DNA from: Diatrype stigma
Taxonomy: Eukaryota; Ascomycota; Sordariomycetes; Xylariales; Diatrypaceae
Length of the DNA: 64,000 nt
Reading direction: 5' to 3'
Assembly: GCA_022225965.2 (NCBI GenBank)
Contig: JAKJXP020000010.1
Location: 612,762 to 676,761, forward strand
Part shown: in pieces, positions 1 to 64,000 of the stretch
How positions within the stretch are numbered: position 1 is the first letter of the stretch
Layout of the letters: each line of letters starts with the position of its first letter
Position numbers and translations under genes: made by a program
The notes under the pieces: generated by a model
Database searches by the model: none
Seen by the model: only the letters and a program-made list of their open reading frames with translations
What the model was told of the DNA's origin: nothing

Positions 1-460
1 CGTTAGCATCTGGGTTCCAGGGTTTGTTTCCATTCACAAGCTTCAAGCTGAGTGCCCGGGCCGGCCAGTGAGAGGGCGTGGTACACCATTAGCCCGTCTT
101 GTTTTTCGCGGGCCCGTCTGTCATGGCTTAAAAAGTTTCGAAGTCTCGAAAGCTGTGGGGCCAGAGAAGGTCGACGCACAGGCCGGGGCCGACTGTGGTT
201 ATGCAGGGTCGATCCCTCGATGCGCGTGGGAAGAAAGATCAAGGAGGCGTGTGAGAAATGAATGGACGAATCAACGAATGTGGGGGGTGTGGAAATACTC
301 TAGCGATACTCGGATACTCTACCTGCTACTTACATACTATGTAGTACTATAGTACTGCTAGAACTACTGCGAGAGCTACTGCTGCGGTCTGTACGTTGGC
401 CGCAAGTACTTGAGCTAGAGAAGAGGCTACTTTCGAAGGGGGAGAGCTGCCAGAAGGCCC

Positions 461-526
461 AGAGCCAGCGCCAGAGCCAGCGCCAGAGCCAGCGCCAGAG
501 CCAGCGCCAGAGCTCGCGCCAGAGCG
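461..526. repeat. 12-bp tandem repeat (AGCCAGCGCCAG)
   Basis: About five consecutive copies of a 12-base unit AGCCAGCGCCAG, the last one slightly changed. On the minus strand it would encode Gly-Ser-Gly-Ala repeats, but the surrounding frame (347-694) shows nothing else protein-like. Confidence 0.85.
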
Positions 527-1199
527 CTCAAGTGTGCTCGACGGAATGGCGCTTTGTGGGGTCAGGGAAACTACAAGCAGGAGGTTCGAGGGAAAGCTGA
601 CGAATAGACTTAGACCTGTGTGTGGGACGGCTAGAGAAGGTGAAGATATCCCATCCCTAGCAGCTTGTAGCAACCCGCAGCTTGCAGCCCGCAACCCACC
701 CGCAGCCCGCAGCCCGCAGCTCGCAGCCCTCCTAGCTCTGCTATATGGGATGGGATGGGATAGGATGGGACGGGATGGTATGGCTGGGACGGGGAGAGGC
801 GAGCGCCACAGGGACGATGCGGGTTACGGGTTGTCTAAACAATAACATACCTACCGAGCTGTCTTTCTCCTACACCCATCCTCGCAGGGATAGAGACGCC
901 GAGATGCAAAGCATCAGAAACTCGGCAACTCGGCGGTAGCCGTCCTGGGTAAACGACGGAGAAAGAGGGAATACATGCATAGTGGCAGTGGAAGACCAGG
1001 GCCATCTCAGGAACAACAGGTTCCAAGTGGTGTACCTAGGGCTACCTACATGCCTCATGCTTTGGTAGGTCTAGGTTGTAGGTCTCGGTTGTAGGTCTAG
1101 GTTGTAGTCGTCTGTCTTCCAGGACCCGGAATTGTTACTTGTAATGGGTAATGCGTAAGCTGAAATTGGCCGGTTTGGGCCATTACGGTATATTCCAGG

Positions 1200-1330
1200 T
1201 TCCTATGGCTATATGTACTTGCCTACCGACATATGTACGGTAGCTGCCCACTAGGGTACCTAGGTATTGTATACTACCCGGCAGCCTAGGTAGTAGTATG
1301 TAACTACCAACCTATGTAGTATTTGTTATA
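1200..1330. repeat. Cluster of TACCTAGGTA-type palindromic motifs
   Basis: Several near-palindromic ACCTAGGTA / CCTAGGTAGTAG motifs lie within 130 bases. The same motif family recurs at about 2030, 5070, 5620-5830, 37340-37385, 37800-37860, 46370 and 55720-55760, always outside coding sequence. Confidence 0.7.
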
Positions 1331-4300
1331 TTGTAGGGGAATGTATGTATAATATTTATGCATGGAGTAGAAGAGTAGCAGTGGCGTGTGGCTTAGTCCG
1401 CTGGAAGCAGCGAGCCAAGCCCAATCTCGGGTTCGTTCCCCTCTGCCTCCAGGTATTGCGCAGAGACTGAGAGCTCTCTGCTGCTGCCCCCTTCTGCTCT
1501 CTTATGTTGTACATGCAGCGAGTGCACGGGAAATGTTGAAGGGGCTGGACTATGCATGTATTCATTCATGCATGGAAGCTTTTGTGTGTGTCTGGTCCGC
1601 GTGTGTGTATATCCTATGTACGTACTAGTGGCGGTGGTGTATGACTGTCTCTGCTGTGTTGTATGCAGTTGTAACAGATGATATGCAGCAAGCGTTGCAT
1701 TGGTGGCTACGGTTCAAGGAACAGATGTCCCTAGTAGGTGCAGTGCGTACCTACACAGTACCTGAAGTCGTGGTATCTCCGGCGAAAAGCAGCTTGTACT
1801 TCGAGTATAGAGATCCACCTGCTGATAGGCCGGTTTGGGCCCAAGTTGCTGCATTTGACCGTTGACCACGAGTTTGAGACTTTGAGAGGTACATGAGGCC
1901 ATAAGTACATGTATACGTATACGTACCACTTTGGACCGGAGCCAGCTCCAGGCCTGGGATCCTTTAACTTGCTCAAGCTTTAGCTGATGTTTCTAGTCAT
2001 AAAATTCGTTTATGCGAGGGACATAACAGTATACCTAGGTAGCTTGGATTCCACTTACATTAAAGGATTAGGCGAGTACCTATAGTCCTTTATGGAAAGG
2101 CAGTCTTGATGGCTTGCTTACATACCTACATAGTATGCTAGGTAGTATATGTATTATATGCAACTGATGTACTTTCATCATTCCTGCTGTTTTGCTAAGA
2201 AATGAAAGGTGAGAACTCGAGTTTAAGAGAAGCTATGCAATCAACTTACTCATCCTACTTGCACGTTCCAAGTAGAGCACAGAGACATGAATGGAATACG
2301 AGTATCAGAGCAGTAAAAGTTGTGAAACATAGATCTGATAAGTGGTGAAAAATGATAGAATAAGTGATAGGATCTGGAATACATTAATATTAGGATTCAA
2401 CAACTATGTATTAGAGCGAACCAGTTGTTGTATCCAAGCGGCCAAGGCAAGGGTTTGCTTGCTCCCTCCTGTCTGTTTGCCGGCCGATCGAACTAAAAAA
2501 AGAAGGCTTAACCAACTCGGGACCGAATCGGCATGTTTACCTACCCGGGCTGTAATGGCGACGTTTCGGATTAACGACCGAGTCCTAAAACTGAACGCAG
2601 CGCGGAAGTATCAGGCCTATAAGGCTCAAGTGGGCTAGTCGATCCTTTATGTTTGGCGGTTTGGGAACTCTGGCATCTGGGATGCGCTCAGGGACTGACG
2701 TTAGCAGCAGCATCTTAATTAAAGACGACTGGGATTCCTAATAAGGCTATCGAATAAGAGGACCGCAGCGGTAATATCCCGGCTTTCATATGGATTTGAG
2801 GTCGTTTTTATTTGGCGACCGGTGTAACTACATAGAGCTAAGGACGACGAGATTTCCTCATCGAGGCCAGCGGTAACTTACTTAGTCTGGTAAGCGCAGG
2901 AACCCCAGCGGCTTCCATCCATATTGTCTTGTGACAGGCTGACAGGGTATCGGATCTTAAATTGGGGTTGCTATTTGCGGATCGGGACAGGGAAGGGAGA
3001 GACATCATCGGAGACAGGATCTTCATGGGAGCATAGGCGACGTAATGTCGATTGGCCTGAAGGAGGGGTTTATCGGTGATGAGGAGGGGTTGAAGAGGGG
3101 CACGCAGGACTTCTCATCATATTATTTAATGTTATCACTTGGGTTATCACTTGGGTTTAGCAGCAGCTACAGCTTGACGGCTTACGTGCAATACATGATG
3201 ATGGTGATGCATGCAACTCCGCATTGGAGAGGTTGGTTGGTTTGGTTTTTCGTCGGGCGTTTTCTCTCTCGCTTTTGTGCAACGCCAAGCTGAGGTTTCT
3301 ACGCAGAATATTTGATTGATATACTACAGTATTGATATACAGTACAATAGGTACAACAACGCAACGCGCGACTGACAAATAGCAAATAATACAATGCAAC
3401 AATGTCTACGAGCAACCGACAGTCTGGTTACGCCCGTCCCGGTTTCGTTGCCTTCAGTCTTTCGGGTACTGCATATGCCAATTGGTATTCGGTTTGTGTT
3501 AGCTCTGTTGCCCTAATCAATGAGCCTACAGTAGCCGAGTGGGCAAGGTAGACAGATGCTCAGGCAAGCAAGGCAAGCAACCAGCATAAACCCTCATGTA
3601 GGTAGATGTATGATGGTCATCAATAATGATGTCTCTCCAACTTTCCGATTTGCTAGCAAGACATTGAAGCTATACATTAGTCATGTCACCGGCTCTTGAT
3701 CTCAACTGCATAACTACCGTAGCATTCTGAGAACACTGGCCCCTCCAAGGGTGAACTGGGATCTGCCTAGTACCTGCGAGGTCTAGAAGTATTGCAAGGT
3801 ATGGATCAGCCAGGGTCATAATGAGTGCATTCGAACCTTGCTCATCGTAAAACACCAAAAGTCTTGGCGGCGACTATCAGTGGCTGAGTCTGCTGTACTT
3901 GACATACCCAATCGAGAACTTCGCAAAGTCTAACTAACGTCCACTGGCTGACTGGCGGATCAGACGAAAGCTCTTCCCCAGGTTCAGACCCCCATGTTCT
4001 GTCGACGAACAAATCTGCGAGATTGACGTTTGTTTCAAAGAAATGACGGCTCATCTGACATGCTGTCGGGGGAGGAGGGGGGGTTGTCTGGGTTTATATT
4101 GCCCATAATACATGACGAAACCTTGTATCGGCAGCCATAGGGCAGAGGGCTCAAAGTCTTTCTTCAGATGGGGTCTTGGCCAGTCACGAGTCATGTTTCC
4201 ATATACTAAGAGATATACATAGTAGGTCTCATTTGGTCATTCGGGTAACCCCCCAGGAGTTCCCGAGTCGCCTTGGTGGGAGCTCGGAGTGTGGGGGGAT

Positions 4301-5609
4301 ATTCCATATTCTCTATGTGAATGATACGCTTGCTATATTGATAACTATAGGAACTGAAACAAGTCTTAGAGAGTTTCCCAGCCACATGCTACATAGGCAA
4401 CGGTTCCCATAACACACGCACACGCACACGCACACGCACATGCGCAGACATTTAGGTTGAGGCTCACCACCCGGGTACACCCCCCTCCCCCTTTCTCCCC
4501 TTCTGGTTATGTAGGTCCGGCAGATGATCAATATTTGCCAACCTTCCTATTCCAAAGACATGCTCGTGGCTGTAAATAGATGATAAGCAAAGATATCAGC
4601 ATCGACTGAATCTCGGCGTATTCCACCTGGCCCGGCTTGCTTGCTCGACTACCGGCTCACAACAATGCCTTTACCTACATAGCTTGCGAGGTCATCAACA
4701 CGACCACACAAGACGGGCTGGGCTAGGCCAGATCTCTCATGTGCTACGCCGATACGAGTGTGTGCATGCTTGTGACTAGGAATGCTGCATGTACTCCTGC
4801 ACCTAGTCGGACACGAGTGGGATTTGGCTTAACCGCATTGTAAACATTCGTGTCACGCGTTCCCGCTCGTATGGGTCAGTAACAACGATATCGGCTTCAA
4901 CGCGCCAACATACCTTGCCGTGCCGTTGTGTCGTTTCTTGCTCGTGATCATATAAGTCAAGTCGGGCTTATCCCCAAGATTGATGCATCGCCCCCCTATT
5001 TCCTGAGTGAGGTGTCAATTGCAATACACTAACTCTCCAAGTCTGATTACAGGGGGGACACTACCTATGCCTTAGGTACCTGATATACAGCCCCCGATGG
5101 AAGTTATGCGGAAGCTCTCGTTTCTGGCTGACACTTCCAATCATTGCAATCTTGAAACGGCTCTCATCATCTGATGTCCATTTGCTATCTTGGTATGTGA
5201 GATCAGCCACGACTGCATCTTGGCGCATCGGCGTCAAGCAACGGTCGTCCTCAACTTCACATTACAGGACTTCCAACCAGCCAGCCAGTGAACCGTGATA
5301 TATTGGGGGAAGCCACATGCACAAAATGAGCGATTATATTGTGGAGCCTATAGTTATTGGATTTGACCGCAAAAAAGCTGTAATATCAAACCCACCCGGG
5401 TTACTGAGTTACCCATCTGCCCATGTAACTAACTACCGTGGTGAACTTGAGAGACAGAGACAGTGGCAGTAACTACTACCACAGGCCGACAGGTAGTTCA
5501 GGTTATTTGCTGCAATTGACGAATTGTAGATGCTGGAAGGGCTGCGGACTTCCCGCTCGGGACTAATAGGAAGCACTAAGGTGACATCGGCATGCGGGTA
5601 TGACATAGT

Positions 5610-5835
5610 GGCATAGAGACATACTACCTACCTACTACCTATATGTATAGTAGCGGCATAGTAGGTATCCCCTCTGGTACCTGCCAGAGAGGATGGATTC
5701 TTGCACTATGGGTCTATGGATATGTGTATGTAACTACATACATGAGTAGCACGTAGGTACATACCTACATGTAGGTAGTAGGTATGTATGTAGTTACCTA
5801 ATGGATACATACATTCCTACTACTAGGTCCCGACT
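5610..5835. repeat. Dense ACCTACATGTAGGT palindromic cluster
   Basis: Overlapping TACCTAC / GTAGGTA tetranucleotide-derived motifs, including the perfect palindrome CCTACATGTAGG at 5764-5775. No coding frame spans it. It is the densest cluster of this motif family in the window. Confidence 0.7.
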
Positions 5836-5990
5836 ATGTGTGTAGGCGAGGTAGGTAGCTTCCAAGTTGCGCTTGTGTTACCCAGCCTGCCAGCTTGCCC
5901 AGCTCGCCCAGGGTATTGTGCAATATATTGTGCAATATCAGATTCCAGAGGTGTGGCTCTGTGGCTTGGGCAGCTCCTATTCGTCAGGAC

Positions 5991-6045
5991 CTGCCTCGAC
6001 CTGCCTCGACCTGCTTTGACCTGCTTTGACCTGCTTTGACCTGCC
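5991..6045. repeat. 10-bp tandem repeat (CTGCCTCGAC/CTGCTTTGAC)
   Basis: Two copies of CTGCCTCGAC are followed by three of CTGCTTTGAC and a partial copy. The unit variants differ by C/T changes. Confidence 0.85.
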
Positions 6046-6590
6046 TTATATTAGCTTGTTCGAAGACCTGTCGAAGACCTGAGCTGGGCCTCCATACGTA
6101 ATATCCAGACTATCCATACAGCTGCCATAAAATCCATAATAAGCCCAAGTAGGCCTTAGCGTCCCCATCAAATTGGAGTTGCCTTATCGAGAACATCTGA
6201 AACAGCGCCATCGGCATCCCTTGGTATTTCTTTCTCCTGCAACTTTGCAAGTCCTGCTGCTGCAGCGTGCGGCGTGCATAAGGCATGAGACCAATTAACC
6301 GTCGAGTTTGCTGGGGCCAATGTTTACACTTCCCCAAGCAGACGATCATGCTGCGGTTCCGCAATCTTTCACGAGCAGCGACGTGAAGTTCGCGAAATGT
6401 CAACAAACCAAGGACCAATCCCCTTCGAGGACCTGCTGGTGTCGTCATTGGAGACCCTACAGCGCTGCGGAGAGCTGCGGAGAGGAGACTCTGCATACCT
6501 GCTACGTACCTGCTTAACTTATACGCACTGCTGCTATATGGGGAGCGCAGCATTGGTCCCCGTCCATCGTCCTGCAGTAGACCGAGCGCC

Positions 6591-6621
6591 CCAATGCCAA
6601 TGCCAATGCCAATGCCAATGC
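6591..6621. repeat. 6-bp tandem repeat (CCAATG)n
   Basis: Five consecutive CCAATG units. It is the source of the Gly-Ile run in a spurious minus-strand reading frame. Confidence 0.9.
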
Positions 6622-9600
6622 TAGAGCCTAGAGCAATGGCGTTTGATCGCGAGTCATACAGCACCTCTTGTGGGACTCTTCAAGGGTGTCTGCAAGAACA
6701 GCAGGGGCATCAGGAATAGTACAGAGGCCGCATCTTCATGGGCGATGAGCTCTATCAGGTAGATGATGGTTCTACAGAGGATACAAGAGGACTACAGAAC
6801 CCAACCGGCTCTGCCATCGTACAAGCTGCCATACCGGTACTGGGCAGCATGCACGTTCGCCGAATCGGCGAATATAGACTGCGTTCGACTACTTCTGGAC
6901 TAATAGTACCACAGGTGGAAGTCCACGAAGAGAAGGTCGACAGTCGACCTGCAGTCTCCTGAAAATCTATAGATCGTATGTGGATCAAGGATGCTCCTTG
7001 GAAGAAGGAATTGTCCATTCAGCATCCAGGAATGCTTTCCAAAGGTGCAGAACAGCCGACTCGTTCGAGGGCCATCCCGTCGAGGTAGCATTGCGGAGTT
7101 ATGTAAGCCTAGTGCCAGCACCACTGGCAAGTTGCCCACTCACGTACGAGGCAACGAATACCGCTTCGGTCCTTACTGGGGGCCGCTCTGCAACGCTACT
7201 CGGTTTGCTCGGCATCGTATCCGCCGTGGCAATAGGCGGTAAATAGCGAATGGTGTGCTCAATATCTCGGGGAGCATCTCGGGTACAGTATGAATGGGCC
7301 CAGGGACCCTCCCACCACCATTCGGTAAGTCTACGTCTCTTCAAAGATAGCTCCTCCATGCTTTGGGCCTCGTCTCGTCCACTTGGTGACTTCTGATGCA
7401 CTAGGCTTTGCCATCTGCGGCCTCTTCATACAACTAAGGTATCGTGATAACCCATATCTTGCGAGATCCCGACATTATGCCTCTGGTCTTAGGAGATTGA
7501 CGCAAAGATCTTCTCGTAGACAGATAACGTGCTTCCTTAGGACCTGAGTCTCGAACACTAAACCATGCCGCCAATGAGTAGGCGCGTTTCCTTTAAAACG
7601 GTCATGTTCAAGACTGAGACATGGTGACCTTGTCATATATCAGGCGCCACGCAATGTCAGCTATCAAACATATACAAAGCGTTGGCATGGATCCCAAGTC
7701 GCCTAGAGATAGATGTTGGTCCCCCTAAACGCGAAATGCATATCAACGGCCAGAGCCGTCTCAGTGACTCAGCGTCGCTGATCTGGCCACAGCTGCAGGC
7801 TGTGTATTGGCACCTTACGATGAATCCACTAATTCTAGTCATCTTAGCTGTTCATTCGAGCTTGAGGGCACATCCTACCTGTACTTGGATGGCGAGTGAT
7901 AGTGCCCAAGCTACTAAGTGTTCACGGCATTCTGAGCTGATTGAACGGTGGGATACAACGGACTTCCGGAGAAGCAGTGTAAAGGATATGCCAGCCCGCC
8001 GAACACTGCATATGTAACTCGGCCAGCGATACATCATCAGGGTCAAGCGGTCGACGGCATGGCAGGCAGGGATCAAGGAATGCTAGAGTCAAGCTGCCGT
8101 CCAATCCTGGGAAAAGACAGCAAAACCTCAAAGCTCCCAGAAGAACTGTTTCAGATGTTGCCCTTGATGGCCTGATCTAGGAGGATGGTGGGATATGGTC
8201 CACGTCATTAGCAAGAAAGAAATGCCAAAGCCACCTGTCCAGCCTTAAATTGGCGGGGATGGTGATGGTTCAGATGATCGTCGCATGGCTGCAGCCACAC
8301 ACGCTATGTTGGCGTGATTTCCTAAGAGATGGTTGGATATATCGAATCTGGAACCCACACCACAGGCTAACTAGGACCTGCTTTCCAATGCCATTCTTCA
8401 TCTGTAGCGTTGGGTTTCTGGAAGTCTTTGTTTGGCCGTCTCTCTGGAAAAGTTCACGAGCCATACGCACGAATCTTCCCAGATTGCCTTTCGCTCTACA
8501 CCACCTGCCCGGTCTGTCTTAGGTTCAGAGGCATACATGACTTTGAGATAGGGAACCTTAATGCGGCTCCTACGATACGCCAAACACGCATCCACAGCTA
8601 GATTAGCATCTTCAATTTTGATTGTTAACTACCTACTTTTAGTGTCCGTATCTCAAAGGTTCAAGATCGGACGGCAGGTCAACCTTATTTCTCGAGGAAA
8701 GATAGCCGAAGAGCCTAACTACATGTTCATACCAGTTAGCTCCCTACCAACCAGTTACCACCCCGTAGCACCACCGCCGCCCCTGATGCCGCCGCCATCA
8801 CCGTGACGCGTATCTCTCATGTAGCTCGGCATGATGGCGTACTAGGCGGTCCTGGCATACTCCAGAAGGTTACATGAACTAATTCCATATATGAAAGCGG
8901 ACAGGCTGATGGAAGAACGTGCAACCACTAGTCTAGGTGTCGATCGCTCAAATCTTGTTTTCATCAGCTGTTGGGCAACATCACCTACCTCTTGCCAGGC
9001 TTACAACACTCAGCCAGGGGTCTCGCTGAATTAAGAGCCTATCCAGTTCATTCGTCGAAAATTTGAGCCTTTACCCAGAATGAATAGGTGGAACTTCAAG
9101 GCGCACAGCTACGACTTCCGTTGCGAACGCCAAAATACCATTCTCTTTATGCCTACTAGGCACGTAATGCCACTTGCCGCGACAAGGGATTCCTCTCAAG
9201 TGCCGCTTGTCGGAGCAAGATAAAGCCTTACTTGCTCTTACTGGCATGCCACGTAGAATCATATTCTTAGGCGTGTCAAAAAACGGGCGGGAGGTTGATG
9301 ATGCCAATATACCCGCTCCCTGGTAAGCAGCAGAGGCTCGACCTCATGGGAGGGAAACCCCTCTCCTATCAGGCAACAGCTTTGTAGTGATTGGTCAAGA
9401 CTTTCAGATATGTTCAACGAGCTCGAGCATTGGTCGGTATCCACACGTTGTTACCATTGGCTCAATCCCCCTCGAGGCACGCTCTCTCTTGGGTATGATT
9501 TTTTCCAAGTCGACCCTCGGTCCTATCAGACACGGCTAGCTGAAGGGGAGAGGGGAAACGTGCGTGACGTGTGGCACAAGTCCTCCAAATTACCACGAAG

Positions 9601-10730
9601 AGGTACCCGTCTCACTACATGCCATCGGGGCTCGCTACCATCTCGTTCGGGTCATCTCGTTTTCGGGGCTCAAAGCCATCCATATTGGCCTTTTATCCTC
9701 GCTGCGCATTTCGTGTGTAGCTGAGTAGGCCGAATGGGACGTCGAAGTAATGAATACAGTATGCCAAGCGTTACGTACATGGGGGGTTCTGGTTGGCATC
9801 CCTACCTGCCTATAATTGCGTACGTAGCTAGCCCGGCTCCAGCCATGAGCCTCCATCTAACCTTAGTTAGGTCGGTCCCAGCTGGACCAGTTTTTCTGTC
9901 AGTTTTTTTGCTCTCTTTTCTTTTGCTGATCTCCATCGGCCGGTACCCAACGGAGCAGGCTGATTTGTTCGAGACCCCCGGATTTGGAAAACGTCAGCCC
10001 ATTTCTCAATCCCTTGCCTGATCTCCCACCTGCATACCTGCAGAACTGCCCTGCCCGCCTGCCTACCTGCTTGCCTGTCCTAGAACCTAGCAGAGGACTA
10101 CCAACCCTTCCATAGGCGAACTAGGAAAGGTTTCAAGGGTCAGGTCTACGGGAAGGGCGATCATTCCATCTCGATGTATGATATGGGTCCCCCGTTGCCC
10201 CGATTTTATATTTCCCTTTCCCTGATTTACGCAAGGGCGCCTAGCTAGCCGCTGCATACTTGTTACTAATGTAGGTAGGCAGCCAGCAGGAGTTAGCAAG
10301 CGTGCTCGTTCGGGTTATGGAGTCCTCTATTACTAAGGCCACTCGTGGAGTTCTTCGTGCTACAAATAGTTAATAGTATACCTTACCTACCTGACTTATT
10401 GAGCAACAAGTTCCTCCGAGCTGACGACCTATACCACCCGACTGCAGTCAGTCGGCTCGGAAGCCAGACCTAGCAACCAATTTCCATGTCCATCCGCTGA
10501 ACGTGCACATGGGGCAGGGCGCCTTGCATGGGTTACACGTTGACCCCTTGCAAGAAGAGGGAGGGACAACCGCCGCCCGCTGGCAGCCGCTGATCGTTGT
10601 CCCTGACGTCAAAAGGAGGCCCGAAAGGGGTTCTCGATGGATTTGTACCTGCTGCTTTCGGCCTGCCTGCATCCTCATCTCGTGGCTTTCCCGCGGGGCG
10701 GCGATTCCTGTTCAGAACCTAGTGAGATGG

Positions 10731-10752
10731 AAAAAAAAAAAAAAAAAAAAAA
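10731..10752. repeat. Poly-A run (22 bases)
   Basis: Uninterrupted run of A read directly from the sequence. There is no adjacent coding frame or target-site duplication that I can see, so a retroposed-element tail is not supported. Confidence 0.9.
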
Positions 10753-12075
10753 TCCACGATGGATCACCTAAACCAGCACCCCTACCTCCCTGCCTTCTTC
10801 TTTCCTTCTCTTCGCGATCGCTCCAGATATAGGTAGGATATCTACCATACAATGGATCCGGCCCACCGCTGCTGCTGCTTGCATGCACGCGCGCGCGTGT
10901 GCTCACACCTTCATCAACAAACTGGTCTACATGTCTACCCACTACCTACTACCTATCTACTCTGCTGTGTGGGCAGTTCTACCTATCAGTTGAACCAGCC
11001 GAGATGATGTTTGATCGACCGCAACCAACCTCAGTCCCAGGGCCTTGTTCCCCACTCTCATCCGTTCTCCTCTTTCCATTACCCTTCTAGCATCCTACCG
11101 CATCGAGCAGGCCGATATCTGATGGAGCTGGCTCTATAGATAGCAACAGCGCTAAGTCGGTCCCCGTTTGATTACGTATGCCTTCCCTCTTAGCTAATAG
11201 GCTAGCTGGACTGAGGAGGAAGCTCCTGCCGGTAGGTTTCTTCATTCTCAGCCGCAAACAACTTCCAGCTTGGGCGGTGATATGATGTGATTTGAAGTGA
11301 CACAGTGCGATAGGATTGGATGGGATGGGATGAGAGGCTGGTGCTCCTCCTCCCTATGCCGTGCCGTGGTGGGTTGCAGGTACGGGCCTCCCTGATGAGC
11401 TCTAGGTAGCGGTTCTCTCTTACGTACGTACACGCGTGCGTGCCGGCTTGTGTGTATTCCCGACTAGTCATTTGATTTGGGGCAGCAGCGGCTATGTAGT
11501 TTGACTAGATAGCTCAGACTCCTGGCGGGAAAGGGGGGGAGGAGAGTGGTTAGGACCTCGTCGAGATCCAGAGCTCAACCCAAGCATGCGCCACAGGGTC
11601 GGTAGTTAGGCCATGACCACATGGGGGCGAGGAAAGAAACACAAACATGCAACATGCATCGCTCCTTTCGTTCGGGTCCATTGGTTGCTCTCTTCTCCGC
11701 TCGCCTCTCCCCGCCCGGGAAGTCAACCCCGACGGACGGACGAAGAGGGCTCATGGTAGGCATGCGGGCGGGAGGGCGGGCGAGCGAGCGAGCGGACGGA
11801 CAGACGGATGGATGGATGGATGGATGGGCAGCAGACATCTTGAAATCTTACTGTCGCACCAATCGATCACGGCCATGCGACCTCAACAGCCAGCGCAGCG
11901 AGCAGATAGCTACGTATCCATCCCGGCGAAGATGGTAAAGCAGGTAAATTACCCAACAGTCTACGTAGAGTGTCGTCGGGATTTATCTGTTGCTGCGTTC
12001 TTTTCTTCTTGCCTTTGATTATATTGCAGGAGCAAGAGGAACGGAAGGTGGGGGGGAAGGGGAGGGGGAGAAGAA

Positions 12076-12078
<3 letters not shown>

Positions 12079-12117
<39 letters not shown>
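12079..12117. repeat. Poly-A run (39 bases)
   Basis: Uninterrupted 39-base A tract following a G-rich stretch (GGAGGGGGAG). I looked for a LINE/SINE-like body upstream and found no recognisable sequence, so it is annotated only as a homopolymer. Confidence 0.9.
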
Positions 12118-12119
<2 letters not shown>

Positions 12120-13974
12120 CTGGAATAGGAGAATGAAGCAATATTCGAGAATGGATCCTAGGCAATCTGCATCGTCGTGCATGATGGGAGGGGAGCGAAG
12201 GGTTGCAACTGCAACTGCGACGGCGCTATCGTGCGTATTGTGTTACACAGCTCCAGCCCCGATCTAGCTACCTAAGCCAACTGCTCTGCCGGGCCAAGGC
12301 TGTACGTATGTTACGGCTGTTTCCCCTATGGCCTATGTTTATGTGGTTGTGTGAACGCCGGTTTCGTGTGTGTGTGTGTGTGTGTGTAAGTTTCTTGATG
12401 TAACCGGGGAAGCTGGAATACGAACCTGGAAACTGGCGGCGGCAGCGGCAAGGATATGGGTAGCTCGAAGAAGCTGGTTGCTTGACCAATCTGTGAGAGC
12501 AGTCATGGATTCATCGCCATGAGGATTTCGTTTACACGGGCCACTTCAGAGCAGAAGATTCGGTTTATGAACCATATAACAGAGCTTTTTGAGCACAAGA
12601 ACTCTTGATATTCCAATCCTTTAAGCTCCCTTCTAGTAAATAGGTGGTGTAATATTTAGATTTCCCCATGGATATAGTAGATTTGTAACGAGGCGTGGCT
12701 CAGTAGCCTAGATAGGTGTATAAAGTACTCGCCTGTACGGCCCATAGCGACCTCCCATATTTCACGACGCCCCCGTGTATGGCAAGCATTCATCGACTTA
12801 CCAGTGACGTTGATAACTGAGTGTAGATCTTGTGAGTACGACCGGATTGAAACTCGCCTCATATACCTGCATACGAGAGATATCAATATATCGCTTAGAA
12901 CCTATCACCTTGTGGAAATATTCAAATCTGATAGACTTGGCAACTTACTTTATCCCAAGGCCTGTCTTGTACCGTTCACCAGTGTTTTCCCTAACATGTT
13001 GGGTGTTCCCCGTCATCTCTTTCTGCGAAGTTCACTGTCCAAGTCCTCAGATCGTGTACTATCTGATTACCAGTTTCACATCGAAAGTATGACTATTCTC
13101 GAAGGAAACAATGGCTTATCATAAACCTATCACACCCCACGCCTCTCATTATTCCACTACCGTAGAAACACCCCGAGAGTCCCCAAAAGCTGTTGCTCGG
13201 GTTTCCGAGTGAGTCATCAGGCACCAGGCGATATGTAGGTATATATTCACTCTCCGAGACACTACCTACAAGCCGTTCACTTATGTAGTGTTTTTGGCCT
13301 CGTGTCTCCGGGATAATATATATTGCGTATATATGGATTCTATTGTTTCTGGGTGTGGCTTCTCTCGATGAATATGAAGAACTGTTATCCTCTCAGCTAT
13401 GCCATCTGCGTCAGTTTAGTATGACATATTCTTGATTTTGTCTCAAGTGTATTCGGAGCTGAACCCTTCTTATCCTAAGTCCACCACTCAGGTCTCTTGA
13501 ACACCATCCATGACAGCCCTGGCAAATTTATTGTGTTACGAAGTTTAACAGCCTTCTGACTATGGGGTAGCTCTATGCGATGTTATCCTCTATATGATTG
13601 CCTCTTAGCCGTACCAAATGTGACAGGGCAGCTGAAGATACCGTGATTACACCTTAGAACATGTTGACGAGCCTTGGAATTTATTGCAGATTAAAATTAG
13701 ACTGCACTATAATAACTATTCAAACCCTCAGACCAACCAAGCCAGCTTTAGAGCAGTTAGAAGTCCCTCATCTAGGTATGTCGCTTATACACAAGCACGC
13801 AAGAAGCTCAATCAAACTGCGCCCGTCCTGTCCTCCTATCAACTCCAGAAGTAGATCGACCTAGGTGATATTGAGGACCCCCCGTCGTTACGACACCCAT
13901 TCCCTCCCCAAATACCCAAAACTTATTCTAGGTGTGTATGCGCTGGCTGATCCGAAGACACGTCAGCTACGAAT

Positions 13975-14622
13975 TTATGGGGCTTGCCGCACCGTCTCAT
14001 CTTCGGCAGAAGAGTCCAAGGAGTTCCACTCCCTGACGAAGGACTGGAGGCTGCGTGGGACTCGCGGGGGGCCCCATTCGGGGTTGCCATCGAAGTAGCG
14101 GCGCCCGTCGGGAAGACCAGCGCCAGGCATTCCCTCGAAGTAGCCGCTGATCCAGGAGCTACCGAATTCAATCTTCCCCTTGGCGATCTGCGGGTTGTTG
14201 ATCGTAGTGCTGGGCCTCTTGACGCCCCGCCAGGTAAAGTCGAAATAGATGGCACCATCGTCCTCAGCTTCGTCGTAGCCATCGCCCCCCTGCTGTCCGG
14301 ACCACTCGGGCGGTTCGCGCTCGGGGCCGTGATCCACCATCAAGATGCCCTTGTAGGGCCCGAAATCGAAGTCCCCCCAGATGCGGTCCTGGTCCCAGAC
14401 CAACCTGATCTGGAAGACGTAGCCGCGGTCGGCCCAGTGCTCTTGCTTCACCTTATAGGTGCTCTGGATGCCACGGAGATAGATCCGATCGTACTCGGAG
14501 AGGTCGGGGTTGTTGACGAATTCGTTTTCCTCAAGAGTCTTCCATGCCGGGCGGAACTTGCCCATCGCCGAGTCAGTCTCGATGTAATGGGATCTCCCAT
14601 CCTGAGGCCGAGGAGTAATCAT
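13975..14622 (-). CDS. Uncharacterised conserved-looking protein, 215 aa
   Basis: A single uninterrupted frame from ATG to TAA, GC-rich at third positions although its surroundings are AT-rich. The protein is acidic and rich in Trp, Tyr and Gly, for example WDQDRIWGDFDFGPYKGILM near residues 75-95, an acidic stretch YDEAEDDGAIYFDF near 115-130, and a C-terminal part with SGYFEGMPGAGLPDGR and VPRSLQSFVREWNSL. It has no signal peptide or membrane segment. I recall similar uncharacterised fungal proteins with the same C-terminal pattern but cannot assign a function or domain name. The opposite strand is also open for 215 codons (13984-14631), but that translation is Ala/Val/Pro-rich and looks like a shadow. 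The gene stands alone in a gene-poor region, with no neighbour within 4 kb. The start is the first ATG in frame. Confidence 0.6.
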   Translation of the reverse strand: MITPRPQDGRSHYIETDSAMGKFRPAWKTLEENEFVNNPDLSEYDRIYLRGIQSTYKVKQEHWADRGYVFQIRLVWDQDRIWGDFDFGPYKGILMVDHGPEREPPEWSGQQGGDGYDEAEDDGAIYFDFTWRGVKRPSTTINNPQIAKGKIEFGSSWISGYFEGMPGAGLPDGRRYFDGNPEWGPPRVPRSLQSFVREWNSLDSSAEDETVRQAP

Positions 14623-16012
14623 TTTAGATGATCTAGGCTTGCTTTTGGGGCCCTACGTATGGCTTTTCTAGGAATTAGTTATCAGTGTAACGCGGAGAGC
14701 GGTCGCACCAAACAAACCTCTGCCTTGATGACTGCTCGCTTCTTCTATTGTCCTGATTATAAAAACGAGGTTCTCGTGTTTGATCGAAACATGCAACCGT
14801 CTCTCTTCTTATGCCGTGGTCTGCCTCGATAGTTACGAATAGATATGGTTGCAGCCTAAATGACCCATAATGCACCTACCATGAGGATATCTGTGATGTC
14901 CTGAGAGTTACTCCGTGATTCGTTGTTGGTACTTCGAACCCCGCCCTGCCGATCGCCGAATCCGGTGGCCTAACATAGTAGTCAAGGTAGCCCTGTAATT
15001 GTAGATCTTTATAGTTACTAAATCTTGGCTCCTTTCTGACAGTCTGTCGCTCTAAGCTGGCCTCGTTCCCACGATACTTTTAAGGGGGGGGGGGGGGGGG
15101 GGGGTCAGGGGNNNNNNNNNNCCCCCCCCCCCCCCCCCCCCCCCCCCAGGGGCTCTTACCTCCTCCGAGTCCCAACCTACTAGCCGATTTTTGGTCTGCT
15201 TGACTAGAACAGAGTATGGACGCCTTGAAAGCATTCAAACAAGAGTTGTTAGATATTCATAGTGCCCATATGTTTTATAGATCATGCCAGTGGAAAGGAG
15301 TTGGTTTGTCCTATGGAGACAGCAGTGGGCTGTAAAGTGGTGGGTACCGGTCCTTTGGTGGTGAACTTGTATACATCAGCTACGGAGCATGGCTTGTTTT
15401 TCTTTATAACTAAATAATTTCTTCTGAGTTTCAGATGTGACACCGAGGGCTTTTATACAGGGTATGTAACTACTATACGTAGTTATCAGTAAAGGTTTAG
15501 GGGGCTATATAATACCGCATCCGAAAGGGGCTTGACCCGGGAGGTATATTCAACATCGTGTTCTTTATTATATACCTCAAGAGTTTCTATTACCAAAGCT
15601 GTGATCTGTAGGGAACTGGTCTCCAATGTAAATGAGCAGGAATTTTGCTTGGAGATTCGGGTCTCCGACGTGGTCGTCAGCTTCGGCGTAGTCGTGTTGT
15701 TTAAAGAGCCCCAGCTCACCAGCACACCCAGGCCTGCATTTGCAATGGTCTGCACAACTTATATGATACACTTATTCAAACACTTTTCGCTATGGTCCAA
15801 GGTACCCCCGAGGAGTAAATATGTCGACGCTAAGGTCTCTTTTTTGACATATGCACTCATCTACATCCATTCAAAGTTTACCGAGCATTGTCGCGACCAT
15901 CTGCGTTCTGCTAGTACTTTGGAAGACAATGGTAGTCATAACCTGAGTTTCCCTCTAATGCTAGTTCCCACGATGAAATCGAAGTAATAGTAAGGAGACA
16001 TGGAGCTGCCTG
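14623..16012. other. Intergenic, contains assembly gap
   Basis: No supported gene. A minus-strand frame at 15486-15755 (89 codons, Thr/Ser-rich) and an overlapping frame carrying CADHCKCRPGC are the only protein-like stretches. They are too short and mutually overlapping to call. Confidence 0.5.
15084..15147. other. Assembly gap: poly-G, 10 N, poly-C
   Basis: A run of 21 G (15084-15104), then TCAGGGG, ten N (15112-15121) and 26 C (15122-15147). The N block is an unresolved join. Poly-G facing poly-C would fold back on itself, so the gap probably marks a sequencing or assembly failure at a G/C homopolymer. Confidence 0.95.
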
Positions 16013-16020
16013 ATTCAAAA
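16013..16020. repeat. Target-site duplication of MITE, left
   Basis: The 8-bp sequence ATTCAAAA immediately precedes the left inverted repeat and is repeated exactly at 16671-16678. Confidence 0.85.
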
Positions 16021-16670
16021 GAGTGATGCTATACACTGATTAGTTTTTCTCCTTATACACTGATTACTTTTCTAGGCACCTGCCAGCGGCCCGCCTATAA
16101 GCTTCCGGCCCGACCTACTATAGCGCATCAGCCGCTATAACTCAACGCATCACCCACTAACTTACAGCGCCTTGTAATTATATAATACAGACCCCTTTAT
16201 TATATTACAATGCTTTATCGCCTTTATAACTTCAATTGTATACTGTTCTTATCGGGTTAATTGGGGCAATTGAATGAAGCCGGAATTCCAACACTTCAAA
16301 AGCGTTGCTTTGAAAGGGGCGTCTTAGGTCAATGATAGGGGGTACGGTACGTTATAGTCAATGATATCGAACGTAGGAGTTATACAGCAAATTCACATAC
16401 AAAACACTACAAATCTAGGCTTTCAGGAACAATTCGAATAGTATTAAGTAAGTAGGCTACGTTATTTATCATATACACTCGACGTTTTATTCAGCGCGTT
16501 TGTTGTGATGGGAATTGGTGAATTCAAGCAATTGTTCGAAGATGGGGAATCAAACGTTGCAATACAGCTACTATAAATCGGGCCGGAAGCTTATAGGCGG
16601 GCCGCTGGCAGGTGCCTAGAAAAGTAATCAGTGTATAAGGAGAAAAACTAATCAGTGTGTAGCATCACTC
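16021..16670. mobile_element. hAT-like MITE, 650 bp, non-autonomous
   Basis: The element has 93-bp terminal inverted repeats (16021-16113 and 16578-16670) that differ at one visible position (T/C at base 12). It is flanked by a perfect 8-bp duplication, ATTCAAAA. The outermost bases are GAGTGATGCT. An 8-bp target duplication is characteristic of the hAT superfamily, whose ends usually begin CAGNG, so the first base here departs from that. The interior is AT-rich and has no reading frame, so it would depend on a transposase supplied elsewhere. The near-identity of the arms suggests insertion was recent or that the arms have escaped mutation. A hAT assignment is inferred from the duplication length only. 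Confidence 0.85.
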
Positions 16671-16678
16671 ATTCAAAA
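16671..16678. repeat. Target-site duplication of MITE, right
   Basis: Exact ATTCAAAA copy immediately after the right inverted repeat. Confidence 0.85.
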
Positions 16679-18754
16679 AGGGTCAAAACTAGTGCCAGGC
16701 CCAATCAATACAGGGAGGTATATAAACTATGGAGTTCTTGCTTTACACATACCACGATTACATGGAGGGATTGGTGTATCGGGGTATTTCATGCTATTCT
16801 CCGTTAGATCTCCTTCACTGTGAACGTAGGAGTACACACAACGGACCATGGCTTTTGTGGTGTGCCTCAAGGTAGACAGAATAACTGATACACTCACATT
16901 CCTCCTACATTGGAATCAATCATGATATCAATTCAATATGCCATCTATAGTCCCTCATGTCAACTACCCTTCAATATTATCCTATACGGTTTGAATATGC
17001 ACATTACAGCGGCTATCACTAACTGTCATATGTTTCCGTGGCGGGAACGATAGAACAGCTGCTAGGTAAGGGGAGGAAACGGCCCCTTATATAGCCATAT
17101 GAGCCCGCACTAGACACTAACAGGTCAGTTTTCAGTGTCCCTAGAGACCCTTTAAGAAACACCCGTGGTAGACAAGTGTAATCTAGGCCATGTTCCTGTT
17201 GTACCGGGCCAAATCATGCGTAAGACGCAGGGGATGCATACTATTTGGAGATGGGTCCATTTCGGTAAGAGGCGCTTGATTACCCGGTCAACATCCAAGT
17301 GGCAATAAATATCAATAAATACTATGTGAGCATTGTTTCTCGATTAAGGGCAACCAGATGTTACCTACTTGTCGCTGAGGTAGGTGGGTTGCGGCAAGCG
17401 GTTCAGTCAGTCACCGGCTGCAGCGAGTTAATGAACACACTTTAATCGGAACATTATGAATATTTCTTCCCCAAGCATTCGAGAAAGAGGGAATACTCAT
17501 CACTAGAGAAACGTTAACTCGATACTGGGTTTAACCGCTAGATTCTGGCCAGGTCATTCCCTAACCCCTTAGTTTGTAAACGAACTGGTCGGGCTGGATG
17601 CCGGTGTAGACATGTTATGTGCCGAGGTTCCTAGTCCATCGAAGCTAGATCATGCAGGTGTATGTGAATGATATGTGTAAATGAGAATGGCGCTGGTAGC
17701 TGTCACCGCATCTCGTTTGGCTTGGGGTATAAGGGACTAAGGGGTATAGGGAACCATAGGATTTCGAATATGCACTAGTGGAGGTTTCTACCGCTATATA
17801 TAGAGTTTTTCCACCCCCTATAGCTTCCATAGGCTCGAGAGTTGTTCTAGTCCCTACCCACCCCCTACCTAGCAACTGTGTATTATTCTAATGTGACATA
17901 TTCCATGACACTTGCGCCCCTCCCCCGATATCCTCTAATATAGTGGTCGTGGTTGTCATAGCGACTTCCTTCGCAACGGAACATGCCAATATGACATAGC
18001 TAGGCGAGATCTCATACAACAACGTCGAAACCAGCAGCTATGACTGCAGCTCGGGAAGCGGTAATAAGGGGGACAACTGATTACTACACAAGAGACAAGG
18101 GAAGTGTATTACTATGAGTTTCACTCGTCACGGTCAAACCGATAAGATGCACGAATACCTAGGCTAAGTAGGTAACGAATAATGATACCCGATATGGAAC
18201 GATGGCTGACTAACAACAAGGATATAACGGCCCCGGACATGCACAAGATCCATGGCTGTCGGAGAATTGATAACCCTGTGCACCCCCCAGAAACTTCCAA
18301 AATGCAGGTGACGTGCTTTTCACCCTCGCCATCGTGCAGAAGCCGGCAGCTTCCCGACCGTCTAACATCAATATCGGACTTACCTGTTACATATCCGACC
18401 TAAGGTAGTTAGGCAATCCAAGTCTAACTAGAGGCCAAGCCAGTTTAAACTCCGAAGTAGCCGCATGGGTTCTCGTAGATCGGCTTTGTAATGCTAAGAG
18501 TGGCCGTGGCAAGTCACCAGAAGGGCAAAAGGGGGATTCCGCCTATAGGATGGCATGGCCATTGATCGATGCATACGAAGCGTGCCGTGTAAAGGTGCGC
18601 GCCTGTCATTATCAATGCGACGGCTTGAAGAAGCTTAGTTATTGCATAGTACCATATATAGTACCATAGTACCAACATAGCACCATACATTACGTCTCCA
18701 ATCCAAGACACCGAATTAAGTCATAATCATATAAAAGTAGACTCCACCAAGCCC
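16679..18754. other. Intergenic, no gene seen
   Basis: Short frames only. An ATATAAAAG TATA-like sequence at 18729-18737 lies just upstream of the oxygenase-like gene. Confidence 0.5.
18729..18737 (+). promoter_or_regulatory. TATA-like box
   Basis: ATATAAAAG lies 18 bases before the first ATG and about 210 bases before the second in-frame ATG of the oxygenase-like gene. The spacing favours the downstream start. Short motif, so the call is tentative. Confidence 0.35.
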
Positions 18755-18869
18755 ATGATATTCACATCCATTATCCCCCGTAAAGCATTCACTCAAGCTA
18801 GAAAGTCCATCATCAACGGCCACCACCACCCCCTAGTCCCACACCATCCCCTCTCAAGCCAGAGGACAT

Positions 18870-18917
<48 letters not shown>

Positions 18918-19960
18918 TAACACAACCACCAGCAAAAACCACAGCAATGACGACCGCCGAGTTCCGACACATCGACACCTCCAAGCAGCCGGCGGGCACG
19001 AAGCCATGGAGCAAGGTCGACGCGGACGGCTCCAGCTTCACGCAGACCTGGGTGTCGCGGCCGGTCACGGATCTGCGGAGCCTCCTCGCCAACACTAGTT
19101 CCACCGACAACCCGCCCGCCTCCTCCGCCGCCGCGGGGTTCAGCACGGACAGCGCGGGCTTCGCGCTGCTCCGGGAGCCGACGGCCGCCACGGAGGCGAC
19201 GTTCCTCGACGACGCCGCCGTGCGCGGCGCGTACTACGCCGAGGTGGAGGCGCTGGTCCGGAAGTACCTGCCGGACGGCTCTACTGCTGCTGCTCCTGCC
19301 ACCAACGGCAGCGTGAACGGCAGCAAGGTCAGCAAGGTGGTCATCTTCGACCACACGATCCGGCGCCGCACGCCGGACTCGGCGCGCCAGCCCGTGCAGC
19401 AGGTGCACGTGGACCAGACGCCCGGGGCGGCGGCGGCGCGGGTGCGGCGGCACGTGAGGGACGCGGCCGAGGCGGAGCGGCTGCTGGCGGGGCGCTACCA
19501 GATCGTCAACGTGTGGCGGCCCATCGGCCGGCCGGCGTCCGAGCTCCCGCTGGCCGTCATCGACTGGCGGAGCACGCGGCCCGACGACTTCGTCGCCATC
19601 GACCTGCTGTACCCGAAGCGCAAGGAGGACAAGAATGATGATGATGATGATGATGACCGCGGCAAGGAGGTGAAGCCCGACGCCGCGACGCTGCAGTCGA
19701 CCGAGGGCTACGAGGTCCGCGGCGAGACGTTCGGCGTCCGCCCTAGCGAGCGCCACCGCTACTACTACGCGCGCGACATGCGCCCCGACGAGGTGCTGCT
19801 GCTCAAGTGCTACGACTCGTTCGGCGAGGGCGAGGCCCCCCTGGGCCGCCCCGGCGTCGCCGTGCGCACCCCGCACACGGCGTTCGTGGATCCGCTGACG
19901 CCCGAGGGGGCGCTGCCGAGGCAGAGCATCGAGGTGCGGTGCTTGGTGTTTTATGAGTGA
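18755..19960 (+). CDS. CmcJ/AsaB-family oxygenase-like protein
   Basis: A single-exon frame of 401 codons. From about residue 65 it matches the fungal CmcJ/NvfI/AsaB family, a group of Fe(II)/2-oxoglutarate-like hydroxylases or desaturases often linked to secondary metabolism. Recognisable family blocks are VVIFDHTIRRR, the HVDQTPGAAAARVRRH segment with the likely metal-binding His-x-Asp, a NVWRPIGRP block, PLAVIDWRS, and the late RHRYYYARDMRPDEVLLLKC stretch followed by RTPHTAF. The N-terminus is odd: residues 1-64 lack acidic residues, contain a run of 13 alanines encoded by a (CAG)n tract, and resemble a mitochondrial presequence. A second in-frame ATG at 18947 gives 337 residues, closer to the usual family size, and the TATA-like box at 18729 sits only about 20 bases before the upstream ATG. 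Either start is possible. An Asp-rich insert (DDDDDDD) lies near residue 295. No cluster partners are visible. Confidence 0.8.
18876..18916 (+). repeat. (CAG)n microsatellite coding poly-Ala
   Basis: About 13 CAG/GCA units inside the 5' part of the oxygenase-like frame, read in the Ala frame. Confidence 0.9.
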
Positions 19961-19979
19961 GTTTTCGTGTGGTGGTAGT

Positions 19980-19980
<1 letters not shown>

Positions 19981-20013
<33 letters not shown>
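19981..20013 (+). repeat. (GT)n microsatellite
   Basis: About 16 GT dinucleotides starting 20 bases after the stop codon of the oxygenase-like gene, probably within its 3' UTR. Confidence 0.9.
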
Positions 20014-20014
<1 letters not shown>

Positions 20015-23000
20015 TGTAATGAAAGAGCATTAAGGATGAAGGACTGGTTCGTTTGGTTGTTCGAACCGGGGAGAGGGAGGATCGAAAGGGGCTTGATGAA
20101 CGGGTTGGTAGGGTACCTTAGGTATTTACTAGTACATCAAACTATATGAGAACAGATCATACATCCCCTAAATAACAAAAACCGATCCTGATAGTCGACC
20201 TCGTAACCAAAGTGTGATTTGCTGCCGTAGTGAGACATATCGTGTATTTACGTCTTGCCATTAGATCAGACGGGGCCGTACTGAGAATATAGTCATAAAT
20301 GCAGTTGTTCAGTGGACATATGGTCGTCTACTTGGTCCCTAGATATCTATGATGGCTATATACGGCTAGAAAGACGTCTTAAGAATAATATGTGGTTTTA
20401 AATAGACCTTGTACATAGTTTTTACGAATGGCCAAGGGATGATTATTGATAAGATGTAGTTTGTATATAATGTGCCTACTTCGTATCACTCTGAACACAT
20501 CTGTCCATGATTCATGGCAAAGATGTTCCCACGTATGAAACTGCCTCGACCTGATGGTAGTTACTGAATTCAAGTGCCTAAGGCTGTAGTGACGCTCTAT
20601 ATGGGCTGTTGATACGTCGACATCTTCCGGTCCTCCCTCGCCGAATCTGGACCATCCCTACTGTACTACCCTAACAAACCTAATGGATATGAAGCCCAGT
20701 TACGTTTGGCCCGTGTCTTATGGGGGTATAAACAGCTACAAAGTCTAGCTGGTGGTGCCATAGGTTGAACGCAAAGCGAGACCAAATCCTTGGCTGACCT
20801 GTGGGCACTGACGAAAGCGAACCCACGGCACCTTACGATTTCTTGCTACGTCTCCGTCTACTCTCTTCCATGGTGAGAACGATTGGCATCCCGGGGAGTT
20901 GACTGATCCTAAGGCCCTTCAACGTAGTCCTAGTCCGGATGTGGCTGTTCGGACGGGCCTGCGGCTACCTATTTCCGTCTTCTTTGGATTTGATTAGTTC
21001 ATCGTACCGTCGTACCAACTCGTTCCTAACTCGACAGGCACGCGGCAAATGCGCTCGACTACCAGATGAGAGTTAGGCGGGATGGCTGGTCGGACGGATG
21101 AGGGCTCGTCGGATGTACAGTACAACCTTCACTGCGATACATCTTGGGCAATATGCCCAATCATAGGACGTGTATATCGTAGAGGAGGCTGTGAACGAAG
21201 TTGTCGCTAAGGGTGACGTAGAAGTCTAGCCACGTTATCGCGAACCCCAGATTCGCCAACAGGCATGCGGACATGCCAGACAGATCATTAGAGATCGACG
21301 TGATCCTCTGGTCTCGCGATCGACATAGTGCATGCATATGCGTACGCTATCGCCGTGGCTGTGACTGCGAATAGAACATTCTATGCTGCACAGGCGAAGG
21401 TTTGACGACGCGCAAGACAGCCGCATTCAGAAGGCAGCGTTCTGCTCGACCACGAAACTCATTTCCCGCACGATGGATGTCCCAAGTACCGTAGCACTAG
21501 CCGGTGTAGATGAAGATCTGGGCGACTGTTTCCCATAGTTGGACGACCGATTTTCGAAGCCCAAATTTCGGTGCCAGATAGCTCTATTGATCATGATTTC
21601 CCTCCCCGGACTTTGGAACCTCTCGTGCGCTCCGAGACGTCAAGTGGCTCTTTGCCGTGTCCTGATCACGATGATTTGAGATTGAGACTCGGCTGCTGTC
21701 TCACTGAAATCGCTGGGCGCATTTGCTTGGCTTCTCAGGAAAGGGCTTGGTTGGGTTGCGAGATAACATCATAACCTCGTACGCGTACGTTGAAATTTCA
21801 CTTGTCTTTCTTGGCTTTGGAGAAGTGGCTGGTCAGCGCGGGTTAGCTCGTTGATCGCTTGGCTCGTGGAAACATGCAGACGGTGACGAACGCAGGGACC
21901 GAGATCTGCGACGGCAAAGATCGCCCATCGAGCCGCTTTATGGTCTTGGCGTCTACCCAAGGGAACACAGGATTCCACCAGCCAAGAAGGCGAGCAGAGA
22001 GGAAGGAATCAGATAAACTAAGGCGAGGCAGGCAGTGATATGTAAAACGTGAAAGAACGAACTCGGCGATACATTCCGCCAAGGCACTCGGGCGGGAAAA
22101 CAAAGGCGGGATAGGCTGGAGGAAAGTCTCACGGTGCGGGCCTGTGGTACGCTTGGCATGACACGCGATGGAGCTTGCCAAGGCCTGGACATTCTGAACT
22201 ATTGCGCAACGGAACTATCAATAGCAACGTGGAGTGACTTGACGTTGAAGCTCAACATTGGGACGTTTATTAGTTGCTAGACAGAACGCCAAGGCAGCAA
22301 GGACCGATTCTCGTGTCCTTTTCGGCAGAGAGTTCTGGGAGTTGTCAGGTGGAAGGTCAAGGAGAAAGAGGCGGTCACCGTTCAAGCACAGCCCAAGGAG
22401 AGCCACACGAGAACGTGAGGCGCGCCGCCGACCGCGCCGTCGAGAAGGAAGGATGATGATGTTATATCTGACGATCCGACCCCTAATCCGTGACCGTTTC
22501 TGGAAGGAAGAGCCACCAGAAGCCGGCCGTATTTTCCTGGAGACTCCAGAGTCGTGAGGCCGGGGACCCGCCCGTCTCCAGGCGAACCAGTCCCGAGAGG
22601 CAGGAATCTCATCAGAGCCAAGAGAGCTTTGTTCCCCATTGCAAGCTCCCAGGCTCCGAGTCTCTCCCACATTCCATCATACGTAATATGTAGACTACTG
22701 AGCGACTAGTCAGGCACGCACCAGGCCGACACAAACTTGAGGGACCCTCCCGGTGGGGGCAAAAGACTCCTCGGGCCCCTAATTGAGCATAGCATAGCTC
22801 GGGAGTCGGGAGCGGTAGGGAGCGGTAGGGAGCGGTATCGAGCGGTATCGTTAGGCGTGTATGGGTTTATCCCGCCACGCGGAAGAGGCGGCGTGGGCCA
22901 CCGTATCATCAGGGGCTCCGAATAGAATCACTAGTCATTCGAAGCCGTGGAAAGGGTCGGAGAGGGTGTCCTGTGCGTCCGTGTACAATACGGGTGTCTA

Positions 23001-26000
23001 GCTTCTTTCTCGCTGCTACCTACATAGAGCGAGCGAGGTGTCCTTGTCCGAAAGCCGAAGTTGCCGGACCAGAGTATTGGCAATAGTTACAGAGTGACTG
23101 ACTCAACGTTGAGACTTGATGGTTGGTCTAGGCGCTTCGTAAGAAACCTCAAAGACCATGCATGATGGCAAATGGCAACATCATGTAACCATGTAATAAT
23201 GTAATCAATCAATCAAATGCACATAATCATACGGACCTATGCATGAGCGGACGTGTCCGATGTCAAATGTCAAACATCTAGAGCTGCATTCACCCGTGCA
23301 ACTAAGACACCGTAAAGCATATGTCACCTACTTAGACTCGTTTCTAGCTTGTACTACCCTTCTACACACCTTAAGTATTTCATTGATGTGACACGCGATT
23401 TCTTGCCCCAGCTGGACGGTTGGTGGCTGCTACTATGAGGCTTAAACATCGCAGTGGCGCGATAACTCCGTATGGTTGGTAGGTCGGGAGGTTGGCTGGA
23501 GGACCCCTGGAATCGGAAAAATCGATACGCATGACGGAAACAACGGGTACGGAGAATATGACCTCGTCCGCTTACCTCACTCAACTTCGTGAGATGATTC
23601 CCTTGCCTTGGCCTGCTAGTTTCAATACTGCAGCGTTATATAAGTCTCGGCTTGTCGCCTCGGCATTCCGGCGCCGAGAAATAAGCACAACGCGACAACA
23701 CATTGCCCATGGGGAAACGAACATGTGAACAGGCACTTGCAGGCACACGGAATTGATTGCATAGGATGATGGGAATAGCATGTAAGATAATTATGGATAG
23801 CACTTGAAAGTATAGCACTTAGGTATGTAATGTCCGAGAAAAAGCCATCGGCGAGACTTTTCTTGGCCATCAGAGGAGCCCAGAGTGTGGAGGCCAAGGA
23901 GATGAGATCTCCGGTAACAATGCGAAAGATAGAAAGGACGCGAGCGACAGCGCCAGCAACAGCGCCAGCGCCAGCGCCAGCGGCTATAGCAGGGCGAACA
24001 AGGCTTAGTTAATCGCGCACTGGGGCGCTGGGGCAGCTGGGCCGCCGGGCAACCGACTGGACGGCGGTGACGTGACGTTGGTCCTGTTCATACGGGCTGG
24101 GATGCTGGCTGGGCAGTTAAACTATGTACATACATACCCTTCGTACACCCGTGCAATGCCCGCCAAACGGGGAGCCGACTAGCCTGTACGTAGACTACAT
24201 ACATACCTGGACTAGTTACCAGGTACAGGTTTCCAAGTTAGGGGGGTCGCGTGTGCGCGCGTGGTGTGTAGCAGCGGCTTGCCAGGCGGCTTCTCCCACT
24301 AGGTACCAGACTGCCAGACAGCCAGACAGCCTAAAGAAGGCACCCCTAAACGGGAAGAACTGCCTGTACAGCGCTGACGAGACGGCCTGAGACGGCCTAA
24401 CTATGTAACTACCTAGATACGGTTGTATGTTGCTTAGCGCGATCACATCAGACACCAGATTTGGGGGGCACCCCTGCCGAAATTTGCGTTGATGCTGCTC
24501 GCTGATGCTTGTTTTGGCGATTTCATGATTGGCGAGATGAAAGATGGGGCATTTCGAGTGTGGGGGGCCATCCTGAGTCGGGGGATGGTGGATGCAGGTG
24601 GTGGATGGATTCGACTTCACTCTCGGTGGATTAACCATCGGCCGGCGAGATGCTACCTATTTTAGGTGCCTGGTGCGCGCGTCTGTGCTGTGAGAGTCCC
24701 GTCGGCCGCGAAAGTCGATATAGCACTTCGTAATAGTCGGTATCACATCGTTTCAAATTGGCTTGCTTGACCTTGCTGGCCGTCCGCTATAGTCGCCTCG
24801 TTCTTCATCGTGAGCAGGAGTGGGAAGTGAACCCCTATGCACAGCCAAGCCGGTAAGGCAGCTAAACGTTTGAGATTGATGATAGATGAAGTCTCAACGA
24901 ACCTTGGCAGGTAGCCTCCTGTGCCACAGATCATTGAGTCTTTGCGAAGCACGAAGATGGGTACATGTCTATATCATGCGCACAGCTAACATTGTTGACC
25001 GGTGAGCTATATACTAGAGAAGTGAGGCATTTTGCTATATCGTGATAGTGGTTGGCTGGTTGGCATGGCATACGTAAGAATCATATGTAGGCAGAGAAAA
25101 AGCTGAAGAACTACTTGGCGCCAGGCTTATTAGCATGTGTAGATCATGGTGGCCATAGGGCTCGTTGATGTGTGTATTCGGTATATGCCTTGCGTAGCAT
25201 GAAAATTTGCTTGAGACATAGACTAAAGGGCCCCAAAAAAAAAGAGCCTCTTCATTGAAGCGGCAAGGAGGAAAAAGCGAAAAGCAAAAAAACGACCAAA
25301 AAGAGCGTGAGAAGCGACCGTCAGGTTAGCTAGCACACGCGGAGAAGCCGGTACTACCGAGACCAATGGGTAAGCCGAAGTTTGGGCCGGGAGGCAAAGG
25401 CCATATTTTCACCGATTTTTTCCCTATCCGCGTGCAGAGCCGTCGTGGGGAAGTGTGGGAAGTGTGGGATACGTAGGGGATTTGTGGAGGAGGGTAGAGA
25501 AAGAGGACTGTCCAACTGGGGCCCCAGGGTTACACTGGATATATCTGAGCGTTGATAGGGCTACGGATGGAGGCCGTGTGATCACTGATAGTTGGTTCTG
25601 GGCATGGCTTGCATGGACCATGGAGGATTCATTGCGCGGGACTTCGACGGCGCAAATGACGTATTTCGAGTAAGCCACATCTGCGTTTACACGCTATGGA
25701 CCTATGGTGCATGGCGGGATGGGCAGCTCAGGAATTGACATCGACGTCGCTGCTTGATGCTAACTATACGAGGCAAGCAATTAATTGCCCGGCCCTGGAA
25801 ACAACTATCATTATTGCGATGCATCTGAGCCACCCAGCGACTTCGTCTTGGGCCACGGCAACATTCTACGGGCTACGAGAGTACGAGGAAGCGCATGTAA
25901 TCTCTTCGTTCAAACACGACGCCAAGACCAGGAAAGGTTAAGAGAGCGCGTGAAGGAAGGGCGTGAAGATGAGGATGAACAGCAGCTTGTGGAGGCTAAT

Positions 26001-28600
26001 AAGGTAGCATACACATCTGCACACCTGCATGCCTAAGGCCGGATCCTGATTAGTGGTTCTTGGAACTATAGATCCCTAAGAATAAGGAGAAGATGATAGG
26101 ACAAGATCGACACTGATACTATATGCCTCCTTCCTATAGGTAGATATGATGCGTATTATAGCCAAGCCCGGCCAAGGCAGCCAAGCCAAGCAACCTCATC
26201 TACTCGATCTCTACCTACTGTACGTAGCACCTACAGAATCTGCAATTGACGTGAATAGAACTTTTAAATGAAGTTACTAAGCAGGCAGGTAATTAAGGGA
26301 TGTACCTACTCAGCAATAGGAGTACAGCCGAAGTAGGCAGATGTAGAATACCTACAATATCATCACCATCAATCAGAGCCCACAGTGGCAGACAGGGAAA
26401 ATGGCTCAGGGCTAAGCTGGATAGAATCAATCACGCGCATTCGCGATTACCTCGACATGCGAAACGAAGGTGCGAAGCATAGCGCAGCGAGGGCTTTTCT
26501 TTATCGGCCTTATGCCCGAGTCAGACATCAACGGTTAGCTACCTACTTGGGCAGATAAGATGAACAGATCAAACGAGACATCGAATAGGACAATACGGCG
26601 GGAAGCAGCACAGACCTTAGACGTACGTAGTTGTTGCAGGTACCCAGGCTGCCAGGTGAGGTAGCATGTAGGCTGGCAGGCTGGCAAGTCCGGCAAGTGA
26701 GGCATTCCCATCGCCTATCGCATACCTACCCTTCGTACTTCGTACATACATGCATACAACCATGCGTACAGTATGAGATACAGAAACTGTGTACAAAGGG
26801 AAAGCCCCGATGAGAAACGCCTGATTGGACCATCCGGCGGACAAGCTTCGTAGTGAGTCCACGGCTTGCCAGGGTCCATAGAAACGAAATGCGGACCCCT
26901 TCACTGCTTCAAGGAGATCAAAACAATAGCTCAAGAGCTTGTGATAGCTCTGGAGGATTCAATAACGCCGATTAAAGCGCAAAAGTTGGACAATTGGCAA
27001 AAGCATGCTGTGCTACAGCTCAAGAAACTCTCTTATCCGCTGACCATAAGCGGTGGTATTCAGAAAGCTGCCCGGGGTTGCGCAACACGTATTTTCCATT
27101 CCGAGCGGTAGGAAAAAAAATAACGCAGATTGAAACTGGGGAAATGTACCTTCAAAGCTAACACAATGCAGCGGTATTCGCTCAAGGGGGGATGCCGATG
27201 GATACCTTGTACATCACTGAAATGAGGCCGAGTGGGGCATCTCTGCGGCAGGCAGCTCGTACTGTGTACATACAAGAAATACAGGAGAATTCTTACCCAG
27301 CCAGCCAGTCAGCAGCAACATAACAAAACAATATAGGGTAACATCAACATCGACAATCGCCTGGCTAGTCAGTTGGATGCCTTTAGTTCGCCTTAGGATG
27401 GCTAGCCTGGGACAATAGCGATTCAGCCAGTTTCCTGTACCTGACTAATAAATGCGACAGTAAGGACCAAAACTTGTAAATGTGGATATTCCTGTGCTAC
27501 ATGCCTATCAGATTGCGTATCTCATAGATTACGTCTACATGCGAAAGGAGAAGCAGTTGGGTATGCGGTGGAAGCAACCTGGAGGAGAACCGAGGCTGTC
27601 TCTAGCCACCGCCTAGCCATACCTACCTATGGCTGTATAGCTCAAAATGTAACGCTCGGTAGCGTTCCGGGATTTAAAGATCTGAGGATGGGTCGGCACG
27701 GTCGGTCTCCAGGCTCAACGATAGCAGAACCGAAAAAAGGCGCAAAGACAATGGCGCCCAGACGCCCAGACGCCCTGATACCCGGAGGAAAGTCTTTGTG
27801 GTCTTAGTTAGCAGATAGAGGCATTCCATAGACCGCACACAGACCACATGGATATCGTGGAGTTTCTGTTGTTACCTGGTGCTTAACTCACCTTAACCGT
27901 GTTTGTGCAGTCCATGCGTGCTGACAGAGAGAAATGAGACCGTGCGAAGGCGGTCTCGATAGCGACAGTGCTCAGACACAGTATAGCACCGTTTGCCTGT
28001 CGGTTGCTAGGAGCTGGGTACTTGCTACTGGGTGCAGGGAACTGGGTCGCTGGGATGGTTGCTGCAAGATTGAATGCAGCAGCACCCAGCACCAGCAGCA
28101 GCGGTAGCGGTAGCGGCAGCAGCACCAGCAGCACGCCGCAGGAGCAGATGGAACTTGAAGGCTGGGAGGTACTGTCCCGGTGGGTCTTCAGGCCATGGAT
28201 GACGGATGGGATGGGGGATGGACGCTGCTAACTAGCTCCAGTTGTGCATGTCCATCGCGCTAGGATAGCAGGGTAGCTGGGCAGGTACAGTACGTCGATG
28301 GGTCCCACTAGATCCCACCCCGTCCATACGCAGCCCCACCCGCGACCATGTAGACCGTTCTCCAGTTCTTCTCATGGCGCGGTTTCGGTAGCCCCAGGAT
28401 GTACATGCCTATAGCGAACACACACATTCAATACCTCGCCCGCGTACAGGACATTGTAGCGACAGCGTTATATGCAAGTCAATGGGTGTATGTGGTTAGC
28501 GCCTGCAAGCTACGACGGGACTGTAGGTACAGTACCTACTGTACCTCCTGGTGAGAGAAAAAAAACAAGTCTCGCTCTCTAGCTCGTCGCCGAGGTGTTA
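20014..28600. other. Long intergenic region, no gene supported
   Basis: Only short frames with biased, low-complexity translations are open here. Some overlap on both strands at 21800-22700 (up to 150 codons), but none shows a recognisable motif or plausible splice chain. Compound simple repeats occur at about 22805-22850 (GGAGCGGTA), 23945-23985 (GCCAGC) and 28080-28140 (AGCACC/AGCGGT). Confidence 0.5.
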
Positions 28601-28604
28601 GCAA

Positions 28605-28765
28605 GGATCGAATAATAAAAGCCCATCGTCCACTGCCCAAATCCCGACGCGCTTTTTTCCCTTCCTTTCTCTCCTCACCACGTGAAAGACTCGTCCGTTC
28701 GACTTGTCGATTTTCCTAGACGTCGTCCGTGGTGCCTAGCCCGTCAACACCTCTCCCCTCTACCC
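28605..28765 (+). promoter_or_regulatory. PMA1 promoter/leader region, pyrimidine tract
   Basis: A pyrimidine-rich tract at about 28650-28678 (CTTTTTTCCC then TTCCTTTCTCTCC) is followed by CACGTG at 28679-28684, an AT-rich patch (AATAATAAAAG) lying shortly before. Such CT tracts commonly sit just before transcription starts of highly expressed fungal genes. This implies a leader of roughly 350-400 bases before the ATG at 29070. It is an inference from composition only. Confidence 0.45.
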
Positions 28766-29069
28766 CCCCCTCACGCCTTGACCTCGTCTAAACTCAAATC
28801 TTGAAATAAGGTTTTGTTTTTTGACTTGACTTGGTTTGCCATTGTCAATTGGAGAAGGAACCTACCTCTGATCAATTCATCTCCCACCCTGATCAGCATT
28901 CCAGACAATTCCTTCCTCGTCGTCTGACATAATTCCACCCTTACCCCCAAAACAATAATCTCTACGCCGTTCCGCACTCTTATCCTTAATAATCATTGTT
29001 CTCCTTCCGCCCAGCTGCTATACAGGCAACACCCGAAGCTTCGCTGGTAATAATTGAGAGCTCGCCACT

Positions 29070-32049
29070 ATGGCAGAGTCTAACCCCGCCGGCGCTCCGG
29101 CGTTAAACACGAATATCGAGTCGGGGAACTTCAACGAGAAGGCCGCCCATCCTACCGAAGCCCCTGCCGCCACCAAGCCTAAGGTTGAGGAGGAGGAAGA
29201 TGAGGACATCGACGCTCTGATTGAGGATCTTGAGTCCCAGGATGGTCATGGTTTTGAGGAAGAGGAGGAGAATGATGGAAACCCCGCTGGAGGTGGTCGG
29301 GTCATTCCCGAAGAGATGCTGCAAACCGACACTCGGGTCGGTTTAACAGAGAGTGGGTGTCATCGTCCCCGTCTCTGTCTGCCAGGTTGCTAACATGCTG
29401 GTCAATAGGTGAGGTTGGAAACCGTCGTCGCAAGTACGGTCTCAACCAAATGAAGGAGGAGAAGGAGAACCTGATCCTGAAGTTTTTCGTAAGTATTCCT
29501 CGATATGCCGAGCACTACCCGCGTTGGTATCTGTACTAACTGTCGGCAATAGGGTTTCTTCGTTGGTCCTATCCAGTTCGTCATGGAGGCTGCCGCCGTC
29601 CTGGCTGCCGGTTTGGAAGATTGGGTCGATTTCGGTGTCATCTGCGGTCTGCTTCTGCTCAACGCCGCTGTCGGTTTCATTCAAGAATTCCAGGCTGGTT
29701 CTATCGTCGACGAGTTGAAGAAGACTCTTGCGCTCAAGGCTGTCGTTCTCCGTGACGGTACCCTCAAGGAGATTGAGGCCCCTCAGGTTGTCCCCGGTGA
29801 TATTCTTCAGGTTGAGGAAGGTACCATCATTCCCGCCGATGGTCGCATCGTCACCGAGGATGCTTTCCTCCAGGTCGATCAGTCTGCTATCACTGGTGAG
29901 TCCCTTGCTGTCGACAAGCACAAGGGCGACCAGTGCTTCGCTTCCTCTGCCGTCAAGCGTGGTGAGGCCTTCATGGTCGTCTCCGCCACTGGTGACAACA
30001 CTTTCGTCGGTCGCGCCGCTGCCCTGGTCAACCAGGCTGCTGGTGGTACCGGTCACTTCACTGAGGTCTTGAACGGTATTGGAACAGTTCTTCTGATTCT
30101 CGTTGTCTTCACCCTCTTGGTCGTCTGGATTTCTGCCTTCTACCGCTCTATGCCCATTGTCGACATCCTGCGCTTCACCCTGGCCATCACCATCGTCGGT
30201 GTCCCCGTCGGTCTGCCTGCTGTCGTCACTACGACCATGGCCGTCGGTGCCGCTTACCTCGCCAAGAAGAAGGCCATTGTCCAGAAGCTGTCTGCCATTG
30301 AGTCGCTGGCTGGTGTCGAGATTCTCTGCTCTGACAAGACCGGTACTTTGACCAAGAACAAGCTGTCCCTTGCTGAGCCGTACACCGTCGCCGGTGTCGA
30401 CCCTGAGGATCTGATGCTTACTGCCTGTCTCGCTGCTTCCCGCAAGAAGAAGGGTATGGATGCTATCGACAAGGCTTTCCTGAAGTCCCTGCGATACTAC
30501 CCCCGTGCCAAGAGCGTCCTCTCCAAGTACATTGTCAAGGACTTCTTCCCCTTCGATCCCGTCTCCAAGAAGGTCACTGCCGTCGTCGAGTCTCCCCAGG
30601 GTGAGCGCATCACCTGTGTCAAGGGTGCCCCTCTGTTCGTTCTCAAGACTGTCGAGGAAGACCACCCCATCCCTGAGCAGATTGACCAGGACTACAAGAA
30701 CAAGGTTGCTGAGTTCGCTACCCGTGGTTTCCGTTCTCTTGGTGTTGCCCGCAAGCGTGGTGAGGGTGCCTGGGAAATCCTTGGTATAATGCCTTGCTCT
30801 GACCCCCCTCGTCACGATACCGCCCGCACCATCAACGAAGCCAAGCGCCTGGGTCTCTCTATCAAGATGCTTACTGGTGATGCCGTCGGTATCGCTCGTG
30901 AAACCTCTCGTCAACTCGGTCTCGGTACCAACGTCTACAATGCTGAGCGTCTCGGTCTTGGTGGCGGTGGTGACATGCCCGGCTCTGAGGTCTACGATTT
31001 CGTTGAGGCTGCCGATGGTTTCGCTGAAGTTTTCCCCCAGCACAAGTACAATGTCGTCGAGATCCTGCAGCAGCGTGGTTACCTGGTTGCCATGACTGGT
31101 GATGGTGTCAACGATGCCCCGTCCCTGAAGAAGGCTGATACTGGTATTGCTGTCGAGGGTGCTTCCGATGCTGCCCGCTCTGCTGCCGATATCGTCTTCC
31201 TTGCCCCCGGTCTTGGTGCCATTATTGATGCCCTTAAGACTTCCCGCCAGATCTTCCACCGCATGTACGCATACGTTGTCTACCGTATCGCTCTGTCCCT
31301 GCACTTGGAGATCTACCTCGGTCTGTGGATTGCCATCTTGAACCGGTCGCTTAACATTGAGCTCGTCGTGTTCATCGCTATCTTCGCTGATGTTGCTACC
31401 CTGGCTATTGCCTACGATAATGCACCTTACTCGATGAGCCCCGTGAAGTGGAACCTTCCCAAGCTCTGGGGTATGTCCGTCCTTCTCGGTGTCGTGCTGG
31501 CTGTCGGAACCTGGATCACTGTCACCACCCTGTACGCTGGTGGTGTCGGCGAGGATGGTCACTACGTTACCGGCGGTATTGCCCAGAACAACGGTAACCT
31601 CGACGAGATTGTCTTCCTGCAGATCTCCCTGACTGAGAACTGGCTGATCTTCATCACCCGTGCCAACGGTCCCTTCTGGTCGTCGATCCCCTCGTGGCAG
31701 CTTACTGGCGCCATCCTGGTCGTCGATATCCTCGCCACTTGCTTCTGTATCTGGGGTTGGTTCGAGAATGACCAGCTTACTCACATCGTCACCGTCGTCC
31801 GTATCTGGATCTTCTCTTTCGGTGTCTTCTGCATTCTGGGTGGTGTCTACTACCTCCTCCAGGACAGCGTTGGATTCGACAACCTGATGCACGGCAAGTC
31901 CCCCAAGGGAAGCCAGAAGCAGAGATCGCTCGAGGACTTCGGTAAGTTTCCACAATGTCCCCCTTTGTTCTATCATGTGCACCCTGCTAACTCGCCTTAC
32001 AGTTGTCTCGCTCCAGCGTGTCTCTACCCAGCACGAGAAGTCGCAATAA
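29070..32049 (+). CDS. pma-1: Plasma-membrane H+-ATPase (P-type, PMA1)
   Basis: This is the proton pump that exports H+ at the cost of ATP and energises nutrient uptake. There are four exons: 29070-29352, 29409-29488, 29553-31941 and 32003-32049, giving 932 residues against 920 in Neurospora. All joins are GT-AG, and intron 2 carries a perfect TACTAAC branch site. The order is an acidic N-terminal tail ([20 protein letters not shown]), the A domain with TGES, then the catalytic aspartate D382 in [15 protein letters not shown], the MLTGD block and the TGDGVNDAP hinge follow, then ten predicted membrane helices. The last exon supplies the conserved C-terminal autoinhibitory tail ending [13 protein letters not shown]. 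Its Ser/Thr are phosphorylated in homologues to activate the enzyme. Codon usage is strongly biased to C-ending and T-ending codons, fitting very high expression. That bias leaves the antisense strand open for 888 codons. Start chosen by match to family N-termini. No defects seen. Confidence 0.97.
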
Positions 32050-32807
32050 AGGCCTCTCGCCCTAATATGAGACGAGAGGCTCGGCACGTAATTGCTTGTC
32101 AGCACCATCGCCGCATAGCTTCTTCGTCACGGTACATACTCTTACGGTCTATAAGGGTTGTCGGCCGTCACCCACATTTCCTTTATGTATACTGAATGAT
32201 TTCAGTCGCCTGCCCATTAATCGTGGGTGTGGTGTGTGTTAGGACATGGACTACGGTCTGGTCAGATGAAGCCAACGTAGGCGTCATATAGACTAATACA
32301 AAAAATAGAAAGTAAAATCCATAACCTGAATGCCTCCCTGTGAATACTGAATGTGATCCTTTGTTGCTATACATGAGCTGTAACGTGAAATGCATGTATT
32401 TGCTCCCATCTTGGTTCATTTTCCTCGCTTGTCCGGAGGCACGTGACAAGAAAAGCACGTATTTCAGTCTACTACAAGCATAGATTGAATCGAGCATCGC
32501 ATTTGATCGTCCACTCGCCATTCACTATATTGTGGTATTTGCACTGACCGAACTGTAAGCCCGGATGTCCAGAAGTCAGTTTTGATGAAGCAAACCTAGA
32601 ATCCCTATAGCAATTACAGCGAGTTAGTGGATTCTGTCCTACAGTAGTAGTCTTGTTAGCCCACTTGGCTATTGGACTATGCATTTACATACCTACCAAT
32701 ACTGACGGTGCAACCAGACACTCTATCTATGCTACTTCTTTTCCACCTCCCACATTCCTGGATCGAGGAATAAGCTCAACTCTTCGGAGTCGGAAGCCGA
32801 CGCCAAG
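32050..32807. other. Intergenic between pma-1 and WD40 gene
   Basis: Holds the 3' end of pma-1 and the promoter of the WD40 gene. An AATAAA overlaps the pma-1 stop codon (32045-32050), too early to be a useful poly(A) signal. No other feature seen. Confidence 0.5.
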
Positions 32808-35454
32808 ATGGCCTCGACCCTAAATATCCCCGGTTACTACTACGGTTCGTTTCCCGTTTCCTGTTTCCTGTTTTCGCTTTTGCCCTTTTGTTCGGAATTT
32901 CGAAGGCTAACTACAACGGGGGGAGGGGAGGGGGTCTATCTATCCGTCCCCCCCACCCCCGGCGCTCCCCCCAACAGACACGGAGAAGAAGAAGTACTTC
33001 AAGATCGAGAAGAGCCACGCGGTGCCGGCGGGGGGCGCGGCCTGGTCGGCCGACAGCGTCAAGAAGCGGCGGCTCGAGGACGAGGAGGCCGCGCGCGCCC
33101 TCCGCCGCATGTCGCTCGACCGGCGCCGCGTGTCGCGCGCCCGCGTCCTCGGCCACTGCCTGACCGGCGGCTTCCTGGACCGCGAGCTGTTCGGCGGGGG
33201 GTCGTCGTCGTCGTCGGCAGGGCTGCGGAAGGGGCCGGGGGATCTGAGGGAGGCCGCGTTCGCCGCCGCCTTGGAGCCCAGGGGGAAGCTGCCCCTGAAG
33301 GACGCGCGCTGGACCTCGCATGCGAACGTCAATCATCTGTATGTCGATGGCCAGGATCGGAATACGGATATGTGCGTTGCTTTTGCGAGTAAGTTTTCGT
33401 TCTAGTCTGTTTCCGTTTTATAGCAATCCTCTCTCCCTCCTCTTCCTTGCCTCACCTATCTTTCAACGTATTACTCGCTAGGAGAGAGTCGGCAAGAGGA
33501 ACAGGGGGAGAGTCATCAACTAACCAGCAGATCTACATATAGCTACCGATGAGCGATCTTTGATATCCACATACATCCCTAGGGACCAGAATGGTTTGTA
33601 AGTGCTGAGAACCGCTGTCGTATCGAACGGGTAGAAACAAATCGGCTGCTGATGTGCTTGATGTTCCAATGCAGTGTTCATCGCCGATTACTAGCACATT
33701 ATCGAACCCCTGGAGCCCGTAAGTGGTTATTGCCCACCTGTCCCTTTTGTCTGGATATGAACTTGTCTATACCGCAGGACCGTCTTTGCTCCAGCCCCCG
33801 CCCGCTCCTGATGCTACTCATTCTAAGAAGATTCATAGGCATTGCCCCTTACCACGAGGTGGCCGTACCCCAGATCTCGGACATCAAGTATCACCAGCCA
33901 AGCAACCAAATCCTCATCGCCTCCCGCAGTCCCGGCCAAGACGTCGTGATCTGGACCTTCGCGCCGAAGCTCTCTGGGGCAGAGACACAGGACGACACGA
34001 ACACCAGACCCAGATGGCTCCTAGGATGGAGTGAGTCCCCTCACCCCCGTTCCCCCTTCTATTTCCCCCATTATTGCCCTTCCTCCATGGTAACCACCAA
34101 CTCTTTTCCCACGCGACCGACCCTGACCCCGACCCCCTATCCTACCTATCCCTCACCCTGAGCTTAACTAATCACGCGCACGAACCGAACCAGGCGGCAA
34201 CTCGGTCTACAGACGCATCAACACGCAGGGCGACCTGCGGCACCACGACTACCAGGCGCACGCCATCGCGCCGGCGCCGGCCGCCAACCCGACCCAGATC
34301 TGCGCCATCGGCACCAACCGCGGCGTCATCCGCTGGGTCGCCGACGGCTACCGCGCCTGGCTGACCCCCCGCGCCTTCGCCCCCAAGGAGCGCAACCCCT
34401 ACACGGATATCTTTGCTCTCGATTACCAGCGTCTGGCTTATGATGGTGGGAGTGGTGGGAGCGGACATCCCGACGTCCTCCTCTTTGGCGGCCGGCCGGG
34501 ACGGCTGTGGATTAGCGATTGTAGACAGCCGTGCGAGCGGGTAAGTGAAGCATTTTTGTTCCTCTGGTGTCAGTTCTACCTCGCCCCTTCTCTTGAGAGT
34601 ACATCTGCATTTTGCCAAGAGGAGTTCCTCTCGTCTCCGAGTTTTGGATATAATTCATCGCCAGGAGATCCTCTACCTAGGCTAGTTAGGAAAGGGAAAT
34701 AATCGCTAACTCCTAGGGGTCGTCATTCGGTGGGTTCTTGCAGTGGGGTGTCATTGCCACGCCGAGCCCCATCACGCACATCCGGTCGCTGAACGAGCAC
34801 CAGGTCCTCGTGGCCGGGCTGCGGGATCGGATGGTCATCTACGACCTTCGGTTCCTCGGCAGCAAGAACTCCTACCGTCACAACAACAGCAGCAGCAGCA
34901 ACAATAATCACGCCTCTCATCACAACAGCACCAAATGGTTGCACTCCCCCCGGAACAACAACAGCACCAACAACGGCAACGGCAACGGCAACTCCAACCC
35001 CAACCCCAACCCCAACCCTAACACCAACAACACCTCCTACGCCGCCAACGTCGCCCTCCCCCTCCTCACCTTCCCGTCGTACCGCAACGGCGCGCACATC
35101 AACATCGGGCTCGACGTGAGCTCCGACGCGGACGTGGGCGCGGGCCCGGGCATCGCAGCGGCCGCCCACGACGACGGCACCGTGGCGCTGTACTCGCTGC
35201 GCAGCGGCAACCGGCTGCGCGCGCCGCTATCCCCCGCGTCCCCGTCCCCGTCGTCGTCGTCATCCACAGCGTTACCAGACGGGGGCGACGGCATGCTGGG
35301 CATAGACCGCATCCGATCGCCGCGGGGGCCCATCCAGGCCCTCCAGTTCCAGACGTTCCCGCGCGATCGCAACCCCAGCCTGTTCGTCGGCGTCCAGAGC
35401 AGCGTGAATGTGTATTCGTTCGGGACGGGGGATGGTGGGGATGACGAGGCTTGA
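32808..35454 (+). CDS. DCAF4/WDR21-like WD40-repeat protein
   Basis: A seven-exon model, 32808-32844, 32978-33388, 33543-33597, 33675-33718, 33839-34030, 34194-34540 and 34744-35454, gives 598 residues. It begins with IPGYYYDTEKKKYFKIEK, which resembles the PGFYYD..K.RYFK signature at the N-terminus of DCAF4 (WDR21), a substrate receptor for CUL4-DDB1 ubiquitin ligase. WD-like strands follow, for example ISDIKYHQPSNQILIAS with VVIWTF, PDVLLFGGRPGRLWISD, ITHIRSLNEHQVLVAGLRDR with MVIYDLRF, and IAAAAHDDGTVALYSLRSG. An Asn/Ser/Pro-rich low-complexity insert occupies about residues 405-455, between blades. Most exon joins are fixed by frame. The start of exon 5 is the weak point: 33839 restores frame, while a better-looking CAG acceptor at 33777 does not. 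The exon 3 acceptor could also be 33530. DCAF4 is inferred from the N-terminal signature and overall blade layout. Confidence 0.82.
34861..35040 (+). repeat. AAC-rich low-complexity tract in WD40 gene
   Basis: Runs of CAACAGC, GGCAACG and AACCCC units encode Asn-, Ser- and Asn-Pro-rich sequence. They lie within the last exon and keep frame. Confidence 0.8.
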
Positions 35455-36074
35455 GCTGGATTGCGGCTTGGAGATTTGAGGCTTGAGGCTGCGTGCGTGT
35501 CATGCACGTTGCAACGTAATTATAATTTCCACTGACGACTGGGTTTCATTGATACCTAGGTAGTTGGAAGCTCGGTAGCTATGGGCGTGAGAGTTTACTA
35601 CATAGAGTACCTATGTAAGTTAGATTGTAGGATATGTGTGGATGAACACAAGCGAGGTATCGAAGCCTAAGTCCAAGGCATAAAACATCGAAGCGAGTCT
35701 ATGCATGGTGAGTGTACAAGCCCCATTTCCTTGGTTGAGAACCTATTTTTCAAAGGCGCCTAGGATAGCAACATGGCGGTCCTGTCGTTGAACTATTATC
35801 GTGCGGATCAGCGCGCGGAATACATGAAAACCTCCTTATTCGGGTTGGCCACTGCTGGTAGTAAGAGCAATGGTATGGTTATGGGCACCTCATTACGGTC
35901 ACAAGCGAATCATACTACGCAGATTTGATCATCAATCAATCGCATCTCCCATTATTTACAGCTAGGTCTAGTTTAATCCGATATGGATGGTCTGGTTCGT
36001 GATATCATACAAGAACAGGGGCGTGCTTTGCTTCTTGCTGAGAGATCGATAGTTGTGGGGACGACCCTAAGCCT
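35455..36074. other. Convergent 3' intergenic region
   Basis: Lies between the ends of the WD40 gene and the SOD gene, which converge. A TACCTAGGTA motif occurs at about 35556. No gene is seen. Confidence 0.5.
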
Positions 36075-37084
36075 CTACTCTACGTCCGTCGCTACCTCAT
36101 CCACAGGAGGGGGCTCGACCTTCCCCGCCTCGGCCTTCTCCAGCCTGTTGGCCACGGTAGACCAGTTGATGACGTTCCAGATGGCGTTGAAGTACTCGGC
36201 CTTGCGGTTCTGGTACTGCAGGTAGTAGGCGTGCTCCCAGGCATCGATGCCCATCAGTGGGACGTGTGAGCGAAGGACGATGTTCTGGTTTGAGGTCTTG
36301 ACGACCTTCAGTTTTTTCGCCTCGGTATCCCTCACCAACCAGGCCCAGCCGCTGCCTTGGATGCCGGCCAGTGTCGTGTTTACCTCCTTCTGGAGATCCT
36401 CGAAGGAGCCGAAGTCCTTCTCAATGGCGGTCTGAATGGGAGAGACAGGAGCAGAAAGCAAGCGGCGTTAGCAATTTTTCACCATGGTCGGATGCCAGGA
36501 ACCAAGCAAGAGGGCTTTGCTTGGTCTTGCTTTGCTTACCTTGAGGGCGCCCTCGGGCTCACCACCACCTCCGTTGCCGCTCGGGGCCAGGTTCTCCCAG
36601 AACAGGCTGTGGTTGATGTGGCCACCGTTGTTGAAAAAGTAGTTGACTCTGTGCGAGTGTTTGACCTTCTTATCATTTCCCTTCTCCTTGGCTTCCTCCA
36701 CTAGGTCCAAGATCTTGTTCACGTTGTTGACGTAGGTCTGGTGGTGGCCGCTGTGGTGGAGCTCCATGATCTGGCCGGAGATGTGCGGCTCCAGCGCGCT
36801 GTAGTCATCTGCTCGCGCGTAAAAGAAAAGAGGCATACATGGTCAGCTGGCTGGTCGGCATTGGTCTCGATCCCGGCCTTGATCCCGATTTCGAGCCCAG
36901 TCTAGACCCCTATCTCTCAGCGCGAAAGGTGGGAGAGCACAGTGAACTCACATGGCAAGTCGGGCAGCGTGACCTTGCCTCGGACGAAGGAAGTGCCGGC
37001 CAGCGAAGCGACACGGGGCTTGATGGAGCCAGCTCGCAGAGCAGCTCGCAAGGTGGGGGTGGTGCGGAAGAGCGAGGTCGCCAT
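36075..37084 (-). CDS. sod-2: Mitochondrial manganese superoxide dismutase
   Basis: Converts superoxide to hydrogen peroxide and oxygen in the mitochondrial matrix. There are three exons on the minus strand, 37084-36952, 36808-36540 and 36431-36075, giving 252 residues. Residues 1-38 form an Arg-, Ala- and Ser-rich presequence without acidic residues. The metal ligands are all present: H62 in LHHSGHHQTY, H111 in GGHINHSLFW, D197 and H201 in GIDAWEHAYYLQY. Y70 and the Mn-type glutamine Q183 (SNQN) are also there. Two parts are unusual. Residues 76-105, between the second helix and the HINHS motif, are Lys/His-rich (KKVKHSHRVNYFFNN) where most relatives have a QIALQPALKF-like stretch. The C-terminus also carries an acidic, Pro-rich tail of about 20 residues (EPPPVDEVATDVE). 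It shares a divergent upstream region with the Psf3 gene. Confidence 0.95.
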
Positions 37085-38167
37085 GGTGTCAGTGTTACCT
37101 CGTTGTCGTGGGAGCGTTTCTGTAGGTGTGCGTATTGAGATTGAGATTGATCAATTGAGATATCTTCCAAGGGTTGTTGAAGTTGGGTCTGTTAAAACTC
37201 AAGTGGAAGTAGAAGTGGGAGAGTGGGAGTTGAAGCAATCGCGGGGAGATCGATTGGTCTGTTTGAAAGGTCTACGGCGGGAGAGCAGAGCCTAGCAAAG
37301 CCTAGCAGAGCCTGCGGGTGAACATCTTTTAGGTAGCATGCTTTACCTACATACCTACATACCTACCTAGTAGGTGCATACATAGCTCAGTATGATGTCA
37401 ACTGCACCATTCCCGTTCATGAACCAGGATCACCAATGGGCAGCTGCTGGACAGGAGCACCGCTTTCTCTTCATTTCTCTGGAGCTTGGCCCCACCACTT
37501 TGCAAATCTGGACAGCTCGGGAACTACGGAGTACCTCCTCGATGTGATTCTCTGCAGCAGTGCGGTTGGTGCGCACCATCAATATCGTTATTATTTACGG
37601 AAGTACGAAGTATCTACATAAGGACATGTATTAAATGCGCACAGTTCTGGAGTACCTAATAAATTGATGCAAGGGTACATCTGCCATCTCGGACCAAGCT
37701 CTAAGGACGCCCGAGAGGTTCGAGGTAAAGCCGATATGCCGTCATACTCAACTCACTTGTTAGCAGAGCTCCGTTGAAAAACGAAGGAGGGGTGGAACGA
37801 ACTATGCCCCGCTAGTTATATCCCGCTAGGTACCTAGTGTACTTACATAGGTACATGAGACAGCTAGGTATTGATCAGATAAGCCATCTCGGCACCTCGG
37901 CTGGCCGCAGGTGGCAGGTGGCAGGTACAGCGAATGCTCCACCGAGGTCTACGGGTCTGACCGGACAATAGCCATGGTCAAGTACCTACATACATGTATG
38001 TATGGACAGTGTAAGGAATTCAGCGCCTTAGTCAAGTACCGCTTATGCAGCTACTACCTATGTATGATAGAGTCGCGTTAAGTTGATCTAGCAGTCGCGT
38101 GCTCATCAACCCCACCAAGAAATATTCGTGATAACCGTGATATCCATGAGAGTATGTGGCAGAAAGG
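37085..38167. promoter_or_regulatory. Divergent intergenic region, sod-2 / psf3
   Basis: About 1.08 kb separates the two divergent starts. It contains ACCTACCTAGTAGGT-type motifs at about 37340-37385 and 37800-37860, but no recognisable gene. Individual transcription-factor sites cannot be assigned with confidence. Confidence 0.45.
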
Positions 38168-38848
38168 ATGTCATATTACGATATAGACGCCATTCTCACC
38201 GACTCTGAGGTACGTACTTAAGCAAGAACAGCTATGATTCTTTTGGGTCCGGAGAAGGGGGAGAGGAAAGGAGCAGGGGAGCAAAGAAGGGGACGAAAAC
38301 CATCCAGCTGCTGACCCGAATTCCAGAAAGTTCCCTGCACGTTCGAGCTCGACATCCCCGAGCTGGGCTACCTCGACAACAACCCGTCGCACCCGCTCAA
38401 GGCGGGCACGTCGGTCGGGCTGCCGCTATGGCTCGCTGAGCTCCTCGCCCTCGCCAACCGGTCGGCGGGGGGCTCCCAGGACGACGCGAAGTCCTTCGTC
38501 ACGCTCGGCCTGCCCGCCTCGCTGTCCGGCGAGGTCATGTCGGCGCTGAAGGCCGACCCCCGCGCCGTGCCGCTCCGCGACCAGTCCCACAACTTCTACG
38601 GCCTGGGCACGCGCATGCTCGACCTCTTCGACGAGCGCGAGATCTGCGCCATCCTGCGGAAGACGTTCGTCACGCGCGCCGCCGAGATCGCCCTCCACGC
38701 GCGCAAGGCCGGCGCCACCGAGGACCTCGGCGTCGGTCTGGGCGAGGAGTTCCTGCGGGGCCTGGACGAGTGGGAGAGGAAGCTCTTTCGGAAAGCCCAC
38801 GAGAGTACTAAGAGTACCAAGGGCTGGATGGAGAACGTGAAGAAGTGA
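38168..38848 (+). CDS. psf3: GINS complex subunit Psf3
   Basis: Part of the Sld5-Psf1-Psf2-Psf3 complex that joins Cdc45 and MCM2-7 in the replicative helicase. There are two exons, 38168-38209 and 38327-38848, giving 187 residues, the usual size. The short first exon encodes MSYYDIDAILTDSE and joins in phase 0 to KVPCTFELDIPELGYLD, the conserved Psf3 N-terminal block. Then come GTSVGLPLWLAELLA, VTLGLPASLSGEVMSALKAD, and the helical LRDQSHNFYGLGTRMLDLFD segment. The C-terminal half is helical with FVTRAAEIALHAR and EEFLRGLDEWERKLFRKAHE. The intron starts GTACGT and ends in TTCCAG. It is highly GC-rich in exon 2, and nothing is missing. Confidence 0.93.
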
Positions 38849-39547
38849 ACACGACACAAGACGGACATTTGCATCTTGAGATACCCCCAGCGGCCTAGTC
38901 ACGGAAGCAACCTTTCTGATCCCGTGTGGCAGACCGTACAACACTATGGAAGCTGCTGTTGAACTCAATGCTAGAACCAGCCTGCAATACACAAACTACG
39001 GCACTATTGTCTACTACCTACACTACGATTGCTAGGAAGCTCATAGAAGAGGGGGTCTACTTAGCAGTGTATGTCTACGATTTCCATGAGTATAAATACA
39101 ATAAAAAAATAAAGCCTACATAGTTCTAAGTGCTATTGGGAAAGCAAGTTATCTCCTACCTAGTAAATACGTAGGTAGTATTCGTTCAATCTGATGAGTT
39201 CAGTTCAGGCGTGTCTGACCATGTTATACCGGGCCGGTTATACCATGAACTTAGCGATAACGATAAGAGCTGCAGCACCTCTCCTGTAGTTAGACTTCTG
39301 GGCCTTATTTATATTTAAATGTGGATCCGTACTTGCTTCGCGAGTCTACGTAACTCGTGAATTTATAGTAGGTAACTACAGTGCATAACTTACCTACCTG
39401 CTTAACCTAACTAAACTTAAGCAACTAAGCAACAAGTTCCAAAGCGCAGCGACGTAAAACAAAACACCACAACCTCGTCGTCCCCTTACTTCCTGCAAAT
39501 CAACGAATGGCGCGAGATCTAAGGCGGTAGATCCGAAAGGGGCGACC
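38849..39547. other. Intergenic psf3 to ntr1
   Basis: Contains the probable psf3 3' end and the TFIP11-like gene promoter. Nothing else is recognised. Confidence 0.5.
39100..39113 (+). terminator. Overlapping AATAAA poly(A) signals
   Basis: Two AATAAA hexamers at 39100-39105 and 39108-39113 lie about 250 bases after the psf3 stop. They are plausible polyadenylation signals, but fungal signals are loose. Confidence 0.35.
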
Positions 39548-42460
39548 ATGTCTTTCGATTCCTACAACATCTCCAAGGCCGATGCCGAAGCCTATACGTC
39601 GTCCGACAACGACCAGGATGACGACGACGATATCCTGCGCCCGTCGGTAGATCCGCGCGACGATGAGTTCTTAGATTACAACCCCCGCAAGCGCCGTCGC
39701 ACCGGCAGAGATGCCAAAGAAAGCGCCGCTCTGGGCATCTTCGGTTCCGATAGCGAAGACAACGGCCCCAGTAGAAGGTGGAAGGCCAAGCAGAACCTGC
39801 GCCACAAGAACATGAGTTTCGTTTCTAGCGGTCAGAAGCAGCCCAAGAACTCCGACGAGAGTGGCGACGAGGACGAGGACGTAGATGAAGACAAAGACGA
39901 TGACGAAGATGAAGATGAAGACGGTGGACGCCCCGGGCTGGGCGCAAAAGTCGCCTCCCGACAAGAGGAAGATGACGAAGCGGAGGAAGAGGACGAGGAT
40001 GAAGAGATGACTGGCGTTGGCTTAGGATTCCGACCCTCGACACAGGGACTTGGCTGGGCACCTCCTAGCAAGCCTGAGAGCTTTCCGATGATGAACACGC
40101 CCAGCAAACCGCCCGCCGTGAAACCCAAATACGATGGAAGCACACCCCTGGGCCGAGGCTTTGTTCCTTCGTCTGCGAATGCACCGGCACTGAAAGAAGG
40201 GGTCCAGGATGCCCCTCCGTCAGCTCCTCAGACGCCGAAGCCAAGTGCGTTTGGAGGTGGAGGCAAGGCGAAGTCCTTCGCCGCCAAAATGATGGCTAAA
40301 ATGGGCTACGTTGAAGGCCAGGGCCTGGGTGCAAACAACGAGGGACGCGCACAATCCATCCAGGCTGTTCTACGACCACAGGGGAACCTAGGTTTAGGTG
40401 CTGTTAGAGAGAAGTCTGAGCAAGAACGCAAGGAGGAGAAGCGCCAGGCGCGCATACGGGGTGAGGAGGTCAGCGACTCGGACGAAGAGAAAAAGAAAAA
40501 GAAACGCGAGAAAAAGAAGAAGCAGCAGCACGGGTTGGACAGTGGAACTGGTAGTGGTGCAAGCACGCCCCGGAAATCCAAGACCAAGTACCTTACGGTC
40601 AACGATATTCGGAAAGCTGCTCCTGGCTTGCACATACCGGACGCCTTCGCGCCCATCTTGGATCTTACTGGCCGCGATCAGAAGCTGCTCACATCTTCCT
40701 CCGGTCTTTTGACTCCTACCACAGGCACCGAAGTCGTAAAGCAGAGCGAGGCAGGCAAGCTGGCTCGACGGGCCCAGGCAGATCTAGGTGCTTTCGTCGA
40801 GGAATGGAAGGATCTGCAGGAGAGGAAGGCCTGGCTTGATATGCAGATTCAAGAATCTGAACAGGCGTTGGGCAACCTTGAGAGCGACTTCGCTGGGCTG
40901 GAGGCCTTTCACTCTGTCCTCGATGAAATCTCCAACGCCGCACGCGACCGGGAGTGGGATCCGATCATCGCCGGGCTGAAGAAAGCTGAAACCGCCACGA
41001 AAACAACGCATGACGAGGACCTCGCTGCCATCGCCGTCGCGAGCATCCACCCGTTCATGCGCGAGGCTATCCAGGGCTGGCAGCCCCTGGAGGATCCCAA
41101 GCTCGGGAACTTCGTCTCGGATCTCACAAACATCCGGGGCCTTCTCGGCCTGGACAAAAGAGCAGACAGTGGGAAGGCCGTTACGAAGTGGGAGGATGCC
41201 GAAATTGACGGTGTCTATCGCCGCCACCAAAAGGCCACCACTGCGTACGAATCCATGATCTACAAGTACATTTTCCCCAAGCTTGTTACCACCATTTCTC
41301 AGTGGGACGTCCACGACCCGGCACCGCTTCTGACGGTCTTCGACAATTGGGAGCCCCTCTTCCCCAAGTTCGTCTATTCTCAGTTGTTGGAGCAGGTAGC
41401 GAGGCGGCTCAGCGAGGCCATCGGAAAGTGGAAGCCCAAGAAGAAGCAACAAGCCATCCACCTGTGGACGTTCCCATGGCTAGAACACCTGCCAGCCTAT
41501 CACCTCGACCCGAAGGGGTCCGGTATCGTCGCCGATGTCCGGCGCAAGTTCCGACAGCTCATAGACAGCTGGGACTACCGGCGGGGCGTGATACCGGGGC
41601 TCAAAGAGTGGAAAGACGTGTTCCGGCCCTCCTCCAACAAGGACCAGCAGGATCAGGGCCAGAACCAGAATCGGGACCAGTGGAAGCCCCTGGTTCTGCA
41701 CCACGTCCTGCCCAGCATGGCCCGGTACCTGCGCACGCACTTCCGCGTCGACCCGGCCGACCAGGAGCCGTACATGGAGGTGCTGGAGGGGGCCCTGCGC
41801 TGGACGGACGTCATCTCCCCCACGATGGTCGCCGAGGTCCTGGTCGCCGAGCTGTTCCCCAGGTGGCACCTCGTCCTCTGGCAGTGGCTCGTCACCCCGG
41901 ACGCCAACTACGACGAGATCGAGGGCGCCTGGCTCGCCTGGTGGCGCGACGACGTCTTCCCCGCCGACATCGCCTCCCACCGCTCCGTCGCGGCCGAGTT
42001 CGACGCCGGCGTCGCCCGCATCCAGCTGGCCCGCTCGCTCGGCGACGCGGCCCGCGACAAGCTCCCCCGGCCCGAAGCCGGGCCGGCTCATCGGCCGCCA
42101 TCGCACAAGAAGCAGCAGCAGGCTCTACCACCGCCGCCACAGACACAAGAACAGCAGCAGCCGCCCGAGAAGCAGGAGCCGACGTTCCGCGACGAGGTCG
42201 AGGACTGGTGCCAGGAGAACGACCTGCAGTTCATCCCCGTGCGCCGCGCCAACGAGCAGGGCCACCACTACTTCCGGCTCACGGCGCGCCTCGACGGCCG
42301 CGGCGGCGTGCTGGCCTACTTCGCCGGCCCCGACGCCCTGCACGTCGAGGAGTCGCGCAAGGTCGGCGGCGGCGGCATGCGGCTCGCGCGCGGGGAGAAG
42401 GGCCAGGCGCAAGGGGACGAGTGGGGGTTGTTGCTTGAGAAGCTGTTTGAGGAGGTTTAG
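39548..42460 (+). CDS. ntr1: TFIP11/Ntr1 G-patch splicing factor
   Basis: Homologue of human TFIP11 and yeast Ntr1/Spp382, which activates the Prp43 helicase through its G-patch to take apart the intron-lariat spliceosome. It is a single 970-codon exon with a strong ACCATG start context. Residues 1-60 hold acidic clusters and FLDYNPRKRRR, then the tuftelin-interacting N-terminal block (LGIFGSDSED, NMSFV). A long Asp/Glu-rich stretch follows at about 105-155. The G-patch lies at about 235-285 with MAKMGYVEGQGLG and LRPQGNLGLGA. A Lys/Glu-rich coiled segment precedes YLTVNDIRKAAPGLHIPDAF. The GCFC helical domain spans about 450-800 and includes YIFPKLVTTISQWDVHDPAP and WIPWLEHLPAYHLDPKG-like sequence (here WTFPWLEHLP). 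The C-terminus has a Gln/Pro-rich spacer and the conserved EVEDWCQENDLQFIPVRRAN domain. Its end faces the VTC4 gene. Confidence 0.94.
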   Translation: MSFDSYNISKADAEAYTSSDNDQDDDDDILRPSVDPRDDEFLDYNPRKRRRTGRDAKESAALGIFGSDSEDNGPSRRWKAKQNLRHKNMSFVSSGQKQPKNSDESGDEDEDVDEDKDDDEDEDEDGGRPGLGAKVASRQEEDDEAEEEDEDEEMTGVGLGFRPSTQGLGWAPPSKPESFPMMNTPSKPPAVKPKYDGSTPLGRGFVPSSANAPALKEGVQDAPPSAPQTPKPSAFGGGGKAKSFAAKMMAKMGYVEGQGLGANNEGRAQSIQAVLRPQGNLGLGAVREKSEQERKEEKRQARIRGEEVSDSDEEKKKKKREKKKKQQHGLDSGTGSGASTPRKSKTKYLTVNDIRKAAPGLHIPDAFAPILDLTGRDQKLLTSSSGLLTPTTGTEVVKQSEAGKLARRAQADLGAFVEEWKDLQERKAWLDMQIQESEQALGNLESDFAGLEAFHSVLDEISNAARDREWDPIIAGLKKAETATKTTHDEDLAAIAVASIHPFMREAIQGWQPLEDPKLGNFVSDLTNIRGLLGLDKRADSGKAVTKWEDAEIDGVYRRHQKATTAYESMIYKYIFPKLVTTISQWDVHDPAPLLTVFDNWEPLFPKFVYSQLLEQVARRLSEAIGKWKPKKKQQAIHLWTFPWLEHLPAYHLDPKGSGIVADVRRKFRQLIDSWDYRRGVIPGLKEWKDVFRPSSNKDQQDQGQNQNRDQWKPLVLHHVLPSMARYLRTHFRVDPADQEPYMEVLEGALRWTDVISPTMVAEVLVAELFPRWHLVLWQWLVTPDANYDEIEGAWLAWWRDDVFPADIASHRSVAAEFDAGVARIQLARSLGDAARDKLPRPEAGPAHRPPSHKKQQQALPPPPQTQEQQQPPEKQEPTFRDEVEDWCQENDLQFIPVRRANEQGHHYFRLTARLDGRGGVLAYFAGPDALHVEESRKVGGGGMRLARGEKGQAQGDEWGLLLEKLFEEV

Positions 42461-42685
42461 ATTTCGAGTCTTGTCTTGGGCAGGGAGGGGAAGTTTTGCC
42501 ATGGGATGATGGATGTGTGTGTATATGTGTGGGATGGAATATACACGTGCGGTTCGGCTTGAGCAACTGGTTCATTTAGTTTGATACTCCTCGTTGTTGG
42601 CGGTTATGAAGCTTGACGATAGGTGGCTGGTAGAAACGAGGACGGACGATATAGTAGTCTACTTACTACCTGAATAATTATAAAG

Positions 42686-42720
<35 letters not shown>

Positions 42721-43101
42721 CACACACACCTGTGTTCTTAGACATCAAGATAGGCTAGATTGCCCCTTTCATCTTATATTGATCTTGTCCTCGTTTCGCT
42801 TCGCTTCGCTATATATTTGATGCCTTTATTTGTCATCTATAGTTCAAACTTGTCCGTACGCTGACTAACCATCTCACAACAATCATGATCATGATCATGA
42901 TCGTGTCCAACCAAGCACGTAAGCCGACCAATAGGCAGGCACATATGTAATGGATATGTACACCCCACGCTTACTCACTTGCTCGTCGATTCCCCCATTG
43001 CAGTCAATCTGAGTCCTCCAGTTTATACACATATATCCTGACATCGTACACATGATAAAAAGATTTTCCTCGTTCCAACTTTGCCGCGCGGCTGAACTCG
43101 A
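42461..43101. other. Convergent 3' region, ntr1 / vtc4
   Basis: Contains a (CA)n microsatellite and a short ATCATG repeat (about 42882-42902). No gene is seen. Confidence 0.5.
42688..42717. repeat. (CA)n microsatellite
   Basis: About 15 CA dinucleotides between two convergent genes, followed by a partly interrupted continuation (CTACACACACAC). Confidence 0.9.
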
Positions 43102-45810
43102 TCACAGCTCGCCCACAACGAATGCGCTTTCCGTGGTGTTCAACAACGTCTGGTGGCTGTCGTCCAGCCTCGCGAATGCATTTCGGTACTATATGCAAAA
43201 GAAAGAGTTAGAATGTAAGCGAAATCATGTTCATCTCATCGCATCGATCTTGTCGATTAAAAAGGAGTAGGGAGGTGGTGATATAGTGTGATGGAAAGAC
43301 TGGAGAAGAGGGCGGGGAGACAAAAAAACTCACAGCAAACACGAAATTCAGCACCAGCGCCAGCATCATCGCAACGCTGATGACGAGGGGCCCGAGCACG
43401 TTATCAAAGTCCCTGCCGCTGCGCTCGGTGATCATGCCGCGGCGCACGTGCAGGATGTAGTAGCCCCAGGCGCCAGCCAGGGCGGCGATGGCGACGTAGG
43501 CGACGCCCATGCACTCGGCGACGAAGTTCTCGCCCGCGGCCGTGTACAGGCTGATGGCCAGGCTGCCCAGCAGGATGCAGATGTGCTGCCACTTGAGGAA
43601 GGTGCGCTCGTTGGCCAGCCACACCTTGGGCTCGATCTGCAGGGGGCCCGCGTTCTTGATCCACGTCTGCGGCTTGGTCACGCCCGCGGGGAGCTGCTGC
43701 TGCTGGTCGCGCTGCCGGCGCGCGCGGGTGTAGCGCGCGAGGGAGAAGCCGGGGAGGACCGAGGAGATCGTCCCGTAGGTGCGGCGCTCCTGCTCGGCGC
43801 TGTCCTCCTCGTCCTCCTCGTCCTGTTCGCCTCGGGCATCCTCTCGCTCGGTATCTTGACCCGCCCTCGGAGTCCGGGAGCTAGAAGCCGCCATGGCGTC
43901 GGCTGCCGCGCGGTCGGAGAGATGCGACTTGCCAAGTGGCGAGCTCGAGACGGGTTTGTACGAGCCGGACCTGGCACCCGTGCCGAGAAAGCTCCCTACG
44001 ACCTGCGCATCTTCGGCCCTCTGCGCCTTCCTCTGTTCCTCTTCGTCGTGTGCTCTCTGGGGGTCTTTTCGAATGTCCGTCTCGAGGTCGCTCAGCCAGA
44101 ACGGCAGGTTGTTGACGTAGTCCTCAAAGAGGGAGGCGACGCCATGGACAAATTTGGAGAACCGAGGTGCGGCGTACAGGAGATGCGACCCCATCAAATC
44201 CTCTATCCACCGTGGCCGCTTGCGGACGCCGTCCTCCTTCAACTTGATCTCGAGCAAGGCGTAGGGGAACCTGGATACTTCGCTCTGGTTCATATGCATA
44301 AAGGGGTAGGTCATGTTGCTGCCATCAATGTCCCTCCGGTGCCACTCCTGCGGATCGCGACACGGCCTATCCGGGTCGAGGGTATCTTCACGGATGAACG
44401 CGATGTCTGTATCGATCAAGATCCTGACACGGTCATCGGGTTTCTGGAAAGCGGTGCGGGTATAGTTGGCTCTCAAGACCGGCTCGAGCTTTTTGCTTTT
44501 GATAAAGTTCTGTATTTCCTCCACTGTGGTCTTGAAATTTTCGATGGCTTCGGGTGTCTGCCCTTGGCGCTCCATCTTCTGGATGGACTTTTCCATCTTA
44601 TACTCCCCATCGAGGAACTGCTTGATGTACTTGTCTTTGATGGTGAACCGCCGCTCCTCGCTGGTGCCGTTGTCGTGGATAATCTTCTGCTCGAGAACGA
44701 TGTCCGGCTTGGAGTTGAGTTGGCCATACCAACGAAGACGCATGGAATTAGCATCGACTGGCTGGTCGACCTTTCTCGAATACAACTCGAACCGCTTGCT
44801 GTCGAAGTAGAGTGAGGTCGTAGGGAGGTCTTCATTGCCGTCAAGCTCTTTTGCATCCTGCTGTTGGTAGAGGACTGCGGGTAAGTGTCGTAGTATAGCC
44901 GTTTTCACCTCGAGCAAATTATCGGGGTGCACCCAAACTAAAGGAGTGATATGTCATTAGCTTAAACGGCCTAGAACGAATAAACATGGCAGCCACAATT
45001 AGGGTAATGAGGTGAGATGAAATGAGATGTTGAGGCCTGTCACATCAGGCCACGTCCCATCGGCCAGTCAGTCAGTCACATACACTTATGAGCGGTATAG
45101 CGCTCCCCATGGCGGACCTCTTCATGCTGGTCCAAATCCACTGGCTGTTGCTGCTGCTCGCCCTCGTCGAGTCGGGCATTGGCAATGTAGTACATCAAAG
45201 ACAGTTTCTTGATGAGAGGGGCATATTCCTGCTCCGAGTTGAAGCCCTGGTCGGACAAGCTGACGCGCATCATGGGACGGACTTTGTACAGGTCGCCGCG
45301 CTTCCTGTCGTGCTTCTTCACGATCTTGAGGAACCCGGTGTAGTTGATGCTGCAGTATCGCTTGAGCTCGCGGAGCTCGTTGGTGATGGAGTCGAGCTCG
45401 GCCCTGAGCTCCTTCAGGTGGGCCGTAGTGATTGGCGTCTTGCTCTGGCTCTGGTCGTTGCTGTCATCCTCCTCCTGGGGTTTGCTGGCATCGGCAGCAT
45501 GGGCATCGTCGCCGGCGGCAGCGTCATCGGGTTTGATGTTGATGGGTGCTACCCCTTTCAGTTTTTGGAAGGCAGCTTCGGCACGTTCCTGGAGGTTGGT
45601 GGCGGTCTTTCGCTGGAACTGTGCCACCTTCTCGAGCTGGACGTTGAAGAGCTCGTCGCAGAAACGGTTCTCGTCTTCCACTGTCCAAGGGGTGTCCTCG
45701 TCTTCCTGCTTGTCGTCGACTCTCAACAGGGTCTTGAGCTTAGAGTAGTCCATGTATTGGTCCTTCCATGGTTGGTATATCGACCCGCGGAGAGTCTTCC
45801 CGAACCGCAT
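43102..45810 (-). CDS. vtc4: Vacuolar polyphosphate polymerase VTC4
   Basis: Catalytic subunit of the vacuolar transporter chaperone complex, which makes polyphosphate from ATP and threads it into the vacuole. There are three exons on the minus strand, 45810-45084, 44937-43334 and 43188-43102, giving 805 residues. The SPX domain opens with MRFGKTLRGSIYQPWKDQYM and includes the inositol-pyrophosphate-binding helix KRYCSINYTGFLKIVKKHDRK near 148-170. The central polymerase domain begins at FWVHPDNLLEVK, whose Phe codon spans intron 1. It carries TTSLYFDSKRFELYSRK, RLRWYGQ, VLEQKI, DDRVRILIDTDIAFIRED and YALLEIKLKEDG, the tunnel residues of the family. A Ser/Glu-rich linker precedes three membrane helices. 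The third helix runs to the exon 2 end, and exon 3 gives YRNAFARLDDSHQTLL. The last exon is short (29 codons) and easy to miss. A CACGTG lies about 370 bases upstream. Confidence 0.95.
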
Positions 45811-46180
45811 TATGCCTTTCTCAAGAAGTCAATTCGCTTGCTAATAGGTTTGGTTCGAGTCAGTCGGTGTCTGTAAAGATCTTTATTTGTAGGGACGATT
45901 GTGGAGGTCGGGAAAGTGGCGAGCGAAACTTCCAACTTTGCGCACTGACAAACAATACGGTGATGCAGTAAACAGTCGTAGCTCGTAAATAACTAAACCG
46001 AAATGTAACTATAACTAGTCCAAAATAGAAGTCCAGCTGCAAGTTGCACCGGTCGCAGAATAGTTAGCGAGTAAGTACACAGGGGGCTTGATTATTGATG
46101 CTTGATGGTTACAAGATTGTTTCGACGCTTGCCCTCCCAACTTCAAAACTCCGTTCAGTTTGAGACTGAGATTTTGGGCG

Positions 46181-46186
46181 CACGTG
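46181..46186 (-). promoter_or_regulatory. CACGTG E-box, possible phosphate-regulon site
   Basis: Perfect CACGTG about 370 bases upstream of the vtc4 start. Pho4/NUC-1 basic helix-loop-helix regulators bind this core, and VTC genes belong to the phosphate regulon in yeast. Function here is inference: a 6-bp palindrome occurs often by chance. Confidence 0.4.
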
Positions 46187-46214
46187 CTGCTGCTGCTGCT
46201 GCTGCTGCTGCTAC
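46186..46214. repeat. (CTG)n microsatellite
   Basis: About eight CTG units starting directly at the CACGTG box upstream of vtc4. Confidence 0.85.
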
Positions 46215-47026
46215 TGCTACGTGCTACGGCGTGTCCCTCGATGGGCCTGCGATACCTGTATGTATTATATCGTATGGTATGTATGTATCATATGCAAATA
46301 CGTAATGAAAAGGCGGCTAGCTTTGATCCTGGGAAAGTCGGCCCCGCACAGCTTGCCTTAGACCCTTATCTAGGTACCTAGTTAGTGAACTCTAGCCAGC
46401 AGCGATGCGGGGCCGACTGCCGATGCTAGACACCCGGACCCCTAGACACTGAGATTCTTCAGAGCTATCCGTGAGGAATTGGCCAATGAGGCTGTTCTCG
46501 TGCTCAACGTGGGCATCAAGCACAGCATGAACGAGGGGGTGAGCGGCAGCAGAATATATAGTACGGAACAGTACAGGCTATCCAGACAGCAGGGATCAGA
46601 ATTATCGTGTAACAAACCTGGCATGTACTGTATCTACGTATGGTATCTATAGCTGTTTATATGTATGCTTACACAAGCCTCAAACCGGCTTATTTACAAA
46701 CTTGGCTACTCTACCTATCATCAGATATATATCAGATCTTCAGCAAGAACTTGTCGGGACTTGGGTGGGCATTCACGTTTCACGTCGTCTGGGTGGTTGA
46801 GCAATAGATAATATTTACTATGTACACATCGTGTAAAAATATCTGCCTGCAAACTACGTAAAATGATATCTCCGTCCGTCTGTTAGTGGTATCGTAAATC
46901 AAAATTCATGCCGAGTTCGTGGATATCCCCGTCATGCACCAAACATCGCCCATACATAACCCTTTTTTTCTTTTCTTGCCCCGTGTCTTTCTCTTTTTTC
47001 ACCTTCTTTTATACCAGCATGAGATC

Positions 47027-50000
47027 TCAAGCAGCCACGTGCTTGTGGCCGGCAAAACTGGAGATTTCGTGGTAAGTCCGCTTGACGATGCCACCAGTAA
47101 CGGGCAAGCTGGTGTAGTCCTCGAGGTACAGGTCCACCTCCCGAGCAGCTTGACGTCCTTCGTTGATACCCCTAAAACAAAGCGTTAGTCCTAGTTCAAC
47201 ATACATGTACAAATAATGAAATGTGTCACACTTACCAGACAATCAGAGACTGGCCGCGACGGCAGTCACCTGCCGCGAAGATGCCATCGACGTTAGTGGC
47301 ATACGAGCCTGCTGGAGTCTTGACGTTCTTGCGAGCATCCTTCTCGATCTCATCGCCCAGGACACGAGCTTCAGGACCAAGGAAGCCCATGGATAGAAGG
47401 ACAAGGTCGGCAGGGAAGAATTGCTTAGTATCCTCGAGCTTCTTCATGTCCCAACCGCCAGTAGCAGATTTGGTCCACTCAACACGGATCGTGTTGATAC
47501 CCTTGACGCGGCCGCTTCCATCGTCGACGAATTCCTCCGACATGATGCAGTACTCGCGAGGGTCCTTGCCCATGTGCTGGGTAACTTCAGTATGGCCGTA
47601 GTCCACCCGGTAGATCCTTGGCCACTGCGGCCAGGGGTTGTCACGGCCACGCTGGGGAGGAGGCTGCGGCAGCAGCTCGAAGTTGATGACAGACTTAGCA
47701 CCATGACGAACCGAAGTGCCAATGCAGTCGTTACCAGTGTCGCCACCACCGATGACGATAACGTCCTTGCCCTTGGCAGAGATATAGGAACCGTCAGCCA
47801 GCTCCGAGTCCAGCAAGGACTTGGTGTTCTTGTGCAGGAACTCCATGGCGAAGTGGATGCCCTCCAGGTTGCGTCCCTTGATGGGAAGATCCCGAGCAAC
47901 AGTAGCTCCAGTGGCAATGACGACCGCATTGTTCTGGGCCTTGAGGTCCGTCAGCTGGATCTCTTCGCCGATAGTGACTCCCGTCTTGAAGACGATCCCT
48001 TCGGCAGCCATGAAATCGGTTCTCCGCTTGACGACGCGCTTATCGAGCTTCATGTTGGGAATACCATACATAAGCAAGCCTCCAGGCCGGTCGGCCCGCT
48101 CGTAGACAGTGACACTGTGTCCAGCCTTGTTCAGCTGGTCGGCACAGGCAAGTCCGGAAGGTCCAGACCCAATGACGGCAACCTTCTTGCCGGTTCGGAC
48201 CTTGGGAGGTTGGGGTACCATCCAACCCTTTTCAAAGCCACGGTCGATGATAGCACACTCAATTGACTTGATGCCGACAGGATCTTCATTGATGCCAAGG
48301 ACACAAGCGCCCTCACAAGGCGCAGGGCAGACACGACCAGTGAACTCAGGGAAGTTGTTGGTCATGAGCAACCGGTTGAGCGCATCCTGCCACTGGTTCT
48401 GGAAGACCAATTCGTTCCACTTGGGGATGATGTTGGAGATCGGGCATCCGGTGTCGGACTGGCAAAACGGCACACCACAGTCCATGCACCGGGCGGATTG
48501 GTACTTGAGTTCATCCTCGTCCAGGCGCTGGGAAAGCTCTGCCCAGTCCTTGGTTCTGGTCTTGGCGCTGCGGTACTTCTCAGAGCGTCGCTGGTACTTC
48601 ATGAAGCCCTTGGTCTTGTCAAGTACTAGAGCCCGCTTCTTCTCCGCGGCGTTGTCGCCGATGGTTTCCTCAATGTCCTGAAGCTTGGCAACCTTATCAT
48701 CCTTCTTATCCTTCTTGGATTGGCCGGATATAATCGGAAGGTTGTATTCAGCACGTTTGGCATCGGCCGCCTTAGCCGCCTCTTCCTCAAGCACACGCTT
48801 GTAGTCAACGGGTAGCACCTTCACAAAGTGCGGCAGAGCTCTGTTGAAGTCAACAAGGATCCGAGCGGCTAGCTCGGATCCAGTGTAGTGGTGGTGATCC
48901 TCGACCAAGCCGCGAACAAAGGCGATCTCGGCAGGATCCGTAATCGAGGAAGCTTCAACCATCTCCATGTTGAGCTTTGACATGAAGTCGTTGTTAATAT
49001 CGAGTATGTAAGCAATACCACCCGACATACCGGCAGCGAAGTTGCGGCCGGTGCTTCCCAGGATGACCACACGGCCACCAGTCATGTACTCGCAACCGTG
49101 GTCACCAACACCTTCAACAACGGCAGTGGCGCCAGAGTTTCGGACAGCGAAACGTTCGGCAGCGACACCGCGGAAGAAACAGGTACCGCTGGTAGCACCA
49201 TACAGACAGACGTTGCCGATGATAACGTTCTCCTCGGCCTTGAAAACGGCCAGTCGCGGGGGGTAAATGATTAGACGACCGCCCGATAGGCCCTTTCCAA
49301 CGTAGTCGTTGGCATCACCTTCCAGCTCAAGAGTCACACCCGGCGCAAGGAAGGCGCCGAAGGATTGGCCTGCTGAGCCCTTGATATTTACATGCACGGT
49401 GTCCATTGGCAGACCGGCCTCACCGTATCTCTTAGAAATGTGGTAAGAGAGAGAGGTGCCCATGGCCCGATCAGTATTGACAATATCACATTCGATACGG
49501 GAAGGCAGGCCCTTGTCGAGAGTGAGTTCCGCCTCGGAAATAAGCTTGTTATCTAACCGGACATAGAGGCGATGATCTTGCTTCCGAACGTTGAAGGTAG
49601 CCACATCTGGTCGAAGCTTGTGGGCAGGTGTGAGAATAAGCGACAAATCGATGTTAGCGGTCTTGTTAGTCCTCAGGTCATCGCGGACCTTCAAGCACTC
49701 GGCGTGGCCCACCATCTCGTTGATGGTTCGGAATCCAAGCTCAGCCATGATGGCTCGAAGCTCGTTCGCCACGTAATAGAAAAAGTTGATGACGTGCTCA
49801 GGCGTCCCCGTGAATTTCTTGCGGAGCTCAGGGTCCTGTGTCGCTATGCCGACGGGGCTGCATAAAGAGTTAGCTACGGTCTGCCTACGTTCACGGAGAT
49901 GAGAGGGCCATGTACATACCAGGTGTTAAGATGGCATTTACGCATCATGATGCATCCCATGGCAATAAGGGGGGTGGTCGCGAATCCCCATTCCTCGGCA

Positions 50001-53000
50001 CCGAGAAGGCAGGCGATAGCGACGTCACGGCCGGTTCGCAGCTGCCCATCCGTCTGCACAACAACACGGCCACGGAGGTCGTTCAGAACCAGGGTCTGAT
50101 GGGTCTCGGCAAGACCCAGCTCCCACGGGAGTCCCGCGTTCTTGATACCTGTCCATCGGCTCGCTCCGGTGCCTCCGTCGTGGCCGGAGATCAGGATGTG
50201 GTCTGCCTTGGCCTTGGCTACTCCTGAGGCTACGATACCGACGCCGGTCTCGGAAACCAGCTTGACAGAGACGCGGGAACGAGGGCTGGAGCACTTGAGG
50301 TCGTAGATGAGCTGCTTCAGATCCTCGATCGAGTAGATGTCGTGGTGGGGAGGGGGCGAAATAAGACCGACACCAGGCGTGGAGTGACGGGTGCGGGCAA
50401 TGGACTTCGAAACCTTGTGTCCCGGCAGCTCTCCACCCTCACCTGGCTTGGCACCCTGAGCCATCTTGATCTGAAGCTCGTCAGAGTCGGCAAGGTACGC
50501 CGATGTCACGCCGAATCGACCAGAGGCCACTTGTTTGATAGCAGAGCGCATGGTATCGCCATTGGGGTGAACTTGGGATCGCTCCGGGTCCTCACCACCT
50601 TCTCCCGTGTTAGATTTGCCTCCGAGGCGGTTCATGGCAACAGCAAGGGTGGAGTGAGACTCCATCGAGATCGAACCATACGACATAGCGCCCGTGCAGA
50701 AGCGGCGGACGATATCAGTCCAGGGTTCAACCGAATCAATGGGGATCGGCTTCCGATCTTCAAATTTGAAGTCAAGCATGCCACGTAACGTGCAAGCTTT
50801 GATCTGCTCGTACTCAGACCGGGAGTAGGCCTGGTAAGATTTGTCGTTCTTCGTTCGGACTGCGTCTTGGATATTGGCAATGGATGTCGGGTCGTTGATG
50901 TGAGCCTCGCCACCGTCACGCCAATGATACTCGCCAGACTCCGGCAGGCCAGTGACACCAACGGTGTAACGAGACGGGAAACCCCGCTCATGGAAGCGGA
51001 AGGCGTCTTCGGCAATTAGTTCAAACGTGATACCCTTGATGCGCGTAGCCGTGCCCTTGAAGCAACGGTCGACAACTTCATCGTCAACACCAAGGGCCTC
51101 AAAGATCTGTGCTCCTTTGTAGCTAGCAAGAGTGGAGATACCCATCTTGCTCATGACCTTCAGGATACCACCATCACAGGAGTGCTTATAGTTGGCAATG
51201 AGAGTCTCATCAGAGAGCTTCTTCCTAATTAAGCCTTCCCGGTTGAGCTTCAGGATACACTCCATGGCAAGGTAAGGGTTGATAGCATCTGCGCCGTAAC
51301 CCAGCAGGACACACATATGGTGAACCTCACGAGCCTCGGCGGTCTCAAGAACAATGGCGGCCAAAGATCGCCACTTGTTACCGACAAGATGATGATGAAC
51401 CATGCCCGAAGCCAGAAGGGTGGAGACAGCTACGCGATCAGCAGAAGTCTTACGGTCGGACAGGACGATTATCCTATCTCTTGCCTCAATGGCAGCGGTA
51501 GTCTCGTCGCAAATGAAGTCCAAGTGTTTCAGGTAGCCAGCGACACCCTCGGACTTGGGGAAAGTCAAATCAATCGTCTTGACTGTCCATTCCGGGTAGA
51601 TCTTGGATATGTTGGTCAAAGAGTTGAATTCGGGGATAGACAAGATGGGGCTCGGGAGGAGGAGACGGCCGCACTGGGAAGGATCCATCTCAAGAAGATT
51701 GCCCTGGGGACCAACGTAACATTCGAGAGACATCACGATAGACTCTCGGATAGGGTCGATTGGAGGGTTCGTGACCTGGGCGAACAGCTCACGGAAGTAA
51801 TCGTAGAGCGGACGGGGAGCCTGAGAAAGACAAGCCAGAGGTCCATCGTTGCCCATGGATCCGAGGGCCTCCTTCTCGTCTGAGGCCATAGGCGCGAGCA
51901 ACAGGCTGACTTGTTCATGGGTATAACCAAAAGCCAAGAGCTGGGGATCTTCTTGCAAGCGGCTATTGTCTGGCTTGGGAGCAACGTCGATAGATAGATC
52001 TCCAGAGATCTGGCTCAGGACGCTTGGGAGCGTAATGAGCTCATTGTCAAGCCAAGAGCGGAAGTCGTTGCGGCTAGATACGGCAGCCTTCAACTCAGAA
52101 TCGTCGATCAGTCTGCCGGCCTTGGTATCAACGAGCAGCATGCGGCCGGGCTGCAAGCGTCCCTTCTGGACGACCTTCTCGGGCTCTACGGGAATAGTTC
52201 CGACTTCGGACGCGCAGATGATGCGGTCGTCGTCCATGATGTAGTAACGGCAGGGTCTTAGACCATTCCGGTCCAGATTGGCACCGCAAAACCGACCATC
52301 AGCGAACGTGAAAAGGGCGGGCCCATCCCAGGGCTCCATCTGGCACGCTGCCCATTCATAGAACGCAGCCTTCTTAGGGTCCATGGCAGCGTTACCCTGC
52401 CAGGCTTCGGGAACCATCAGCATGACGGCCTCTGGCAACGAGAGAACACCGTTGATGGTGAGCAGCTCCAGGACATTGTCAAACGCGGCCGAGTCAGAGC
52501 CGCCATCCTCCACAATCGGGTAGAGATGCTCGAGCTCGTCACCAAATATGTCGGACTGCATCACACCTTCTCTAGCACGCATCCAGTTCTTGTTTCCGCG
52601 GAGAGTGTTGATTTCACCTGTTTACGAGTTAGAAATCTACGCCCCTGGTCGGCACTAGAAGTTTACGCACCATTGTGAGCTGCCCAGCGCAACGGCTGAG
52701 CACGGTCCCAGGAAGGGAATGTGTTGGTAGAGAACCGTGAGTGCACCAAGGCGAAATGAGCCTCGTAGTCGGCATTTACCAGGTCATGATAGTATGAATA
52801 GACTTGGACGGGGGCCAGCTGACCCTTGTAAACAATGTTCTTGTTTGACAAGGAGCAGATGTAGAACCAGTTATGCAAGCCGATAGTGTTAGTAGCACGC
52901 TTTCGAAGGACATAAAGTTGTCTCTCAAACAGCTTCTCATCGAATTTCTCTGGGTCCGTCATTTCAGGAGCAACGCCAGATCCATAAGCAGAAGTGAGCA

Positions 53001-53763
53001 CCACAAACGGCTGCAGAATAATAGGCTCGCGCGAGGACGCGGCAGGGCCAAGGAGGGAAGAGTCTACAGGAGGTTTTCGCCAACCCAAAACTCGCAGCCC
53101 CAACGACTCGGCAGTATCTTCCAACTGCCGCTTCGACTCGTCTACCGTTTCCTCATCGGGCTTAAAAAACAGGTTTCCCACGGCATATTGCCCTAGGGGA
53201 GGAAGTTTGATATCTTCCTCCTTTTCGAAGTTCTTGACGAAGAACCTGTGGGGAATGGATGTCATAACACCCGCACCATCACCATCTCGAGCGTCGGATC
53301 CCACCGCTCCCCGATGGGTCATGTTGCAAAGTAGGTTGCGAGCTGTCTATCGTCAGGATGTTCGGTCCTCCCTAAGGGCCCCTTGGGTATAGGGGTTGGA
53401 CAAGGAATGCTTTACTCACCATCGCTAACAATCTTGTGGCTTGCCTTGCCCTTGATATGGCTGCATGAGGAATCAGCCATGTTCCGCCTATGTCCACGGA
53501 GATGAGAGGGCCATGTACATACCAGGCAAAGCCTACACCACAGGCATCTTTCTCCAAGCTCGGGTCATACAAACCCCTAAGAAAGGCAGGTCAGTTACGG
53601 CCATACTCTTCATATATTTGCTTTCTCTCGGGACGTACTGCTTCACCGGGAGGGCACTAGCCCAGGAGGCGTTGTTCTCGGTTTGATATTCATAGGGATG
53701 GTAGGCGTCGGCTTCGGAGTCAATCTGTGTTTGTCTATCGTCGAAATCGGCAGGCAGGCCCAT
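47027..53763 (-). CDS. glt1: NADPH-dependent glutamate synthase (GOGAT)
   Basis: Makes two glutamates from glutamine and 2-oxoglutarate in ammonium assimilation. There are seven exons on the minus strand: 53763-53639, 53576-53523, 53460-53420, 53342-52671, 52617-49920, 49857-47236 and 47171-47027. Together they give 2118 residues, normal for the fused fungal enzyme. After a propeptide of about 53 residues the class II amidotransferase begins at catalytic C54 in [10 protein letters not shown]. The synthase domain carries the FMN-site [17 protein letters not shown] near 1130. The 3Fe-4S cysteines follow in the [15 protein letters not shown] pattern (about 1186, 1192, 1197). The beta-helix domain has [19 protein letters not shown]. 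The GltD-like C-terminal part has Fe-S cysteines in [19 protein letters not shown]-binding [17 protein letters not shown] and NADPH-binding [13 protein letters not shown]. The first in-frame ATG is 53763. A longer frame starting at TTG (53772) was not used. Introns 2 and 5 are near-copies of each other (listed separately). Confidence 0.97.
49858..49919 (-). other. Intron 5 of glt1, introner-like copy A
   Basis: 62-base intron beginning GTATGTACATGGCCCTCTCA and ending TTTATGCAG, with a CTAAC branch site. It interrupts the codon of C1197, the third cysteine of the 3Fe-4S pattern, in phase 2. It matches glt1 intron 2 at 52 of 62 positions without gaps, with the first 28 bases identical. Confidence 0.9.
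53461..53522 (-). other. Intron 2 of glt1, introner-like copy B
   Basis: 62-base intron beginning GTATGTACATGGCCCTCTCA and ending CTCATGCAG, with CTGAT as likely branch site. It interrupts the codon of C60, six residues after the catalytic cysteine, in phase 2. Of its ten differences from intron 5, nine are transitions. Confidence 0.9.
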
Positions 53764-55283
53764 GTCAGGCAAATGAGTGGTAACCGAGTCTGAAATAGGT
53801 CGGCTTGTAGGTGAACGGCGATGAGAGCAGCAAGATGCCGCTCAAACGTCGGAGCAAGTCTGACTGGAGAAGAGAAACCCGGAATGTTAGTAATCCGATT
53901 GGACTGTATTCAAGTTGGAATAACCAGAATGCGTAGTGGAATGGTAAAAAAGAATGATCCTCAAGTCACAACTGAAGAGAAAAATGGAAAAGACAAGAAG
54001 AAAAAAAGAGACCAATCAGAAGCACTATATTATGCACCATCTGCACTGACATCGACACAGCCGGGAGTCCCAGGGCTGGTCTAATGGGCTAACAAAGGTA
54101 GTGGGGTCCAGAGTCCGGGTCTGGATGTCCTGGTGCTCCTGGGCCTGCTGGGCATGCAATGGAACCGGCAAATGCGGGGTGATGACGCTAAGCTAGTCGT
54201 AACCCTGGTCGAGAACCCAAGAGTTAGGGTTTCTCACTCTTTTTTCTTTCTGCCCCTCGAGTGGGGGTGTGTTGTCCATAGATAGATCCCGAAGGTATCT
54301 CGGTATAGATGAGATGAGATATCGGTTGAGATTCCTGGTTTGGGTATCTCTCCTGCCCATGGGCGCTGCGCCCTGCACCCCTAGTCGCAGGACGCGATTC
54401 GTGCATATGCTGACCAAACAGTGTCCGCAATCGGGGCGTTTCGTCAGGTATAGGCGATGGACTGTAGGCATCTGTTTGTCGTAGCATATACAGACTGACA
54501 GGGTCGCAGAGAGGGTCGTATCCCTTAGGGATTCGCCAAAGATAAACCCCTATCCGTTGGTTCTGAGATAACATGGCGACACAAGCAGAAAGCTTGTGCA
54601 GTTCTAGCGGCATGAGTTTTGTTCGTGCGATCAAGCGGCTCCGCATTGGTCAAATCATACGAAACTCGCAAAGCCAGAGGCTCAGAACGGGTCGGCCGTA
54701 GTTGGCGTGGGTAGGCGATATGACGACAGCCAATGGACAATTGCCGGATTGCGACCATGCGGCTATCGATCGGAGTTCTGATAGGGTCGCCCCCCATGCA
54801 CACCCTGCAGAATCCATGGACGTTTTTCTGGATCCTACCACCCAGTGCATGCCGCACCTACGCACGCCTCCTACACAATCGACAACAAGGGCTTTGTATG
54901 TGTCGCCCTTGTGGAGCCGTCGTCTGCTTTTGGAGTGCCCAGAGTGCGTGAAGACTTTTGCTGCCAATACCAAGGCTACGCGAGTAGGCGACAAGGGCTA
55001 GGCGGCCAAGAAGGGTAACGGAGGACGCCAGTATTTGGAATGGAATATATATTGTGTGTGCAGGTGGCCATTATCGTCGCTGCAATCCTCGTCTCTGGTC
55101 TCGAATTTCTGGCCGCATACTCACCTATCGTAAGGTTGCCGGATCCAGCGTTTGCAAGAAACATTGCACAACAGACAGCGCTGCTAGCGATTCATTCCAG
55201 GAAGCAGCAAGCATATTTCATTATACAAGACATGTGATACAAAATACAATACAGTCAGACCAGGGGTGATAAAAAAACAATAC

Positions 55284-55450
55284 ACTTACAAGTTCACGTG
55301 GGCGCTGTTCTCTTGGAATATCGATCTTCTTGAAGCGTTTTTGATAAGAAGAAACAAATCTCAAGGAGAAGCTATAAGTACTGTGTGGTGTAATGTGTTC
55401 TAGCAAGGGGGAGGGAAGAAGGGGAGGAGAGAAGGAGAGAGAGAAGTGCG
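55284..55450 (-). promoter_or_regulatory. Possible glt1 promoter and leader exon
   Basis: Read on the minus strand: a polypyrimidine tract (TCTCTCTCCTTCTCTCC-like), then an AUG with a short frame, a CACGTG at 55300-55295 and a GTAAGT donor. If real, glt1 has a leader intron of up to about 1.5 kb. The acceptor was not identified. Confidence 0.3.
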
Positions 55451-55585
55451 GCAGTCACTCTGCTTTATGGACGGATGAGTGGGAGTGAATAGGAGGGGCT
55501 AAGCTTCGTTCCTTTTCCCTTTTCCTTCTCTGTCAGTCCGATGCGGCGATGGAGGAGTCTAACTGCCTGACTACGGGAGGAGATG

Positions 55586-55602
55586 GGGGGGGGGGGGGGG
55601 TA
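55586..55602. repeat. Poly-G run
   Basis: Homopolymer of about 17 G after GGAGAT. Such runs are error-prone, so the length may be uncertain. Confidence 0.8.
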
Positions 55603-57400
55603 AACATTCAAGCAGGTAGGCACAATCACTCGGAAATCGCACATTGGTAGCATAGGCTAGGAAGCTGCGAGCGGTCCTGGTAGCCAGTCTGCCAGTGTAT
55701 TGGATCGTAGCGATATTGTCTAACTACCTAGTAGTACCTAGGCTGCTAGGTAGGGGCTTGGTAGGGACCCCCCCACTGAGAAGCCATCTGCGTGTCAGTT
55801 CATTCCATACTTCCTACCCATACAAGTCGATACAATACAGACATGGCCACCTGCATCGGCACGCTAGAAGTGGGGTCTTTCCAACGCCGAGCGACGGACG
55901 ACAATCTTATCCAGGTTCCAAACCCACATTCCAGTAGCTTAAAAAGCACAGGCTGCAATGTATTTGTATTGATTGGCTCGTGTTAATTGGCTCGTCATCC
56001 GTTTCAGTCATCTAGTGACGTTACCGGAGCTCACATCTTTTACACCTACTGCGGTTAGGTACGAGGTAGCTATAAACGCCCCATAGCCTCATGGACAGTT
56101 GACAAATACACCACGCTGATTGGACAAGAAATATGTTCCAGCCTTCTTGGAAAGGGTTTGATCTATGTAATAGCGTTGTTAAATGAGAAGAATACGTACT
56201 AGAATCACTGCATACATACTATAATGCTAGGCAGGTCATACGAACTATAACTTAGGGGATCATCTTTATACTATGTACGGAGTAGCGAAGCCTGATTTCA
56301 GCATCATGATTACCCCGCTATATTGAGGCCAAACTGAATGAAGGGCACTCACCCACCCGTGGCAGAGTCCGGGAATAGCTACTACGTCTCCAGAAAGGAA
56401 GACAAGGTCAACTCATACATAGTAGTCGCCAATATCATGAGATGTGGTTCGACCAAGTTGAAAGACTTGCACTAGCAAACACATAGTAAGCCAAAGCTTA
56501 CCTACGAAGCACAGTTCATCAATAATAGGCACTTCCAAGCGAACAGCGAATATTTATTTGTCAAGCTATGACCATCAAATTATTATGTTATTTGCCTTTT
56601 GTATCAATGGTTGATAGCATGCCGTTAGAGCTCATTTTCATAATTTCCCTCTCACTTAATTTCTGACCTTCTCATCAAGGCATCTAGGCGTGAAGGGATT
56701 ATGATTTTGGGGAACATGTGTTTCCATGGGCTAGCATGAATAATTCACTTCAAGTCTAAAATGTGTGGTCGGAATACGCCGGAACCTAACAACTACAAAG
56801 TGGATTAAGGTATAATGTCGGGTGTTGCTACTCTGTTACAAAGCAGGGACTTACGTCCGAGACTCAAGTACTATGTAGGCAGTAGGTCACTAGGCGTTAA
56901 CCTACAGAAGTATATAGTGGGCGTAGAGCCAATTTCTCTGTTCGTTGCAAGGGTAGATTTAGTTTAACAACAAGCTTTGGGTATCGTGCGAGTCCCACAA
57001 AACGGAAGTAGATCCTAAATAGCCAGTTCTTAATTCGTCCCCATCAACAAGACATGTCGAACGGGCGGACGGGCGGACGGGTTAAGGCGCCGTCGAATTG
57101 GAACCTATAGATGCGTAGGGATTATGTATATGTAGGTAGCAGGGTATGTTTGGTGTTTCGACCTGACAAGTTGTGCCGTAAATCGGACCTGTTCCGCTGC
57201 TCGCTACCAAACTACGAATGGCCAGCCTCAATGTTTAGACTTGTATGGGAGAAATATAGCACGAATACTCCCAAGAAATTTTGACGGAGCCCACAACTCA
57301 CAGCTACTAGTTAACACCCCACACTCTGCGGGCAAGCACAACGCAAGGGTCCAGCAGGGGCTATATAGGGATGTGAGTAACCCTTATGCATCAGTTGGTT

Positions 57401-57409
57401 GCGAAAAAC
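57401..57409. repeat. MULE target-site duplication, left
   Basis: GCGAAAAAC, nine bases, directly before the left inverted repeat. It pairs with GCGAAAGAC on the right (one A/G difference). Confidence 0.8.
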
Positions 57410-57537
57410 GTATCCGTTTATTTGCACCGGGTCATTTTGATATTTGCACCGGTATTTAAACCGCATTCGGAATAAAGACCCCGCCCATATAATTTAGCTA
57501 CGCACGTACTTATCTGCCCATATAACTTAACGGTGCC
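57410..57537 (+). repeat. MULE terminal inverted repeat, left
   Basis: 128 bases, from GTATCCG to CGGTGCC. It matches the reverse complement of 61351-61478, perfectly over about the first 67 bases and then with scattered mostly C/T and G/A differences. Confidence 0.92.
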
Positions 57538-59879
57538 TATTATGTATATAATGCATTATGTTAATTAATTACTATATAATAATAGGTTTTATTTAAAGCC
57601 TATTTTAATATCACGATTATCGCGGCTATTGCGGCGATAACGGCAATGGCGGCGGGTATTATTGCTATTATTGTTATTATTTAATATATTTTTATTTTTT
57701 CTGTTATTGCCGTTTTTATTGCTATTGCCGTTTTCGTTATTATTATTAATACTGCTAATATATTAATAACGCAAAATAATGCGCCGTATTATTAATCGAA
57801 GGCAACGCGTTAATTATATTTTAAAGCATTCCTTATTGGCTTAAGAATATCCTATAGGGCATTATATAAACGCCGTGAAATACGGGCTAATAGGTAGGCA
57901 TAAATATAAGTATAAGGATAGGGGCGAACTATTGCGTTAATAATCGATTTTTTACGGCCTTATTTATAGCTTTTATAAGGTTTGCAAAAAGGGCTTTTTG
58001 TTATTTCTTTGCCTTTTTTGCGGCTATTTTGCGCTTACGTTTTCCTTTTGTCTTGGACTTAAGGGCTTTATCGTAAGAAAGTATATGCCTATTATTCTTT
58101 CGGTTACATTAGGGCCGTATTAATCTTTAAGGGAAATGCCGGTTATTTTCGTAAGGCTCGAAATTAAAAAGGTTAAGGTAACTTTTTTCTTATAATACCT
58201 TATTTGTTAATAATTTAATAAAAAATGCCGCCTTTTTTTGCCGTTCGAATAATATAAGGGGATCCCGATATTATTATTATTAACGTTTTTTTTTAATTAA
58301 ATTAAAAGCACTATTCGAATATAATTACTAATGCTTATCGATATTCTTTATCGTAAGGGCTTACGGTTTAGTATTCCGAAATGAATTATACCGAATTGCC
58401 TGGTTGTTTTTCCGTTAAAGCTAAACGTAATCGCTTAAAAGCAACTGGAAAATAAGATATTTATAAGACAAGCCCCATTATCGTATAAATTGGCTTATAT
58501 ATACCGATTACGGAACCTCCTAAAATTATTCCTTATAATTATAATAGGCTAACTTATATTGTCGCCATAATTATTACATCGAAAAAACCGCTATCTTATA
58601 AAAAACTGGCCCGAATATACCAACTGCTTCGTATTTTCGAAAGTGATTACGCTTGGCGTTTTTAATATCCTTTTTGTAATTAATTTAACGAACTAAATAC
58701 ATAAACCTGATTTGCTCGTATAAAAGGTTAAATAAAGCCAGGCGATTCCGTAAATAGCGCTTTAAGTAGTAATAAGTAATTTTAACGCGGCTAATTATCC
58801 GGATCCCGTAATTCTTAATATCGCAAATAACGTATTTGCAATATTAAGACCTTTAAGAAAGATAATACGTAATTATATAATTTAACAAAGCTATTACAAC
58901 GTTAGAATTTGCATTAGAATAGCTGTATTTGGGGTATATTTGGGGATTTAAGTTATTAATACGGATTAAAGGGGTAATATAAATAAGGATAATTGCAAAT
59001 TATAAAATAAGTATATGTAATTTATATGGATCTGGTTTAATATTTTCGAATAATCCGATAACGCAATAAAAAATATATAAAGTTATATATATATTTCGAA
59101 TTCTCGGAAGCTAAAGAATCCCATAATGATTTTTAATTAAGATTTATCCCAAAGGGTAGTAAAGATATATAGGTGCAGGCTTTAAGGGTATTCTGGAAAA
59201 TATAAAGGTAATTATCGAAAGCCATTTTATAAGTTTTAACCGATCCATTAAAAAGTTTTTAACCTTGAAAAAAAAACTGAAGGCATATAATCCTTTAATT
59301 ACCATTAACGTAACAATATAAATATATAATATAACATAATAACAATAAAAAAATATCGCATAGTTTTTATATTATTATTTTCGCATTTATTAAGACAATT
59401 AATTAAACGTAAAAGCAATGCGAAAAATTAAAGTTAAGAAAGTCTTTTTATAAGAAAATAACGGAATAACTTGGCGTTCGCAAAAAAGCTTAAATTTAAA
59501 ATAATTATGAAATAATTATACTTACGAATTTAACGGCTATATTATTTCTTTATTTCCTGCCAAATACGGCGGAACAACTTTTTTATATCCGCATATATAA
59601 CCATTTTCTAGGCCGTAATAAAGCCTTTACGATCGTTAGGCCATTTTTCGAAATGCGGAAAAGGGGCATCCAAAAAAAGGTCTTCGAAATTGCCCCTATT
59701 AGTGGCTTAAGTGGCAGCAATGCCCTTAGGGGTTTCGTTATTTATAAGCCCATTTTTATTATCGTTAACGTTTTTGGCAGCCTTTTTCTTTTGCTTTTAA
59801 TAATATAAAGGGAGATCCGGACCGGATTAATCGGATTCGAAGGCGTTAAGTTTAGCTAATACGAATTCGTTTATCTTAA

Positions 59880-60993
59880 ATAAAGTGGCCGCTATTATAT
59901 TGCCTTTAGGGACTTAATTCCGGTTCGTATGATATATAACGTTCTTTATTATATGCCAAATATAAAGCTATTAAGGGATACCTTTAAATATTCGAAGCGC
60001 AGCCTTTTTAAATTTTCGGTCGAAATTACTTAGAATAACCGTTAGCTTGCGAATAACGTATTGCTTATAAAGGCCTTTAAGGCAATTAAAGTACCAAGTA
60101 AAATCCTTTTCCGATTTACCTAAGGATAGGCCGAAAACGACGTAATAGGTAGTATTTAAGGGGGTTATTCCAATAATATTAAATAGGGGCAGGTTAAAGC
60201 GGTTTATTTTATAGGTATTATCTATTAATAATATTTCGGGATTTTCCTTTTACATTTTTATATACCATTTAAAGGTCCAGAATATTCGAATAACGCGTTT
60301 AGTTTTTTCGTTTTAATTAATAAAATATTCGATATTATATTTTTTTTTATACTTTTTTAACTTATTAATAAACAATTGCGTTAAAATAAAGCTATTTTGT
60401 TGCTTTATTATAAGCTTATTACGAACGTTTAAGATATCCTTAAGGTATAATCGAAGCTTTTTCGTACGGATTTAATTAATAATATCGTTATCGCTTTAAT
60501 TTAATAGGTTATTTTTATAATAATAAAAATTACGGCAAATTAAGGTATTAATTTAATTAAGATTAAGGTTGTTATATTTTTTAAGATAATAAGCGATTTA
60601 ACCGGCGGTTATTTAGGCAGTTCGCAATAATTTCAGTACAGCCATTTCGAAAATAGCATCGTTATCGAGGGTTTTTTTTTTTAATTATCGCTTATAGCTT
60701 ATAATGGCGTATATATTTTTGAAAGCAGCGTAATTATAAATAAGATTCGTTATTGTAATATATTAATTGCCTTAATGCCGTTAAAGAAATCGGATAATGG
60801 CTTTGTATTTATAGCCATACTGCTATATCCTTTTTTTTCGCTTGCCGAGGGATTTCGATTTGCGGGTGCCAGCGCAATCGCATATAACGTTTATAGCAAT
60901 AACGGATTTCTTATTCTTCGATTTTCTCGACTTTTTCGTAATAACGAAATAACCTTTATTTATAACGCGTTTTCGAAAGGCATTCATTGCTAA
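59880..60993 (-). pseudogene. MULE transposase relic with multiple stops
   Basis: Read on the minus strand. The N-terminal part (60993-60790) is Lys/Arg-rich with GYFVITKKSRKSKNKKS and ICDCAG, resembling a FAR1-type DNA-binding segment. The catalytic region (about 60310-59890) gives ILLIDNTYKINRFNLPLF, then GITPLNTTYYVVFGLS, DFTWYFNCLKGLY and VILSNFDRKFKKAALRIF. These follow the order of the MULE transposase domain, including its first catalytic Asp. At about 59970 the frame reads GIP, two adjacent stops (TAA TAG), then LYIWHIIKNVIYHTN. These stops are what C-to-T change of two glutamine codons would give. Other stops follow the same pattern. It is not functional. The C-terminal third toward 58500 is too decayed to align by eye. 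Confidence 0.85.
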
Positions 60994-61350
60994 TTTGGAA
61001 TCGAGAAAAGCTTTAGGCAGATTTAACGAATGAAGGGGTAAACGGGATCGAAAAGATGCTTCGTTTTTGCCGCGGTATAATTGCTGCCGTATAATATTAA
61101 ATAGTAATCGGGTTCGATAGGAGTTAACCGTAAGGGGAATAACGGAATTGCGTTATTACGTTATAGGAATCCGGATAGGCAGCGAATATTGCGATAAAGC
61201 AGGTGCAACCTAAAGGATATTGGAGCGTTTAAAAAATTAAGCTATGGTTCGAAATTAATAACAGCAGCTTAAATTATCATAAGAATTATCGCAATAATTA
61301 CTTTAAGAATTTCATTTATTTAATTATTCCCTATTATATAATATAAGTTG

Positions 61351-61478
61351 GGCACCGTTAGGCTATATAGGCGGATAAGTACGTGCGCAGCTAAATTGTA
61401 TAAGCGGGGTTTTTATTCCGAATGCGGTTTAAATACCGGTGCAAATATCAAAATGACCCGGTGCAAATAAACGGATAC
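61351..61478 (-). repeat. MULE terminal inverted repeat, right
   Basis: Reverse-complement partner of 57410-57537, also 128 bases. Confidence 0.92.
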
Positions 61479-61487
61479 GCGAAAGAC
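61479..61487. repeat. MULE target-site duplication, right
   Basis: GCGAAAGAC, differing from the left copy by one A/G transition. Confidence 0.8.
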
Positions 61488-64000
61488 CAGGTGTTGCGCG
61501 CCAAGGGCATGTGAATGAGATGAAAGCCCCCTTGAGCTTCGTGGGGTGCATCCAATTGAGAGACGTAGGTTCCTGCGAAATCGTCTGTCCGATGTCGCGC
61601 CTGAGGATATTGCATACGGTCCGGATTTGGCAGCATCGGGGGACACGTCGACGGGGGTACTCTCCATGCGAGCATCGGAAAGGCATCAATCACCCCACGC
61701 TCAAGGGTTCAATAAGAGTATGGTATTCGTATTTTGTAAACTACAAGGGAATAGACTCTGGTGGCTACATGAGCTAGACATTGGCAGCACCTGTAAGGTA
61801 TAGCAGTGCCAACGTATACCCGCGACAACTGATTAACACAAAAATTTAACTGGCTTAGGCCTGGAGGTTCGGACCGTTCTACAATGGTTTGTTCGTGGTC
61901 TAGATCAGATTCTCCTGGGCAAAACCTTGCCAATAAGTGACGACAGCATGGTTGTCAAGGGAAGTATGTATGTATATCTATCCGATGGCTGCGTGTATGC
62001 AGGGTGGGATGTCGCGCTCAAGACGCTGGTTTGGGCTGGGCGTGGCAGTGAGGCCTGTAGGATAATCTCGATTCGGTGTTGCATGCAACGAATATCGCGG
62101 CGTAATATGGCTTCTCGCAATCAAATATGGAAAGTATAGCAGGGGAAGGGTTACCAACCGGGATGTTATTCGAGGCACATTGCCTGTCCCTCCAGGGTGG
62201 GATTCTGGTGGGATTCCGGACTGACGTACATCACAGTAGTGTAGGTAGAATGGGAGAGCTTGCATTGGGTGTAGTAGAGTCATCAGAGTTGCATCGACAT
62301 AAATTTTTGGCCATGTGACCCTTCGAGGGGATATAAGGTATCATAAGCAGTGCACACTCATCACCTACTTACACAAGAAGGACAATATACAATTGACGGG
62401 GGTCATTGACGGGCTCATGGAACTGCAAAGCAGGATGAATACCATACCGGATCTTGGAGCCAATCACATAACATGTGTTGGATATAAGACATTTTACATA
62501 CATTCCGTAAAGACTCTAGGACCCTTAGAAATAAGATTGTACCTACTATAGGGTGGTTCGGGGTTACGTTACACATTTAGACGTCATGATCATCTACACG
62601 TTACCGCAACCAGGAAGCTTAAGGTCAGCCCAAAGTTAAATTTCCAACGAGCTGGGCCATCCAATCTACTAGAGGCAGCTAGCAAACGCTACCCCATAGA
62701 CCATTGAAAAAGTCTGCCATGGAGGGTGGGAGGTCACCACCACCACCAGACCACTCAGACCACTACCTAGGTATAATTCGACGAGCAAGATGCGGAGTCT
62801 GGAGTGGAGGTTTCTCCTGCGTCCCCAGGGGCCAACTTTGCTATCACATTACTACTTGTTTAAGAGGGGAAAATATTAGTCCACCGACGACCGGATTTGA
62901 GATGTTGATGATAGCCAAGATGGACCCGGAGTGCTGCATTGAAGTTACAGCGCATACAGAATAAATGTGGTTGGACGGCTGAGTTGAGCCGCACCGAGTT
63001 CGGCTTCACTCTATACCTACCTTACATAGTGCCTGCAGCTCTGGCACTCCTGAGATAATTTGGCCGAGTACGCTTGCTCATACACCTAGACCGGAAGTGC
63101 CAGGCAAGGCCAAGCATCTAAGCTGGCAGGACAGGCACCAAGATCCCGAAAACACCCGATACTGAAGAAGCTCGTGTCCCACTTGCATCCAGGCGTGAAG
63201 GCAAAGCTGTGGGCGGACACGGCGGAGTGAGTACTCGGTCGGTATACTCTCCCACTAGTCGGGCAGGCTAGACAGACTATATAAGCGATGGTCCGCTAAG
63301 AAAGTCGTCTAAGGACCCCCCAGCTGCCCCCCAAGTATCTATTACCTCATAGAAACCAGCATTCCCCGTATGTGCGGCCCCGCCCATCGCAGCCTCATCA
63401 ACGTCGATTTACAATAAATATGACAAAAGGCTCATTGGTTGTTCTTTGCTCGGAGGATTCCAGTCGGATTTCAGTCGGATTCTGCGTCTGAGGCAACTAG
63501 CCGTCGAATGGTCGAAACAACAAAACTTTCCCTCCAACTGCCCTGCCACGCCTGCCTACGCATTGCTGTGTTAGGTATACCAAGCCCAGGCAGCTGCCAG
63601 GGTGCCGAGTGGTAGCCGGTTGACTGCCCAGGATTCGGGATCGACTATTCCAAATGACCCCGACAGCCCCGAGTAGATTTACCTACGTAGGTACACTGCG
63701 CAGTACGCATCTGCGCATATACCTATTATACCCCTATACCGGTCATTAACGACAGACGTGAGGCCCCCCCCATCCGGAGGAGCACAAGAGCCCAAGTGTT
63801 AAATGCCAGCTTTAGGTGGTCAGTGCGTACAGCTTCTAGTACTAGCTAGCTGCAAGTGTGGAAAACCTTCCAGTGGCAGGTGCCAGGTGCGCAGAAGCTT
63901 CGCATCGCCAGGTGCCAGGTGCCTGAAAGGCTCCAGTGCCAGTTGCCAACGGCCCCCCCTCCCCCCCCAACCCCCCCTCCCCCCCTCCTTCGGGGGGGGG
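61488..64000. other. Intergenic, no gene supported
   Basis: Short overlapping frames only (longest about 100 codons) without recognisable motifs. Base composition returns to normal immediately after the transposon. GGTGCCAGGTG-type short repeats lie near 63870-63945. Confidence 0.5.
63946..64000. repeat. C-rich then G-rich homopolymer tract at window end
   Basis: Runs of C interrupted by T or AA, ending CCTTCGGGGGGGG. It could fold as a hairpin and, like 15084-15147, may border an assembly gap just beyond the window. It is not a TTAGGG telomere repeat. Confidence 0.8.

Follow-up and report, generated by a model that had tools for sequence, protein, structure and literature searches.

A pair of related 62-nt introns in the glutamate synthase gene of Diatrype stigma, most likely the result of an old intron being copied within its own gene

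The glt1 gene and its introns

The window referred to throughout is the whole stretch of DNA analyzed here, 64,000 nt of the Diatrype stigma genome (assembly GCA_022225965.2, contig JAKJXP020000010.1, positions 612,762 to 676,761). Its minus strand carries glt1, the gene for NADH-glutamate synthase. Removal of six introns leaves an open Glt1 reading frame of 2,118 codons; introns 1 to 6 measure 62, 62, 77, 53, 62, and 64 nt and lie in phases 2, 2, 1, 1, 2, and 2. Among the best 120 of 7,998 homologues, the closest are the glutamate synthases of Eutypa lata (97% identity) and Monosporascus (95%), and the E. lata protein (P0001) contains the Pfam domains GATase_2, Glu_syn_central, Glu_synthase, and GXGXG. 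When the E. lata protein was searched against the genome, all five matches at E ≤ 1e-5 fell within this single locus, and no intron-bearing paralogue, such as a transfer between paralogues needs, was found at that threshold. The 5.3 kb between introns 4 and 6 contain no intron besides intron 5. The features that bear on the argument are these, in window coordinates.

47027..53763, minus strand: glt1 coding region, NADH-glutamate synthase, six introns, 2,118 amino acids (open spliced frame; stop placed by reading the sequence)
53461..53522, minus strand: intron 2, which is 62 nt long and splits a Cys codon (TGC) in phase 2; probable source copy (sequence, spliced frame, errors in relatives' gene models)
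49858..49919, minus strand: intron 5, which is 62 nt long and splits a Cys codon (TGC) in phase 2; probable derived copy (sequence, spliced frame, ORF fragments)
53495..53522, minus strand: 28-nt block at the 5' end of intron 2, the same as in intron 5 (alignment)
49892..49919, minus strand: 28-nt block at the 5' end of intron 5, the same as in intron 2 (alignment)
53523..53526, minus strand: exon flank CCTG before intron 2, with CC after it at 53459-53460 (flank comparison)
49920..49923, minus strand: exon flank CCTG before intron 5, with CC after it at 49856-49857 (flank comparison)
53472..53476, minus strand: CTGAT of intron 2, which we take to be a branch-site-like motif (sequence)
49869..49873, minus strand: CTAAC of intron 5, likewise taken by us to be branch-site-like (sequence)

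A preliminary description of this DNA had reported that introns 2 and 5 are both 62 nt long at these positions, that they align without gaps and match at 52 of 62 positions, and that their first 28 nt are the same, nine of the ten differences being transitions. All of this was reproduced, and the common descent that had been read from it is borne out by the genome search, by shuffled sequences, and by the other intron pairs of the gene. The two introns match each other with E = 1e-11 in the genome search, and their local alignment score is 220, against a mean of 52.6 (S.D. 8.9) and a maximum of 81 for 300 dinucleotide shuffles. They agree at all of the first 28 positions and at 24 of the last 34, where the other 14 glt1 intron pairs agree at 6-12 and 6-13, respectively (the null set for the comparison of intron pairs, 124 intron-like strings, is small and includes the pair itself). 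Lying on the same strand and in the same phase, with exact boundaries, they are homologous over the full 62 nt, and the alignment clearly points to descent from one sequence. The differences are unevenly distributed, with 0 in the first 28 positions and 10 in the remaining 34 (P = 0.0012 for all ten falling in the last 34), so that the 5' part has been either constrained or homogenized.

Some lesser likenesses were seen among the remaining introns. Introns 5 and 6 (47172-47235) score 76, weakly above the shuffle maximum of 71 (n = 300), and introns 5 and 4 score 73, a value reached by 5 of 300 shuffles; both are far below 220. Intron 1 (53577-53638) is also exactly 62 nt long and in phase 2, and its likeness to introns 2 and 5 is no better than that of shuffles.

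Copies elsewhere in the genome and structural marks

With intron 2 or intron 5 as the query, a DNA search of the 48.98-Mb genome returned the pair alone, and 25-mers from the 3' end of each matched only themselves at up to three mismatches; these copy searches score best candidates only. The first 19 nt found 18 genome places at up to three mismatches, against 9 for a reversed control, and the 20-mer covering nt 9-28 found six, against two for its control. Common to both scans were the glt1 pair and a single further place, which has one mismatch in each.

C77:147801-147828, minus strand: partial third copy, 26/28 nt of the intron 5' block (19-mer and 20-mer scans, sequence)

This block, unlinked to glt1, begins exactly at intron base 1 and stops short of the exon flank. 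Past nt 28 its tail is no more like the introns than random sequence, as good a score being reached by 0.13 and 0.32 of random 80-mers. It lies ~2.2 kb upstream of an ORF identified as trehalase by Pfam; around the block itself no convincing ORF was seen, and it is apparently intergenic. A genome search with the 131-nt stretch containing it returned that stretch alone. The DNA search with the introns had overlooked this place, and such a search can therefore miss partial copies. The 19-mer scan gave 16 places outside glt1, six of which (L005-L010) were read, and only the C77 block stood out; the other three places of the 20-mer scan, C20, C121, and C135, have three mismatches each. Shuffle scores of L006 and L008-L010, some of them above all 300, were not counted because these places had been picked genome-wide for their likeness; L006 or L008 could conceivably be distant relatives of the introns. 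When contig C10, to which the window belongs, was compared with itself over 264 kb, or 0.5% of the genome, the comparison listed 19 matches at E ≤ 0.01, of which the glt1 pair was the only one taken for introns, a judgment made without intron annotation; from their positions and first 30 nt, the other 18 look neighboring, inverted, or simple-sequence. No exact copy of a 22-nt pattern was present in the viral contigs. The earlier statement that the window holds no third copy is correct when the first 22 nt are sought with as many as three mismatches allowed. The suggestion that the pair belongs to a multi-copy introner-like family fared less well, given that 49 Mb yield two full copies and one 28-nt fragment, and that the structural marks tested are absent.

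These marks were several. Neither intron has a stable fold (z-scores of +0.53 and +0.76, no more stable than shuffles) or a terminal inverted repeat (TIR), the TIR score being reached by 0.68 and 0.99 of shuffles. No target-site duplication (TSD) was found, the insertion being seamless, and so neither of the marks of DNA-transposon introners, TSD or TIR, is present. The nested structure of a stwintron is likewise absent, both being plain 62-nt introns without a TIR, and no Rfam family matched window positions 49700-53700 at E ≤ 1. The two introns do have the exon junction CCTG/CC in common (the slash marks the intron). Intron 2's junction is matched by at least 4 nt before and 2 nt after at 9 of 6,273 CDS positions, site 5 included, and by six or more nucleotides in all at 21 of them; the count excludes the 12 nt surrounding site 2 and 30 nt at the ends of the CDS.

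Two other repeat pairs lie in the window. Inverted repeats of ~147 nt, 90% alike and 4 kb apart (57409-57552 and 61333-61479), look like a decayed DNA transposon; the sole ORF of at least 100 amino acids listed in 56500-62500 falls outside them. A second pair, 96 nt and 98% alike (16018-16113 and 16578-16673), is arranged as inverted repeats around a 656-bp segment and is MITE-like.

Sites 2 and 5 in other fungi

Intron positions in relatives were read from errors in published gene models. Just after site 2, 115 of 120 full-length homologues (the best 120 of 7,998) have the anchor HIKG, before which 107 are normal and 8 disturbed; since the count required this anchor, resumption at HIKG is by construction. 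The residue before HIKG in the eight disturbed models is His (five) or Ser (three) rather than Cys, as expected of a model entering at the intron 2 acceptor, where C is the third base of the Cys codon. Four Colletotrichum models and that of Apiospora marii omit precisely the 18 codons that separate introns 1 and 2; the C. higginsianum model retains 22 extra residues (66 nt) at site 2. Those six belong to Glomerellales and Amphisphaeriales; the two weaker cases are Rhypophila decipiens (Sordariales) and Biscogniauxia marginata, presumably of the order Xylariales. Such errors at the same site in other orders show that the position of intron 2 is old in Sordariomycetes.

Site 5 was surveyed with the exon before intron 5 as the query, taking the best 120 of 8,000 ORF fragments, of which the best is 93% identical and none comes from a close relative. 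Within a 14-residue motif (around window positions 49920-49960), 84 of the 120 fragments depart from the protein sequence and 18 end, contig ends possibly being counted among the latter; 12 read through and 6 lack the anchor. Search length limits favor ORFs cut near site 5, and it is thus the spread of the departure points that is informative rather than the proportion. There are up to eleven such points, an upper bound because the point is displaced by allowed residue variants, of which P0191 is one, and by read-through that matches by chance; the departure of P0182 is probably at CH. An intron at TG/C always reads through to Trp, and the Trp expected from an intron at exactly site 5 appears in 0 of the 102 fragments that depart or stop within the motif. 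P0122 comes closest, its position being one nucleotide away by our own reading. Neither HLNTW (or variants) nor HGPL occurs in any of 338 proteins compared, among which only fragments could show them, namely the 102 and a few of 98 further proteins from a third search. The query of that search joined the exon end to the intron 5 read-through, and its best 120 of 5,224 hits also revealed no Trp. The intron comparison across relatives that the preliminary description had proposed for telling the ancestral site from the new one thus gives, from gene-model errors, an old site 2, and a site 5 position found in 0 of 102 fragments, none of them from a close relative.

Two further models hint at an intron near site 5, that of E. 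lata UCREL1, which is without LNT, and that of Apiospora phragmitis, with an altered CPVGIATQD; neither fixes the position, and they were not used as proof. Five fragments and the full-length P0106 bear a long insert after MRKC, which by eye we take for a putative intein. Inteins are known in fungal GLT1, according to the account in PMC5056185. The 14-residue motif may be a hotspot where intervening sequences enter at conserved cysteines.

Origin of intron 5

The pair is real, and the most likely explanation is that an old intron was copied within its own gene. We lean toward intron transposition, by which intron 5 would be a copy of the older intron 2 moved inside glt1. The donor homology that marks transposition runs over the full length of the two introns with exact boundaries. 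Both of the full-length copies found lie in glt1, no paralogue was found that might have supplied one, and the seamless copying to a place resembling the donor's own junction fits such a process. One of the two origins offered by the preliminary description, copying of an intron into a new site of the same gene, is therefore in keeping with the old site 2, the lack of an exact site 5 intron in the 102 fragments, and the matching flanks; the direction, from 2 to 5, is something we infer from positions rather than from relatives' intron sequences.

The mechanism of copying would run as follows. Spliced-out intron 2 RNA would be reverse-spliced into glt1 RNA (or a displaced DNA strand) at the second CCTG/CC, and the intron-bearing product would then be copied into DNA and recombined back into glt1. 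The RNA step is presumed, as is the loss of any resident intron. Site 5 lies within a few codons of the places where other fungi's glt1 ORFs break, as they do at introns, so a resident intron may have gone, possibly in the same event. Introns 4 and 6 are 5.3 kb apart, so a cDNA tract around site 5 could have left both in place. A more specific form of this proposal, which we regard as doubtful, is an intron swap at site 5, in which an ordinary ascomycete intron stood a few nucleotides from the site and, in a single event, spliced glt1 RNA that had already lost it would have taken up the intron 2 lariat at a nearby CCTG/CC and been copied back. Some observations speak against transposition. The uneven divergence (0/28, then 10/34) is not predicted by a single simple copying event, and copying within glt1 does not account for the 28-nt block that stands in unlinked intergenic DNA; no single event explains both well.

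It is unlikely, though worth serious thought, that site 5 already had an intron whose sequence was replaced by that of intron 2 (or vice versa) at the DNA level, through gene conversion or template switching with CCTG and CC as short homologies. Such homologies border both introns, the identical block spans the 5' flank and 28 nt and then stops in the manner of a conversion tract, and in many fungi the glt1 ORF is interrupted no more than a few codons from site 5. Overwriting sits poorly, however, with homology that covers all 62 nt in introns of equal length, the last 34 positions matching at 24 where other pairs match at 6-13, and with shared exon sequence of just 4 + 2 nt; moreover, the exact position occurs in 0 of the 102 fragments breaking off there.

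Membership of an introner family is not supported, and it is rather improbable that introns 2 and 5 are survivors of a small, mostly decayed introner-like family with the C77 fragment as a third member. The 26/28-nt match of that fragment from exactly intron base 1 and the excess of 19-mer places (18 against 9) would suit this idea, as would the proliferating stwintrons that the sources cited describe in Xylariales (PMC12403724, PMC8469720). Set against these are the failure of the DNA search, which overlooked C77, and of the 25-mers to find more full copies, the want of a TIR, TSD, or stable fold, the location of both full copies in one gene, and 264 kb of contig (0.5% of the genome) with no other dispersed pair taken for introns.

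Less probable again is that the 28-nt block is a functional element, in splicing or expression, under selection in two introns and upstream of the trehalase gene. The absence of change in 28 nt against ten changes in 34, a C77 copy confined to the block with its tail unmatched, and a neighboring gene identified by Pfam are what such an element might look like, but it leaves the homology of the 3' half unexplained, window positions 49700-53700 have no Rfam match at E ≤ 1, and no second intergenic copy stood out in the 19-mer and 20-mer scans. Chance or assembly error as the source of the likeness is scarcely credible given E = 1e-11, a score of 220 when the best of 300 shuffles reached 81, and copies that differ at ten sites and lie 3.6 kb apart on a 677-kb contig.

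Transposition of introns has precedents. The review of the subject from 2012 is said to be by Yenerall and Zhou. In the passages concerned, it describes reverse splicing, reverse transcription, and recombination as the route, and its table gives 14 unambiguous events (PMC3443670). Reverse splicing into the intron's own mRNA is described there and a preference for already spliced places suggested, which would fit site 5; as of 2012, the only reverse splicing demonstrated was back into the original position and used a mutant, and the role of reverse transcriptase was doubted (PMC3443670). As far as those passages go, the glt1 case is the same in that a new intron shares its ancestry with one already present and brings working splice signals with it, and in that the intron's own mRNA is a named target. 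It differs in that donor and target sit in one gene, sharing an exon hexamer.

Related introns are also found in fungal introner-like elements. For those of Capnodiales, the relevant parts of Collemare et al. record four genes with two each and three insertions no more than 15 nt from other species' introns (PMC4457414), and fungal introners without TSDs appear in the section concerned of PMC9860276; stable secondary structure or inverted repeats are mentioned for fungal introner-like elements in PMC8469720. From these excerpts, what is shared with glt1 is related introns, pairs in one gene, a position near other species' introns, and the lack of a TSD, whereas introner-like elements form families and the glt1 introns are two copies without a stable fold or inverted repeats. 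Nearer in taxonomy are the sister stwintrons and cropped sister introns of Hypoxylaceae and Xylariaceae described by Fekete and colleagues, with three genes of one strain containing two copies (PMC8469720), and related introns in Xylariales have been reported in the pertinent parts of two papers (PMC8469720, PMC12403724). The order, the seamless insertion, and, in places, two copies per gene are as in glt1. By the same partial accounts, the sister stwintrons are nested, with near-terminal inverted repeats, and are without a conserved exon pattern (PMC8469720), whereas the glt1 introns are single and canonical, lack terminal inverted repeats, and share an exon flank. The published genes with two related introns mean that the glt1 pair is not new in kind; neither this pair nor any other two-copy intron pair in glt1 was mentioned in the titles and abstract openings of the literature searched, where subscription journals are thinly covered.

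How introns arise has been debated for a long time, and examples in which the donor can be identified seem to be few outside introner families. In glt1, a single gene displays the donor, the target, and the exon context, which allows the claim to be tested at one locus, and the region of site 5 is one where fungi appear to place introns, as well as an intein-like insert, only a few codons apart. If the swap proposed for site 5 is true, it would make an intron position appear to slide, a sequence-traceable instance of 'intron sliding' as loss and reinsertion, in which resemblance to the exon junction of the donor would act as the guide.
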